Assembly: GCA_030156255.1 (NCBI GenBank)
Contig: JASGMV010000021.1
Location: forward strand, 1 to 56,978
Source: Desulfovibrionales bacterium
GTDB taxonomy: Bacteria; Desulfobacterota; Desulfovibrionia; Desulfovibrionales; Desulfovibrionaceae
DNA: 56,978 nucleotides
Direction: 5' to 3'
Part shown: positions 1 to 56,978 of the stretch, piece after piece
How positions within the stretch are numbered: position 1 is the stretch's first letter
How the letters are laid out: each line of letters begins with the position of its first letter
The notes under the pieces: model-generated
Told to the model about the DNA's origin: nothing
The model's database searches: none
What the model saw: the letters and a program-made list of their open reading frames with translations, nothing else
Made by a program: the position numbers and the translations under genes

Positions 1-25
1 CCGGGCGGCGAAAGACGCCGCCCGG
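1..25. terminator. Perfect 10-bp hairpin at the window edge
   Basis: The first ten bases (ccgggcggcg) are the exact reverse complement of bases 16-25, with a five-base loop. No T-run follows on the plus strand. The left flank is outside the window, so whether it ends a gene to the left or is a second terminator for the minus-strand gene at 143 cannot be decided. Confidence 0.45.
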
Positions 26-84
26 CCTGCCCGTTCGCAAGTTGGGACCTAAAAAATACAAAAACAAATAGAAGTTTTTAAAGA

Positions 85-135
85 GGGAGTCCGGGGGAGC
101 AACTTCTTTCAAAAAGTTTCTCCCCCGGCACTCCC
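85..135 (-). terminator. Long intergenic hairpin, terminator of the STAS gene
   Basis: A nine-base arm at 91-99 (ccgggggag) pairs perfectly with 120-128. The stem extends outward (85-90 with 130-135) and inward (aactt with aagtt). It lies directly after the stop of the minus-strand STAS gene, and the minus strand continues into a T-containing stretch. From memory, G/C-rich stems around an aactt/aaagtt core are common between genes in Desulfovibrio; the terminator role is inferred from position and structure. Confidence 0.65.
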
Positions 136-142
136 AAACCTC

Positions 143-487
143 TTACTGTTCCAGTGCTTCCAAGGCCTCGGCCTCGGCGTCGTAAAGATTGAAGACCTTG
201 TTGAGGGAAGAGATGTCCATGACGCGCTTGATTTGGTCGGTCAATTCGCACAGGACCACGGCGCCGCCGTCCTTGAGCAGCCGGTTGCGCAGGGTGATGA
301 GCGTCCCGATGCCCATGGAGTCGAGAAAAACGACGTGCTTGAGATTCACGACCAGGCTGTGGACGTTCTGGCTATCGAGAATTTCCGTCACCTGGCGCTG
401 AAATTCGTGGCAAAGCGAATAATTCAGTTCGGGATTCTTGATTTCAATGACGGCCACGCCGTTGCTGGTGCGCTCTGCGATCTCCAT
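143..487 (-). CDS. STAS-domain anti-sigma factor antagonist
   Basis: A 114-residue single-domain STAS protein. Proteins of this family act in the cytoplasm as phospho-switches that bind or release an anti-sigma kinase. The segment LDSMGIGTL (about residues 55-63) is the conserved phosphorylation loop, with Ser57 as the likely phosphoacceptor. The ATG at 487 was chosen because it matches the usual STAS start and an AAGGAG lies about 11 bases upstream; the reading frame stays open further upstream, but that translation is Arg-rich and unlike the family. No anti-sigma kinase or phosphatase partner lies next to it, so its target is unknown. A large hairpin follows the stop. Confidence 0.85.
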   Translation of the reverse strand: MEIAERTSNGVAVIEIKNPELNYSLCHEFQRQVTEILDSQNVHSLVVNLKHVVFLDSMGIGTLITLRNRLLKDGGAVVLCELTDQIKRVMDISSLNKVFNLYDAEAEALEALEQ

Positions 488-1023
488 AAGCAGCCCGGCT
501 CCTTGCTGTGATGAAATAAAAAACGCTTTAAATACTCGCCCAGCGCGTCTTATATCCGGTTCGGCCAGGGGTGGCAATGGGCGGGACACGCAACGGCGTT
601 CGCGGCGACAACATGGACGGCCGGGAGAAATCCCGCCGATTCGGCCCGCCGGCCGAAGCAGACGGCGAACTCGCCGTTGAGCGGCCACAGGATTCGTCCA
701 CACCGGCGAATGCCGAAATCTTGTCGTTCCGGCCGGCGAAAAACGCTTCTTTCGAAAACCCGCAATGTTAATTTTGCGATGGCGTCGACACGGAACGCTG
801 GCGCCGCCATATCATATGAAAGAATGCTGCGTCATTCAACGAAAGTTGCATCCATATTTGCCAAATACATTGCAGTCTTTTCCGGCATGTTTTGCATAAA
901 ACGGAAACGCCTCCCGAACGCCCGCTCATTGACACCGCACCCGCGCTGCGGCACAAGGATTTTAGTAACCGCCGCAGTAAGGCGAACGCCCGCGGACCAA
1001 CCACTAACGCCCAGGAGCGGAAG
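488..1023. other. Intergenic region between divergent genes
   Basis: This 536-base gap separates the minus-strand STAS gene from the plus-strand DHH gene, so it should hold both promoters. A TTGACA-like hexamer occurs near 929 but has no convincing -10 partner. The open frames here are Arg/Pro-rich and lack ribosome binding sites. I see no RNA gene or repeat. Confidence 0.5.
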
Positions 1024-1953
1024 ATGCGAATCCTCACCAGGGCCGACTTCGACGGCCTGGCCTGCTCGGTTCTGCTCACCGACATCGGACTTATGGACAA
1101 CTGGCTCTTTGTCCATCCCAAGGATGTTCAGGACGGCAAAATCAAAGCCACCAAGGACGACATCGTCTGCAACGTTCCCTACATTCCCGGTTGCGGCTAC
1201 TGGTTCGACCACCACTTGAGCGAACATGAACGCCTGGGCCTGGACATCGAGTTCACAGGCGCTTCGAGAGCTGCGGACAGCGCGGCCCGCGTCATCTGGG
1301 AGTACTTCGGCGGGCATGACAAATTCGGAACCCGTTTCGACGAAATGCTCTATTATGTGGACAAAATGGACTCCGGCCGGCTCACTGTGCAGGAAATCGA
1401 GGACCCGCAGGACTGGATTCTGCTCGGCTTCATCATGGACCCCCGCACCGGGCTGGGGCGCTACCGCCATTTCCGCATCAGCAACTACCAGCTCATGGAG
1501 CACCTCATCGAATACTGCCGGGTGCTGCCCATCGAGGACATTCTGGACCAGGAGGACGTGCAGGAGCGCATCGACCTGTACTTCGCCAGGCAGGCGCAAT
1601 ACCGCAACATGCTGGAGCAGACCTCAACGCCTCAGGGCAACGTGCTGGTGGTGGACCTCCGGGAACTCGACGAGATCGCGCCGGGCAACCGCTTCGCCAT
1701 GTACTCCATGTATCCGGACTGCAACGTCTCCATCCAGGTCATGTGGGGCCGGCAGCGCCAAAACGTCGTCTTCGCCGTAGGGCGCTCCATCACCAACCGC
1801 AGCAGCAAGGTCGACATCGGCAGCCTGCTGCTCCGGTACGGCGGCGGCGGGCACCCGCAAGTCGGAACCTGCCAGGTTTCCGAGGAGGACGCGGACCGGG
1901 TGCTGGTCGAGCTGGTCAACGCGTTGATCGAGGAGACCGAGGCCCTCGAATAG
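1024..1953 (+). CDS. DHH-family phosphoesterase (exopolyphosphatase/NrnA-like)
   Basis: A 309-residue protein of the DHH superfamily, metal-dependent phosphoesterases acting on nanoRNA, pAp, polyphosphate or cyclic dinucleotides. Visible motifs are DFDGLAC near the N-terminus (the DxDG metal motif), DHHLSE around residue 65 (the DHH signature) and GGGGHPQVGTC near the C-terminus (the substrate-binding DHHA1 motif). The start at 1024 follows an AGGAGCGG ribosome binding site; a longer frame upstream lacks one. The substrate cannot be read from sequence. The PilZ gene follows about 95 bases later in the same direction. Confidence 0.85.
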   Translation: MRILTRADFDGLACSVLLTDIGLMDNWLFVHPKDVQDGKIKATKDDIVCNVPYIPGCGYWFDHHLSEHERLGLDIEFTGASRAADSAARVIWEYFGGHDKFGTRFDEMLYYVDKMDSGRLTVQEIEDPQDWILLGFIMDPRTGLGRYRHFRISNYQLMEHLIEYCRVLPIEDILDQEDVQERIDLYFARQAQYRNMLEQTSTPQGNVLVVDLRELDEIAPGNRFAMYSMYPDCNVSIQVMWGRQRQNVVFAVGRSITNRSSKVDIGSLLLRYGGGGHPQVGTCQVSEEDADRVLVELVNALIEETEALE

Positions 1954-2048
1954 GACTTCGCCGTCGGGGCTTCGAGGGGGGCCTGCATCCTCCTTTTGTT
2001 CTTGTATCAGGCTCGATTTTGCCTCATACTTCCATGATGGAGAGCGTC

Positions 2049-2735
2049 ATGGAGCCGCAATGCGAGAGAATACGTCTTCTGCTCATCGCCGAGCAGGGGC
2101 CTTCGCGTTCGGCTTACGAAAAGGCCCTGCAGGATATGGACGTGGACTACGACGCCCTGACCACTGCGGGCGAAATGCAGAACCTCCTCAAAGAGACCGC
2201 CTACAACGGCCTGCTCCTGGACGTGCCGACCATGATCCGCGCCAGCGGCAAGGACAAGATGCGCGTCAACGAAATGCTGGAGCGCTTCCCGGTTCTTCGC
2301 TTGGTTTATGACGCCCAACACGGAAGCATCCGCGGACTGCACTACGGTCGCAGTGCGGACAACGTCACCACCCTCGAAAATTTCGTCAAAAATACTTGTG
2401 CACCCCTGCCGGCTCGCTCTCTGCGGCAAGCCGTCCGGAGCAATCTACATCTCAACGTCTTGCTGCTGCCGCAAAAAAACGCGCCTTTTTCCGCGGCCGA
2501 ACGCACCGTGACCGCCAACGTCTCCGAAGTCGGATGCTTCCTCATCACCTCCAAGCCGTGGAAGGATGTCGAACGCCTCTGGCTGGTCTTCCGCGACTTC
2601 AAGGACAAGACCCCGGCGCTCGTGCGCGTTCGCTGGCGCAAGGTCTGGGGCGAACAACTGGAAATCCCCGGCCTGGGCGTTCAGTTCGAGGAACTGACCC
2701 GCCCCCAACGGGAGGAACTGCTGAAATTCCTGTAG
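2049..2735 (+). CDS. PilZ-domain protein with receiver-like N-terminal region
   Basis: A protein of about 228 residues. The C-terminal half has the c-di-GMP binding signature of PilZ domains: RQAVR at 126-130 (RxxxR) followed by NVSEVG at 157-162 ([D/N]xSxxG). The N-terminal 115 residues have alternating beta/alpha character resembling a degenerate receiver fold, but I see no acidic phosphorylation pocket. Two in-frame ATGs lie upstream at 2034 and 2037; 2049 is preferred because GGAG precedes it. Role inferred: a c-di-GMP effector, in a genome with many HD-GYP and kinase genes. Its output target is not evident. Confidence 0.75.
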   Translation: MEPQCERIRLLLIAEQGPSRSAYEKALQDMDVDYDALTTAGEMQNLLKETAYNGLLLDVPTMIRASGKDKMRVNEMLERFPVLRLVYDAQHGSIRGLHYGRSADNVTTLENFVKNTCAPLPARSLRQAVRSNLHLNVLLLPQKNAPFSAAERTVTANVSEVGCFLITSKPWKDVERLWLVFRDFKDKTPALVRVRWRKVWGEQLEIPGLGVQFEELTRPQREELLKFL

Positions 2736-2774
2736 GCCTCCGCCGCCCTACCCCGCAAACCGACCGCCGACGCC

Positions 2775-2969
2775 ATGAACCAAAACAAGGAAACGGACCT
2801 GGAAAAAACGCTGGACGCCCTGGCCAAGGGCATTCTGGCCGGGGGAGCTCTCGGAGCGGTCGCCGGATGGTTTTTCATGGACTTCAGCCGGGCGCTGTTG
2901 CTGGGTCTTGTCTGCGGCTTTCTGGCCGGCGCCACCCACCGGCTCCATCAAAAGAGAAAAGAGCAATGA
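2775..2969 (+). CDS. Small two-helix membrane protein, unknown function
   Basis: 64 residues. A short charged N-terminus (NQNKETDLEKTLD) is followed by two hydrophobic, glycine-rich segments at about residues 18-35 and 38-53 and a basic tail (HRLHQKRKEQ), so an inner-membrane hairpin is likely. The ATG of the next gene overlaps its stop (ATGA at 2966-2969), which suggests translational coupling with the HAD-like lipoprotein. The ribosome binding site is weak. Function unknown. Confidence 0.6.
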   Translation: MNQNKETDLEKTLDALAKGILAGGALGAVAGWFFMDFSRALLLGLVCGFLAGATHRLHQKRKEQ

Positions 2970-3625
2970 TCCGCCTCGCCGGCGCCGCGGCCCTGTGCCT
3001 GCTGCTCGCCTGCGCCTGCGCCCCCCGCCCCGCCGCATCCGTCGCCGGCGCGCCGCCGAGCCTGCCCCAGGCCAAACAGGCCGTGATCCGATACTACGAA
3101 TCCGGCGCATGGGAGAAGGCCTGCCGCAAGACGGCCGGCGACCTGCTGCAATACGTCCGGGAGGCGCTCGCCGCGGACCGGCCCAAGCGGCCGGCCGTGG
3201 TCATGGGCCTGGACGACGTGCTGCTCTCAAGCTTCGCCTTGCGGAAAAGCTGCGGGTTCTGCCCCACGCCCAAGGACAAGGACGCCTGGATGATCATGGA
3301 CTTCATGCCGGCCGCGCCGGGCATGGCGGACATGGTCGAGGCCCTGCAGTTCGGCGGCGTAAGCGTCTTCGTGGTCTCTTCGCGGCCGGAGAACCTGCGC
3401 CTGCCCACTTTGGAGAACCTGGCCAGGGCCGGCTACGCGCCGCAGGACCTGTTCCTCGTCCCGGCCCCGGACCGCGACCTCGCCGCCAGCCAGTTCAAGG
3501 ACAAAATCCGCACCATGCTGACCCGCCAAGGCTTCACCATCCTGGCGACCCTCGACGACCATGCGGAAGACGTGGGGGAGGAGGATACGGGGCAGGTGTT
3601 TATCGCGCCGAACTTGATGTATTGA
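2966..3625 (+). CDS. HAD-superfamily class B acid phosphatase-like lipoprotein, nucleophile missing
   Basis: 219 residues with a lipoprotein signal (LLAC, Cys16), so it is expected on the periplasmic side of a membrane. The fold resembles class B/C acid phosphatases: motif II VVSSRP near residue 138 and a late DD motif (LDDHAED). In motif I, normally DxDxT, the sequence is GLDDVLL at 81-87, so the first Asp, the phosphoryl-accepting nucleophile, is Gly81. Normal hydrolysis is therefore unlikely and a binding or structural role may remain. The start overlaps the preceding small membrane gene by four bases. Confidence 0.7.
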   Translation: MIRLAGAAALCLLLACACAPRPAASVAGAPPSLPQAKQAVIRYYESGAWEKACRKTAGDLLQYVREALAADRPKRPAVVMGLDDVLLSSFALRKSCGFCPTPKDKDAWMIMDFMPAAPGMADMVEALQFGGVSVFVVSSRPENLRLPTLENLARAGYAPQDLFLVPAPDRDLAASQFKDKIRTMLTRQGFTILATLDDHAEDVGEEDTGQVFIAPNLMY

Positions 3626-3723
3626 TGAGAGTGGGGGAGCGCACCTGAATGGGGTTCAGGAGGCCGGAGGGGCCATCTCGGATATAGTGTTTCGCTCTTT
3701 GTATCAGTAAAATATACCATTTC

Positions 3724-4614
3724 TTATTTATCGGAAGAATCTTTAAGATGCATATTAATGGTATTACTATTTGAACATTTAATTGTTCCACATTCTGTTT
3801 GATGAATAAAACTTGAAACAATAAAAGAACTTAAAGTTTTCGCAGTGTTTACACATAATACAGCATGGTGCTTAAGTGGGGTGTTTTTTCTAGCATGACG
3901 ATCACCCATGTCATTGCTCATCGTAGCAATTCCATTTACGGCAGAAGTCAGCCCACCAATAATTTGTAATACTGCGTTTTTCCCTTCAAAAATTTTTTCA
4001 TTCATGTTCATCATACTTTTAAGCCTCTTGAACATCTTAGGCAAGTCACCATCTTTTTTTGGTGCACGCACACTCAATCTACACTCCAAATCATAGAATA
4101 CGCTCTCAACTAATGATCTTGCATTTGTAATTGCACCGTCATAGTCTCCTTCGGATAGTTTCTTGTCACACTTTCTCATCTGTTGATCAATGAATTCATT
4201 TATGTTGGATGTTGAAGGTTTAAGTGGGTTACTGAAGGTTACCGCAGCTTTCCCAAGCTCTTTAACATAAATCGTTTCTTGATCCGCAACGATTTCAAGC
4301 TTATTAAATTTTAGATATTCATTTAAAAACGATATTGTATCGAGATAGTTAAACTCTGTATCCACAAAACGTAAAGGGTTCACAGTCTCAACCAGAAGAT
4401 CTTCTATTCGTGCAGTCCCATTGAGCAATTTTATCTTGCTTTCGGCATATACCCAACGTGTTGGAAAGCCTCCTCCCCGACTGTATTCATCGTCAAATCC
4501 AAATTCATTAAAAAAATCAACTAATTCTGGACCGGACACATATGGAGCTTGACGATTATCTCCAACGATAGTCTTCGCAAACGCCTTGATCACTTTGGGT
4601 GTGAGCTGTGCCAT
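3724..4614 (-). CDS. Abortive-infection family protein (Abi C-terminal-like)
   Basis: 296 residues. The middle and C-terminal part (DGAITNARSLVESV..., then GDRHARKNTPLKHH near residues 235-250) resembles the abortive infection C-terminal domain found in phage-defence proteins; the Arg/His-rich stretch may be the functional site. The N-terminal 120 residues are not recognised. Base composition is strongly AT-rich compared with both neighbours, with many A/T-ending codons, a sign of horizontal transfer. A good ribosome binding site (AGGAG) and sigma70-type promoter precede the ATG. It sits next to a toxin-antitoxin pair on the same strand. The defence role is inferred from family and context. 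Confidence 0.65.
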   Translation of the reverse strand: MAQLTPKVIKAFAKTIVGDNRQAPYVSGPELVDFFNEFGFDDEYSRGGGFPTRWVYAESKIKLLNGTARIEDLLVETVNPLRFVDTEFNYLDTISFLNEYLKFNKLEIVADQETIYVKELGKAAVTFSNPLKPSTSNINEFIDQQMRKCDKKLSEGDYDGAITNARSLVESVFYDLECRLSVRAPKKDGDLPKMFKRLKSMMNMNEKIFEGKNAVLQIIGGLTSAVNGIATMSNDMGDRHARKNTPLKHHAVLCVNTAKTLSSFIVSSFIHQTECGTIKCSNSNTINMHLKDSSDK

Positions 4615-4646
4615 ATGACAACTCCTGCTACAATATTCAAGTCAAC

Positions 4647-4676
4647 ATAATAACGATATGCACAAAGTGTTGGCAA
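4647..4676 (-). promoter_or_regulatory. Sigma70-type promoter of the abi gene
   Basis: On the minus strand TTGCCA (4676-4671) and TATTAT (4652-4647) are separated by 18 bases, about 35 bases upstream of the abi ATG. The region is AT-rich like the gene. Confidence 0.45.
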
Positions 4677-4806
4677 GAACTGAAATGTGAAGCGTCATAT
4701 AAAGCCAACCTTCACTCAACATCCACACCCCGACGAATCGTCAGGGTACCCCCCCCCGCAACTCACCGATCTTGTCCGAAATGATGTTCAAGACATGTGC
4801 GCGTTG

Positions 4807-5139
4807 TCAAAGGAACATCTTGAAAGGCATGTCCAAGGCCTCGCCCAGACGCTTGGCCATGTCCAACCCAATGGTCCGCTTGCCCCGCTCCATGGCGCTG
4901 ATGTTCGCCTTGTGGACGCCGAGCTTTTCCCCGAGTTGGGCTTGGGTCATTTCGCGCAGACCGCGAGCGCCCGCGAGCACGTCGCCGGGCCCCATGTCCG
5001 GGAACACCTCTTCAATGGAAGAGTTCGGCTCCAACGCCTCGGCGATCGCCTCTTCCACGCGGCCAAGCCGTTCCACCGGGACGGTCAACTCCAGGTGGAC
5101 CAGTCCGTCAGTAAGGGGCTTTTTCGTGAGTTCCAACAT
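4807..5139 (-). CDS. HigA-type antitoxin with C-terminal XRE helix-turn-helix
   Basis: 110 residues. The C-terminal half is a Cro/C1-type helix-turn-helix (REMTQAQLGEKLGVHKANIS, then MERGKRTIG), a DNA-binding fold. The N-terminal part carries acidic segments probably used to bind the toxin. It overlaps the end of the toxin gene by 32 bases and has its own AGGTG ribosome binding site, so the two are co-translated. Toxin-first order is typical of HigBA-like modules. Expected role: neutralise the toxin and repress the promoter through the palindrome at 5400-5420. Confidence 0.82.
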   Translation of the reverse strand: MLELTKKPLTDGLVHLELTVPVERLGRVEEAIAEALEPNSSIEEVFPDMGPGDVLAGARGLREMTQAQLGEKLGVHKANISAMERGKRTIGLDMAKRLGEALDMPFKMFL

Positions 5140-5392
5140 AGGTCACCTCGATAATTTTGATTCGCTTGTCGCGCACTTCCCAGACCACCACGTAGGTGGG
5201 GCTCCCTTTTTGCAAGTGGCAGTGATAGGCGTCCCTCTTGCCCTTCAGCTTGCCATAGTTGCTCATGCTTGGCTGGACAGGGCCGGACTCGCTCATAAGC
5301 AACACAAGAGCCAGAAGCCTCTGGCGAGCCGTTTTAGGCAGCGAGCCAGCACCCTGACGGGCTCGCTTCGTGAACTCCACTGTCCAGACCAT
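5108..5392 (-). CDS. RelE/HigB-type toxin (Gp49-like)
   Basis: 94 residues, basic, with the compact beta-rich pattern of the RelE/ParE/HigB superfamily: VEFTKRARQGAGSLPK at the N-terminus, YGKLKGKRDAYHCHLQKG in the centre and VVVWEVRDKRIKIIEVTYVG at the C-terminus. Members are ribosome-dependent mRNA endonucleases or gyrase inhibitors; which applies here is not visible. The promoter's predicted +1 falls on or within one base of the ATG, so the message may be leaderless, and no Shine-Dalgarno can be seen. It is followed by, and overlaps, the HigA-like antitoxin. Confidence 0.8.
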   Translation of the reverse strand: MVWTVEFTKRARQGAGSLPKTARQRLLALVLLMSESGPVQPSMSNYGKLKGKRDAYHCHLQKGSPTYVVVWEVRDKRIKIIEVTYVGTHEKAPY

Positions 5393-5397
5393 AATAC

Positions 5398-5426
5398 ATG
5401 ATAGTCAGCTGATGACTATCCGTCAA
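5398..5426 (-). promoter_or_regulatory. Promoter and operator of the toxin-antitoxin operon
   Basis: On the minus strand TTGACG (5426-5421) and TATCAT (5403-5398) are separated by exactly 17 bases. A perfect 8-bp inverted repeat (gatagtca/tgactatc, 5400-5407 and 5413-5420) fills the spacer and enters the -10 box. Occupancy by the HTH antitoxin would block RNA polymerase, the usual autoregulation of such modules. The -10 box ends only five bases before the toxin ATG. Confidence 0.75.
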
Positions 5427-5495
5427 GGGGAGACAAACGACCTTCTTTGGACAGGCTGCTCAAGCGGGGGGAGCGCACCCAACGCCCAAAAACCA

Positions 5496-6668
5496 TCACG
5501 ATCTACCCCTCCCCAATCCCAACCGTCGCAACACCTCCTCCCGGCTGGCCCTTTCGATATCCAGCAGTGTCCGGAAAGCCTCGTTGAAATCCTGACGGCC
5601 GGTGGTGAAGACGCCGTGGCCCAGGACCATGGCGCCGGCGTGGTGCGCCAGGGCCGGGGGCAGGGTGTGGCACAGGCCTGTGGGGCCGGTCCCCACCTCG
5701 CCCGGAACCACCGGGACCCCGGCCGCGAAGCGTTGTTCCGGACAATGGGCGAAGCATCGGCCGCGCTCGGGGCAGTCCTCGCGTTCGCAGTCCATGGACA
5801 GCACCACGCCGAAGCGCGGGTGTCCGTGCAGAATGACCGCCGCCTCCCCGCAGTCGTAAATTCCGAGATGCGCCGTGAGTTCGCTGGAGGCCGTGAGTCC
5901 GGCGCAGGACGAATCGTCCAGCGGGCACGGATCGATAACGCCGGCCAGCTCGTCCAGCGAGCTGCCGGTCTGGCTGATGTGGACTACCCCGTCCGCCAGG
6001 CAGGAAATGTTGCCGAAATAGGAGTCCACCAATCCCAGCCGCACCACCTCCCGGCCCGCCTCGATCATGGCGGCGCGCGCCGATATTTCGTCGCCAAAAG
6101 GACCTTCGGCCAGCTTCGGCGCACGGGATGGCGGCGGAGGCGACAGGCGAACGATGCGCTCCAGAACGCGCCGGCGGGCGTCGTCCAGCGTCCCGGTCCG
6201 TTGCCGGACCAGGGCGTCGGAAAAAATTTTCACGAACGATGCGAACAGGATGGAGCTGACGGTGACGAAGCCCTGCTCCAGACTCACCGCCCCGGGCGCC
6301 GCAACACCCACTCCGCGGATCACCGCCCCCTTGCGGCCGGACAAGGCGGAGGCCAGCGCCTCGAAGTCCCCGGCCGGGACTAACGGAATATCGTGAAGGA
6401 AGGTCCGGGTTTCGCAATCCTGGGGCCTGAGCGCGTCCCCGGCCCCCGCGCAAAGCTCGTCCAACGCCAACCGGTACGGCTCGGACGGGCGGATGAAGAC
6501 GAAAGAATTAATGGCCAGCCGTTCGAACAGCGGCCGGAAAAACTCCTGCAGCCCGTCCGGCCGGCTCCAGGCCAGTTCGTCGTTCAATTCGGCCAGCAGC
6601 GCAGAGCCCGGTTCGACCAATCCGGCTTGCTCAAGCTTACATTGATATTTGCGCAGCAGTGCATCCAT
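5496..6668 (-). CDS. Class II aldolase/adducin family protein with extra N-terminal lobe and Cys cluster
   Basis: 390 residues. The C-terminal part (about 195-380) is a class II aldolase domain with metal-ligand type motifs HGHP (His281, His283) and GHG (His351). Two features are unusual. Residues 85-150 (HDIPLVPAG..., VIRGVGV..., SLEQGF) look like the second half of an aldolase domain whose HG motif has decayed to VG, suggesting an ancient internal duplication. An inserted Cys cluster, C294-x4-C299-x5-C305-x3-C309, lies close to the active site and could hold zinc or an Fe-S cluster. Substrate unknown; fuculose-phosphate-like aldolases and methylthioribulose-phosphate dehydratase are relatives. 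The start has GGAGG nine bases upstream. Confidence 0.72.
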   Translation of the reverse strand: MDALLRKYQCKLEQAGLVEPGSALLAELNDELAWSRPDGLQEFFRPLFERLAINSFVFIRPSEPYRLALDELCAGAGDALRPQDCETRTFLHDIPLVPAGDFEALASALSGRKGAVIRGVGVAAPGAVSLEQGFVTVSSILFASFVKIFSDALVRQRTGTLDDARRRVLERIVRLSPPPPSRAPKLAEGPFGDEISARAAMIEAGREVVRLGLVDSYFGNISCLADGVVHISQTGSSLDELAGVIDPCPLDDSSCAGLTASSELTAHLGIYDCGEAAVILHGHPRFGVVLSMDCEREDCPERGRCFAHCPEQRFAAGVPVVPGEVGTGPTGLCHTLPPALAHHAGAMVLGHGVFTTGRQDFNEAFRTLLDIERASREEVLRRLGLGRGRS

Positions 6669-6959
6669 AGCGCATCGCCTCCATGCTCCATCGTCTTGAG
6701 ATTAGTGGACTCTTTACTCCGGAGCAAGCCCGGTTCGTATCCCGCTTCTTGGCGTTTTCGCGACATTTCAAAAAATTGTCGTCTTTTTACAACACATTGA
6801 CCAATCGGCTTTAGTCTAACATCTTGAAATAACAAATAAAACAAAAAGCTCTCGGCAGGAATACTTTTTGCTTGCATTACGTCAACGATTGCGGGAGGTT
6901 CCGGCCGACTCGCCGTGCAGGCGACTGACGCCGTCATGTTCGACGAAAAAAACAGCAGG
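6669..6959. other. AT-rich divergent intergenic region
   Basis: The region between the minus-strand aldolase and the plus-strand genes is AT-rich, especially about 6760-6870, and should contain both promoters. A TTGACC hexamer lies near 6799 but its -10 partner is weak. No RNA gene or repeat was seen. Confidence 0.4.
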
Positions 6960-7166
6960 ATGCGTTTGATGGAATCCCAATCCGCGACCATACGTTTCCC
7001 CCGACTGAAGCAACTGTCCCGTTTGGAAAAGGCCCTGCGCCGTCTCGGACTGCGGGCCAAGGACTTGTACTCCACGGCCCTGCCCCGCGCCGACGCGCCG
7101 GCCACCTCGGAGGAGGACGACCGCTCGGAGCCCGGAGTGCGGTCCTGCAGGCATCGCTACCGCTAG
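6960..7166 (+). CDS. Possible small basic protein, or displaced N-terminus of the next gene
   Basis: A 68-residue frame beginning MRLMESQ, with alternative starts at 6936 and 6969 and an AGG just before the ATG at 6960. It is rich in Arg and Leu, with an amphipathic stretch RLKQLSRLEKALRRLGLRAK and an acidic tail. The next gene (7216) is in another frame with a GTG start and a low-complexity beginning, so this could be its original N-terminus after a frameshift. Independent function unsupported. Confidence 0.3.
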   Translation: MRLMESQSATIRFPRLKQLSRLEKALRRLGLRAKDLYSTALPRADAPATSEEDDRSEPGVRSCRHRYR

Positions 7167-7215
7167 GCTGACGTCGTCTCGTTCGAGGCGAGAGCCGGGG
7201 GAAGGCGCTTTTCCG

Positions 7216-8559
7216 GTGGATGGACTGTTGCGGCATGAGAGTGCTCTAACGGCTCCGGCGACCGAACCGTTTGACGCGGCCGCGGAAAACGGGGATGCTG
7301 GAACGCGCAATCTCGCGCCCGATAGTTACGCACTTGACGCAAGCGCCATGGAAACTCCCGTTCCCTACGAGCAGACCGCCTACCGCGACGCACTTCCGCC
7401 GGAAATTGCGGTGAAGCGGCTCGCGCAGCCCGGCCCGCCGCGACTCAACGTCATCGTCCCCCACCTCTATCGGGAGCACGCCTTCGGAGGCGTTCTTTCC
7501 GCCCTGGAGCTTGGCGGAGAGCTGGCCGGCGGATATCCCGAAGTCCGGTTCGTCTCCATGGCCGAAGCGCCGCCGGAGGAGCAGCGGATCGATCTGGCCG
7601 GGCTGGTCCGGGGCGAGGCCCGCAACAACGTTTCCATCGCCTCCACGGCGAACGCCCAACCGCTGTCCTGCCATGCGCGGGACATCCTGTTCTGCACCTA
7701 CTGGCCTTCGGTTTTGGCCTGGCGCCGCCAAGCGGCGCTCATGGAGCAGGCGGGGCTCGCTCCGAATCCCTTCTACTATTTTATTCAGGACTGGGAGCCC
7801 GGTTTCTATCCCCTGGGCGCCAAATACATGGCCGCCGAATCCACCTACGGGCACGGGGATTTCTGCTTCGCGATCTTCAACTCCAGGGAGCTGGCCCGAT
7901 TCTTCCAGCAAAGGAAATACCTCCTGCCCAAGGCCGCGGTCATCGCGCCGTCGCTCAACCCGGTGCTGCACAACGTGCTCAAGGCATGGGGCTTCACGCT
8001 GCCTCCCAAGCCGACGGAGAACGTCTCCATTCTAGTCTACGGCAGGCCCCGGCAACCCCGGAACTGCTTTCCGGTGATCCTGGAAGGCCTGGCCCGCTGG
8101 CTGAAGGAAGCGCCGCCGCAAGAGCGGCGAAATCTCCGCCTGCTCAGCGCCGGAGTGGCCCACGAGTCCATCGAACTGGCGCCGGGCGCCGTGCTGCGCA
8201 GCCTGGGCAAATTATCCCTGCCGGACTACGCCGCGGCGCTGGCCCAAAGCCACGTGGGCGTCTCGCTGATGGCCTCGCCCCACCCTTCCTATCCGCCGCT
8301 GGAGATGGCGGCGTTCGGGCTGGAGGTCGTCACCAACAACTTCCCCGGCAAGGACCTCTCGCAAAGCCACCCCCGCATCCGATCCATACCGGCGCCGGAG
8401 CCCGAGGCCCTGGCGCGGGCCGTGGGCCAAGCCGTGGAGTCGGCCAGAGCCAGGGCCGGACGGCCGGAGCAGGCGCAGCTCCCCGACGCCATGAGCCCGG
8501 ACCCGTGGAAAGCGAACATCCAAAAGGCCAGGATTCCCAGGTTGTCGCCCACGAGTTGA
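7216..8559 (+). CDS. Glycosyltransferase, GT4-like (WsaF-type)
   Basis: 447 residues. The core starts near residue 75 (PRLNVIVPHLYREHAFGG) and has a two-domain Rossmann pattern. The segment FIQDWEPGFYPLGAKYMAAE resembles the WsaF-type rhamnosyltransferase family, and the C-terminal domain has SLMASPHPSYPPLEMAAFG, the acidic E-x-A loop that contacts the nucleotide sugar in GT-B enzymes. Likely cytoplasmic, transferring a sugar to a surface polysaccharide; donor and acceptor unknown. The GTG start is weakly supported; an in-frame ATG near 7348 is an alternative. Residues 1-60 look non-conserved. No polysaccharide cluster surrounds it. Confidence 0.68.
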   Translation: MDGLLRHESALTAPATEPFDAAAENGDAGTRNLAPDSYALDASAMETPVPYEQTAYRDALPPEIAVKRLAQPGPPRLNVIVPHLYREHAFGGVLSALELGGELAGGYPEVRFVSMAEAPPEEQRIDLAGLVRGEARNNVSIASTANAQPLSCHARDILFCTYWPSVLAWRRQAALMEQAGLAPNPFYYFIQDWEPGFYPLGAKYMAAESTYGHGDFCFAIFNSRELARFFQQRKYLLPKAAVIAPSLNPVLHNVLKAWGFTLPPKPTENVSILVYGRPRQPRNCFPVILEGLARWLKEAPPQERRNLRLLSAGVAHESIELAPGAVLRSLGKLSLPDYAAALAQSHVGVSLMASPHPSYPPLEMAAFGLEVVTNNFPGKDLSQSHPRIRSIPAPEPEALARAVGQAVESARARAGRPEQAQLPDAMSPDPWKANIQKARIPRLSPTS

Positions 8560-8667
8560 GTCCCTGCGGGAAATCGGCGAGGGGCGTGTAAAATTTCCGG
8601 AATGAAGGCTTGACAGCCAGGGGCGGTTATGGCTATTGACTCTTTTCTCGCTTGAGGAGGAGACAAC

Positions 8668-8979
8668 ATGTACGCAATTATCGAGACTGGCGGCAAGCAA
8701 TATCGGGTCGAGGAAGGACGCTCCCTGAAGGTCGAGCTCCTGGAGGCCGAGGCCGGGGCCGCCGTGGATTTGGACAAGGTGCTGATGGTCAAGACCGTCG
8801 ACGGCGTCAAGCTCGGTGCTCCTTATATTGAAGGCGCCAAAATTTCCTGCGAGGTTCTGGAGCACGGCCGCGACAAGAAAGTTGTCGTCTTCCGCAAGCG
8901 CCGCCGCAAAGATTTCCAAAAGAAGCAAGGGCACCGTCAACACTTCACCCGGATCATGGTCAAATCGATCCAGGCTTAA
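8668..8979 (+). CDS. rplU: 50S ribosomal protein L21
   Basis: 103 residues, full length for L21, with the family's start MYAIIETGGKQYRVEEG and the basic C-terminal segment FRKRRRKDFQKKQGHRQHFT that binds 23S rRNA. A strong GAGGAGG ribosome binding site precedes the ATG. rpmA follows after 25 bases with its own GGAG, the usual L21-L27 operon. The 108 bases upstream (8560-8667) hold the leader; no clear hairpin was recognised there. The GTPase gene obg, often third in this operon, is absent here. Confidence 0.97.
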   Translation: MYAIIETGGKQYRVEEGRSLKVELLEAEAGAAVDLDKVLMVKTVDGVKLGAPYIEGAKISCEVLEHGRDKKVVVFRKRRRKDFQKKQGHRQHFTRIMVKSIQA

Positions 8980-9004
8980 GTCCAAGCCTTTGAAGGAGTA
9001 GGTC

Positions 9005-9268
9005 ATGGCTCATAAAAAAGCGGGCGGAAGCTCGAGAAACGGCAGAGACAGCGCGGGCCAACGCCGCGGCGTGAAACGTTTCGGCGGCCAGGAAGTGTTG
9101 GCCGGCAACATCCTTGTTCGCCAGCTGGGAACCAAAATCCATCCCGGCCACAACGTCGGCGTGGGCAAGGACTGGACCCTGTTCGCCCTGGTGGACGGCG
9201 TTGTGCAATATGAAAAATTTTGTCGCAACAAGAAGGTCAAGACCCGCGTTCACATCCTTCCGGCCTAG
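9005..9268 (+). CDS. rpmA: 50S ribosomal protein L27
   Basis: 87 residues starting [16 protein letters not shown], the conserved N-terminal tail of L27 that reaches the peptidyl-transferase centre, with no cleavable extension of the Firmicutes type. The [15 protein letters not shown] core is typical. It is translated from AAGGAG, is preceded by rplU and is closed by a strong intrinsic terminator 22 bases after the stop, so the two genes form a complete operon. Confidence 0.97.
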
Positions 9269-9290
9269 CGCGAGTATGTTCGAATTCTTC

Positions 9291-9319
9291 AGCGGAGCCT
9301 TTCGGCTCCGCTTTTTTTT
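9291..9319 (+). terminator. Intrinsic terminator of rplU-rpmA
   Basis: A nine-base stem (agcggagcc/ggctccgct) with loop tttc is followed immediately by a run of T residues. Confidence 0.93.
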
Positions 9320-9549
9320 CGCCAAAACTCCGACGCCGCTTTTGATTGCGGACCAAAATGCTATTCATACAGGCATCCGGCTCAAGAGGGGCTTCTCATT
9401 CTCGGTTTATTCATGTACAGGTCTGGCTAAAATGAAGAATGCTGTGTCGTTGTGGGTGCAGCTCAAGAGCAGTGGAACGAGGTCGCCGGCCCGGTACGGG
9501 GAACGCGGCAAAGCCTGAAACATGCGATTTGATGCGAAGGAGGGAGGAT

Positions 9550-10815
9550 ATGCGCTTGGCATCCTCGTGGGACTGGGAGCCCGGCCAACGGGTCGTCCTG
9601 GAATCTACCAAGTGCTCGGAAGAGCACGAATGGCAGGAGGAGTTTTACGCCTCTCCTGATGGCGAACGACTGGCTTGCGTGGTCAGGCTCAGTGATTTCG
9701 AGTCCGGCGTGTGGGTCAACGGAGAAGTATGGGAAAGCCGGTTCGACCGTGTCTGGTATCCCCGGTTCGGCCCTGACAACCGCCTGACCGTGCTAGCCCA
9801 GGCCGAAATGGACTGGACCGTGGCCACGGAAGATGCGGCCTGGGAGGACTCCTACACCTACGTTTGGGGCACCCGGTTCAGCGAAGACGGCGCCCATGTC
9901 GCCGTCTCCGTGCAGCAAGACGGCGCGTACGGCATGATCGTCGACGGCAAGATTTGGGATACGCTCTACGAAAACGCCAACAACTTCACGCTGAGCCCGG
10001 ACGGCTCCCGGAGCGCCGCCGCCGTGCAGGCGATCCCCATGGGGCAGGCCGAGGTCGCCAAATTCAAGGCCGGCGTCTTCACCGTGGCCGTGGACGGGCA
10101 GGCCTGGGACAAAATCGTCATGAACGCCTGGACTCCGGTGTTCAGCAAGGACGCCCGCAAAGTGGCCGCCCAAATACGACTCACCCACTTCGACTACGCC
10201 ATCGCCGTGGACGGCGGATTGTGGCCGGACACGTACCAAATGGTCTGGGAGCCCGTCTTCAATCCGGCGAACGGCCAGCTCGCCGCCCCGGTCAAGGCCG
10301 GCGGAGCGTGGGGCGTCGCCATCGACGGCCTCATGGCCTGGAAGCCCAGATTTTTCCAATGTTGGCAGCCCGTATTCAGCCGCAACGGCCAGCGCCTGGC
10401 CGCCATCGTGGCCCCCGAGTACGGAGAGTTCACCGTGGCCATCGACGGCCAGCCTTGGTCCTGGACGTACCCCGTGATCGACCAAGTGGTCCTGAGCGAC
10501 GACGGCTCCTGCGCCGCCGCGCGCGCCAAGGACAACGACGAAAAGTGGACCATCATCAAGGACGGCAAGCCTTGGGAGCGCACCTACGATATGGTCTTCA
10601 GCCCGGCCATCAGCCCGGATGGAGCCTTCGCCGCAGCGAAGGTGGAAAAGAAGGGACAGCACCGCATCGCGGTCAACGGCCATGAACTCGAAACGGTCTT
10701 CGACCAGGCATGGGACCCCGTCTTCAATCCCGAGGGCGACAAGATCCTTGTCCGCGGCCTGTCCCAGGGCAAGTTCCTGCGCGCGGTCGTCCCGGTCGAA
10801 CAGTACCGCTACTAG
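9550..10815 (+). CDS. tmcD: TmcD, Trp-rich cytoplasmic subunit of the Tmc complex
   Basis: 421 residues with no signal peptide or membrane segment. It is built of beta-propeller-like repeats of the pattern DGxxW...W.P.FS.DG, and is very rich in Trp, as described for TmcD of the Tmc respiratory complex. It lies 17 bases upstream of tmcC in one operon. The ATG at 9550 follows a near-perfect GGAGGGAGG site; the frame is open further upstream but without such a site. The biochemical role of TmcD is not established; a scaffold on the cytoplasmic face is plausible. A terminator separates it from rpmA, so the operon promoter lies in 9320-9549, where I found no strong consensus. Confidence 0.8.
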   Translation: MRLASSWDWEPGQRVVLESTKCSEEHEWQEEFYASPDGERLACVVRLSDFESGVWVNGEVWESRFDRVWYPRFGPDNRLTVLAQAEMDWTVATEDAAWEDSYTYVWGTRFSEDGAHVAVSVQQDGAYGMIVDGKIWDTLYENANNFTLSPDGSRSAAAVQAIPMGQAEVAKFKAGVFTVAVDGQAWDKIVMNAWTPVFSKDARKVAAQIRLTHFDYAIAVDGGLWPDTYQMVWEPVFNPANGQLAAPVKAGGAWGVAIDGLMAWKPRFFQCWQPVFSRNGQRLAAIVAPEYGEFTVAIDGQPWSWTYPVIDQVVLSDDGSCAAARAKDNDEKWTIIKDGKPWERTYDMVFSPAISPDGAFAAAKVEKKGQHRIAVNGHELETVFDQAWDPVFNPEGDKILVRGLSQGKFLRAVVPVEQYRY

Positions 10816-10832
10816 GCAAAGGGGGATTCGCC

Positions 10833-11492
10833 ATGAACGCAGCCTATGAATTTGTCGTCGGCCCCCTGGCCTGGATCGCTGGGGCCATTTTCGTGCTCGG
10901 GTCCATCTACAGGTTGGTCTCGATGTACGCTCTGGCCGTGAAAAAGGACTATTCGTCGCTTCCCTACATGGATCTGAAATATTCGCTCCGGTCCATCATC
11001 CACTGGCTCAATCCCTTCGGCACGGCCGGATGGAAAGCCAGCCCGTGGACCGCGGCGGTCACCTTCATCTTCCACATCTGCCTGATCATCACGCCGCTGT
11101 TCCTGCTGGGGCACGCCGTGCTGCTGGAGACCTTCCACGGAATCGAGTGGCCGACCATCTCCGATGGATTGGCCGACGGGCTCACCATGCTGGTCATCGC
11201 CGGCTGCATCTTCTTCATCATCCGTCGGGCCACCGTCGACAAACTCAAGTACATCACCTCGGGCATGGACTGGTTCGTCATCTTTCTGGTCCTCGCCACG
11301 TTCTTGACGGGCTTTGCGGCGTACCACCAATGGCTCAATTACCAGTTCATACTCATTCTTCACATCCTCGCCGGTGAGGCCATGCTGGCCAGCATCCCCT
11401 TCACCAGGCTCAGCCACATGATCTTCTGGGTCTTCATCAGGGGGTACATGGGCTCCGAGTTCGGCAAGGTGCGGCACGCCAAGGATTGGTAA
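10833..11492 (+). CDS. tmcC: TmcC, membrane cytochrome b subunit
   Basis: 219 residues resembling the gamma subunit of respiratory nitrate reductases. About five hydrophobic segments are visible (starting near residues 10, 70, 115, 150 and 170), with His residues in the helices (FHICLIITPLFLLGH, HQWLNYQFILILHILAG) suited to haem b ligation. In Tmc complexes this subunit carries electrons across the inner membrane between the periplasmic cytochrome c3 and the cytoplasmic iron-sulfur subunit, with menaquinone exchange possible. It sits between tmcD and tmcB with short gaps. The ATG follows AAAGGGGG. Confidence 0.88.
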   Translation: MNAAYEFVVGPLAWIAGAIFVLGSIYRLVSMYALAVKKDYSSLPYMDLKYSLRSIIHWLNPFGTAGWKASPWTAAVTFIFHICLIITPLFLLGHAVLLETFHGIEWPTISDGLADGLTMLVIAGCIFFIIRRATVDKLKYITSGMDWFVIFLVLATFLTGFAAYHQWLNYQFILILHILAGEAMLASIPFTRLSHMIFWVFIRGYMGSEFGKVRHAKDW

Positions 11493-11508
11493 GATTAAGG
11501 AGACCCCG

Positions 11509-12840
11509 ATGAGTATTCCAGGCATCAGAGACAGAAAAATAGAGGATGTCGGTCTTCAAGCGGGCGTGGACCGCTTGACCGAGGACCAGATTCAAAAAAC
11601 GATCAAAAAGGTGCTCAAAGGCGAAACCGGCGCCAAGCTCAAGCTTTACGCCGAGACCTGCATGCGTTGCGGGCTTTGCGCCGAAGGGTGCCACTACTAC
11701 ATGTCCCACGACAAGGACCCCAGCTACGCCCCGGTCAGCAAGGTCCGCCAAACCATGTGGGAAATCCTGCGCCACAACGGCAAGGTAAGCCCCGAGTTCA
11801 TTTACGGCTGCGCCCAGATCGCCTACACCGAATGCAACATGTGTAAGCGGTGCGCGCACTATTGCCCGCTGGGCATCGACATCGGATACATCATCTCCGT
11901 GGTCCGGCGCATCTGCCACAAACTCGGTGTGGTGCCTCTCTACATCCAGGACACCGCCCACAGCCACTCCGCCACCATGAACCAGATGTGGGTCAAGGAC
12001 GACGAGTGGCCGGACGCCCTGCAATGGCAGGAGGACGAAGCCCGCGACGAGATTCCCAACCTGCGTATCCCGTTGGAGGTCGAAGGCGCGGATATCTTCT
12101 ATTCGGTCATCGGACCCGAGCCCAAATTCCGCACCCAGCTCATCTACCAGGCCGCGGTGCTCATGAACGAGACCGGGCAGAGCTGGACCATGCCCGCCAC
12201 CCCGGGCTGGGACAACTCGGACATGGCCATGTACACCGGCGACTACGAAGTCATGGGCCGCATCAAGCGCGCCCACTTCGACACCGCCATGCGCCTCAAG
12301 GTCAAACGCATCGTGATGGGCGAATGCGGCCACGCCTTCCGCTCCATCTACGACATGGGCAACCGCTGGCTCGGCTGGAAGATGCATCCCGTCCGGGTCA
12401 TGCACGCCATCGAGTTCTACCACGAGCTGTTGGAGAAAGGGCAGCTCAAGATCGCCAAGACCTTCGACACCCCGGTTACCTTGCACGACCCGTGCAACAT
12501 CATCCGCGGCCGGGGGCTCATGGACCAGGCGCGCGAGGTGGTCAAGGCCTTCTGCCCCAACTTCGTGGAAATGACCCCCAACCGCGAGCACAACTATTGC
12601 TGCTGCGCGGGCGGCGGCGTCATCAACTGCGGGCCTCCGTTCAAGAACGTCCGCGTCGAGGGCAACAAAGTCAAAGCCGAGCAGCTCATACGGACCGGGG
12701 TCCCGGTTGTCATCGCCCCGTGCCACAACTGCCACGGCGGGCTGGAGGACATCATCCACGCCTACAAGACGGGACAAGAGCTCAAGTTCCTCATCGATAT
12801 CATTTACGAATGCATGGAGAAGCCCGACGCCGTTGAATAA
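11509..12840 (+). CDS. tmcB: TmcB, HdrD-like iron-sulfur subunit
   Basis: 443 residues, cytoplasmic. Two [4Fe-4S] ferredoxin motifs are visible, CMRCGLCAEGC at 51-61 and CNMCKRCAHYC near 107-117. The C-terminal half carries CCG-domain Cys motifs (HDPCN; YCCCAGGGV; APCHNCHGG), which in HdrB/HdrD ligate a non-cubane [4Fe-4S] cluster used in disulfide chemistry. In Tmc and DsrK relatives this points to a cytoplasmic thiol/disulfide partner such as DsrC; that link is inference here. It follows tmcC by 16 bases with an AAGGAG site. Confidence 0.92.
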   Translation: MSIPGIRDRKIEDVGLQAGVDRLTEDQIQKTIKKVLKGETGAKLKLYAETCMRCGLCAEGCHYYMSHDKDPSYAPVSKVRQTMWEILRHNGKVSPEFIYGCAQIAYTECNMCKRCAHYCPLGIDIGYIISVVRRICHKLGVVPLYIQDTAHSHSATMNQMWVKDDEWPDALQWQEDEARDEIPNLRIPLEVEGADIFYSVIGPEPKFRTQLIYQAAVLMNETGQSWTMPATPGWDNSDMAMYTGDYEVMGRIKRAHFDTAMRLKVKRIVMGECGHAFRSIYDMGNRWLGWKMHPVRVMHAIEFYHELLEKGQLKIAKTFDTPVTLHDPCNIIRGRGLMDQAREVVKAFCPNFVEMTPNREHNYCCCAGGGVINCGPPFKNVRVEGNKVKAEQLIRTGVPVVIAPCHNCHGGLEDIIHAYKTGQELKFLIDIIYECMEKPDAVE

Positions 12841-12869
12841 GGCGCGAACCAGCATCAAGGAGCATTAGG

Positions 12870-13250
12870 ATGAAAAAACAACTGAGCGTCATACTCCTGC
12901 TGGCCGCGGCGGTGCTGCTTTACCTTGCTCCGGCCTACTCCCAGGAGGACATGACCCAACTGCTTGACCCCGCGTTCACGACGCATCAACGTCCCGCCGC
13001 CGTGTTCAACCACGACGGGCATAACGAAAAAGCGGAAATCGAGGATTGCAGCGTTTGCCACCACGTGTACGAAGGCGAACGCAAAGTCATGGACGACTCG
13101 TCCGAAGGCACGCCCTGTTCCGAGTGCCACGCGGTAGACGCCGAAGAGGGCACGCCCCTGCGCATGGCCTACCACCGGATGTGCACCGACTGCCACACCG
13201 CCAAGGGCAAAGGCCCCGTGACCTGCGGCGAGTGCCACGTCGACAAGTAG
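12870..13250 (+). CDS. tmcA: TmcA, periplasmic type II tetraheme cytochrome c3
   Basis: 126 residues with a cleavable signal peptide ending near AYS (residue 24). Four c-type haem motifs are visible: CSVCH (60-64), CSECH (83-87), CTDCH (105-109) and CGECH (119-123), giving a tetraheme cytochrome c3. The mature protein has many Asp/Glu, as expected for the acidic type II c3 that takes electrons from type I c3 and periplasmic hydrogenase and passes them to TmcC. It is the last gene of the operon, after tmcB, preceded by AAGGAG and followed by a strong terminator. Confidence 0.95.
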   Translation: MKKQLSVILLLAAAVLLYLAPAYSQEDMTQLLDPAFTTHQRPAAVFNHDGHNEKAEIEDCSVCHHVYEGERKVMDDSSEGTPCSECHAVDAEEGTPLRMAYHRMCTDCHTAKGKGPVTCGECHVDK

Positions 13251-13275
13251 CGACCTCCCACCGCGAACGAACAAA

Positions 13276-13309
13276 ACGGCCGGCGAAGATTCGCCGGCCG
13301 TTTTTTTTT
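13276..13309 (+). terminator. Intrinsic terminator of the tmc operon
   Basis: An 11-bp stem (acggccggcga/tcgccggccgt) with a four-base loop is followed by nine T residues. Confidence 0.96.
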
Positions 13310-13618
13310 GGCGCGTTCAACGCGCACAGCTCCTCCGCCGGACCTAAAGAAATGCTGATGCGATCGAAGGCGCCGGTGTAACATAAGCTTTGGGCAACAA
13401 AATTACTCCATTCTATGGATGCATTTCCGGATCGTTACGCCCCTGTGGCAATGTAATCTAAACACCTTGTGTTCCGATTATCTTTCCAGTAAGGCTCTTT
13501 CCTTGACAGCTATACTCTGACGCTTGTTCATCGGGGCTCTGGCGACAAGGCCGCACGGAGGCCGTCGGGCAGGATGAGTTTCAACACGCATTAATCTTTT
13601 CTTCTCTGGGAGGGCTCC
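13310..13618 (+). promoter_or_regulatory. Upstream region of the envelope lipoprotein cluster
   Basis: This gap must contain the promoter for the eight-gene cluster that begins at 13619. A TTGACA hexamer lies at about 13504, but the hexamer 17 bases on (gttcat) is a poor -10. TATACT nearby lacks a matching -35. The last bases carry GGGAGGG, the ribosome binding site for the first gene. No repeat or RNA gene was seen. Confidence 0.4.
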
Positions 13619-14206
13619 ATGAAACGTTGGGTGCTCGTCGCGCTGCTAGGGCTGGCCCTATGCGGATGCGCCGCAGGAAAAACGAGTCGCGTCGATCTGG
13701 ATGCGGAATTAGTGGATGACGCTTACGCGACTTCCGTACAAGACTATCGGACCGTGGCTGACCAAATGGCTAGGTCGCTGCTGCAGCTTTCTTTCATCCA
13801 CAAGGCCGAACACCCACCAACCATCGCCTTTATATCGGTGGAGAATCGATCCACCCGGTATATCGACACCAAAGCCTTCCAGGAAAAAATCCGCACCCTG
13901 CTCATGAAAAACTGCCGGGGCAAGATCTACTTCCTGGACCGTGACGCTCTCGCAGCCATCCTCAAGGAGCGCAAGATCAAGTCCAAGGGGCAGGCCACGG
14001 CGTCCGCGAAATCGCAAGGGAAAATCCTCGGGGCCGACTATTTCCTGACCGGCTCCATCAGCTCCATCAACAGAGTCGGCGGCACGGGAAGCACGGAATA
14101 CCTTCGCTACTCGTTCCGTCTCACGGACGCGGACAACTCCCTGATCGTCTGGGAGGACGAATACGAGACCCGCTACCACAAGCAAAAAGCCTGGTCCGAC
14201 CAGTAA
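13619..14206 (+). CDS. LpoB-like lipoprotein (penicillin-binding protein activator family)
   Basis: 195 residues with a lipoprotein signal (LCGC, Cys17). The body, from PPTIAFISVENRSTRYIDTKAF through the GADYFLTGSIS segment to VWEDEYE, matches the LpoB/CsgG-like alpha/beta fold. In enterobacteria LpoB is an outer-membrane lipoprotein that stimulates the peptidoglycan synthase PBP1b. No PBP gene is nearby, so here it may serve another envelope complex; the CsgG-like gene at 17080 has a related fold. First gene of the cluster, with GGGAGGG before the ATG. Confidence 0.78.
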   Translation: MKRWVLVALLGLALCGCAAGKTSRVDLDAELVDDAYATSVQDYRTVADQMARSLLQLSFIHKAEHPPTIAFISVENRSTRYIDTKAFQEKIRTLLMKNCRGKIYFLDRDALAAILKERKIKSKGQATASAKSQGKILGADYFLTGSISSINRVGGTGSTEYLRYSFRLTDADNSLIVWEDEYETRYHKQKAWSDQ

Positions 14207-14224
14207 CCTAGCGGAGGCATAGCC

Positions 14225-16129
14225 ATGCGGCCATCAAGCCGTTCCCTTGCGTTCATCCTGTGCTTGGTTCTGGGGGCCGTTGTATCCACGGCCTGCGTGC
14301 AACCCAAAAGACTCAACCCCGACGACTTCAAAATATCGCAGGCCAGAAAGCCCCTGCCAAACCCCTACGGTGTGCAGGCTGCGATAAACTATGACGATAT
14401 CCCCAACAACAGCAACGCCGTGGCTTACGATCAGAAGCTGGTGGATACGCTGAAAAAAGACGGCTCGCTGTGGCCTGCGCCCCCCCCCTACATCATGCGC
14501 GACGCCGTAGGCTCGGCGGCGGCCCAGGATATTCTGGAGGCCAACAGCCTGTCTTTCTCCCTGCAAGCCCGAAACAAGGACGACCACAGCTTCGTCCTGC
14601 CCCTGCTCAACAGGGCCATGTTGTACATCGACACCGGGGACTACATGCGCGCCTTCAAGCTGTTGCTCACCGCCAAGACGGTCATGGACTCCGTGGAGCA
14701 ATCCGGAGGCGAACTCAGCGCGGAGCAGGGCAAGATATTCAAGGGAGAGTATTACGAGAAATCCCTGGCTTGCTTTTATATGGGCTTTCTCCTCTATTTG
14801 AAGGGCGACTATCAAAACGCCCGAGCCATGTTCATGAGCTCCCTGGAGGTTGACCGCGAAGGCTTGCCCAGCGAAGAGGAAATCCAGGAATACATCGAGG
14901 ACAACGCAAAGGCGTCCACCAAATCCGCGGCGGAGCTTCTGGCGATCTACGAGTCCCTGGGAGACGACAACCGCATCGCCCACTACATGCTGGCGAGGAC
15001 CCTGGTGAAGCTCGACGACCAGGAAAACGCGGAGGTTTCCCTTAAAAAGACCGAACGTTGGAACTCCGTGCCCGAGCATCTGGTGGACAAGGCCTGCGGG
15101 AGCAGCGCGCAACTGACCAAGCTCATGGACCAGCCCCCTCACGGCGAGAACGATCTCGACAAGATGGAAAAAATCGAAAGCGACAATTTGCTGGTCCTCG
15201 TGGAGATGGGGTTCGCGCCGAAGAAAGTCGCCGAGGGCGCCGAAGGCAGCCAAGACTCCTTGGCTCCGAGAAACTATCCGGAGCGCCAAGCCGAGGTCTA
15301 CGTGGACGGACAATTCATCGGCCAAACCTATCCGCTCTTGAGCATGCTGCATCAGGCTGCGGGCTCTCCCCGGAGCATCAAGGACAACGTTCAGACCGGC
15401 AAGGGAGTCGGTAAAACGGCTCTGGTGACGGCGACGAATTTCATTCCCATTTTCGGGGGGTTGATCTCGAGCACCATCAAGGACGCTTGGAGCGTGGTGG
15501 CCGACACCCGCCGCTGGGGCACGGCCCCCGGCGAAATCCAGGTCTTTTCCGGACACGTGACTCCGGGACTGCACACGGTGACCGTGCTCTTCTACGACAG
15601 AGCCGGCAACCCGCTGCCCCACTATGAACAAACCCACTACTACGTTCCCACCAGGAACGGCGGCGATCCCACCGTGCTCATCACCCGCGCTTTGCGCGAC
15701 AGGGGGAACGCCATCAACAGTTTCTATTGCTCGAAAGTTCTTTCCTACGACGCCAAAGGCGAAACGTTGCGGTTCAGGTCCTCCGACCTCATGCCGGAAG
15801 TCGGCGCCAAGCTTTCCGTGATCACCATTGAATTCGACGATCCGACTGTCACCCAACGGTTCATTGACACCGGCTACATCGTCCAGAATCCGTACATAGG
15901 CCCCGACGAAAACGCTCAAAAGCAGCGCATGGCTTCCTCCTTCCCCAACATGCGCATCAAGAAGGTGGCGGTCGCCAAGGTGGTGGACGGCGGGTTAAAC
16001 GCGGACTGCAAGCTGGTCCAGGGACAACTGGAGAAAGGCCAGACCTATTTCGTCACCAGCTACGACTTCCCGTTCAACGACGTCACGGAAGTCTCCAACC
16101 ACTACTTCGTCCGCAAACAGGATCACTAA
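14225..16129 (+). CDS. Large TPR-like lipoprotein, COG3014-like
   Basis: 634 residues with a lipoprotein signal (VSTAC, Cys24). Residues 110-290 contain helical repeats of tetratricopeptide character (NRAMLYIDTGDYMRAFKLL; YMGFLLYLKGDYQNARAMF). Later come NLLVLVEMGFAPKK and a beta-rich C-terminal half. The layout resembles the uncharacterised COG3014 lipoproteins, which occur with LpoB- and YcfL-like genes in some Gammaproteobacteria; that comparison is from memory. A tract of eight C residues lies in the coding region near 14480. It follows the LpoB-like gene by 18 bases. Likely an envelope scaffold. Confidence 0.65.
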   Translation: MRPSSRSLAFILCLVLGAVVSTACVQPKRLNPDDFKISQARKPLPNPYGVQAAINYDDIPNNSNAVAYDQKLVDTLKKDGSLWPAPPPYIMRDAVGSAAAQDILEANSLSFSLQARNKDDHSFVLPLLNRAMLYIDTGDYMRAFKLLLTAKTVMDSVEQSGGELSAEQGKIFKGEYYEKSLACFYMGFLLYLKGDYQNARAMFMSSLEVDREGLPSEEEIQEYIEDNAKASTKSAAELLAIYESLGDDNRIAHYMLARTLVKLDDQENAEVSLKKTERWNSVPEHLVDKACGSSAQLTKLMDQPPHGENDLDKMEKIESDNLLVLVEMGFAPKKVAEGAEGSQDSLAPRNYPERQAEVYVDGQFIGQTYPLLSMLHQAAGSPRSIKDNVQTGKGVGKTALVTATNFIPIFGGLISSTIKDAWSVVADTRRWGTAPGEIQVFSGHVTPGLHTVTVLFYDRAGNPLPHYEQTHYYVPTRNGGDPTVLITRALRDRGNAINSFYCSKVLSYDAKGETLRFRSSDLMPEVGAKLSVITIEFDDPTVTQRFIDTGYIVQNPYIGPDENAQKQRMASSFPNMRIKKVAVAKVVDGGLNADCKLVQGQLEKGQTYFVTSYDFPFNDVTEVSNHYFVRKQDH

Positions 16130-16145
16130 AGCAGGAGCGCACATC

Positions 16146-16598
16146 ATGGACAGACGCCGCTTTATCAATCTTATGGCCGCGGCCGTGGCGTCAAGCGCCG
16201 GCCTGCTCACCGCCTGCGGCAAGCCGACCAAATACCTGGTCAACCCCTATGTGGCGAAAAGCATGACGCCGCCGCCCATCAAATACTGCTTCACCACGGT
16301 CGGCCACGTCCCAGGGGCCCAGCCGTTCATTTTCGGAGGGACCTGCTGCTGCACGCCCACCCAAGAGCTCATGGACCAGTACCACGCCGACGGCTTCCTT
16401 TTGGACATGGAGCTTGAGGACCTTCTCGCCGAATATGAAACAAGAGGCATTGTCCTGAGGCATGAAGGGGGCTGGCAGTGCAATAATCTCTGCAGCTCGG
16501 GGCCGCATCTTGTTTTCGGCGGCCATTGTATGGTTCCCCCCACCATCGGCACCCAAAACTATGAGAACGTCATCACCGGCAAAAAACCCGTGGTGTAG
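16146..16598 (+). CDS. Cys-rich Tat-exported lipoprotein, unknown function
   Basis: 150 residues. The N-terminus MDRRRFINLMAAAVASSAG is a twin-arginine signal and ends in a lipobox (LLTAC, Cys24). The mature part has further Cys at 48, 67-69 (a CCC triplet), 112, 116 and 128, plus His54, His106 and His127. Tat export usually means folding or cofactor loading in the cytoplasm, so a metal or Fe-S site is plausible. I recognise no family. It sits between the COG3014-like and YcfL-like genes with gaps of 16 and 9 bases. Confidence 0.6.
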   Translation: MDRRRFINLMAAAVASSAGLLTACGKPTKYLVNPYVAKSMTPPPIKYCFTTVGHVPGAQPFIFGGTCCCTPTQELMDQYHADGFLLDMELEDLLAEYETRGIVLRHEGGWQCNNLCSSGPHLVFGGHCMVPPTIGTQNYENVITGKKPVV

Positions 16599-16607
16599 GA
16601 GTTCGCC

Positions 16608-17063
16608 ATGAAACCTATCACGCTTCTTCTCATCGTCGCGGCCATGGCCGCCTGCTTCGGCTGCAGCCCGGCCGTGTCCCCCAAGGCGGGCTTCCAATCC
16701 GTGGCCTCGGAACAGGAAAACAAAATCATCTATCTGCGCCGCGACGGATATGTAGGCAGCCAGTACGCCACGCTCAACTACTACCTCAAAGTGGTCAAGC
16801 AATTCTCGAAATACGACGAAAGCGGCCTGTTCCAGGTAGTGGTCGTCTTCAACAACGACCGCTACGAGGAAACCCGCCGCAATCTCAACTGCGACATCCA
16901 GGTCGTGTTTCTGGACGAGGACGGCATAGAACTGGAAAAAACCAACTGGCAGCCGTACATGTTCCCCTCGGGCCAGGACGTAACCATCAAGACGGTCTCT
17001 TTGAGCCCCGACGCCCGGGACTATAAAATCTATGTCCGGGAGCCGCGCGACGCGGACTGGTAA
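16608..17063 (+). CDS. YcfL-like lipoprotein (DUF1425)
   Basis: 151 residues with a lipoprotein signal (MAAC Cys16 or CFGC Cys19). The mature domain is a small immunoglobulin-like beta fold: FQVVVVFNNDRYEETRRNLNC, then QVVFLDEDGIELEKTNWQPY, as in YcfL/DUF1425 proteins. In E. coli ycfL lies next to lpoB, so finding both types here in one cluster is consistent with a shared function at the outer membrane or peptidoglycan. Molecular role unknown. A GGAG site precedes the ATG. Confidence 0.68.
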   Translation: MKPITLLLIVAAMAACFGCSPAVSPKAGFQSVASEQENKIIYLRRDGYVGSQYATLNYYLKVVKQFSKYDESGLFQVVVVFNNDRYEETRRNLNCDIQVVFLDEDGIELEKTNWQPYMFPSGQDVTIKTVSLSPDARDYKIYVREPRDADW

Positions 17064-17079
17064 GCTCCGGAGGTGAGCC

Positions 17080-18105
17080 ATGCCTAGGTTGATCCATTCT
17101 CCATGTTCGGCCGTCCTTCTTTTCGCGGCGGCGTTTTGGATGTTCTTCACGTTGCCCGTCCCGCCGGCGGCGGGCCAAGACCTCATGAACCCCACGGATT
17201 TCGACCACGAAGTTCGTAAGGGCAAAAAAGACCGGTCGCCCCAATACACCGTTCGCGTAGCGCTGATCACCGTAGAGGATACGGAACTGGTGAACAGCCC
17301 GTACGGCAAACACACCGGCGGCGAGGAAATAAAACGCGTGGGCGACGCCAGCGAAACCACCGTGAGCAGCCCCGAACGCTACGACACGCGCCGGGACGCG
17401 GCGGGCTACAGCAAACGCGTGCGGGAGCTCATCACCTACAGGTTGTCCGCCCTGCCCTGCGTCGACCTTGTGGACAGAGAGGACATCAACGCCCTCGTCC
17501 GCGAACAGGAGTTCGCCCAGCGCAGCACATTGGTGGACAAAACGTCTCTCGGCGACGCCGCCGTGCTCATGCCGCAATACCTGGTGAAGGGTTATTTCAC
17601 CTTCAACGAGGTCGCCTGCAAAAACGAACGCACCCCTGAAGAGGAGGCGTGGCTCGGAAACGAGGACAACACCCCTCCGAAAAAGAAGTTGCGGCTGCAG
17701 CTCAAAGTCATTGACGCGCGCACGTCGCAGATCGCCTACGTGGCCTGCGGCGCGGGCAATGGCGTGGAGAGCGCGGTCAAGGCGTCGGTGAAGGATCTGC
17801 AGCAGCATATGGATCTGCTTTTGCCCACCGTACGGGCCATCGCCGTCAGCGGCTCCGGCCCCAAGCAGGAAGTGCGCCTGAACGCCGGGACGGACGCGGG
17901 ACTCGTTCCGGGATTGACGTTCTATCTGGTGCGCCATCAGGGGGACAAACGCTTCATCGACTATGACGACATCGACTATGTGGCCGCCTGCGAGATCGCA
18001 ACCGCGACCCCGGAAAAAGCCCAAGCGAAAATCGTCGAGCTGCTCGGTGAATCGAAACCGCAAAAGGGAGACCTTGTCTTTTTCCACTACCCCGAACAAT
18101 ATTAA
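17080..18105 (+). CDS. CsgG/HfaB-like secretion protein
   Basis: 341 residues with a Sec signal cleaved near PAAG (residue 35) but no lipobox, unlike canonical CsgG. The segment CVDLVDREDINALVREQEFAQRS, then the YLVKGYFTF strand and KLRLQLKVIDARTSQIAY, match the CsgG alpha/beta domain. CsgG forms an outer-membrane export pore for curli and HfaB anchors holdfast. No curlin-like substrate is visible nearby. The missing lipid anchor suggests it is periplasmic or a divergent pore. It lies in the middle of the eight-gene cluster, 16 bases after the YcfL-like gene. Confidence 0.68.
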   Translation: MPRLIHSPCSAVLLFAAAFWMFFTLPVPPAAGQDLMNPTDFDHEVRKGKKDRSPQYTVRVALITVEDTELVNSPYGKHTGGEEIKRVGDASETTVSSPERYDTRRDAAGYSKRVRELITYRLSALPCVDLVDREDINALVREQEFAQRSTLVDKTSLGDAAVLMPQYLVKGYFTFNEVACKNERTPEEEAWLGNEDNTPPKKKLRLQLKVIDARTSQIAYVACGAGNGVESAVKASVKDLQQHMDLLLPTVRAIAVSGSGPKQEVRLNAGTDAGLVPGLTFYLVRHQGDKRFIDYDDIDYVAACEIATATPEKAQAKIVELLGESKPQKGDLVFFHYPEQY

Positions 18106-18129
18106 CGAATTTCAGGACGCAGAACCGCC

Positions 18130-19509
18130 ATGACTTCGCGCAGCCTGGTCCTCGTTTGCCTGTTCACGCTCCTCGTCTCCGGCGGATGCATCCGCCAGAA
18201 ACGCGGCGATGTCTTTGACGGTGTTGTGGAGCAGTTCAACAGCATGTCGTCCCCGTATGAGACGGACGGCTCCACGCTGACGGACCGGCAATGTTTCGAC
18301 AAGGCCCTTCAGGAATTTCAGAACGAGCGGTACCTGGAGGCCCAACGGCTGTTCGCCAACCTGGAAAGCCGGTATCCGTCCAGCGCCCTGGCGCCGGCCG
18401 CCGTCTATTACCAGGGTGAGTGTTTTCGCAAGAAAGCCGTCTGCCCGCAGGCGTTGCGCTACTACGAAGCCCTGGACAAACGCTGGCCGTCCTCGGAATA
18501 CGCGCCGTTGGCCAAGCTCAAGCAGGCCGTGTGCTTCCAGCGCACGGGGCGAAGCAATCTCGCCAACAGCCTGTTCCGCAAAGTCCAGGCGGCCTACCCG
18601 GAAACGAAGTACGCCGCAGCCGCCCAGGCGGGGCTGGACGGCCGGCTGACTCCGGCCGAAACCCTGGCGCCCGACGCAACGGCTCCCGACGCCGCCGAGG
18701 AAAAGGCTCCGGCGTGGACAGCCCCGACCCGCGCGGCAAGTCCGGTTATCCCTCCATCGGCCCAGGCCGCCTGCGCCGCCGCCTACCCCAACCGCTATCT
18801 CATCATCATCGCCAACGGAGCATACAAGCATTACAGCCAACTCAGCTACACAGCCAACGACGCGGCGACCCTGCGGCGCCTCGGCGCCTGCTATATGGGC
18901 GTCCCCGAGCAGAACATCAGCGTCCACCGCGACGTCACCTATGCGGAGTTGAAACGCATCCTTGAAAACATTTCCCGGGAGATCAGCCAGCACGACGCCG
19001 TGGTCTTCGTCTACTACACCGGGCACGGCGCCGAGGACGCCAGGGGAGCGCCATACATCATTCCCGTAGACGCCCAGCTCCTCTCGCAACAAGACCTGGA
19101 GGAAAGCGCCGTCCCCCTCCGGTTTGTCCGGGACAAGCTGGGGAACGTGCAGGCGAGCCGCAAGGTGGTGCTGTGGGACGCCTGCCGGCTGGAGACTCCC
19201 TGGAAGCCCGTCACGGTGCATCTGGCGAAATCCAAGACCCCGGCGGCGGACCAAACCTACGTTTTCTCCTCCGCGTCCGGCCAAGCCAGCAATATCTCCC
19301 GCGACAAACGCCTTTCGGCCTTCGTGAACAGCCTGTGGGAGCTGGCCGCGGCGGGCGCCTCCAACCTGGACGCCGACGGGAGCGGATATGTGGATATCGG
19401 AGAAATGGAGACGGCCCTGACGTTGCGCCTGCGCCGCATTTCCCCCGACGCATCGCAAGCCCTCGAAATCCGCGGCCGTAAAGACACGCCGTTCTTCCCG
19501 GCGCATTAG
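18130..19509 (+). CDS. Lipoprotein with TPR, caspase-like protease and EF-hand
   Basis: 459 residues with a lipoprotein signal (VSGGC, Cys20). Residues 45-165 hold TPR/YbgF-like repeats (ALQEFQNERYLEAQRLF; YYQGECFRKKAV). A Pro/Ala linker leads to a peptidase C14 (caspase/metacaspase-like) domain at 220-400, with the catalytic pair visible as His299 (YYTGHG) and Cys352 (WDACRLE). A complete EF-hand loop follows at 414-425 (DADGSGYVDIGE), suggesting calcium control. Bacterial caspase homologues cleave after basic or acidic residues; the substrate here is unknown. Exported, lipid-anchored members are unusual. The next gene encodes a DUF4384-like protein. Confidence 0.82.
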   Translation: MTSRSLVLVCLFTLLVSGGCIRQKRGDVFDGVVEQFNSMSSPYETDGSTLTDRQCFDKALQEFQNERYLEAQRLFANLESRYPSSALAPAAVYYQGECFRKKAVCPQALRYYEALDKRWPSSEYAPLAKLKQAVCFQRTGRSNLANSLFRKVQAAYPETKYAAAAQAGLDGRLTPAETLAPDATAPDAAEEKAPAWTAPTRAASPVIPPSAQAACAAAYPNRYLIIIANGAYKHYSQLSYTANDAATLRRLGACYMGVPEQNISVHRDVTYAELKRILENISREISQHDAVVFVYYTGHGAEDARGAPYIIPVDAQLLSQQDLEESAVPLRFVRDKLGNVQASRKVVLWDACRLETPWKPVTVHLAKSKTPAADQTYVFSSASGQASNISRDKRLSAFVNSLWELAAAGASNLDADGSGYVDIGEMETALTLRLRRISPDASQALEIRGRKDTPFFPAH

Positions 19510-19516
19510 GCGGAAC

Positions 19517-20362
19517 ATGCGCACGCCCCGTTTCCTCTTCACCCCGGCGTTCGCCCTGGTCGTACTGGCGGCGTGCGTCTGCCTGCCGGGCCGGCTGCAC
19601 AGTGAAGAACCCGCCGGCGTGCGCATCGTGCGCAATGTGACCGCGGAAGGCGCCTGCGTTGTCGCCGGCGTCACGGCGGAGCAGTCGCAACGTTGCGCTC
19701 TGAACCGGGCGCGGGAGCGGATTGTGGAGACGGCGAACGGCGTCAGCGTCACGGCGAGCACTCTGGTCAAAAATCACATCGTCATGATGGACCTGATCAA
19801 AAGCTTCTCGCACGGGCACATCATCAAAGAGCAGGCGCGCTGGCTACCCATCGTCCAACACCAGGACGACCCGGCGACGCCGCCCGTCCCGGAATACAGA
19901 GTGCGTCTCACCGCGGATGTCGCCATACCGGAGCAGCGCGTTCCCCACTTCGCCTTCACCGCCAAACTCAACCGCTACGCCTTCCAGGACGGCGAATCGG
20001 CCCGGCTCACCATCCAAACAGGAAAACAATGCTCCCTGGCCGTCTTCAACTTCGCCTCCGACGACACCGTCACCCGCATCTTTCCCGTGAACGATCAACC
20101 GTTTTTGCTGCAGCCCGGCCAGTCCTTCTCCCTGCCCGACGGCCGATGGATCGAGGCGCTCGACATGCACGTCTTTCCGGGCCATGCTCGCGAGGTGGAA
20201 AGCTTTCTGGCGGTCTGCACCGTGCACAATCCTCAATCCGCCCTCCAAGGGCTCGAAGCGCAAACACCGTACCCCTTCACTGAATTTTATCGACGCTACA
20301 CCGGAATCGCCGGATATTCGGAGGAAATCTTCCTCCCCTACGAGGTGACCGCCCATGACTGA
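19517..20362 (+). CDS. Exported DUF4384-like protein, partner of the caspase lipoprotein
   Basis: 281 residues with an N-terminal export signal; LAAC (Cys20) may be a lipobox. Residues 35-135 (ITVETANGVSV-type region, RARERIVETANGVSV) resemble the N-terminal domain of LPP20/FlgT-like proteins. Residues 150-260 (FTAKLNRYAFQDGESARLTIQTGKQCSLAVFNF, FLLQPGQSFSLPDGRW in shorter pieces) resemble DUF4384, a beta domain frequently linked to caspase-type proteases. It starts 7 bases after the caspase gene. Likely a binding or regulatory partner on the periplasmic side. Confidence 0.6.
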   Translation: MRTPRFLFTPAFALVVLAACVCLPGRLHSEEPAGVRIVRNVTAEGACVVAGVTAEQSQRCALNRARERIVETANGVSVTASTLVKNHIVMMDLIKSFSHGHIIKEQARWLPIVQHQDDPATPPVPEYRVRLTADVAIPEQRVPHFAFTAKLNRYAFQDGESARLTIQTGKQCSLAVFNFASDDTVTRIFPVNDQPFLLQPGQSFSLPDGRWIEALDMHVFPGHAREVESFLAVCTVHNPQSALQGLEAQTPYPFTEFYRRYTGIAGYSEEIFLPYEVTAHD

Positions 20363-20440
20363 GCGCTCCAGCAAAGGCACGGGCGCCGCTCCGGTCGCGT
20401 CGCTGTGTTTTTTTCCCAACCCGCAAGCAAGGAGCTCGAC

Positions 20441-20998
20441 GTGATCAAACGGATCTTGTGCGTTTTGGCGTTCACGCTTTTGACGGCGACAGCGGCCCAC
20501 GCGGATTTTCGCCTCCCCAAAAACGTCGGGGACTTCGTCCTGGGAGACGACATCAGCAACTACACCGAGTTGGTGGACATGGGCTCGCTGACGACGCCGG
20601 CCAACCATCCCTACGCCTCGCAGGTCAAGGTCAAAAACATTCCCGGCGTGAAGTCCGGGTACGTCAGCTTCGGCGACTGCGCCCACCCGGGCCGAATCTT
20701 TCGGATAAAGCTCAAGTACGAGGACGCAAGCGATAAGCTCTTCCACCGGATCATGGCCATTTACACCAACGCATACGGCATGCCGGAAAGCTGGGGCGAC
20801 GTGGAGGAAACGTTCGAAGGCTGGAAATGGAGCCTCAAGGATGACTACGGAAACGAAGTCAACATCATTCTGGAGCGCTATCTCCGAGGAGAGGGCGTAG
20901 AGCCCGGCGTCTCCCTGCGAGCCTATATCCCGAGCTACCGTCAGGCCGAGCGCGAGTGCTGGCTCCGACACGCGAAGGACGCAAAGAAAAAGAAATAG
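20441..20998 (+). CDS. Small secreted protein, unknown function
   Basis: 185 residues from a GTG start preceded by AAGGAG. A Sec signal peptide is cleaved near AHA (about residue 22). The mature part is a mixed alpha/beta domain with two Cys and a lysine-rich C-terminus (HAKDAKKKK). I do not recognise a family. It is the last gene of the envelope cluster, 78 bases after the DUF4384-like gene, followed by a strong hairpin. Confidence 0.6.
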   Translation: MIKRILCVLAFTLLTATAAHADFRLPKNVGDFVLGDDISNYTELVDMGSLTTPANHPYASQVKVKNIPGVKSGYVSFGDCAHPGRIFRIKLKYEDASDKLFHRIMAIYTNAYGMPESWGDVEETFEGWKWSLKDDYGNEVNIILERYLRGEGVEPGVSLRAYIPSYRQAERECWLRHAKDAKKKK

Positions 20999-21005
20999 CG
21001 CCGCG

Positions 21006-21048
21006 CCGAGCGTCAGCGCCGTTGTTTCCCAAAGGCGCTGACGCTCGG
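21006..21048. terminator. Bidirectional terminator between convergent genes
   Basis: A perfect 15-bp stem (ccgagcgtcagcgcc/ggcgctgacgctcgg) with a 13-base loop lies between the plus-strand secreted protein and the minus-strand aldo/keto reductase. T-rich tattttatt follows on the plus side. Confidence 0.85.
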
Positions 21049-21052
21049 TATT

Positions 21053-22045
21053 TTATTGGTCGCTTATCGTTTTGAGCGCCGAGTTCGGATAGCGGTCTCC
21101 GGTATTCGGATAATTGGCGATAACCGCCTCTATCGCCTGGATGTCCCGCTCGTCCAGGGAGACGTCCACGGCTTGCGCGTTCAGTTCAAGATACCGCCTC
21201 CGTTTGGTCCCGGGGATGGGAATCATGTTGTCCCACTTGCACAGCAACCAGGCCAGAGCCAATTGCGCCGTGTTGACGCCCTTGTCGCCGGCCAGAGCGT
21301 CCAGCTCCCGCATCATGGCGAGATTGTTTTTGAGGTGCTCGCCCTGAAAGCGGGGCAATGCGAACCTTGAATCGCCCTCCGGCAGTTGGGACAGGTCGAA
21401 ATTGCTGGTGAACATGCCTCGCCCCAGAGGAGAGAACGGAACCAGAGTGATCCCGAGTTCGTTGATCGTCGGCAGAATTTCCTTTTCCACGTCGCGCGTC
21501 AGCAACGAATATTCGCTCTGCAACGCCGCGATGTCGTGAACGGCGCACGCACGGCGGATGGACTCGGCCGAGGCCTCCGAAAGGCCGAGAAAGCGCACCT
21601 TCCCCTCCCGGACCAGTTCGGCCATGGCGCCGACGCTCTCCTCCACCGGAACCTTCGGGTCGATGCGGTGCAGGTAATAAAGATCGATATAGTCGGTCTC
21701 CAGGCGCTGGAGGCTCAGCTCCACCGCTTGGCGCATCCACTGCGGCGATCCATCCTGTCTGGGATCGAAAAGACCGCCGTTTTCGGGAGAGCGCAACCCG
21801 AATTTCGTGGCCAGAAAAACCTTGTCCCGATTCCCCTTCAGGGCCTTGGCGATGAGCCTTTCATTGGCGCCGTCGCCGTAATAGTCCGCCGTATCCCAGA
21901 AGTTGACGCCGAGCTCCAAAGCCCGTTGCAGGGTCGCCAGGCTTTCCTCGTCATCCCTGCGGCCGTAGCCGTGGGACATCCCCATGCAGCCGAGGCCGAG
22001 AGCCGACACCTCGACCCCGGTTTTCCCAAGTTGTTTGTATTGCAT
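21053..22045 (-). CDS. Aldo/keto reductase
   Basis: 330 residues, full length for the YajO/AKR13-like group of NADPH-dependent reductases of aldehydes and ketones. The TIM-barrel catalytic tetrad is visible: Asp in [10 protein letters not shown], Tyr in the same loop, Lys in LATKFG and His in YYLHRID. The cofactor loop [15 protein letters not shown] is typical for the NADP phosphate. The start at 22045 ([10 protein letters not shown]) is supported by AAGGAG; a longer frame upstream lacks a site. It stands alone between two terminators. Physiological substrate unknown. Confidence 0.92.
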
Positions 22046-22228
22046 CTTGTTCTCCTTTGGCGTTCCAGTGCATTCTGAGGATGGATAAGGCTCGAACGGA
22101 CACTGGGCTAGCACATTCAAAGCATCTTCGCCAGAATGCCCGTCCGGACCGGCAAGCCTCCGTGGGGAGAAAACATGCGATGCTTTCGGAAAAGGATGCG
22201 GCGGACTGCGCCGCAGGACTGCGGGGAG

Positions 22229-22681
22229 TTACGCCGAGCGCCACCGGACCTGGCGTAATGCTTCGTAGAGCATGATTCCGGCCGCGGTGGACAGATTGAG
22301 GCTGCGGATGTTGTCGGTGATGGGAATACGGATGCGCAGTTCGGAGGAAGCCATCACCTCCGAAGGCAGGCCGCGGGTTTCCGGCCCCAAGACCAGCAGA
22401 TCCCCGGGCTGAAACGAAAAGTCGCAGCAGGGCTCTCCCTGCCGGGCGCTGGACATGACCAGCCTGCCTGCGGGACGTCCTTCGAGAAAACGCTTCCAGT
22501 CCGGCCAGACCGTCAACCGGACCTTTGGCCAATAATCCAACCCGGCGCGCCGCAGATAACGGTCCTCCAAGGAGAATCCGAGCGGACCCACCAGGTGCAG
22601 CTCCACATCGAATCCGGCGCAAAGCCTGGCGATATTGCCGGTGTTGGGCGGAATTTCCGGTTCAACCAGAACCACATGCAT
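22229..22681 (-). CDS. trmL: tRNA (cytidine(34)-2'-O)-methyltransferase
   Basis: 150 residues of the SPOUT superfamily, the length of TrmL/YibK. The start MHVVLVEPEIPPNTGNIARLC and the C-terminal knot (LVLGPETRGLPSEV; IPITDNIRSLNLSTAAGI, each conserved) bind S-adenosylmethionine. The enzyme methylates the wobble ribose of tRNA-Leu. The start is uncertain: 22681 fits the family; an ATG at 22696 is possible; neither has a clear ribosome binding site. A tRNA-Val gene and its terminator lie immediately upstream on the same strand. Confidence 0.9.
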   Translation of the reverse strand: MHVVLVEPEIPPNTGNIARLCAGFDVELHLVGPLGFSLEDRYLRRAGLDYWPKVRLTVWPDWKRFLEGRPAGRLVMSSARQGEPCCDFSFQPGDLLVLGPETRGLPSEVMASSELRIRIPITDNIRSLNLSTAAGIMLYEALRQVRWRSA

Positions 22682-22704
22682 GGGAGGCGTTTCCATAGAC
22701 TCGA

Positions 22705-22732
22705 AGGAAAAACCCGGCCAAAGGCCGGGTTT
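22705..22732 (-). terminator. Intrinsic terminator of the tRNA gene
   Basis: On the minus strand a 10-bp stem (aaacccggcc/ggccgggttt) with loop ttt is followed by more T residues, just after the tRNA-Val 3' end. Confidence 0.9.
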
Positions 22733-22741
22733 CAAGAAAAG

Positions 22742-22817
<76 letters not shown>

Positions 22818-22881
22818 GAGGGGGAGATATATAACCAACAGCGCCCCCCTTGGCAAGCGTTTCCTTGCATCTCCCCAGGGG

Positions 22882-24105
22882 TCAATTTTCCTCCGGCGCG
22901 CCGTGAACCCGTCGAGCGAGATCCCTCAGGCAGGCGAACAGTTCTTGCTTCTCCACCGGCTTGCTCAACACGCCCGTGCAGCCGACGTCCCTGCACCGAT
23001 GCGCTGCGCCATCTCCGTCGTGTCCGGTCAAAGCGATCACGGGAGTCGGCGGCAATCCGTGCTCCCTCTCGTAATCCCGAATGGCCCGGGTGGCCTCGTA
23101 GCCATTCAGGACGGGCATCTCCATGTCCATGAGCACCACGTCGACCTCGCCCTCCTGGAATCGCAGCAGGCCTTCTTCGCCGTTCTGCGCGAAGGACAAT
23201 TCGTAAGGCGTCTTCCGCAAATAAAAATCCACGAGCATGCGGCTGTTGCGGGAGTCCTCCACGTACAACACGCTCAACCCGGGGTCTTTGTCCGCGCGGG
23301 GAGCGTCCTCATCCGCGATGGCGTCGGTGCAGTTGTCGGCCAGGTCTTCGTAGATCATGGCGTTCTCCAACGACAGCGCCGCCTGGACGGCCAACGTCGA
23401 AAGGAACTTGAGCTCCGCCGCCGTGAACCGGCCGCGCTGAGGGCTCGTAACGTTCACGACGCCGATGCTTTTTTCCTTGATTTTCAGGGGAGCGCAAATT
23501 TGGGAGCCGGGGATGTACGCTTCGTCCCGGCTTCGTGGATCGTTGATGACGTTGTCCACCACCTCGGCCCGCCCACTTTCGAAGACGTGGCCCGGAATGC
23601 CCTGCCCGGGCTTGTAAGTCCGCGCCGCCGAGTACTCCCGCCCCCGTATGGCGACTTCCTTCAACTCCCCGCAGCGTTCGTCGAACAACATCAAGGAGGC
23701 GTGGGTCACCTTGAAAAACCGCCGGAGCTCATCCAGCATGATGCTGGCGATCTCCCTGGAGTCCAAGGAGGCCTGCATTTTTTCGGTCAAGGCGTAGACC
23801 AGGGACAGCTCTTTGTATTTCTCCAAAGCGTCCTGGCACACGGCGCGCTTCTCGCGCTCCAGTTCAGCAAGGTAGGAGAGCAAATCCGCACTGCGCTTCG
23901 CCTCGACGCCCCCGGCCACCCAGCCGATCGCCTCCTCTTCCAGCAACACGGGGTGCTCCATGGACTGGCAGATCAATTCTCCCCACAGGACGGACCGATC
24001 CATGTCCAACAGGCAGGATCCGGGCGCCAAGGCGTCCAACGTTTTCGCCACCGACTCCGGCAGGCCCTTACGAAAAAGCAGCTTCTTCAAAGAGGGAGGT
24101 TTCAT
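22882..24105 (-). CDS. GAF domain protein with C-terminal receiver
   Basis: 407 residues, cytoplasmic. A coiled segment near 80-115 leads to a GAF domain at about 110-250 (MLDELRRFFKVTHASLMLFD, YIPGSQICAPL, IGVVNVTSP), which may bind a small ligand. The C-terminus (about 275-400) is a receiver with acidic YVEDS and the phosphoacceptor Asp327 in LMDMEMP, plus the conserved Lys in LSKPV. There is no kinase or output domain, so it may relay phosphate or act by protein contact. A TTG start 15 bases upstream is an alternative. The HD-GYP gene lies just upstream on the same strand, probably in one operon. Confidence 0.85.
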   Translation of the reverse strand: MKPPSLKKLLFRKGLPESVAKTLDALAPGSCLLDMDRSVLWGELICQSMEHPVLLEEEAIGWVAGGVEAKRSADLLSYLAELEREKRAVCQDALEKYKELSLVYALTEKMQASLDSREIASIMLDELRRFFKVTHASLMLFDERCGELKEVAIRGREYSAARTYKPGQGIPGHVFESGRAEVVDNVINDPRSRDEAYIPGSQICAPLKIKEKSIGVVNVTSPQRGRFTAAELKFLSTLAVQAALSLENAMIYEDLADNCTDAIADEDAPRADKDPGLSVLYVEDSRNSRMLVDFYLRKTPYELSFAQNGEEGLLRFQEGEVDVVLMDMEMPVLNGYEATRAIRDYEREHGLPPTPVIALTGHDGDGAAHRCRDVGCTGVLSKPVEKQELFACLRDLARRVHGAPEEN

Positions 24106-24207
24106 GTCTACCCCTGGCAAAGGTGAAAGTCCCTCTTTCTATCTTAACTGATTTTCAGGAATAAATAAAGGGTGACGGACCAAAAGGAAGAACGTCGGCG
24201 GGAAGTG

Positions 24208-25458
24208 TCAATCAAGAAGCAGGCTGAGATCGATTTTGTAATCCTTCGGGTCCACGCAGTCGGTGATGAGCAGGTTTTCGGACAGGGCCTCGGGAGAGGA
24301 GAGGTTGATGACCTCGGAGCGCATCGGCCGCATTCTGCGGTCATAGAGAATCTTGACGGTCGGGCACAACGGCAGGTCAGAGGCCATGTCGGCGACAACG
24401 GCGTATCGGCCGTCGCTGAGCCGCACGAAGCTTCCCACGGGATAGACGCCCAGGCAGCGAATGAACAGTTCGATGTATTCCGGATGGTGGATGCGCCCTC
24501 TGCCCGCATAAAGATTCTTCAGGGCTTCGGTGGGCAGCATGGCGCCCTTGTACGGCTTGTCCGAAGTCATGGCGTCGTAGGCGTCGGCTATGGCCAGAAT
24601 ACGCGTGTAGGTGCTGAGGTTGCGGTCGGAGAGAGAGCGGGGGTATCCCTGCCCGTCGTAACGTTCGTGATGGTCCAGCACCGCCTCCAGCACGTAGTCG
24701 CTGACGCCCTTCTGGTCGCGGAGCAGAATGTAGCCTTCGGCCGGATGCCACTTGACGTGCTCGAACTCCTCGGGAGTGAGCCGCCCGGGTTTGTTCAGAA
24801 TTCTCTCGTTGAGGCGCACCTTGCCGATGTCCAGAAACAGGCCGGCCGTGGCCAATATTCTGAGCTTTTCCTCCAGCAGCCCCAAACGCCGTCCGAACAC
24901 CGCCGCCAGAATCGAAACATTGACGCAATGTGTATACAGGTACTTGGACTTCCTGCGCAGGATGGCCAGGCTGGCGGCCGCAGTGTCGTTGCGCAGCACG
25001 GACTCCAGAATGTCCCGCACCAGCGGCTCGGATTCCTTGTAGTCCAGGGGGCGGCCTTGCCGAAGGTCCTCCATGAACTTGCGGACGTACTCCAAGGTGT
25101 GGTTGTAGACTTTCCGGGCGAAGTAGATTTCTTCGTGGTAGGCGATCTTGTTGGATTTTCCGAGGAGGATCGCGTCGACGCCCGGCGTGGGCATGGGATC
25201 GAAATCCAACTCGGACCGCGTCGTCTCGGCGGCGTCCAGCCCGCGGGCCGTATCGATGTAGACCCATTTAACGCCCGCGGAGCGGATGTCCTCCACCTCG
25301 GTCGTGGATTCCAACAGCCGCCTCGGACGCACGATGGGACGAACAAAAGTCCCCTCCCCGTACTCCACGAGGAAAACGCCCGGCTGCAAGGCGCTGGCCG
25401 GAACTTTCTTCATGGTCGGGCTGAAATCTTGTGGGAGGTAAAGTTCGTCCAAGGTCAT
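24208..25458 (-). CDS. HD-GYP-type protein with degenerate HD motif
   Basis: 416 residues. The N-terminal 100 residues resemble the DUF3391-type domain that precedes many HD-GYP phosphodiesterases. The HD-GYP region runs from about 170 to 330, with His177, IGK (211-213), His238, His263-His264 and GYP (271-273) in place. The signature HD dyad reads LD at 209-210, so one metal ligand is missing and c-di-GMP hydrolysis may be lost or altered. It may serve as a c-di-GMP sensor. AAGGA precedes the ATG. It lies upstream of the GAF-receiver gene on the same strand. Confidence 0.82.
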   Translation of the reverse strand: MTLDELYLPQDFSPTMKKVPASALQPGVFLVEYGEGTFVRPIVRPRRLLESTTEVEDIRSAGVKWVYIDTARGLDAAETTRSELDFDPMPTPGVDAILLGKSNKIAYHEEIYFARKVYNHTLEYVRKFMEDLRQGRPLDYKESEPLVRDILESVLRNDTAAASLAILRRKSKYLYTHCVNVSILAAVFGRRLGLLEEKLRILATAGLFLDIGKVRLNERILNKPGRLTPEEFEHVKWHPAEGYILLRDQKGVSDYVLEAVLDHHERYDGQGYPRSLSDRNLSTYTRILAIADAYDAMTSDKPYKGAMLPTEALKNLYAGRGRIHHPEYIELFIRCLGVYPVGSFVRLSDGRYAVVADMASDLPLCPTVKILYDRRMRPMRSEVINLSSPEALSENLLITDCVDPKDYKIDLSLLLD

Positions 25459-25727
25459 TGCACAGGTTCCTTTTGCCTGCACCTCGGGGCGCCGGCGCCG
25501 CATAAATTCAAGCGCTTGCTAAAGCCTATCTGAGGCGCCTCGTTCGTATACGAGTAACGCTTTCCAGTAAGCAAAGCAAATAAAAACTTTTTATTTTGCG
25601 ACCATTCCCCGATTTTCGCCCGGTTCGCCGGGGCGTTGCAGATTTTCAGAAAAAGCAAGGCAGGAAACCGCGCAAGACGCGGCGGACGCGAATGCGCCTG
25701 CGCAGCCGACCGAATACACGGAAAGGA

Positions 25728-26933
25728 TCAAAACGCTGCAGCATCCGGGCTTTTCTCCAACGCCGCCCCTGCAGGCGCGGGAGCGGCGTTTTCCGCGGTT
25801 TCCAGCGATCCTGCGCGGCTGACCAGAATACGCACCGGCTTGGACGGCGCTCTTTGATGCGGGCCGTAGGAAAAAGAGCCCGTCACGCCGCGATAGCCCG
25901 ACACTGAGGACAAAGCCTTGGCCGCAGCCTCGGACTGCGAACTCCCGGCCAGCTCCATGGCGCGCGCCAGTAGGGCCATGGCGTCGAATCCCAACGCGGG
26001 CGGGCCGCCCACGGGCGCATGCCCCTCCTGCTCCGTGTAATCCTGGACAAAAAGCTGGACCAGTTCCTCCGGTTGTTGATAGTCGGCGTGGGCCGCGTAG
26101 TAGACCGTCCCGGAGGCGGCTCCCAGACGGGGAGCGCCGTTCGCCGTGTCCATCCCCGCGCCGCAAACCGCCGGCCAGTCGATCCCGGCCCGCCGTAAGG
26201 CCGCCACGGCGCGTACCGCGTCGGGGCCGCCCGAGGCCAACCCCAGCAAAAGCGGTCCCTGGCGGCTGCCGATCTCCGCGGCGAGCGCATCCAGATCGCC
26301 GCCGTCGTCAACCATCTCCAAGCGGGCCTCCACCTGAACGCCCCGGGCCGCAAGGCTTTCGGACAATTTTTTTCCGAAGGCGGACCACGACTCCATGGAA
26401 GGGTCGACGATCAGTACGGCCTTGTCCAGGCCCAGGTCGGAGGCGGCCATGGAAGCCAGGGCCTCGGCCTCGGCCGTGTCGTCGAAAGCGGCGGTGAAGA
26501 ACAAAGGGCCCACCGATTCGGGCAATCCGTCCAGCGTGGCGCCGACGCACAAAAACAATCGCCCCAATCCTTGGGCCGCGACGCCGGCGGCCTGGGCCGC
26601 GGTCGCGTCCAAAAGTCCCACGAAGGCCGTGGCGTTGCTTTTCTGGACCAAATCCAAGACCAGCCTGTCCAAAGACAACATGTTCGCGGCCGCGTCGCGG
26701 ACCTCCAACCGAAGCGGCCGGCCGAGCACCCCGCCGGCCTGGTTGATCTTCCGGGCGGCCAGCTTTACGCCGGCGAGAGCCGCCTGGCCGTCGACCGCCC
26801 GGGGTCCGGTCAATTCGAACACGCATCCGACCACGACCGATGAAGCCGCCTGCGGAGAAGGCGACTCAGCAGCCTGAGCCGTCGCAGCCAGAAGCGTCAA
26901 GACCAGAAAAAAAAGTATGCGCAGCCAGCTCAC
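25728..26933 (-). CDS. Periplasmic binding protein, branched-chain amino acid type
   Basis: 401 residues with a Sec signal cleaved near AQA (residue 21). The mature part is a type 1 periplasmic binding protein of the LivK group: VVVGCVFELTGPRAVDGQ, GVKLAARKINQAGGVLGRPL and an AGMDTANGAPRLG segment. It binds a small ligand, commonly an amino acid, amide or urea derivative. No permease or ATPase gene is near, so it is an orphan that may serve a distant transporter or a sensor. The GTG start comes one base after the stop of the patatin-like gene, so the two are translationally coupled, an unexpected pairing. Confidence 0.8.
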   Translation of the reverse strand: MSWLRILFFLVLTLLAATAQAAESPSPQAASSVVVGCVFELTGPRAVDGQAALAGVKLAARKINQAGGVLGRPLRLEVRDAAANMLSLDRLVLDLVQKSNATAFVGLLDATAAQAAGVAAQGLGRLFLCVGATLDGLPESVGPLFFTAAFDDTAEAEALASMAASDLGLDKAVLIVDPSMESWSAFGKKLSESLAARGVQVEARLEMVDDGGDLDALAAEIGSRQGPLLLGLASGGPDAVRAVAALRRAGIDWPAVCGAGMDTANGAPRLGAASGTVYYAAHADYQQPEELVQLFVQDYTEQEGHAPVGGPPALGFDAMALLARAMELAGSSQSEAAAKALSSVSGYRGVTGSFSYGPHQRAPSKPVRILVSRAGSLETAENAAPAPAGAALEKSPDAAAF

Positions 26934-26934
26934 T

Positions 26935-27996
26935 TCAATCCCCCAAGCCTCTCAGAGGTTCATCGTCCACCCTTAAGTCCGGAGGATCGCTCTCGACTTT
27001 TTCCGAAGCGGGCTCCGGTTCGACTTCTTTCGAAGCGGGTTCCGGCTCCTCCAGTTTATCGCCCGGCTTGCAGCATAACTGATAGAGTGGTTTCCCGCCC
27101 CGGTGGTTGCTCGCGTTGAAATTCTTGATCGCCTCAAGAATCTGTTCCCCTTTTTCCTGCACGGTCCTCTTGCCCCCGTACAGAATCTCCGGCAAACGCT
27201 CCACCTCCCACAATTCCAACGAGGCGGTGGAATTGATGTTCAGCAGAATGATTTCGTAATGGTGCATGTCAATGGAAAGGGGCATCTGGCTGGTAAGCAA
27301 CGCCTTGCGATAGATTCTGGCGGCGTTGCTGTGACACGCCATGAAGCCTTCGGGCTCGGGGTTGCATGCGTCGTCGAAGTAAACGCCGACAATAATGTCC
27401 ATGGACCGTTTGACGCACTCCATGATGGGAACCGGCAGGGAGAAGGAGCCGTCCACCAGCATGCCGCCGTTGAGGGGAAGCGGGGGCATAAACGGATAGT
27501 ACGCTCCGCCCGCGTAGACAGCCTCGGCCAGATCGCCGCTTTCGATCGCAACGTGTTGCCCCGTCAGCAGGTCCGTGGCTGCGATGACGGTCTTCGGTGT
27601 GAGGTCCTCCACGAGCTGGCGATAAAAAATTTTCCGGTAGACCCGGCGCAGCCCGTGAGGCCTCAACAGCCCGGACTGCGCGTTGAAGTTGCCCATGGGC
27701 AGATGCGCGATGTCCATGACTGCGCGGTAGTCCACATCCGTGAAAAATCGACGGTCCACGGCCTTGGTGAACACGCCCTGAATTTCCTTCAGGTTGTAGC
27801 CGGCGCCCCACAAGCCCGCCAACAGAGCGCCGCCTCCCACGGCGGCCACCATATCCACAGGGATGGCGTATCGCTCAAAAAATTCGATCACAGGCAGTGC
27901 GCTAAAGGACTTGATGCCTACGGAGCCAAGCGCCAGGCCGATGCGTGGGCGAGTCTCGTCGTCAGCCATGATCTCCCGGATCGCTCGTTTGTTCAT
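26935..27996 (-). CDS. Patatin-like protein lacking the catalytic serine
   Basis: 353 residues. The overall pattern is that of bacterial patatin-like phospholipases, but the active-site motifs are changed. The oxyanion-hole GGGxxG is GSVGIK (24-29). The nucleophile elbow GxSxG reads GGGAL at 54-58, with Gly in place of Ser. The DG[GA] motif is DGS at 182-184. Lipase activity is therefore unlikely by the known mechanism. The tail (about 315-345) has an imperfect acidic repeat (EPEPASKEVEPEPASEKVE). AGGAGG precedes the ATG. The next gene, a binding protein, begins one base after its stop. Confidence 0.72.
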   Translation of the reverse strand: MNKRAIREIMADDETRPRIGLALGSVGIKSFSALPVIEFFERYAIPVDMVAAVGGGALLAGLWGAGYNLKEIQGVFTKAVDRRFFTDVDYRAVMDIAHLPMGNFNAQSGLLRPHGLRRVYRKIFYRQLVEDLTPKTVIAATDLLTGQHVAIESGDLAEAVYAGGAYYPFMPPLPLNGGMLVDGSFSLPVPIMECVKRSMDIIVGVYFDDACNPEPEGFMACHSNAARIYRKALLTSQMPLSIDMHHYEIILLNINSTASLELWEVERLPEILYGGKRTVQEKGEQILEAIKNFNASNHRGGKPLYQLCCKPGDKLEEPEPASKEVEPEPASEKVESDPPDLRVDDEPLRGLGD

Positions 27997-28260
27997 GAAA
28001 GCGCCTCCTGCTCTTTGTTTTAACAACATATATCGACGGTTATTGCCTGGCAATACACTGAAACAGCACTCCAAAAGCAAAAGAGTTCGACAAGGCAGGC
28101 CCGAAATCGTCCAAAAACGGCTTCCAACCTGCGCCGGTTGTACTTGTCGGGATATCTGATACAGTTCATCCCCCGGATAAAAAAAAATCGCATTTTTACA
28201 AAAGCCGCAAGGCGGCGACCATGTTATGGCGTACAGCATCGATTGAAACAAGGCGCTTTC

Positions 28261-30090
<1,830 letters not shown>

Positions 30091-30118
30091 AGCGTCAGAG
30101 CTGGGGGGAGCGATTCAC

Positions 30119-30155
30119 AAAAAACCGCCGCCGGTTTGAAAACCGGCGGCGGTTT
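30119..30155. terminator. Bidirectional terminator between convergent genes
   Basis: A perfect 15-bp stem (aaaccgccgccggtt/aaccggcggcggttt) with loop tgaa separates the methyltransferase fusion from the minus-strand CoA-disulfide reductase. Six T residues end the stem on the minus strand. Confidence 0.9.
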
Positions 30156-30197
30156 GTCCATCCAGCGCGCCATACAAAGCCGTGCACAACGCGGCGG

Positions 30198-31898
30198 TTA
30201 ATCCAGCTTTTCGCCCCACTGCTTCAGGCCGGCCATGCCGCCCATGGCGCTTTGCACATTTTTATATCCTTTGGAGACCAGCTGCACCTGAGCTTCATAC
30301 GAGCGGGCTCCTGTGTTGCAAACCAACAGGATAGGTTTGTCTTTGGGAACTTCCGCAATACGCTCGTATAACTTGCCTTGCGGAATATTATGCCACTGCT
30401 CGGGGTTGGCCTTCAGAAATGGCGACGCGTCCGCCTCCTCGCGGCAATCCAGGAAATAACAGCCGTCGCCCTCCCAAAGACGATGGAACTCATCGGGATA
30501 AACGCCGAGCAAGCGGCCTTCGATGGCGTTCTCGGCAACGTGGCCGAGACTGTTCAAAATGTCCACGGCCGCGGCGAACGGCGGAGAATAGGCCATCTCC
30601 AAATTGGAGAGTTCCTCCACCTTCGGCTTGTGCGGCAAAAGCCCGGCCACGACATTGACCCTTCCGACCAGTGCGTCGCTCGTCGAGCCGAAGCCCTGAA
30701 TCCCCAGAATTCTGCGGGTTCCCTTTTCGTACACCAGCTCCAGCGTCATGAGGGCCTTGGTGGGATAGAAGTGCGCTCGATCCAGCTGGACCATGAGCAC
30801 GCTGCCCGCATCGAATCCCGCGGCGCGAGCCGAGTCCAGGGACAAGCCCGCCCCGGAAAGCGTCCGTTCAAAAATCTTGACCACAAAAGAGCCGACTGCT
30901 CCGGAAAAGACGGCGTCGCCGCCGGCCAGGTTGGTTCCGATAACCCGCCCCTGCCGGTTGGAGAGAGACCCCATGGGTAAATAGAGCGGTTGGCCCGTGA
31001 TCAGGTCCTTCACCAGCACGCAGTCGCCGCCCGCATAGATATCCGGGTCGGAGGTGCGCATATGCTCGTCTACCAGGACGCCGCCCCGCTCGTGCACGTC
31101 CAATCCGGCCTCCTTGGCCAAATCGGAATTGGGAACGACGCCAGGCGCCATGATCACCAGATCAGCCTCGATTTCATTCCTGTCCGTAATCACCCGCTGG
31201 ACCCGGCCTTCGCCCTCCAGCCGCACCACCTTTTCGTTCAGGTGAAAAACGACGCCTTTCTCCTCCATATGCCGCTGGCCCATGGCGGCCAACGACGGGC
31301 TGACCAGCCGAGGCATAATCTGACTCGTGATCTCCACCACCTCGGTCTCGACGCCCCACATGTCGGCTAGGGCGTCCGCCATCTCCAGACCGATGAACCC
31401 GGCGCCCACGACCACGGCCCGGTTAACCAACCCCTTGGTCAGGGCCTCCCGGATGAGAATGGCCTCATCCAGCGAGCTGATATAGTGCACGCCCTCCAAG
31501 TCTTCGCCCGGCAACCCCAGCTTTCTGACTCGAGCGCCCATGGAAATGACCAGCTTGTCATACGGCAGATATTCCTCTTTCCCGTTGTCCACATTGCGGA
31601 CCAACACCTTTTTGCCCGCCCGATCAACCTGCACGGCCTTCAGCCCGGTCCGGACATCCACTCCTTTGACTTCCTTGAAAAAATCATTGTCGCGGACCAT
31701 ATGAAAGCTGGTGGCTCTCAATTCCGACGCATCCGAGACATCTCCACCCACATAATAGGGAATACCACAGCTTCCATAGGAAATCGTTTTGGACTGGTCG
31801 ATCATCAAAACCGTGGAGTCCGGCTCCAGGCGTTTGAAACGCGCCGCAGCTTTTGGACCCGCGGCGACAGCGCCGATAATAAGAACGTGTTGAGGCAT
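30198..31898 (-). CDS. CoA-disulfide/persulfide reductase with C-terminal rhodanese domain
   Basis: 566 residues. The N-terminal 440 residues are a flavin disulfide reductase: FAD-binding IIGAVAAGPKAAAR, the single redox Cys44 in SYGSCGIPYY (the CoADR signature), the NAD-binding VVVGAGFIGLE and the late FAD motif IYAGGDC. The C-terminal domain is a rhodanese with Cys527 in LVCNTGARSYEA. Fusions of this type reduce CoA disulfide, persulfides or polysulfides with NADH, fitting sulfur metabolism. Start at 31898 (MPQHVLIIGA) with AAGGAAGG upstream. A long frame upstream is non-coding. Confidence 0.92.
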   Translation of the reverse strand: MPQHVLIIGAVAAGPKAAARFKRLEPDSTVLMIDQSKTISYGSCGIPYYVGGDVSDASELRATSFHMVRDNDFFKEVKGVDVRTGLKAVQVDRAGKKVLVRNVDNGKEEYLPYDKLVISMGARVRKLGLPGEDLEGVHYISSLDEAILIREALTKGLVNRAVVVGAGFIGLEMADALADMWGVETEVVEITSQIMPRLVSPSLAAMGQRHMEEKGVVFHLNEKVVRLEGEGRVQRVITDRNEIEADLVIMAPGVVPNSDLAKEAGLDVHERGGVLVDEHMRTSDPDIYAGGDCVLVKDLITGQPLYLPMGSLSNRQGRVIGTNLAGGDAVFSGAVGSFVVKIFERTLSGAGLSLDSARAAGFDAGSVLMVQLDRAHFYPTKALMTLELVYEKGTRRILGIQGFGSTSDALVGRVNVVAGLLPHKPKVEELSNLEMAYSPPFAAAVDILNSLGHVAENAIEGRLLGVYPDEFHRLWEGDGCYFLDCREEADASPFLKANPEQWHNIPQGKLYERIAEVPKDKPILLVCNTGARSYEAQVQLVSKGYKNVQSAMGGMAGLKQWGEKLD

Positions 31899-32293
31899 TT
31901 GGCGAAACCTTCCTTGATGTTGGCTGGCAAGCCGCCCGACGGACGCAGAAATGTCGCGCTTCAAGTTGCCTGGCCCGGATTCGCGACGCCGCGAATCCTC
32001 CAGGCTCCCCGAACGCGCCCCCTTCCACGTTGTTCGGCAACCTGCGGTTAGTGATCCTCGAACAGACCCGCGAACTGGAACCAAGCAGCCGGCCTGCAGA
32101 CAACCGCCGGAGGAAAGTTAGCCGCTTCAGCCGATGTTCGCAATAGCTGGAGAGAAAAAATGGCGGCGGCTCAGCGAGACGGGAACGTCCCCGCCGTTTT
32201 TTGTTGAGGAAACGACGAAACCTCGCCTGCCGCATGCGCCCCGCGTCCGCTGCTTCGTAAGCGGGAGAGCCTGTCGACTTCGTCGGCATGTTC
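31899..32293. other. Intergenic region upstream of the CoA-disulfide reductase
   Basis: About 395 bases between two minus-strand genes. It should carry the promoter of the CoA-disulfide reductase gene near its left end. I see no convincing consensus, repeat or coding frame; the open frames here are Arg-rich and lack ribosome binding sites. Confidence 0.4.
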
Positions 32294-32330
32294 AAAAAGG
32301 CCGGAGGCCGGCGACAATCGCCGGCCTCCG
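32294..32330 (-). terminator. Intrinsic terminator of the 114-residue protein gene
   Basis: A 13-bp stem (cggaggccggcga/tcgccggcctccg) with loop caa, followed on the minus strand by five T residues after three bases. Confidence 0.85.
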
Positions 32331-32374
32331 TAGGTGGGGAAGGAAAGGGATGGCCAAGGAGCGATCGCTGCGCG

Positions 32375-32719
32375 TTACGAATACAACTCCTTTTCAAGCC
32401 ATCTCCTTATTGAAGAATCAACCGGATACAATCCCTTGAGGCCGTCCGTGTCCTTGAGGAAATCGCGTCCCACGTCCCGAGGCAGCACGAGTTCCGCGAG
32501 CTCTTCGGCGCCCTCTGAGGAGCGTCGCACCAGCCGGACCATGGGCTGCTCGCCCCACGTGCTCACCACGAAGTAAGTGGAGACGTCGTCCTTGGAGCGA
32601 ACGGGCTGGCGATCACCCTTCCAGCAGTTGTTGCCCCATTCCAGGTACATGGTCACGGCGTCTTCGGGCGTCATGCCCCAGTCGATATCCAGGTTCTTGA
32701 AATTTCTTAAGCTTCCCAT
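32375..32719 (-). CDS. Small acidic hypothetical protein
   Basis: 114 residues, soluble, Trp-rich at the N-terminus (DIDWGMTPEDAVTMYLEWGN) with an even spread of charged residues and a C-terminal helix (IRRWLEKELYS). I do not recognise a named family; the N-terminal motif seems familiar from Desulfovibrio proteins, but this is from memory only. It has an excellent AAAGGAGG site, a consensus promoter overlapped by an AT-rich palindrome, and its own terminator, so it is a strongly expressed and probably regulated single-gene unit. Confidence 0.75.
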   Translation of the reverse strand: MGSLRNFKNLDIDWGMTPEDAVTMYLEWGNNCWKGDRQPVRSKDDVSTYFVVSTWGEQPMVRLVRRSSEGAEELAELVLPRDVGRDFLKDTDGLKGLYPVDSSIRRWLEKELYS

Positions 32720-32760
32720 GGTCCGCCTCCTTTGGAGGTAGTCGTTTCACTTTAACACTA

Positions 32761-32788
32761 ATAATAACTATTATCTTTCACTCGTCAA
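32761..32788 (-). promoter_or_regulatory. Promoter with overlapping AT palindrome
   Basis: On the minus strand TTGACG (32788-32783) and TATTAT (32766-32761) are separated by 16 bases, about 42 bases before the ATG. A 6-2-6 inverted repeat (ataata-ac-tattat, 32761-32774) covers the -10 box and looks like an operator. Its GATAAT-type halves recall Fur boxes, but it does not match the full 19-bp consensus. Confidence 0.6.
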
Positions 32789-32863
32789 GGGCCTTCCGTG
32801 AACTTTTTTGACTCCGAAGCGGGCCGTTCCGGTTGGATCGCACTCTGTTAGAGCCGTCAAACT

Positions 32864-32971
32864 TTGAAAAAGTTTAACGGCTCGGCAAGGATTTGTCCGC
32901 AACTCCTTGCCGCGAAATGCTTGTAGGCGAGCTGCGCTCGCCGTGAAGCAAGCATTTCAAGCGTCATATGC
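32864..32971 (+). repeat. Dispersed intergenic repeat, copy A
   Basis: About 108 bp that align with copy B at 53537-53645, sharing blocks such as ggcaagga, gccgtgaagcaa and cgtca.atgc. Copy A is highly structured: gaaatgctt- and -aagcatttc arms (10 bp) enclose a second perfect stem ggcgagc/gctcgcc, and a separate ggcaagga/tccttgcc stem lies beside it. It lies in the gap between aldA (minus) and the 114-residue protein gene (minus). Confidence 0.65.
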
Positions 32972-32978
32972 TCTAAGA

Positions 32979-33010
32979 AGCCCCGCGGGCGCATACGCGT
33001 CCGCGGGGCT
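32979..33010 (-). terminator. Hairpin after aldA
   Basis: A 10-bp stem (agccccgcgg/ccgcggggct), extended by weaker pairs toward the loop, lies 60 bases after the aldA stop. The minus-strand tail (cttctta) is only moderately T-rich. Confidence 0.65.
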
Positions 33011-33070
33011 CTCAGGGGGCGCCGACCGACGAGGGGGGAAGGCCGGTCGGCGAACGTAGAGGGAGGAAAA

Positions 33071-34507
33071 TCAATATTGGATATAGGTCACATGCGTCTG
33101 CAAGTATTCGTAGAGGCCGTGCTTGCCGTCCGCGCCGCCGATGCCGGACTTGCGCCAGCCGGCGTGGAAGCCCTGGATGGCCTCAAAGTGTTCTCGGTTG
33201 ACGTAGGTCTCCCCGAACTTCAGTTCATTGATGGCGCGCATCATCTTGGCGACGTTGTTGGTGAAGATGGAGGACGTCAGGCCGTATTCGCAGTCGTTTG
33301 CGAAATCCAGGGCCTCGTCGAAATCCGCAACCTTGACCACGGGCAGCACCGGCCCGAAGATTTCCTTGCGGATGATCTCCATGTCCTGGGCGCAATTGGC
33401 CAGCACGGTCGGTTTGTAAAAGAAACCGGTGGGCTGATCGGCGGCGCGGCAGCCGCCGGCCAGCACTTCCGCGCCGTCGGCCTTGGCCTGCTCCACCATG
33501 GATTCGATCTTGCTCAGCTGCTCCGCGTTGATCTGGCTGCTCATGCCCGGCGCCGGGTCGGCGAAGGGATCGCCGTACGCCACGGCCTCCATGCCCTTGA
33601 CCAGCTTGTCCATGAATTCGTCGTAGATGGAGGCGTCGACATAGGCGCGTTCGGCGCAATTGCAGACCTGGCCGGAGAAGATAACCCGGGAGTCGATGAC
33701 GGCCTTGACCGCCAAATCCAGATCCGCGTCGCTGCAGATGATCGCCGGCGCCTTGCCGCCCAGCTCCAGCGAGGTCTTGGTGATGTTCTCCGCCGTGGCC
33801 GCAAGGATGCTCTGCCCGGTCTCGACGCTGCCGGTCAGCGTCACGAGTCCGACCTTGGGGCTGCGCACCAGCGTATCGCCCAGGGTGGCCCCTCCGCCGG
33901 CGACAAAGTTCAGCACGCCTTTGGGCAGGCCGATGTCCGCAATCATTTTTGCGAACTCGAAGGTGGTGTTGGGCGTCTCGCTGCTGGGTTTGAGAATGAT
34001 CGTGCATCCCGTGAGCAGGGACGGCGCCACCTTGCGGGCCATGACGAAAAACGGGAAGTTCCAAGGGCAAACGCCCACGACCACGCCGATGGGCTGGCGG
34101 TGCAGCAGGATGTTTTCCGTGGGCCTGTCGCTCTGGATGACCTCGCCCTCGTACTTGCGCGCCCACCCCGCGTAATAGTCGAAATACTCGGAAGTGGAGT
34201 CGATCTCCGCCAGGGCCAACGGCATGACTTTCGCTTGTTCCTCTGCCAGAACCGAAGCCAACTCCATGCGATTTTTGCGAATGATTTCCGCCATCTTCTT
34301 CAGGTACGAAGCGCGTTCGGCGCAGGGTTTGGCGGCCCAGGCCTTTTGGGAGGCGTCGGCGGCCTCCAGCGCTGCTTCGGCGTCCTCGGCGCCGCCTTTA
34401 GGCGCCATGGCGACGACCTTTTCCGTGTACGGATTCACCACCTCGAATTGCTCTTTGGACGCAGCGTCCCGGAACTCGCCGTTGATATACTGCTGGTAGA
34501 CCTTCAT
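33071..34507 (-). CDS. aldA: Aldehyde dehydrogenase, lactaldehyde/glycolaldehyde type
   Basis: 478 residues, the length of E. coli AldA (479). Catalytic features are visible: Asn in CPWNFPFF, Glu in LELGGKAP and the nucleophilic Cys in GQVCNCAERAYV, which matches the AldA-type signature. NAD-dependent oxidation of lactaldehyde or glycolaldehyde to the acid in the cytoplasm is expected; exact substrate preference cannot be read from sequence. The ATG follows GGAGG. It stands alone, with a hairpin after the stop. Confidence 0.9.
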   Translation of the reverse strand: MKVYQQYINGEFRDAASKEQFEVVNPYTEKVVAMAPKGGAEDAEAALEAADASQKAWAAKPCAERASYLKKMAEIIRKNRMELASVLAEEQAKVMPLALAEIDSTSEYFDYYAGWARKYEGEVIQSDRPTENILLHRQPIGVVVGVCPWNFPFFVMARKVAPSLLTGCTIILKPSSETPNTTFEFAKMIADIGLPKGVLNFVAGGGATLGDTLVRSPKVGLVTLTGSVETGQSILAATAENITKTSLELGGKAPAIICSDADLDLAVKAVIDSRVIFSGQVCNCAERAYVDASIYDEFMDKLVKGMEAVAYGDPFADPAPGMSSQINAEQLSKIESMVEQAKADGAEVLAGGCRAADQPTGFFYKPTVLANCAQDMEIIRKEIFGPVLPVVKVADFDEALDFANDCEYGLTSSIFTNNVAKMMRAINELKFGETYVNREHFEAIQGFHAGWRKSGIGGADGKHGLYEYLQTHVTYIQY

Positions 34508-34769
34508 CCGAGCAACCTCCTGCAGTTACTGAAAGTTAGGCCATGTGGACGTATTTTCGCATCCTTGCGAATCGTTCAAGACTTCTCCGCCCACATGAAC
34601 GGCTTCTTTTAAAATGGAGCGAAATTGAAACGCAGGCAAGCCTTCTTTCGAAGTTTACGCAACAAAATCCACAACACGTTTCTTTTACAGCAGAAAGGAA
34701 ACGACAAGTCGCCGCTCGGCAAGCGCGAATTTTTGCGGAAAGCGGCGACTCCGTCTTTTTCGAGCTTTC
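34508..34769. other. AT-rich divergent intergenic region
   Basis: Between aldA (minus) and the flagellar genes (plus), with lower GC than its surroundings. It should contain the aldA promoter. I see no coding frame with a ribosome binding site and no repeat. Confidence 0.4.
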
Positions 34770-34816
34770 TATAATAGAGTGACGGCCCTTGGCGGCCGCC
34801 CTTCGCCAAGGGCCGT
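34770..34816 (+). promoter_or_regulatory. TATAAT box followed at +1 by a perfect hairpin
   Basis: TATAAT lies at 34770-34775 but the -35 region (gactcc) is poor. A perfect 13-bp stem (acggcccttggcg/cgccaagggccgt, 34782-34794 and 34804-34816) starts seven bases after the -10 box, exactly where transcription would begin, and has no T tail. The fliJ message would therefore carry a 5'-terminal hairpin. Confidence 0.5.
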
Positions 34817-34860
34817 CGCCGAGGCTTCACAGCAATGGGTTTTCATGGCAATGTGTCGCC

Positions 34861-35304
34861 ATGCCGCCGCCGTTCCGGTTCAAACTGGAGAAGGTGCTCG
34901 AATACCGTCGCTCCCTGGAGGAGCAGGCCAAGCTGGCCTTGGCCCAGGCCCAACAGGCCCACGACCGTCAACAGGAGGTCGTGGAAGGGCTCCGGGCCTC
35001 CCTAGAGGAGCACCGCAACGCCCTGAGCTCACGACAGGACGTCACGATTCAGGACCTTTGGCTGCACGAGCAGTACGAACGGCGGTTGCAGCAGGACATC
35101 ATCGAGGCCGATGCGACGCTTCAGGAGTTGGCCTTGAATTTGCAAATGCGTCGAAGAGACGCCTTGAGCCGGTCCACGGATCGCAAGCTCTTGGAAAAGC
35201 TCAAAACAAGACAAGCCGAAAAGCACCATGCCGAGGAACAGCAAAAAGAGCAAAAAGAGTTCGACGAGACTGCGGCGGTTCGTTACGAGCCTCCGGATAT
35301 CTAG
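34861..35304 (+). CDS. fliJ: Flagellar export chaperone FliJ
   Basis: 147 residues, almost entirely a charged coiled coil (RFKLEKVLEYRRSLEEQAKLAL...), the length and pattern of FliJ, the central stalk-like component of the flagellar type III export ATPase. The ATG at 34861 (MPPPFRFKLEK) fits the family start; the frame continues upstream without conservation. It overlaps the MotE-like gene by 77 bases. The ATPase gene fliI usually precedes it but is not present here. Confidence 0.85.
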   Translation: MPPPFRFKLEKVLEYRRSLEEQAKLALAQAQQAHDRQQEVVEGLRASLEEHRNALSSRQDVTIQDLWLHEQYERRLQQDIIEADATLQELALNLQMRRRDALSRSTDRKLLEKLKTRQAEKHHAEEQQKEQKEFDETAAVRYEPPDI

Positions 35305-35935
35305 GCTGCTTGTCGGACTTCTGATCCTCGCCGTCCTCAAGATCGCCCTGGTCGCCGCCTGGAGCCTTGAGGAGGTCCGGGAGAAGGCCGCCCAGGCGGT
35401 CATGCCCGAGGCCAAGCGCATGGTGCTGGAGCAGGCCTCCCAAGGCGTTCGGCTCAAGGTTCTGGGCGACAGCGAAGCCGTCGCCGCCGAAGGCGACAAC
35501 CAGAGCCAGCCCGACGCCTCGGCCCAGGAAGCCCAGGCCAAACCCGAAAACGTCTCCGAAGCCGACTGGAAAGCCCTCAAGGCGCGCGAGGACGAACTCA
35601 ATCGCCGGGAACGCTCCCTGGACGCCTTGGAGCAGGAGTTGAACCAGAAGCTCCAGCAACTCACGGCCATGCGCCAGGACATCCAAAAGATGCTGCAGCA
35701 GGCCGACTCCCTGAAAGACAAGAAAATCAAGCACCTGGTGGACGTCTACTCCAACATGAAGGCCCAGCAGGCCGCCAGCGTCATAGAAACCATGGACCAG
35801 GACTTGGCCGTCAAAATTCTGTCGGGCATGCGTGGACGCCAAGCGGGCGAAATTCTCACCTACGTTTCGGCCAAAAAGGCGGCCCAGCTCTCCGAAGAGT
35901 TGACCAGGCTTCAGGTCCCCTTCAGCAACAACTGA
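35228..35935 (+). CDS. MotE-like flagellar protein (MgtE N-terminal-like domain)
   Basis: 235 residues. A basic N-terminus is followed by a membrane segment at about 27-45 (LLVGLLILAVLKIALVAAW), a long coiled coil at 100-165 (EDELNRRERSLDALEQEL...) and a C-terminal helical domain (VIETMDQDLAVKILSGMRGRQAGEIL) like the MgtE N/FliG-type fold of MotE, a periplasmic motility protein that aids the stator. The assigned start gives a 77-base overlap with fliJ; no alternative ATG precedes the membrane helix. It is placed just before truA. Confidence 0.75.
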   Translation: MPRNSKKSKKSSTRLRRFVTSLRISRLLVGLLILAVLKIALVAAWSLEEVREKAAQAVMPEAKRMVLEQASQGVRLKVLGDSEAVAAEGDNQSQPDASAQEAQAKPENVSEADWKALKAREDELNRRERSLDALEQELNQKLQQLTAMRQDIQKMLQQADSLKDKKIKHLVDVYSNMKAQQAASVIETMDQDLAVKILSGMRGRQAGEILTYVSAKKAAQLSEELTRLQVPFSNN

Positions 35936-35941
35936 GCCGCC

Positions 35942-36778
35942 GTGCGCCTCAAGCTGACCTTGGCCTATCTGGGCGTCCGATTTTCCGGCTGGCAAGTCCA
36001 ACCGGGGCTGCGCACCGTGCAGGGCTGCCTGGAGCAGGCCTTCGAACGGCTTTGCGATAAACCCACGCGCGTCCAGGGCGCGGGGCGCACCGACGCGGGG
36101 GTCCACGCCCTGGGCCAGGTCGCCCACGCCGACGTGGACGCGTCCCGCGCCATCCCCTGGCGCAAAGCTCTCAACGCCCTGCTGCCCAAGGACATCTGCG
36201 TCATCGAGGCGGTCCCCGCCCCCGAAGGCTTCCACGCCCGCTACTCCGCCCGCGGCAAGATCTACTCCTACACCCTCTGGACGGAGAACGGCTTTGTGCT
36301 GCCGCAACGCCGCATCTTCGTCTGGCCCACCGGTCCCCTGGACTTCGCGGCCATGGACGAAGCCGCCTCTATTTTGCTGGGAGCGCACGACTTCGCCGGA
36401 TTCCAAAACGTCGGCACGGAGGTCAAAACCACGGTGCGCACCATGGCCTCCATCACGCGCCAACCCGGCCCGACGCCCTGCGAGATGGTCTTTCGACTCC
36501 AGGCCGACGGCTTCCTCAAGCAGATGGTCCGCAACATCATGGGCTGCCTGGTCCAGGCGGGGCGCGGTAAAGTTTCTCCGGACGTCGTCCGATCAATATT
36601 GGACGAAGGGGACAGGAAGGGCGCGTACGCCTGCGCCCCGCCCCAGGGACTCACCCTGGAGCGTGTCTTTTATCCGGACGAAAACGAGGCGGTGCGGGAA
36701 CGCCGTGGGAGCGAACATTCTTTGGACCCCGGGCGTCCAGGCCCGGAACTCCACACAGACGACGCAGAAAGTCCTTAA
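35942..36778 (+). CDS. truA: tRNA pseudouridine(38-40) synthase
   Basis: 278 residues from a GTG start six bases after the MotE-like gene. The catalytic Asp lies in GAGRTDAGVHALGQ (about residues 47-60), the TruA signature, and the FLKQMVRNIMGCLVQAGRG segment is typical. It converts uridines 38-40 in the tRNA anticodon arm. The conserved protein ends near FYP at about residue 246; the last 30 residues form an extra tail that overlaps the next gene by 74 bases. Confidence 0.94.
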   Translation: MRLKLTLAYLGVRFSGWQVQPGLRTVQGCLEQAFERLCDKPTRVQGAGRTDAGVHALGQVAHADVDASRAIPWRKALNALLPKDICVIEAVPAPEGFHARYSARGKIYSYTLWTENGFVLPQRRIFVWPTGPLDFAAMDEAASILLGAHDFAGFQNVGTEVKTTVRTMASITRQPGPTPCEMVFRLQADGFLKQMVRNIMGCLVQAGRGKVSPDVVRSILDEGDRKGAYACAPPQGLTLERVFYPDENEAVRERRGSEHSLDPGRPGPELHTDDAESP

Positions 36779-38405
36779 GGACTCCGTCGTCCAAAGCTAT
36801 GCTTCGTCCCAACGACAAAAGCGCTTCGATCTCCTCCAGGGCGCCTTGTCGCGCATCGTTGAGCGCAAGCTTGAGGCCCTGCAGGAGGCCCTGGACGCGT
36901 TCGAATGGCCGGAAACCGGCGCCATGGCCTCGGCTTCCAAACTGCTTGCGAGCAAAATCGAAACCGACCTGCCCGTCGAGGAAGACCGCCGCCGCACGCA
37001 GCGATACGCCTCCAAGGGCTACCGGCCGACCCACCCCGCCGGTCTGTCCGCAGGCGAGTACGAGTTCACGCTGACCCTGGGGGAAGACGCGGAGGACTTC
37101 ACCATCTCCGTGGAGGACGACTGGACCAACGCGGACCTGCTCCAGGCCGTGGCCGACGCCGTCAACGGCTCGACATTGCCGGCCAACGCGGAGATCGTCA
37201 CCCAGGGGGCCGCCCAGCAAAAAATCAAGGGGCTCATGGCCGTGGGCCAGGCCCTGGTCGTCACCGTGAACCAGACCCTGGCGGACCAGGACCTCGCTCT
37301 CAAGGACGCCTCGGGCCATTTGATCGAGAGCCTCGGCCTCTACACGCTGGACGCGCTCGAAGGCGACGCAACGCAAATCACCTACCACGTGCAGGGCGAG
37401 CAGCCATACGCCCCCTCGACCTATCTCACCAACGCTTTCGACCCCAACGAAGCAACCACCCTGTCGGCGGGGCTGCATTCCATTGACTACGAAATCGGCG
37501 AGTTGACCGGGAGCGTGGGCTTCGCCGTGAAAGAAGGCGACACCTGGGAGGACGTCCTGGACGCCCTGTCCAACCAGTTCAATTCGCAGGCGCACATCAC
37601 CGCCGAGACCGTCGCCGAGCAGCGCGTCGCGGAGTTGGAGAACGGCTACGTTCTGGTGGACGGCGCAGCCCTGCGAATCCAGGCGAAGGACGCCAAGGCC
37701 GGCTGGCGGCTGCGTTTGTCCGGAGACGACCTGAACGCTCTGGGCCTGAACGCCACGGCCTCTCCCGGTGCGGACGGACGTCTTGCCATCAATGGAGCAA
37801 CCTACGTCCAGACCCCCGGGGTTTTCGCCGCGGACCAAGGAGCGCTGCGCATCACCCTGAACGGAGTCTTCGGCGACTCCCTGCCCCTGAAAGTCGTCTC
37901 CTCCCTGGACAATCTGCAAACGCTCATGACCGGCGTGGTCGAGGCCTACAACGACCTGCGAGGAACCCTGGTCCGCAACGAGGACCTGCTCGAACCCGGC
38001 TACGCCGAACAGTGGCGCGACGCGCTGGCCGCCGAATCCTTCGGCCTCAAGTCCATCGGCCTGCAGGAATTCGGGCAAAAGAAGGAAGTATGGCTCAACG
38101 CGGACGCGTTCTACAGCGCGCTGTCCAGCAATCCCGGCAGAGTCCGCGGCCTGCTGGACTCCGGGGAAAAAACGCTGATTCCGGCCTGGAGAACAATCAC
38201 CGAACGCGCCCTTTCCCGCGGGGGCGACGCAGCCCTTATCTCCGCTTCCGAGGCGGGCGCCGGCGTCCTCAGCGAACCGCAAGCGCGTACGGAAAACGAA
38301 CTCGCCAAGGGCGCCATGCTGCTCGACCTTTACGACGACCTGCCGTCTCCGTCCGTCAAATCGGGCGATCCGGAGGAAGGATCGCTGGTCCAGGCCAAGG
38401 CCTGA
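36705..38405 (+). CDS. FliD-like flagellar hook-associated protein
   Basis: About 566 residues from a GTG at 36705; other in-frame starts are possible. Two related beta modules (EYEFTLTLGEDAEDFTISVEDD..., then DYEIGELTGSVGFAVKEGD...) are each followed by a LLQAVADAVN-type helix, as in hook-associated proteins. The segment LMTGVVEAYNDLRGTL near residue 410 matches the FVxAYNDL motif of FliD, the flagellar filament cap. It is exported by the flagellar type III system, so no signal peptide is expected. FliD proper may lie elsewhere; this could be a paralogue. It overlaps truA by 74 bases. Confidence 0.62.
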   Translation: MGANILWTPGVQARNSTQTTQKVLKDSVVQSYASSQRQKRFDLLQGALSRIVERKLEALQEALDAFEWPETGAMASASKLLASKIETDLPVEEDRRRTQRYASKGYRPTHPAGLSAGEYEFTLTLGEDAEDFTISVEDDWTNADLLQAVADAVNGSTLPANAEIVTQGAAQQKIKGLMAVGQALVVTVNQTLADQDLALKDASGHLIESLGLYTLDALEGDATQITYHVQGEQPYAPSTYLTNAFDPNEATTLSAGLHSIDYEIGELTGSVGFAVKEGDTWEDVLDALSNQFNSQAHITAETVAEQRVAELENGYVLVDGAALRIQAKDAKAGWRLRLSGDDLNALGLNATASPGADGRLAINGATYVQTPGVFAADQGALRITLNGVFGDSLPLKVVSSLDNLQTLMTGVVEAYNDLRGTLVRNEDLLEPGYAEQWRDALAAESFGLKSIGLQEFGQKKEVWLNADAFYSALSSNPGRVRGLLDSGEKTLIPAWRTITERALSRGGDAALISASEAGAGVLSEPQARTENELAKGAMLLDLYDDLPSPSVKSGDPEEGSLVQAKA

Positions 38406-38591
38406 ACGCAAACGCCGCCGCGCCGGGCGAAAAGGAGGGGCTGTTCGTCGATCTTCTGCGGCGAAAACAATCTGCAAGAACGGCCGGTTAAAAGGTCGAT
38501 TCACGCGTCGCGAGCCCCGGCGGCGAAAATCCGTCCCTTGTTGCAGAACTATGCTTGTTTCTCTCCCTGGCCGGGGCTAATCTATCTTACG

Positions 38592-40463
38592 ATGCGACGC
38601 AAACAAGACACCGACGAACACGGCAAACTGGCGCTTTCCCTCGCGGCTCTCGGCATCGTGTTCGGCGACATCGGCACAAGCCCTCTTTACGCTTTCAAGG
38701 CCTGCTTCCAGGGCCCCCCCTCGGTGGCGCCCACGCCGGAAAACGTCCTCGGCTTGCTGTCGCTCTTTTTCTGGTCGCTGATCATCGTCATCAGCCTCAA
38801 ATACGTGCTCTTCGTCATGCGCGCCGACAACCACGGAGAAGGAGGGCTGTTCGCCCTCTACGCCCTGCTGCCCGGCTCCCGCGACCCGGCGGGCAAGGGC
38901 AAAGGGCTCATGCTGCTGGCCCTGTTCGGTTCGGCGCTGCTCTACGGCGACGGCTTCATCACACCGGCCATCAGCGTGCTTTCCGCGTTGGAGGGCCTGG
39001 CCGTGGCCGCTCCGTCGACGGACGCCTACATCGTGCCCGTGACGTGCGTTGTCCTGGCGTGCCTGTTCTTCATCCAGCAACGGGGAACCGCAGCCATCGG
39101 CAAGCTCTTCGGGCCGGTGATGCTGCTGTGGTTCGCTGTTTTGGGGGTCATGGGCGCCGCGTGGATCGTGCGGGAGCCGCAGGTCCTGCTTGCGCTACGG
39201 CCCTACTATGCGGCCCATTTCTTCATGCAGAACGGAGCGACCGGGTTTTTGCTGCTCGGCGCCGTTGTGCTGTGCGTCACGGGCGGCGAAGCTCTGTACG
39301 CGGACATGGGCCATTTCGGCCGCATTCCCATCCAACTGGCCTGGTACGGAGCGGCTCTGCCCGGGCTGGTCCTGAACTATTTCGGCCAGGGGGCGAGAAT
39401 CCTCCGCCACGCCGGCGCCGCGACCGATCCCTTTTACGGCATGGCGCCGAAGTTTCTTATCTATCCGCTCACCATCCTGGCCACGGCGGCGGCCATCATC
39501 GCGTCCCAGGCCATCATCTCCGGCGTGTTCTCCCTGACCCGGCAGGCCATCCAGCTCGGTTATCTCCCGCGGCTGCACATCCTGCACACTTCCGACGAAA
39601 CCGAGGGACAAATCTTCGTTCCCGAAGCCAACTGGCTCATGGCCGTGGTTTGCCTGATCCTCGTGCTCAACTTCCGTACCTCGGAGCACCTGGCCGGGGC
39701 CTACGGCATCGCCATTACGGCCACCATGGCGGTCACATCCATCATGTACGGCATGTACCTGGTGCAGGTGCGAAGCGCTCCGAAAATTCCGGCCTTCCTG
39801 CTCACCGGGGTCTTCCTGGTCTTCGACCTGTCCTTCTTCGGCGCCAACGCCCCCAAAATCGTGCACGGCGGCTGGATTCCCGTACTCACGGCCGTGCTGG
39901 CCATGATCGTCATGATTTCCTGGAAATACGGACGGCTTCGGCTCAAAGAACTGACGGCCAACGAATCCACCCAGATGCAGGATCTGCTGGAGCGGCTCGA
40001 AGCCGATCCTCCCCCCAGGGTTCCGGGCATGGCGGTGTTCATGACGCTGCAGACAAGATTCGCACCGCCGGTGCTGTTGTGGCACCTGCAACGCAACAAG
40101 TCCTTGCACCAAAACGTGGTGTTGTTGACCATCGTGTTCGAACCGGTCCCCTATCTGAACGTTCAAGAAAACCTGGTGGTCAAAGTTTTGGGGCAGGGAT
40201 TCCACAGACTCATCGCCCGCTGCGGATTCATGCAGTCGCCCCGCGTCCCCCTGTTGCTGGGCTACGCCTACCAAGCGGGACTGAAGGTCAATCCTCAGGA
40301 TATCACATATTACATCAGCAGGGAGACCATCGTCCCCCCAAAGCACGGACGCCTGAAATATACGCTTTTCAGACTCATGAACCGCAACGCCATGTCGCCC
40401 GCGCTGTATTTCGACATTCCATCGGACCAGATCATCGAACTGGGCGTTCAGGTCGCGCTCTGA
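38592..40463 (+). CDS. kup: KUP/HAK-type potassium uptake transporter
   Basis: 623 residues with about 12 membrane segments in the first 440 residues and a cytoplasmic C-terminal domain, the KUP layout. The signatures GIVFGDIGTSPLYAFK at the first helix and DNHGEGGLFALYALL after the second are characteristic, and GGEALYADMGHFG lies in the middle. It imports K+ with protons. The ATG at 38592 gives the family's usual N-terminus (MRRKQDTDEHGKLALSLAALG), but no clear ribosome binding site precedes it; a start near 38538 is an alternative. It is a single-gene unit. Confidence 0.93.
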   Translation: MRRKQDTDEHGKLALSLAALGIVFGDIGTSPLYAFKACFQGPPSVAPTPENVLGLLSLFFWSLIIVISLKYVLFVMRADNHGEGGLFALYALLPGSRDPAGKGKGLMLLALFGSALLYGDGFITPAISVLSALEGLAVAAPSTDAYIVPVTCVVLACLFFIQQRGTAAIGKLFGPVMLLWFAVLGVMGAAWIVREPQVLLALRPYYAAHFFMQNGATGFLLLGAVVLCVTGGEALYADMGHFGRIPIQLAWYGAALPGLVLNYFGQGARILRHAGAATDPFYGMAPKFLIYPLTILATAAAIIASQAIISGVFSLTRQAIQLGYLPRLHILHTSDETEGQIFVPEANWLMAVVCLILVLNFRTSEHLAGAYGIAITATMAVTSIMYGMYLVQVRSAPKIPAFLLTGVFLVFDLSFFGANAPKIVHGGWIPVLTAVLAMIVMISWKYGRLRLKELTANESTQMQDLLERLEADPPPRVPGMAVFMTLQTRFAPPVLLWHLQRNKSLHQNVVLLTIVFEPVPYLNVQENLVVKVLGQGFHRLIARCGFMQSPRVPLLLGYAYQAGLKVNPQDITYYISRETIVPPKHGRLKYTLFRLMNRNAMSPALYFDIPSDQIIELGVQVAL

Positions 40464-40692
40464 GCGCCATTCGCCACGGCTCCAGCCGATAAGCGCCCAA
40501 AACGGACGAATCGAGGCTTTTCTTTTTCCTTTTGACGTGGACAAGGCCGTTTCTAGCGGCTAGAAAGCGGTGATGCGGGCCGCGTGATCAAACAGCACGA
40601 TGCGGCGTTCGAAGGAAGGACGGCCTGGAAAACCGCCGTCTCTCTGCATCGGGCCGTGCGACGATTGGGTGAAAGGAAGGAGAAATCTTTTA

Positions 40693-42086
<1,394 letters not shown>

Positions 42087-42135
42087 ACAACTCCCCGTCG
42101 GCGAACTTCGAGCCGACCGGCCCAGCCTTGCGCAA

Positions 42136-42163
42136 AAGACCCCGCTCCCCGGAGCGGGGTCTT
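42136..42163 (+). terminator. First terminator after eno
   Basis: A 13-base inverted repeat (aagaccccgctcc/ggagcggggtctt) with a two-base gap, so in practice an 11-12 bp stem; the tail is weak (cttcaac). Confidence 0.8.
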
Positions 42164-42175
42164 CAACGCACCGCC

Positions 42176-42214
42176 GAACCCCGCTTTGCGAACCAAAGCG
42201 GGGTTCGTTTTTTT
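42176..42214 (+). terminator. Second, strong terminator after eno
   Basis: A 12-bp stem (gaaccccgcttt/aaagcggggttc) with a seven-base loop is followed by G and seven T residues. The remaining gap to the kinase gene (42215-42426) shows nothing further. Confidence 0.93.
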
Positions 42215-42426
42215 CAGGCCGCCGCCAGGAATTTGTAGCGGCGGCGCGTCCAGACATTGTTCGTTTATCTTGGACAGAAGGAGCCGGGATTGGTTATGAA
42301 GAATGATCGCCCCTCCCAAAGGGGACGGCCGCCGTGTCATCGCAGAAACGGTCTTCCCCGGATCGACAACTGAAACGCCGTGTCCCGTTTGTCGAACCAT
42401 GACCGCAATCCAAACTGGAGCAGACC

Positions 42427-44754
42427 GTGGACCAGATCAGGAACCTGCAGATCCAGTTGAAAACCATGGCGGAAGTGGTGTCCTGCGAGGTGGAGCGCAT
42501 CTACGACACTTTGACCTGTCTTGTCTGCCACACTTTGGAATTGCTGAAGATTACGCCAAGAGACGAGGCGGCGGTGGACCGTTGGCTGGCCGACGAAGGC
42601 TTTGCCGTCGGCGAGGACGGCTTCTACCTGAGCTTGCCCCGGCTCGCGGCCCATCGCCAGGGCAAGTTGGAGAAGGCGGCCGTCAGCTACTCCTGGTCGC
42701 CGGATCGCATACGCGATCCGGCGGCCAGACGCCGCATGTACTGCCACCGCAACATGGGTCCCATGCTCATGAGCCTGTACCAACGGTTCGGGGGCGTGGC
42801 CTGGATCTATTACCAGGACGTGACCAACACCGCGCTGCAATACCCGTACATCGACCAGATCACGGCCATCACTCCGGACTTCCAGTGGTCCGGCTACCAC
42901 ACCTACCTGTCCGTGAAGCCGGAAGCCAATCCGGAGCGGGCCATCCGCTGGACCCATCCCACGGTGGACTACGCCGGCAAGGGGTTGATCCTCTCGGCCT
43001 CCGCGCCGGTCTACGAGAACGACGAATTCGTGGGATTGTGGAGCCTGGACATCACCGTCGACACCCTGATCCGGCCCGATATCTTCACTCGGGCCCGGGA
43101 GAGCCGGCTGACCTGCGTGGCCGACGACCGGGGCGTGGTCCTGGCCTGCAGCAAAGACATCAACGTCCTCGGCTCGCCCAAGGGAAAGAAGGTGCTGCTG
43201 CCCCTGAGCGACCTGCATCCAGGGTTCGCTACGCTGGACATGGAGAAGCTCCATCGCACCCCGTCCGGAAACCGCCTCCTATCCTCGGAGACCGGGGAAT
43301 ACCTGCTCCTTTGGGAGGTCGTGGAGTACATGGACTGGATATGCCTGAGCGTCCTGGACAAGAACGACCTGTTGTCCTCGGCCCGGGAGCGCTTCCGCAA
43401 GGCCTTCAGCAGCCTGAGCAAGGGCAACGGAGACGCTATCATCCAACGGGACCGCCTGCCGCCCGAGTTGGCCGAAGTGGGCGACGCCTACAACATCATG
43501 GTTCACGAACTGGAGCTGGCCCGGACCCTCCTCCTGGCCCAGAAGGAGGACCTGTCGCGCGCCAAGGCCACGGCCGAAGCCGCCAGCCAGGCCAAGTCGG
43601 AATTCCTCGCCAATATGAGCCATGAGATCCGCACCCCGCTCAATGGGATTCTCGGCATGCTGCAAGTATTGCAGAAGTCAAACCTCGACCGGGAGCAAAA
43701 AGAATTCATCGATTACGCCATGCTCGCCGGCAAGAGGCTGACGCGGCTCCTTTCGGACATTCTGGATATTTCCGCAGTGGAAGCCGGAAAGCTCAGCCTT
43801 TCTTGCAGCGGCGTCAATCTCCGAGAGACGCTCAGCTCCGTGGAAACGCTTCTTGGGTTCAACGCCAGAGAGAAAGGAATCGGCCTGAGATTCAGCCTCG
43901 ATCCCAGGCTTCCGGAAATCATACTGTCCGACGAGACCCGCCTCCGGCAGGTGTTGTTCAATCTGGTCGGCAACGGCTTGAAGTTTACTTCCGCCGGGTC
44001 TGTCTCGGTGGACGTTTCGCCTCTCGCGACCTGGAAACCAACCTGCGGAGGGCTGTTGATCACCATCGCAGACACAGGGACCGGAATCAGGGACGAACAG
44101 CTCGAAACGGCGTTTGAAATGTTCGGGCAGGTATCCCGGGGATACGTCCGGCCCCATCAGGGCGCCGGGCTTGGCCTGCCCATCGTCAAACGTCTCGTCG
44201 CCCTCATGGGCGGCGCTATTTGCATCGACAGCACGCTTGGGCGGGGGACGACGGTGTATGTATCCCTGCCGATCTCCAAGGATATGGAAAAGGCGCCCCC
44301 GCCTGATGCGGCAAGCGCCGTCGCCGGTCATGCAGTCTGCGCCGACGAATCTTCCGGCGCCGTGGCGACGGCCGAAATCCTGCTTGTCGAAGATGAACCG
44401 ATCAACGCCTTCGCCATGGCTCAGATGCTCAAAAAACGAGGGTTCGAGGTCGTTACGGCCACGGACGGAGCGAAGGCCGTAGAAAAGCTGAAAGATAACC
44501 CCTTCGACGCAATCCTGATGGACATCCAGATGCCGGTGATGGACGGCGTCGAGGCGACCAGAAGAATTCGAAAAGGCGAAGCGGGAGAAATGCATCGGGA
44601 CGTTCCGATCATCGCCATGACCGCCTATGCGATGGACGGGGATATGAAGAAATTTATTGACGAGGGCATGAACGGCTACATTGCCAAACCTACCGACATT
44701 GAAGAGCTTGCGGCCTTGATCCAGAGAGTCCTCTGCGAACAAGACGGCCAGTGA
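42427..44754 (+). CDS. Hybrid histidine kinase with PDC/Cache-like sensor and receiver
   Basis: 775 residues from a GTG start. Residues 40-310 resemble a PDC/Cache sensor domain ([24 protein letters not shown]), normally periplasmic, yet I see no flanking membrane helices or signal peptide, so it may sense a cytoplasmic ligand. A HisKA domain follows with His399 ([13 protein letters not shown]), then an ATPase domain ([21 protein letters not shown]) and a receiver with phosphoacceptor Asp699 (LMDIQMP) and a C-terminal Lys in IAKPT. The usual next step would be a phosphotransfer protein; none is nearby. Confidence 0.9.
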
Positions 44755-45051
44755 ACAATTCCCTCCCCCCCCCCGAAGATCGCAATGGAATTCGGTGCGG
44801 GAAAGACGAAAAGATCAACTCCGCCGAACGGCGACAAAGGGCTCCGACCCGCCGTTGCAAAGCTCCTGCTTTAAATCGACGCTTTTTTTATTGCTGCCAG
44901 GAGGACTGCGCGATCAGCAACGTGCCCAAAAGAAGGCTCCATGAGGCGCCAGCTCTGCAAGCGACCTGCCTAGAAAAGCATTGACAGACGTATCCGACCA
45001 TGTTCTGTTACAAATTCGTCATACAAACTCACCGCGCCCCTTTGGAGACGA
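44755..45051 (+). other. Intergenic region before the beta-propeller gene
   Basis: The gap starts with a tract of ten C residues near 44765 directly after the kinase stop. A TTGACA hexamer at 44981-44986 is followed 17 bases later by tctgtt, a mediocre -10, and is the best promoter candidate for the gene at 45052. The short frame at 44751-44984 has no family resemblance or ribosome binding site. Nothing else was seen. Confidence 0.4.
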
Positions 45052-46788
45052 GTGCTAACTTTTAATACGGCGGCGCACCGGCTGCCCGCAACAACAATAC
45101 TGTTCTTTTTCGTGGTTCTTGCGTCCGTTCCGGCCTTCGGCGCCGCGGGCGACAAGCTTTGGGAGTTCGAGGCGGAAAGCTCTTTCGGCTTCTCCTCTCC
45201 CGCCATCTCGCAAAACGGAACCATCTACGTCGGGTCGCAGGACGGCAATCTCTACGCCCTCACGCCGAACGGCGAAAAAGAATGGGCGTTCGACACAGGA
45301 GACATCATCGATTCCTCCCCTGCCGTCTCACCGAACGGAACCATCTACGTAGGCTCAGTCAACGGCAAACTCTACGCCATCACTCCGGCCGGACAAGAAG
45401 AGTGGGCGTTCCCCACGGGGGACGACATCGTCTCCTCACCGGCCCTGGACGCCAATGGAACGATTTTCGTGGGATCGTACAGCGACAACTTGTACGCCAT
45501 CCGGCCCGACGGAAGCCAGAAGTGGGCGTTCGACACGGGAGCCGATATCGTTTCCTCTCCAGCCGTCTCGAAAAACGGAACCGTCTACGTCGGCTCCGAA
45601 AATTTTAAGATCTACGCCCTTACTCCCAGCGGCGTGAAGGAATGGGAATATACCGCAAGCGATGCAGTCTTCGGCTCCCCGGCCATTTCTCCAGATGGCG
45701 ATATCTATATCGGCTCGGACGATCATTCGCTCTATGCGCTTGCGCCGAACGGCGCCAAGAAGTGGAGCGTCTCGACGAACCTCGCGATTTGCTCGGCGCC
45801 GGCCATCTCCGCCAACGGAACCATCTACGTCGGGTCGTACGATTTCGCGCTCTACGCCATCACGCCGGACGGCCAGGTGGAGTGGGAATACCTGACCAGC
45901 TCGTTTATCGAATCCTCCCCGGCCATCGCCGAAGATGGAACCATTTTTGTGGGCTCATGGGACGGCAGACTCCACGCCGTCTCGCCCGATGGGAAAAGAA
46001 AGTGGGTGTTCCCGAAGTCATATGAAGATTTGCCTCTGTTTCACGCCATGGAGTCCTCTCCGGCCATCGGCAAGGATGGGACCGTCTACATAGGGTCGTT
46101 CGACAACAAATTTTACGCCATCGAGGGCGGCGCCGGCGGGCTGACGAACAGCCGCTGGCCGTGTTTCCATCAGAACCGCCAGAACACCGGAAGATACAAG
46201 GACGGCGTCGACCCCGTTCCCAATCAAGTAGCGGAGATCGTCATCAAGGAGACGAATTCCACGGCCGTTCGCGGCTGGGAGCTAGAGCATGGGTACGGGC
46301 TCGATCATTACGAACCCGTCGCGCAAGTAAAGGCTTTCCGGGCCAGCGTCTCTCCCCAGGGCGCCGTCTGCAAATTCCGCTTTGAACTGTCGGGCATGAA
46401 CGAAGCGATCTCCTCCTTGCGTCTTTTCAAGCTTTTCGACTCCGACGGAACCTACCGCAGCTTCAACGAGTACGCCGGCGGCGACGCCGCGGCCGACGGA
46501 GCCTGGTGGATCACCGACGCCAACAACAATTATCTCGGCTCCGGCCGCAGGTTGGAGCCGGATCAGGTCTATTTCCTTGTCTTTTGCATCCAGGACAACG
46601 GCCCCTTCGACGCCGACGCCTCCCTCGGGGCCCTCCTGGACCCGGTCGTCCTGGCGAGGTACGATTCCGGACCTTCCGGATGCGTCATGGCGTCCGGTCG
46701 CGACGCCTCCCCGGACTGGCTGCTGATCGCCCTGTTTCCCTTGCTTTTTGCGCTGCGAAGTATGACGATAGGCAAAACGCCAAAGTAA
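45052..46788 (+). CDS. Exported PQQ-like beta-propeller protein with C-terminal sorting-like tail
   Basis: 578 residues from a GTG preceded by GGAG. A signal peptide ends near AFG (residue 29). Residues 33-370 contain about eight repeats of roughly 40 residues with the pattern SSPAIS.NGTIYVGS.DG.LYAI.P.G...W, a beta-propeller of the PQQ-dehydrogenase/BamB type, here without evident cofactor residues. A second beta-rich domain covers about 390-540. The last 40 residues (SGC..., then PDWLLIALFPLLFALRS and basic residues) look like a Cys-containing C-terminal sorting tripartite signal similar to Synergist-CTERM types. It is probably surface-attached. Confidence 0.75.
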   Translation: MLTFNTAAHRLPATTILFFFVVLASVPAFGAAGDKLWEFEAESSFGFSSPAISQNGTIYVGSQDGNLYALTPNGEKEWAFDTGDIIDSSPAVSPNGTIYVGSVNGKLYAITPAGQEEWAFPTGDDIVSSPALDANGTIFVGSYSDNLYAIRPDGSQKWAFDTGADIVSSPAVSKNGTVYVGSENFKIYALTPSGVKEWEYTASDAVFGSPAISPDGDIYIGSDDHSLYALAPNGAKKWSVSTNLAICSAPAISANGTIYVGSYDFALYAITPDGQVEWEYLTSSFIESSPAIAEDGTIFVGSWDGRLHAVSPDGKRKWVFPKSYEDLPLFHAMESSPAIGKDGTVYIGSFDNKFYAIEGGAGGLTNSRWPCFHQNRQNTGRYKDGVDPVPNQVAEIVIKETNSTAVRGWELEHGYGLDHYEPVAQVKAFRASVSPQGAVCKFRFELSGMNEAISSLRLFKLFDSDGTYRSFNEYAGGDAAADGAWWITDANNNYLGSGRRLEPDQVYFLVFCIQDNGPFDADASLGALLDPVVLARYDSGPSGCVMASGRDASPDWLLIALFPLLFALRSMTIGKTPK

Positions 46789-46912
46789 CGGCGGGCTCGA
46801 AAAACGAACGCCGTCCTCCTTGCGTCTTTGCCTATTCTTAGCGACCGATCAGAGCCGGCTGCGCACGGTGAAGCGATCCGGCGCAGCCGACGCATCATTT
46901 TGGAGGAACACC

Positions 46913-48532
46913 ATGCCCACTGTCCGCGACGTCACCTTCGATCTGTTGCGGCGCCTGGAGCTGACGACCATCGTCGGCAATCCGGGCTCCACCGAAGAGA
47001 CCTTTCTGCAAAATCTGCCAAGCGATTTCACCTATGTCCTCGCCCTTCAGGAATCCAGCGTCGTCGGCGTCGCCGACGGACTGTCCCAAGGCTTGAAAAA
47101 ACCCGTGCTCGTGAACCTGCACACTTCGGCCGGCCTGGGCAACGCCATGGGGGCCCTCACCGCTTCCTACATCAGCAAAACGCCGCTCATCGTCACCGCC
47201 GGGCAGCAGACCCGCGAAATGCTCTTTCTCGAACCGTACCTCACCAATGTCGAAGCCGTGGAGGCGCCCAGGCCGTGGGTCAAATGGAGCTACGAGCCCA
47301 TTCGTCCGCAAGACGTCCCCGCCGCCTTCATGCGGGCCTACATCACGGCCGTGCAGCAGCCCACCGGCCCCGTGTTCCTGTCCCTGCCCCTGGACGACTG
47401 GGACGTGGAAATGGAGGCCGTCGATGTGTTCCGCACCGCAGCCCTGCGCGTGGCCCCGGACCCGGAGCGCTTGGCGGACTTCGCCCAACGCGCCAACCAA
47501 AGCAAAAATCCCGTGCTGATCTACGGCGGCGACGTCGCCCGCAGCAACGCCTGGGAGGAGGGGATCGCCTTCGCCGAAAAGCTGCAGGCGCCGGTGTGGT
47601 GCGAACGATTCCAGGAAATCGTCCCCTTCCCCCACGACCACCCGCTCTACGCGGGAACGCTGCCCCCGGCCGTGGGTCCGCTCGGCCAGGCTCTCAAAGG
47701 GCATGACCTGATCATCGCCGTCGGCGCCTGCGTCTTCCGGTACTACCCCTGGGCGCCCGGCTCGTATCTGCCCGAGGGAGCGAGCGTCATCCAGGTGACG
47801 GACGATCCGCACGAGGCGGCCAAGGCCGTGGCCGGCGACAGCCTGATCAGCGACAGCAAAATCGCGCTCGTCGAATTGTCCCGGCGCATCGACCGGCGCA
47901 GCGGAGCATCGGTCGGCCGGACGCCGCGCAAGACGGACGACGAGCTTCCCGCGCAACCGCAATATCCGCTGAAGGCCAAACAACTGTTCGGGGTCCTCTC
48001 GAAGCACGCCCCCGAGTCCTACATTCTGGTCAATGAATCCCCGTCCAACCTCGAGGCCCTGCGCAGGACAGGGCTCGGGACCATCCGCAACCCGGACAGC
48101 TACTACATGACGGGCTCCGGCGCCCTCGGCTGGGGCATGCCGGCCGCGGTGGGGCTGGCCCTCGCCGAGAAGCAAACCGGCCGCAACCGCCCGGTCATCG
48201 CCATTATCGGCGACGGCTCCTACCAATACTCGCCCCAAGCCGTCTGGACGGCGGTGCAGCACGGCCTGCACGTCGTGTTCGTGGTGCTGCAAAACGAGCA
48301 GTACGCCATCCTGAAGGCTTTCGCGCTGCAGGAAAACACGCCCAACATTCCGGGGCTCGATATCCCGGGCATCGACATCGCCTCGCTGGGCAAAGGCTAC
48401 GGCGCCGACGCCCGCTACGCGAAAACCGTCGAAGAAATCGAAACAAGCTTCCAGCGCGCGCTGGACGGCGCAGGCGTGAGCGTCATCGCCGTTCCCATCG
48501 ACAAACGGTTCGGCGCGTTACTGAGCGAATAA
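46913..48532 (+). CDS. mdlC: Benzoylformate decarboxylase-like ThDP enzyme
   Basis: 539 residues aligned from end to end with Pseudomonas MdlC from memory. The conserved residues Ser26 (NPGST), Glu47 (ALQES) and His70 (NLHTS) sit at identical positions, and the ThDP/Mg motif GDGSYQYSPQAVWTA is present near 432. The second catalytic His, in FRYHQY of the Pseudomonas enzyme (His281), is Tyr278 here (FRYYPW), so the substrate or activity may differ. The expected reaction is decarboxylation of an aromatic 2-oxo acid to an aldehyde. TGGAGG precedes the ATG. No mandelate-pathway genes are adjacent. Confidence 0.8.
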   Translation: MPTVRDVTFDLLRRLELTTIVGNPGSTEETFLQNLPSDFTYVLALQESSVVGVADGLSQGLKKPVLVNLHTSAGLGNAMGALTASYISKTPLIVTAGQQTREMLFLEPYLTNVEAVEAPRPWVKWSYEPIRPQDVPAAFMRAYITAVQQPTGPVFLSLPLDDWDVEMEAVDVFRTAALRVAPDPERLADFAQRANQSKNPVLIYGGDVARSNAWEEGIAFAEKLQAPVWCERFQEIVPFPHDHPLYAGTLPPAVGPLGQALKGHDLIIAVGACVFRYYPWAPGSYLPEGASVIQVTDDPHEAAKAVAGDSLISDSKIALVELSRRIDRRSGASVGRTPRKTDDELPAQPQYPLKAKQLFGVLSKHAPESYILVNESPSNLEALRRTGLGTIRNPDSYYMTGSGALGWGMPAAVGLALAEKQTGRNRPVIAIIGDGSYQYSPQAVWTAVQHGLHVVFVVLQNEQYAILKAFALQENTPNIPGLDIPGIDIASLGKGYGADARYAKTVEEIETSFQRALDGAGVSVIAVPIDKRFGALLSE

Positions 48533-48543
48533 CCGCCAACGAA

Positions 48544-48580
48544 AAAGTCCGGAGAAGGAGTTCCTTCCCCGGACTTTCTT
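48544..48580 (+). terminator. Terminator after the decarboxylase gene
   Basis: An outer stem aaagtccgg/ccggacttt and an inner stem gaagga/tccttc form a 15-bp hairpin, followed by cttt. Confidence 0.8.
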
Positions 48581-48598
48581 TCACAACCGCCCTGTCGA

Positions 48599-49006
48599 TC
48601 AGTTCTCTCCGCTCTGGCTTTTCTTGTCGATCTTCTGAATCAAATCCAGCAGCAGCAACACCAAACTCAAGTCCTTCCGGTTCAAAGGACTGATCTTCTC
48701 CGTGACGGCTTCTTTCAAGCTCTGGGCAGGCTCGCCCAAATCGGCGCCGGCGTCGCCGTTTTCCCGCCGAACCGCTTCCTCGATCAAGTCCAGGAGCATC
48801 ATTTCCCATTCTCCCCCGTAGGGAAGATGGTGCCACAAAATGTCTCGCATCCGCAGCGACGCCCAGACCACGTTGTCCAGGCGGCTCCAGTTCCGTGTCC
48901 AGATGTCCGCGTCATGCACGCGCGGACGAGGATAAATCCTATCCCTAACCCCTGCCTGTTCGGCCTTCCTGGCCCGGTAGTCCGCCAAGGCAATGACGGC
49001 TCCCAT
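48599..49006 (-). CDS. Hypothetical protein with helical C-terminal region
   Basis: 135 residues, soluble. It starts MGAVIALADYRARKAEQAG after a strong AAGGAGGTG site; the frame continues far upstream but only as the antisense of the glycosyltransferase gene. The middle is Trp-rich (WTRNWSRLDNVVWASLRMRDILWHH) and the C-terminus is leucine-rich (LSLVLLLLDLIQKIDKK). I do not recognise a family. It is transcribed convergently with the decarboxylase gene and divergently from the glycosyltransferase gene at 49208. Confidence 0.65.
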   Translation of the reverse strand: MGAVIALADYRARKAEQAGVRDRIYPRPRVHDADIWTRNWSRLDNVVWASLRMRDILWHHLPYGGEWEMMLLDLIEEAVRRENGDAGADLGEPAQSLKEAVTEKISPLNRKDLSLVLLLLDLIQKIDKKSQSGEN

Positions 49007-49207
49007 GCGCACCTCCTTGTCGTAGCCCGAAATCGGCGGGCCAAAGCGGGGGTTCTCCCCTCCCCGGCCTTTCGCGGCCCCGCCGATTCCGGTCCGCCCT
49101 TCCTTATTCGGACGTCCTGGGAAAAACTTGAGGCCTCCGGGACAAGGGCCAAAGGGGCTTCTTGCAAACCCGGCGGCGCATGCTACAACGGGGGCGGAGG
49201 CGATATC

Positions 49208-50173
49208 ATGCGCGTACTGATGCTTGCGGAAAACGACCCGGCCGGCGCGGCCGGCGCCCTGAGCCGGGCGCTGCGGCGCCACCACGGCGTGGAGGCGAGA
49301 CTCTGCACCCTGCAGACTCGCTACAATCATGGCTGGGAAAAAGATCTGCACCTCCCGGACCTCGACGCGGACGGCCTGGACGAACTGGCCGACCTGTTCC
49401 ACTCCTGCGACATTCTGCATTTCCACATGACCGTAGACGAAGACACCCCTTTCGGCCCCTTTCTTCCCAAGGACTATCTGGCCGGAAAAACCATCGTCCA
49501 CCACCATCACGGGCATCACGACTTTCGGGGACATCCGGAGAAATATCGAAAAAAATACGCCGAACGCGGCCGGTCCCATCTGCTGGTCAGCACGCCGGAC
49601 TTGCTGCGCCTGCTGCCGAACGCAAGCTGGCAGCCCAACCTGGTCCCCATCCGCGACCCGCGCTTCCTCCCCATGGAGGACAAACCGCTCGAACCGGCGC
49701 GCATCGTCCATTCTCCGACCCGCAAGGACCTCAAGAACACCCAGGAATTTCTCGACGCGTGCGACAACCTCGAACGCCGGGGACTCCGGTTCGAACTGGA
49801 CCTCATAGACAACGCGCCCAACGATGCATGCCTGGCCCGGAAACGCCGCGCCCACGTGCTGTTCGACCACATGCAAGGCTATTACGGGGTATCCAGCCTG
49901 GAAGGTTTGAGCCAGGGGCTCGCCGTCATCGCAGGCCTCGACGACTGGTGCCGCAGCCGCATCGTCGAATTCACCGGAACCGAGGACCTGCCATGGGCCT
50001 CGGCCTACGACCAACCGGGGCTGGAGCGGATTCTCGCCGGATTCATCAGCGACCCCGCCACGGCCGCGCAGCGCGGGCGAACAAGCCGTTCGTTCATGGA
50101 GCGCTACTGGTCGGATGAAAAGGTCTCGGGCGCGCTGGCCGCATTCTACCGTCGAATTCTTTCCCTCGATTAA
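49208..50173 (+). CDS. GT4-like glycosyltransferase
   Basis: 321 residues. The start MRVLMLAENDPAGAAGALSRAL and the C-terminal segment YYGVSSLEGLSQGLAVIA (the E-x7-E loop region of GT-B enzymes) suggest a retaining glycosyltransferase. A His-rich stretch HHHHGHHDFRGHPEKY occupies about 98-113. No membrane segment is visible. The phosphorylase gene follows after 14 bases, so a role in glycogen or another glucan is plausible but unproven. GGAGG precedes the ATG. Confidence 0.68.
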   Translation: MRVLMLAENDPAGAAGALSRALRRHHGVEARLCTLQTRYNHGWEKDLHLPDLDADGLDELADLFHSCDILHFHMTVDEDTPFGPFLPKDYLAGKTIVHHHHGHHDFRGHPEKYRKKYAERGRSHLLVSTPDLLRLLPNASWQPNLVPIRDPRFLPMEDKPLEPARIVHSPTRKDLKNTQEFLDACDNLERRGLRFELDLIDNAPNDACLARKRRAHVLFDHMQGYYGVSSLEGLSQGLAVIAGLDDWCRSRIVEFTGTEDLPWASAYDQPGLERILAGFISDPATAAQRGRTSRSFMERYWSDEKVSGALAAFYRRILSLD

Positions 50174-50187
50174 CCTTCGGAGCATGC

Positions 50188-52626
50188 ATGGTCCCCTTTT
50201 CCAACGCTTCCGCCGCTCCTTCCGTCTACGATCTGATTGAGGAAATCGCCGGGCGCCTGGTGTCCGACCTGGGCCTGGACCCGAAAAAGGCCGGCGTTCG
50301 GACCTGCCAGCGCGCCTTGGCCTACGCGCTACGGGCGCGTCTGACCCTCGATCGCATCCGGCGCAAACGCTTCGAGAAGGACCACCCTGGCCGCATCGCC
50401 TACATCCTCTGTCCGGAGCTGCTGCCCGGCCCCCTGCTCGGCCAGATTCTGGACGCCCTGGACCTCTCCGGAACAGCGGCCGAGGCCCTGAAGCATTACG
50501 GCGTGAGCCTTGAACAAGCGCTGGCCGCGGAGCCCGATCCCAGTCTGGGCGCCGGCGGCGTGGGCCGGCTCATGGCCGACCTTCTGGAGGCTTCGGCCAG
50601 CCTGGGCCTGCCGGTTTACGCCTACGGACTGCGCTACGAATACGGCGGCTTTCGCCAAGCCATCGAAGACGGCGAACAAGTGGAATCGCCCGACGGCTGG
50701 CTCCATTACGGCAATCCATGGGAACACGTCCGACGCGACGTTTCCTACCTGGTGCGCTTCTACGGCGGCGAGGACGGCGAAAAAAACGGCTGGCGCGGAA
50801 CGGCCAAGGTCGCGGCCGAGCCGTGCGACATGCTGCTGCCCGGCCGCCGGGGAGGACGCGAGATCAAACTGCGCCTGTGGAGCGCACGGCCGAGCCGTCG
50901 TTTCAATATCGATCCGTCCGGCGACTACATCCGGTCCATGCAGGACACGGTGCGCGTGGAGTCCATCTCCAAGGTCCTGTTCCCCGAAGACGCCGCGAGC
51001 CAGAACCGGCCGCTGCGCTTGCTGCAGGAGCACTTTTTCGTTTCGGCGAGTCTGCAAGACATCCTGCGCAGATTCGAAAAAAGCGGCCAACCGGCGAAAA
51101 AGCTGGCCGAGGCGGCCATGGTCCACCTCCACGAGACCCGGGGCGCCCTGGCCGTCGCCGAAATGATGCGGCTGCTCGTGGACGAACGAGGCGTGGGCTG
51201 GAGCGAAGCCAAGGACGTCTGCCGCCGCCTCTTCGCGTATACCTGCCACACCCTGGCGCCGGAGTCCCATCTGCGGTGGCCCGTGGACCTGCTGGAGGAG
51301 GTTCTGCCCCGCCACCTGAGCATCATCTACCAGCTCAATCACGATCACCTGGAGGCGGCCCGCAACGAACGCACTCTGTCGGATACGGAGATTGCGAGAC
51401 TGTCGATGATCGAAGAAACTCCCGTCAAACGGGTTCGCATGGCCCACCTCGCCTTCGCCGTCTCGGGCAAAACGACCGGCGTCTCATCCTCCCAGGTCGA
51501 GGCGTTGCGGCAAGGCCCGTTCCGGGAGCTCGACCAAAGGTATCCGGGCCGGCTCACGACCACGGCCAACGGGGTCTCCCATCGGGTCTGGCTGCTGCAG
51601 TCCAACCCGGACCTGGCCGAAATCATCACCAATAGCATCGGGCCGGCGTGGATCAAGGACCCGGCCCGTTTGGCGGAGTTGATCCCCCTGGCCCACGAAC
51701 CGAATTTCCAAAGCGCCTGGCGGTCGGCTCGACGGCGGGCCAAGCTGCGGCTTTGCGCCGAATTGGAGACCAGCCTGGGGATTCACAGCGATCCGAACCG
51801 TCTTTTCGACGTCCACGTACAGCCCGTACAAGCCGGAAAACGGCAACTCCTTAACATTCTTCACGTGTTATGGGTCTATGAAACCATCAAAAGCAACCCG
51901 TCCTATCGGCCCGCGCCGCGCCTGAAAATCTTCGCAGGCAAGGCCGCGCCCTCGGCCTGGCTGGATAAGCTTGTCATCCGTCTCATCCACCTCGCGGCCC
52001 GGACGATCAACGCCGACCCGCGGGCGAACCAGCTGCTCCAGGTGGCCTTTTTGCCCGACTACCGCGTCTCCCTGGCCAAAAGAATCGTCCCGGCCGCGGA
52101 CCTCTTCCAGCAAATCGCCCTGGCCGGAACGGAAGGTTCGGGAACGGGCAACATGAAATTCACCATGAACGGCGCCCTGGTGCTCGGAACGCCCGACGGC
52201 GCCAATCTGGCCATCCGCGACGAACTCGGCGCGGACGGGACGTTCTTGTTCGGGCTCACGGGCCAGGAGGCGGCGGCGCTGCGAAGCTCCGGCTATGACG
52301 CGGCGGCGTTCGCCGAAAGCGACGAGCGCATTCGGCTCGTGCTGGAGGCGTTGCGCTCCAACCGGTTCGGAAACGGCCAGCCGAACCGGTTGCAACCGTT
52401 GATCGACGCATTGACGCGAGAGGGCGATCCGACGCTTGTCTGGCCCGACTTCGGACCGTACCTGGAAGCCCAATGCCGCGTGGAAAAACTTTGGACGCAA
52501 CAGGACCGGTGGCTCGCCGCGTCCATCCAGGCCGTGGGGCATGCGGCCCGGTTCAGCGCGGACCGGTTGGCGCAGGAGCTGGCTGCGAAAACCTGGAGCG
52601 TTTCATCGCGAAATTTATCATCCTAA
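50188..52626 (+). CDS. Divergent glycogen/alpha-glucan phosphorylase homologue
   Basis: 812 residues, full length for GT35. Family landmarks are present: YGLRYEYGGFRQAIEDGEQVE near 150-170, AYTCHT near 350, LPRHLSIIYQLN, and the PLP-binding Lys657 in GTGNMKF, with GTEGSG before it. The catalytic phosphate-site block that reads KRIHEYKRQ in known phosphorylases is QPVQAGKRQ here (545-553), so the equivalents of Lys568, Arg569 and His571 of the rabbit enzyme are lost, and NVNGVA..HS and TNGVTPRRW are also altered. PLP binding seems kept while phosphorolysis is doubtful. It forms an operon with the glycosyltransferase gene. Confidence 0.85.
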   Translation: MVPFSNASAAPSVYDLIEEIAGRLVSDLGLDPKKAGVRTCQRALAYALRARLTLDRIRRKRFEKDHPGRIAYILCPELLPGPLLGQILDALDLSGTAAEALKHYGVSLEQALAAEPDPSLGAGGVGRLMADLLEASASLGLPVYAYGLRYEYGGFRQAIEDGEQVESPDGWLHYGNPWEHVRRDVSYLVRFYGGEDGEKNGWRGTAKVAAEPCDMLLPGRRGGREIKLRLWSARPSRRFNIDPSGDYIRSMQDTVRVESISKVLFPEDAASQNRPLRLLQEHFFVSASLQDILRRFEKSGQPAKKLAEAAMVHLHETRGALAVAEMMRLLVDERGVGWSEAKDVCRRLFAYTCHTLAPESHLRWPVDLLEEVLPRHLSIIYQLNHDHLEAARNERTLSDTEIARLSMIEETPVKRVRMAHLAFAVSGKTTGVSSSQVEALRQGPFRELDQRYPGRLTTTANGVSHRVWLLQSNPDLAEIITNSIGPAWIKDPARLAELIPLAHEPNFQSAWRSARRRAKLRLCAELETSLGIHSDPNRLFDVHVQPVQAGKRQLLNILHVLWVYETIKSNPSYRPAPRLKIFAGKAAPSAWLDKLVIRLIHLAARTINADPRANQLLQVAFLPDYRVSLAKRIVPAADLFQQIALAGTEGSGTGNMKFTMNGALVLGTPDGANLAIRDELGADGTFLFGLTGQEAAALRSSGYDAAAFAESDERIRLVLEALRSNRFGNGQPNRLQPLIDALTREGDPTLVWPDFGPYLEAQCRVEKLWTQQDRWLAASIQAVGHAARFSADRLAQELAAKTWSVSSRNLSS

Positions 52627-52748
52627 ACCTCTGAAGTTTTCACAATCGTGACCTTCTGGTGACGCGACCTCATCAACAATTCGCATAGGATGGAGTCATC
52701 GCTATACTTGTACAGCCTTTCCGAGGGCTGGCATTCGAGGTCGCCGCC

Positions 52749-53525
52749 ATGCTTTTGCCATCGAAATCGGATCGCCTTGAGAGGCTCATGGCCTCCCGAG
52801 TCAACGAACTTTTACGCCAAAATCAGCAACTGGAGCAGGCGGTGCGGGCTCGCGACACCTTCCTGGCCACGCTGAGCCACGATCTGCGAAGCCCTCTGAC
52901 CGGCCAACTCGCCCTTATGACAGCCCTGCTGGAGCGCATGGACGGCATGGACCCGGCCAAGATACGGGAGATGGTGGAAAGCATGCACGCTTCCAGCGTC
53001 AATCTTTACAATTTGCTGGAAAATTTGCTGCAATGGACCGCCCTGCGCAACGGCGAGGTCGGGCTCACCGCCAGTAAAGTGGAGATCGAGCCGGCCGCGG
53101 CCGCAGCCATGCGCCTCCACCAACCCTCGGCCGCGCAAAAAAACATCCGGCTTTCTTGCGACATCTCCGAAGAGATCGCGGCCTTCGCCGACCGCCGCGT
53201 GGTCGAGACCGTGCTGCGCAACCTGATTTCCAACGCGGTGAAGTTCACCCCGCCGGGGGGCGTCGTGCGCATCTCCAGCGTTGAAAGCGGCTACAAGGTC
53301 AAGCTGACCGTGTCGGACACCGGCCCTGGAATGGACCGAAGCCGGCTTCAAAGCATCAACCTCGGCGGCTACGCGCAGTCCGGCCTGGGATCCATCGGCG
53401 AAAGCGGCGCGGGGCTCGGCCTGGTGCTCTGCAACGAGCTGCTTTCAAAATACGGAGGCCGGCTCTCGGTGGAGAACGCGCCGGACCACGGCTGCTCCTT
53501 CAGCTTCCACCTGCCCAAAGCTTAG
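52749..53525 (+). CDS. Orphan soluble histidine kinase
   Basis: 258 residues with only the kinase core: a short coiled N-terminus, HisKA with the phosphoacceptor His in LSHDLRSPL (about residue 44), and an ATPase domain with NLISNAVKF, DTGPGM and GAGLGL boxes. It has no membrane segment and no sensor domain, so the signal must come from a partner. No response regulator is adjacent. The ATG lacks a strong ribosome binding site (GAGG about 9 bases upstream). The repeat element copy B begins 11 bases after its stop. Confidence 0.85.
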   Translation: MLLPSKSDRLERLMASRVNELLRQNQQLEQAVRARDTFLATLSHDLRSPLTGQLALMTALLERMDGMDPAKIREMVESMHASSVNLYNLLENLLQWTALRNGEVGLTASKVEIEPAAAAAMRLHQPSAAQKNIRLSCDISEEIAAFADRRVVETVLRNLISNAVKFTPPGGVVRISSVESGYKVKLTVSDTGPGMDRSRLQSINLGGYAQSGLGSIGESGAGLGLVLCNELLSKYGGRLSVENAPDHGCSFSFHLPKA

Positions 53526-53536
53526 CGTAGGTTGGT

Positions 53537-53645
53537 TTTGAAAAATTAGACGGCCCTGCAAGGAGCTGCGAGCAAATCCTCGCCTCGACCTACTTGCAGG
53601 AGGGCTGCGCCAGCCGTGAAGCAATCACTCCAAACGTCAAATGCA
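53537..53645 (+). repeat. Dispersed intergenic repeat, copy B
   Basis: It aligns with copy A (32864-32971) over about 108 bp, in the same orientation and likewise downstream of a minus-strand gene. The hairpin gcaagga...tcctcgc keeps pairing through a G-T wobble where the sequence differs, which hints at conserved RNA structure. The larger nested hairpin seen in copy A is partly decayed. The gap up to 53815 shows nothing else. Confidence 0.62.
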
Positions 53646-53815
53646 TCGAGAGCGGAGCAAAGGCGTCGAAGCAAGGAAGGCCCCGAAAAAAGCCGGGCGT
53701 TTCACCTGGCGGCGGCCTCGCCTCGCCGGACGCTGCACCCGCGAGGCGCAGAGGATTCAGGCGTGGTCCGGTCGGCGCAACCAGCGGGCGCTCCGGCGCA
53801 GCCTCCCGCGCCCGG

Positions 53816-55039
53816 TCACCCGCAAAAATCCTGGAAAACCGCTAAAGCCTTTTCCTGGGCCGCGCGCCGGGCGTGGTCCAATGTCTCATAGTTCTCCGAC
53901 AACAGCCCGACCACGTCCTCGTCCAGTTTTTTGTGCTTGCCCATGGTTTGCAGCACTTCCAAAGCCTGCTCCCGGGTCATCCCCGCCCGGTAGGGGCGGT
54001 CTTCGGCCACGGCGGTGAACACATCGGCCACGGCGATGATCCTCGCTCCCAGGTCCAGGTCGGACGCCGTCAATCCCTCGGGGTAGCCGCCGCCGTCGAT
54101 GCGTTCGTGATGCCTGCCGGCCCACCGCGTGATCCGGTCCAGCTCCGGCGCACACGACAACGCCCGGATGGTGTCTCCGGGATGGCGCATGATGATCGCC
54201 CTTTCCTCGGCCGTCAGCGGGGCCGGCTTTTCCAATATATTTTTGGGAACGCCCAGCTTGCCAAGGTCGTGCAGGTCTCCCGCCACGGCGATCCACGCCA
54301 CGTCCTCGCGGGGCATGCCCGCCAGAGAGGCAAGCTCCCGCGCCGAGGCGGAGACCCCTTTGGAGTGGGTGGCCGTAAAGCGGCTGCGGAAGTCGATAAT
54401 GTACGAAATGGCTTCCGAAAATTCGCTGATGCGCTCCTGATCGAGCGCTTCGTTCCGAAAAGGAATGTCGGACAACACCGACGCGTCGCGTCCGGCGGCC
54501 GCCACCCCCTCCCAGAATCCGGGCGAGGCGGCCGCGTCCGTGAACGCCTGGACCACTTGCGGCGCAAGCCGGCCTTCAGGCAGGGATTCGATACGGCGAA
54601 CCGTCTCTTGCGGGCTATATTTGAGAATGGCGGCGTCCACGCGGTCCGCGCAATGCAAGACATTGCCCAGCAGCGCATCTCGCTCCGAACACCCCCAAAG
54701 ATCGTGTTCGCTCCAAGGAGCATGGTGCCGCCGCACCATCTCGGACAATCCGGCCAGAACGGGGCAACGGCGCAGCAGCCTGGCCCCGATTTCGGCGTGC
54801 GCCTTCTCCTGGGTGTCGAAATCCAGGGCGTCCAAACGGCTTTTCAACGAAAAGGCCCCGGCGTCGTGCAGCATCCCGGCGAACAGCACATCGGCAAGGT
54901 CATGGGGCCCCAGCCCCATGGCCCGTCCCATGCAAGCGGCGATGTAGCCGACCCGGCGATGGTGGCCCGCAACGATCGGGCTGATCAGGTCCATGGCCAC
55001 GGCCAGGCTGTTGATAAGGTTGAAGACGGGAACTTGTAT
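53816..55039 (-). CDS. Double HD-domain protein (HD plus HD-GYP)
   Basis: About 408 residues. The first HD domain (1-150) has GHH at the start, MLHD and HHAPW; the second (about 225-390) is a complete HD-GYP with LHDLGK, the RHP His, HHERIDGGGYP and AVADVFTA, expected to hydrolyse c-di-GMP. Start assignment is odd: AAGGAG sits seven bases before an ATA codon at 55039, which would give the natural start of the protein (xQVPVFNLINSLAV). The annotated alternatives are a TTG at 55066 without a site or the ATG at 54994. It is the intact counterpart of the degenerate HD-GYP at 24208. Confidence 0.85.
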   Translation of the reverse strand: MQVPVFNLINSLAVAMDLISPIVAGHHRRVGYIAACMGRAMGLGPHDLADVLFAGMLHDAGAFSLKSRLDALDFDTQEKAHAEIGARLLRRCPVLAGLSEMVRRHHAPWSEHDLWGCSERDALLGNVLHCADRVDAAILKYSPQETVRRIESLPEGRLAPQVVQAFTDAAASPGFWEGVAAAGRDASVLSDIPFRNEALDQERISEFSEAISYIIDFRSRFTATHSKGVSASARELASLAGMPREDVAWIAVAGDLHDLGKLGVPKNILEKPAPLTAEERAIIMRHPGDTIRALSCAPELDRITRWAGRHHERIDGGGYPEGLTASDLDLGARIIAVADVFTAVAEDRPYRAGMTREQALEVLQTMGKHKKLDEDVVGLLSENYETLDHARRAAQEKALAVFQDFCG

Positions 55040-55066
55040 GGCGAAACTCCTTGAAGCGCTCCGCAA

Positions 55067-55570
55067 CGCTTACGCGAGCGCTGCAGCCTTGACAACATTG
55101 GAAGCCTCCGCCCCCGGCGCATGCAGGCTTCGACGCCCGCGCCCGGGGACGGCGCTCCGGTTTCCGGCGCCTGCGTCTCAAGCGCCTTGCGGGACCGATC
55201 ATCCTTTTCGGAAACGAAGCGAAGACCAGAGAAGTATGGCGGATCCAGCGAACCGGAGGCGCGCTTTGCATTTTTTTTGAAAACCACAAAGAATGCAACC
55301 CCAAACCGGCTGGCGCCGCTCTGAATCAACGCGAAAACCACAAAAACAGCCCGAAAAAATTACAATCCCCCAAACTGAGCCGACTGAATTTTATATTGAC
55401 GACGCGCGGCCCGTATGGCGAGATGCTTTCATAAAAAACTACACCGGGTTCAACCCGCCTCAGGACGAGACCCGTGAAAACGGCGCAAGGACGCTCCATC
55501 CCGACCGCTCTTTCAACGGCGGCGGCCGGACCGGATCGGTCCAAACGCACTTTGGCCGCGGAGGCGAACC
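55067..55570. other. Divergent intergenic region
   Basis: About 500 bases between the minus-strand HD gene and the plus-strand TPR methyltransferase gene. An AT-rich section lies at about 55265-55440. It should hold both promoters; a TTGACG at about 55395 has no matching -10. Frames here are Arg/Pro-rich and unsupported. Confidence 0.4.
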
Positions 55571-56917
55571 ATGGACGAGCAATCTTACGACCCATCGGAA
55601 GAGATATCCCTGGAGCAGGCCTTGGACATGGCCGTAGACTTCCACCGGCAAGGCCGGCTGGACGAAGCCGTAGCGCTCTACGCCCAAATACTGGAGGCCG
55701 CTCCGAACCACGGCCCCACCCTGACCCTGGCCGGCGCCTGTCGGCTTCAGCAAGGCGACGAGGAGCAGGCGTTGGGGCTATTGGACGCAGCGCTGGCCTC
55801 GGGTTACGGCGCGACGGAGCTGCGGCACAACCGCGCCATGGTCCTCAAGGCCATGGGGCGGCTGGAGGAGGCCGTCCGGGAGTTCGAACGAGCTCTGGAC
55901 GCCGATCCCGGCAGGCTTTCAAGCCTGTACAATCTGGCCAACACCTTGCGAGAGTTGGGGGAGACCGCGAAAGCGAAAGATCGCTACATGGAGCTGCTGG
56001 AAATCAATCCCGTGCATACCGACGCGCTGGTCAACCTTTCCCGTCTGTTGGAGTCCGAGGGGGAAACCGAAGAGGCGCTGGCTTTGGCCCAAGGGGCGGC
56101 GGATACGAATGCCGCCGCGGGGCATCTGCGCCTAGGGCAGATTCTGGAGCGCCTCGGCCGTTACCAGGAGGCCGAACAAGCCTTCCTCGACTGTCTGGAG
56201 CTCACTCCCGACGACGCCCTGGGCGCAGGGCTTCATCTCGCCAGGCTGCGGGGAACCGCACCGGACAAGGCTCCGGACGGCTTTGTGGCGACCCTGTACG
56301 ACCAGTACGCGGAGCGCTTCGACGATCACCTGACGTCCTCGCTGAGCTATCGCGGGCCTGAAACGCTGGCCCTGGCCCTGGCCGAGCGCTTGGCTCCCGA
56401 CGCAAGCCTCGACGTCCTGGACATAGGCTGCGGCACCGGCCTGTGCGGGAGCGCGCTACGCCCCTACGCCGAACGTTTGCACGGCGTCGACCTCTCCGAA
56501 AAAATGCTTGGCAAAGCCGCCAAGCGAAAAATCTACGACCTGTTGGAATCCGCCGAGGCCGAGGCCTACTTGGCCGCGCACCCCGAAAGCTTCGACCTCG
56601 CCGCGGCCATCGACACCTTCCTCTATGCGGGCGATCTCCATAGCGTCATCCGGGCTGCGGCTTCGAGCCTGCGCCCCGGAGGCCTGTTCATTTTCACGGT
56701 GGAGAGTGGCGAAAAGGCGTTCGAACTGACCGGCGACATGCGCTACGCCCATTCCGAGGACCATCTGCGGGATTGCGCGAGCGCAGCCGGCCTGGAGATC
56801 GCCGCCATCGACGAAATCTCCCTGAGAACCGACGCCGGCGAGCCGGTGGACAGCCTGATGGCCGTGCTCCAAAAGCCTGTTGAGCGTAACTGCGTATTGA
56901 AACAACCCATAAGGTGA
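55571..56917 (+). CDS. TPR-containing SAM-dependent methyltransferase
   Basis: 448 residues. Residues 10-240 are about six tetratricopeptide repeats (AVDFHRQGRLDEAVALYAQIL; ALDADPGRLSSLYNLANTL). Residues 250-430 form a class I methyltransferase with the SAM motif LDVLDIGCGTGLCG near 283-296, the acidic HGVDLSEKML and FDLAAAIDTF. The DQYAERFDDHL segment just before the domain is typical of this TPR-methyltransferase family. Substrate unknown; the repeats suggest a protein or glycan partner. The ATG is preceded by GAGG. The last 61 bases of the window show nothing further. Confidence 0.88.
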   Translation: MDEQSYDPSEEISLEQALDMAVDFHRQGRLDEAVALYAQILEAAPNHGPTLTLAGACRLQQGDEEQALGLLDAALASGYGATELRHNRAMVLKAMGRLEEAVREFERALDADPGRLSSLYNLANTLRELGETAKAKDRYMELLEINPVHTDALVNLSRLLESEGETEEALALAQGAADTNAAAGHLRLGQILERLGRYQEAEQAFLDCLELTPDDALGAGLHLARLRGTAPDKAPDGFVATLYDQYAERFDDHLTSSLSYRGPETLALALAERLAPDASLDVLDIGCGTGLCGSALRPYAERLHGVDLSEKMLGKAAKRKIYDLLESAEAEAYLAAHPESFDLAAAIDTFLYAGDLHSVIRAAASSLRPGGLFIFTVESGEKAFELTGDMRYAHSEDHLRDCASAAGLEIAAIDEISLRTDAGEPVDSLMAVLQKPVERNCVLKQPIR

Positions 56918-56978
56918 AAACCGCCTTTCCGGCCCACGAATCGGTCCCCCCACAAAAATTTTAGGGAAAAGGGACGGG

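Follow-up and report, generated by a model that had tools for sequence, protein, structure and literature searches.

An apparently new combination of an LpoB/YcfL/COG3014-like cassette with a caspase/DUF4384 pair in a Desulfovibrionales bacterium

The window, i.e. the whole stretch of 56,978 nucleotides analysed, contains eight consecutive open reading frames (g1 to g8), all on the plus strand at 13619-20998, which join two modules. Module A (g1, g2, g4 and g5) is a conserved cassette of the phylum that comprises LpoB, COG3014-like and YcfL proteins, in places with a CsgG-like protein. Module B (g6 and g7) is a separate recurrent pair of a caspase and a DUF4384 protein. The joining of the two is apparently a new combination of older modules. 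We tentatively favour, at less than even probability, a reading in which the products of g1-g8 would make up an orthocaspase complex that faces the periplasm and is tethered to the outer membrane, with a repurposed LpoB/YcfL/COG3014-like (plus CsgG-like) cassette as its base.

Boundaries and export signals

The intergenic gaps from g1 to g7 measure 18, 16, 9, 16, 24 and 7 bases in order, in agreement with the range of 7 to 24 given by the first-pass annotation. The start of g8 is a GTG at 20441, 78 bases past g7 and preceded by AAGGAG; the gap between g7 and g8 is no more stably folded than its shuffled versions (z +0.88). Upstream of the run, an intrinsic-terminator-like hairpin on the plus strand (13273-13304; 14-pair stem followed by a T run; -27.3 kcal/mol over 13268-13315, z -4.6) closes the preceding cytochrome/ferredoxin operon. 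Downstream, between convergent genes, lies a second terminator-like plus-strand hairpin (21005-21049; 16-bp stem plus inner pairs, T-rich tail; -37.2 kcal/mol, z -6.35) that closes the unit and was overlooked by the consensus terminator scan, which has a loop limit of 8. The scan of 12800-21300 found no plus-strand terminator within g1-g8, and it placed no promoter in the stretch that separates g1 from the hairpin before it. The first-pass annotation had named promoters that split the genes into unrelated units as an outcome that would speak against it; the same scan gave two plus-strand promoter-like matches, inside g1 and g4, with a total at chance level. The evidence fits one hairpin-bounded gene unit.

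The claim that all eight proteins carry export signals was upheld, as a hydrophobic, export-like N-terminal stretch can be read in each of them. Candidate lipidated cysteines are present in six, within the five or six previously proposed: g1 (LCGC), g2 (STAC), g3 (LTAC), g4 (MAAC), g6 (SGGC) and g7 (LAAC), with g2 and g6 having weak lipoboxes. The signals of g5 and g8 are of Sec/SPI-type appearance. The proposed Tat signal corresponds to a Tat-like one in g3, where RRRF precedes the least hydrophobic h-region of the eight. The cellular localisation of the products is predicted from these signals.

The LpoB/COG3014-like/YcfL cassette

g1 (13619-14206; 195 aa) is an LpoB-like lipoprotein that passes the Pfam cut-off (PF13036, 2.1e-22, 80 bits against 22.3) and matches a profile of relatives built without the window (2.5e-31). 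It lies below the NCBIfam LpoB equivalog cut-off (TIGR02722, 68.7 against 110.55 bits), and in part also matches CsgG in Pfam. In the alignment with E. coli LpoB, a short linker joins the lipobox of g1 to the fold. g2 (14225-16129; 634 aa) is a TPR lipoprotein (Pfam TPR_12, 1.5e-7) called COG3014-like after the first-pass annotation; it matches a profile built from its cassette relatives, the window excluded, at 5.2e-8 and is a candidate scaffold. g4 (16608-17063; 151 aa) is a DUF1425/YcfL lipoprotein (PF07233, 3.4e-10, 40.1 bits against a cut-off of 28.3; 7.2e-9 with the relatives' profile without the window).

g5 (17080-18105; 341 aa) falls just under the Pfam cut-off for CsgG (PF03783, 5.4e-4, 19.8 against 20.8 bits). 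The CsgG secretion channel has an N-terminal lipidated cysteine, transmembrane hairpins and an oligomeric barrel. In g5 there is no lipobox candidate, and its single-sequence structure model (pLDDT 35.2) is unusable for barrel or hairpin features. Alignment of g5 to CsgG-like cassette proteins with hhalign gave an E of 0.0084 at a probability of 4.8%, and no match to the HMM of CsgG-like cassette relatives was obtained. It is described here as a putative periplasmic protein that is only weakly CsgG-like. The family names of the first-pass annotation held above the Pfam cut-offs for LpoB, DUF1425/YcfL and the caspase, while CsgG for g5 and DUF4384 for g7 fell just below. Both g2 and g5 are strongly diverged from their cassette relatives.

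The same strand and order of COG3014-like, YcfL and LpoB genes are kept in 17 of the 18 other PF07233 (DUF1425) loci of the phylum, the 18th having YcfL and the COG3014-like protein only. A CsgG-like protein adjoins the cassette in five of these 18 loci; CsgG was confirmed by Pfam in the three of them scanned (L033, L041 and L047), and L047 contains FlgT_C together with CsgG. The window departs from this order, with LpoB first, g3 between the COG3014-like and YcfL genes, and the CsgG-like gene after them. In E. coli, ycfL and lpoB are adjacent. The phylum cassette is absent from the titles and abstract openings of the literature searched, and neither YcfL nor the COG3014-like proteins had a function assigned to them in the portions of that literature covered.

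UB2H-bearing PBP1B is the docking partner of LpoB. Within the phylum, it is encoded in 13 of 18 genomes with the DUF1425 cassette against 1 of 20 controls, or 13/18 against 3/20 if all UB2H matches over the cut-off are counted. The former count leaves out sub-cut-off or partial-model matches, mostly in ORFs of 1110-1240 aa, which cross-match UvrB_inter and are presumably Mfd/UvrB-type domains; set-aside matches over the UB2H cut-off occur in two controls (G127 and G130), with one more in G194. Transglycosylase and transpeptidase domains are present in all four UB2H ORFs scanned. In the phylum, the cassette is probably part of the regulation of PBP1B. The window's own genome (completeness 99.28%) gave no UB2H match among seven candidates scored, and ten genomes of the same family gave no full-length UB2H and one partial, sub-threshold match; the LpoB-like g1 therefore probably lacks its classical target PBP1B in this organism.

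The caspase lipoprotein and its DUF4384 neighbour

g6 (18130-19509) is a lipoprotein with a TPR domain and a caspase domain. The latter, at residues 223-411, passes the Pfam cut-off (PF00656, 8.3e-18, 65.4 bits) and is the sole PF00656 match in the genome. Its dyad His299/Cys352 is intact and invariant in all eight aligned sequences, the window included. We expect a basic P1 specificity by analogy, Asp350 lying two positions ahead of the catalytic Cys. The TPR domain (about residues 53-169) is CpoB/YbgF-like (TIGR02795, 1.7e-19), below the equivalog cut-off (74 against 90.1 bits), a score that is reached at two further loci of the genome, and it matches CpoB/YbgF structures (PDB 6g5s, CpoB, 4e-7). 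A search with PADLOC models gave one generic caspase model for g6 (5.7e-7), and no anti-phage defence model matched the other seven proteins at E up to 0.01. Few papers with terms matching exported bacterial caspases were present in the literature searched.

g7 (19517-20362; 281 aa) lies just under the DUF4384 cut-off (25.7 against 27 bits), a value exceeded by the relatives of g7 in L080 and L081. With hhalign, it aligns (E 1.1e-10, probability 97) to a protein in which DUF4384 is accompanied by a FlgT_N match below threshold. g7 is read as an N-terminal FlgT_N-like domain and a C-terminal Ig-like sandwich, and its AF2 model has a pLDDT of 78.7. The fold search with this model mostly probed the Ig-like C-terminal half, with RbmA, a common sandwich, as the best match (Z 9.0); the absence of FlgT and LPP20 among the matches listed excludes nothing. 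FlgT models from Pfam and NCBIfam matched none of the eight proteins at E up to 1, and LPP20 models matched neither g5 nor g7 at the same limit.

The pairing of caspase and DUF4384, put forward as known in the first-pass annotation, was borne out. A match to the caspase part of g6 is encoded near a g7 relative at 14 of 16 places examined, taken from 35 places outside the window's genome with such a relative, and likewise at 7 of the 13 loci named by the contig scan with g7. Other g7 relatives have neighbouring caspases with TPRs (L087, L107 and L108), ankyrin repeats (L093) or CARDB arms (L080, L082, L094, L100, L103 and L106), and thus the CpoB-like TPR arm of g6 may be a generic adaptor.

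Orphan genes

g3 (16146-16598; 150 aa) is a Tat-type lipoprotein with seven cysteines after the lipobox Cys and a repeated FGG(T/H)C motif. It has no Pfam/NCBIfam match, its plasmid and viral-contig searches were empty, and in a search of 341 genomes of the phylum only the window's genome and a single weak match containing two stops came up. g8 (20441-20998; 185 aa) is a secreted protein as read from its N-terminal signal, with no match in Pfam/NCBIfam, plasmids or viral contigs. By these searches, both appear as orphans and poorly conserved extras of the two modules.

Distribution and origin

The complete set was found in the window's genome only, and the modules A and B are therefore not co-conserved as a unit. 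Whole-genome searches with g2, g3 and g5 yielded, apart from the window's genome itself, nothing but weak or partial matches. Conservation of the set in other Desulfovibrionales, which the first-pass annotation had proposed to score, did not emerge, as the only genome in which g2 was found, among 120 of the order, is the window's own. Among 345 genomes of the phylum, g2 had four other matches. G190 holds a true relative, with LpoB adjoining the COG3014-like gene (L007). The matches in G198, G348 and G368 are confined to the TPR part and were ruled out, none of the other seven genes having a match there that was accepted as related. Similarly, a g6 match at L009 (7e-7) is confined to the TPR part and lies 8 kb off, and L008 reads as an M48-type peptidase with TPRs; neither was accepted as a relative, of g6 and g2, respectively. 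A scan of genome contigs with g2 confirmed no relative, and its plasmid search was empty.

The contig search with g7 gave 13 loci; YcfL or CsgG-like matches are absent from all of them. Across these and the 16 stretches mentioned above, an LpoB or COG3014-like match is present at one place only (L081/L101). L081 is a second cluster, in which LpoB, COG3014-like, GNA1162-like, FlgT_N, LPP20 and DUF4384 proteins are encoded beside LptD, with no caspase in the stretch examined. G247 has both modules on different contigs (L042 and L083), and G205 has the cassette (L047) and another caspase/DUF4384 set (L095), also on different contigs. The earlier statement that no described system has this set stands in so far as no other genome with all of it was found; it does not stand for the parts, which are two conserved modules and poorly conserved extras. 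Likewise, the lack of a conserved neighbourhood that had been named as a possible refutation is seen for the A plus B unit and not for the gene order within module A.

Synteny of the cytochrome operon upstream is kept in all ten relatives inspected, taken from 41 other genomes with a match, some weak, and none of g1-g8 follows the operon in the stretch examined there. The aldo/keto-reductase and methylase genes downstream in the window are not matched in these ten relatives, so that no empty site can be defined. The GC content is unremarkable. Horizontal arrival of g1-g8 is likely. The bacterium is probably a sulfate reducer.

Discussion

The cassette accompanies UB2H-bearing PBP1B elsewhere in the phylum and would here appear freed from it. 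In the favoured reading, the TPR lipoprotein g2, the LpoB/CsgG-like g1 and g5, and the YcfL protein g4 would together form a platform at the outer membrane, on its inner face. E. coli CpoB has been modelled beside LpoB on PBP1B and is proposed to prevent hyper-activation of PBP1B (PMC4458516); the CpoB-like arm of g6 may dock the caspase domain onto the platform in a similar manner. The protease could be licensed by the state of the envelope or by a redox state, sensed either by the platform or by g3, the Cys-rich Tat lipoprotein, and g7 might be the adaptor, inhibitor or first substrate of the protease. We infer complex formation, trigger, substrate and proteolysis alike. The first-pass proposal of an outer-membrane-proximal machine with a proteolytic arm survives as a gene run that fits such a set, although not as something new as a whole. 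A more far-reaching version, which we consider improbable, is that a lineage lacking UB2H-PBP1B acquired the cassette and converted a synthase switch into the receptor platform of a lipid-anchored, CpoB-armed caspase, i.e. an outer-membrane checkpoint that responds to the state of the envelope through regulated periplasmic proteolysis, with g3 as metal or redox sensor.

Two unrelated modules may instead lie side by side, with the caspase/DUF4384 pair working independently, for example in death under stress or in conflict. This is a somewhat unlikely but serious alternative: the modules are unlinked in G247 and G205, the LpoB/COG3014-like match is confined to one place among the g7-relative stretches, none of the genes follows the cytochrome operon in the ten relatives inspected, and g6 fits the PADLOC caspase model. 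However, g1-g7 are tightly packed with no internal terminator found, the TPR arm of g6 is closest to CpoB, a known LpoB neighbour, and L081 joins LpoB/COG3014-like genes to a g7 relative in another genome. Distinctly unlikely is a regular LpoB-type cassette for activation of peptidoglycan synthases, in which g1 stimulates a class A PBP, the TPR of g6 tunes it and the caspase is a regulatory extra. The Pfam score of g1, the co-occurrence of cassette and UB2H-PBP1B, and the bifunctional domain content of the UB2H ORFs argue for it; the lack of a UB2H match in the own genome and of a full-length one in the ten same-family genomes, and the equivalog cut-off that g1 does not reach, argue against it.

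A CsgG-like export or assembly apparatus, with g3 and/or g8 as cargo processed by the caspase, would be in line with the CsgG matches of g5 and, partly, g1 and with the two small orphans, one of them Cys-rich. We regard it as very unlikely, since g5 has no lipobox candidate and is under the CsgG cut-off, and no curli-type subunit was matched by Pfam among the eight. The least probable reading is a basal-ring accessory of a flagellum or another trans-envelope motor (FlgT/FlgP-like). It is suggested by the FlgT_N-like architecture of g7, by FlgT_C with CsgG at L047, by FlgT_N and LPP20 at L081, and by L034, the one of the 18 cassette loci whose neighbours were scanned for flagellar genes, where a chemotaxis/flagellar-type run (sigma-70 family protein, response regulator and CheR) is among the convergent neighbours. 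Against it, the unit contains no flagellar genes, and g5 and g7 match no FlgT or LPP20 model at E up to 1.

The co-occurrence of cassette and UB2H-PBP1B, together with the neighbourhood, offers a testable handle on the function of YcfL and COG3014-like proteins, and the window shows what may follow from the absence of the synthase and the addition of a protease.

Among known systems, the E. coli ycfL-lpoB unit with LpoB-PBP1B-CpoB-Tol comes closest, sharing the YcfL and LpoB families in one unit and a CpoB-like TPR domain, which in the window lies within the same gene run. The window differs in that its genome has no UB2H match, its TPR domain is fused to the caspase, and COG3014-like, CsgG-like and DUF4384 proteins and two orphans are added. 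FlgT of the flagellar H-ring and LPP20/FlgP share the FlgT_N-like region with g7 and the CsgG-like core with g5. CsgG resembles the middle domain of FlgT, a single protein that combines N, M and C domains and is encoded at a flagellar locus; the window splits such parts over two genes in a unit free of flagellar genes. Orthocaspases and HetF/CHAT proteins share the caspase fold and the His-Cys dyad with g6. HetF is a putative CHAT-domain protease of caspase fold and a divisome member of cyanobacteria, in which respect it serves as a precedent for the favoured reading, and the available portion of its description contains no mention of an LpoB operon beside it (PMC8406250). HetF acts through FtsI in a cyanobacterium, whereas g6 has a lipoprotein-type signal and a CpoB-like TPR domain. 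The phylum cassette itself shares the same three families on one strand with the window, in which the order is changed, g2 and g5 are diverged and the caspase arm is added.

Gene run and encoded proteins

The first-pass annotation described eight consecutive plus-strand genes (g1 to g8) in one run from 13619 to 20998, which is borne out. The six gaps between g1 and g7 each measure 7–24 bases, and g8 begins with GTG at 20441, 78 bases downstream of g7. On the plus strand, a strong terminator-like hairpin with a U run (13273–13304) closes the operon upstream, and the unit itself is followed, between convergent genes, by a 16-bp stem and its T-rich tail (21005–21049); both score far better than shuffled sequences. 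Folding of the g7–g8 gap revealed no comparable hairpin structure.

In agreement with the annotation, all eight products begin with an export-type hydrophobic stretch. Six products are candidate lipoproteins, including g3 with a Tat-like signal, and two are putative Sec-type proteins; weak lipoboxes are seen in g2 and g6. In E. coli, Asp after the lipidated Cys leads to inner-membrane retention. None of the six candidates carries Asp after the candidate Cys, so by this rule inner-membrane retention would be unexpected.

The LpoB likeness of g1 (PF13036, 80 bits) and the assignment of g4 to DUF1425/YcfL were confirmed, and TPRs are present in g2. The CsgG likeness claimed for g5 stands as a resemblance, its score falling just under the Pfam cut-off. 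Comparison of g5 with CsgG-like cassette proteins by hhalign is suggestive by eye and weak (E 0.0084, probability 4.8%), and an HMM of these relatives gave no match to g5. The DUF4384 score of g7 also lies just under the Pfam cut-off. Over both domains, the profile of the g7 family can be aligned to a protein that carries DUF4384 and matches FlgT_N below threshold. In the structure model, the N-terminal domain is alpha/beta, with low confidence in places, and the C-terminal half is Ig-like. Neither g3 nor g8 matched a family in Pfam or NCBIfam, and the phylum search found no relative of g3. A motif recurs in g3 (16146–16598) as FIFGGTCCCTPT and LVFGGHCMVPPT, and the protein might be metal-binding.

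The cassette and PBP1B

DUF1425 matches occur in 19 of 297 genomes of the phylum, that of the window included, and all 18 other loci were fetched. The order COG3014-like, YcfL, LpoB is found on one strand in 17; the 18th has the COG3014-like and YcfL genes without LpoB. DUF1425 was identified by family search and the others by Pfam on a sample and by profiles, the non-DUF1425 profiles being built from the same 18 loci and thus circular for them. Window-free cassette profiles still match g1 (2.5e-31), g2 (5.2e-8) and g4 (7.2e-9). In E. coli, ycfL adjoins lpoB, and in the window both families share a run. A CsgG-like protein adjoins the cassette in 5/18 loci, with CsgG detected by Pfam in three scanned loci (L033, L041, L047) and FlgT_C in L047.

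Two LpoB-family genes, one Pfam-checked, stand in tandem after COG3014-like and YcfL genes in L035 (8314–9594). In L034 (7236–8565), Phage_holin_3_6-type and then PEMT-type proteins follow the cassette, and similar ORF starts follow it in L042, L044 and L045.

LpoB binds the UB2H domain of PBP1B, with CpoB in a neighbouring cleft (PMC4458516). UB2H was sought in 41 genomes, counting matches over the cut-off with at least 74 of 85 positions covered. It was found in 13/18 DUF1425 genomes versus 1/20 without DUF1425, these controls being not randomly drawn and ten coming from the window's family (any coverage: 13/18 versus 3/20). For the coverage-filtered count, with these non-random controls and no tree used, Fisher tests give p values of 2.2e-5 at genome level, 5.2e-4 at genus level (9/11 versus 1/13) and 0.028 at family level (4/6 versus 1/11). 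Additionally, UB2H is present in G190 and absent from G196; G185, a counted genome, has no LpoB in its locus. All four scanned UB2H ORFs are class A PBPs. From this co-occurrence, a role of the cassette in regulating PBP1B is probable for this phylum. The same search found no UB2H-bearing PBP1B in the genome of the window (G000), which, judged by sequence, is without a detectable LpoB docking domain.

The caspase and its DUF4384 partner

The predicted caspase domain of g6 is present. All eight caspases in the alignment, g6 among them, share an invariant His299 and Cys352, and the genome of the window has no further PF00656 match. Its N-terminal part is a CpoB/YbgF-type TPR domain (PDB 6g5s CpoB, 4e-7; 2xev YbgF, 5e-6). 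The CpoB of this genome is not g6, since two loci elsewhere in it exceed the cut-off for YbgF.

Matches to g7 occur in 26/247 genomes (25 without that of the window). From 35 places outside it, 16 were fetched: 14 stretches contain a gene matching the g6 caspase part, which in nine is the same-strand neighbour of the g7 relative on the ORF map. Among 13 named loci, from MAGs titled Nitrospirae/Nitrospirota, Deltaproteobacteria, Syntrophaceae, Proteobacteria and others, seven have such a gene; several stretches stop at or close to the match. Judged by the lengths of contigs and genes, the two counts overlap by four places (L080/L099, L081/L101, L082/L104, L083/L108). PMC6426788 notes DUF4384 C-terminally in a group of alphaproteobacterial caspase homologues.

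The arms of caspases near g7 relatives vary, comprising TPR (L087, L107, L108), ankyrin (L093) and CARDB (L080, L082, L094, L100, L103, L106); the CpoB likeness of the g6 arm may therefore be incidental.

In L080 (5265–12366, equivalent to L099 3787–10888), L100 (7377–14138) and L103 (9932–14474), caspase and DUF4384 genes are separated or flanked by genes of the reverse transcriptase, bAvd and FGE-sulfatase-fold types. RVT_1 was found in L080 and L100, bAvd in L100 and L103, and FGE-sulfatase in L080 and L103. Probably, diversity-generating retroelements are associated here with caspase/DUF4384 pairs; in cyanobacteria, such retroelements are known to have variable proteins of caspase type (PMC7517822).

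Possible function

The run combines an LpoB-like protein, here without the target known for LpoB, with an intact caspase that bears a CpoB-type TPR arm. For E. coli, models place CpoB next to LpoB, which it is proposed to restrain (PMC4458516), and Anabaena HetF, a CHAT-domain putative protease, belongs to the divisome by way of FtsI (PMC8406250). On this basis, the preferred reading is a caspase complex tethered at the outer membrane on a repurposed LpoB/YcfL/COG3014-like cassette, in which g7 would be an adaptor or a substrate; this reading is tentative and somewhat less probable than its negation, complex formation and the trigger being its weakest steps. Against it stand the varied arms of the related caspases and the setting of L034 (4–6348), where genes for a sigma-70 family protein, a response regulator and CheR converge on the cassette from the opposite side, so that a motor-related role is conceivable.

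Origin of the unit

The search across the order did not support conservation of the gene set, g2 being found in 1/120 of its genomes, that of the window. In the phylum, g5 is found in 2/247 genomes, namely that of the window and one weak match. The upstream cytochrome c3/ferredoxin operon, which we take to be probably tmc, is kept in 10/10 relatives inspected, none of which has the cluster following it. Because g2 and g5 are rare and this operon is conserved without the cluster, the lineage has probably acquired or assembled the unit recently. Titles and abstract starts in the open part of PubMed Central yielded no description of the set.

Among the loci examined, cassette and caspase/DUF4384 pair are joined in the window only. 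They lie on separate contigs in G247 (L042 and L083), as do the cassette (L047) and another caspase/DUF4384 set (L095) in G205. The nearest parallel is L081 (383–8970, equivalent to L101), where LptD, FlgT_N/DUF2066, GNA1162-like, LpoB, COG3014-like, LPP20 and DUF4384 genes share one strand; no caspase was found in this stretch. The L081 cluster looks exported and constitutes another unexplained outer-membrane set. A patatin-like phospholipase gene lies on the minus strand of the window at 26935–28659.
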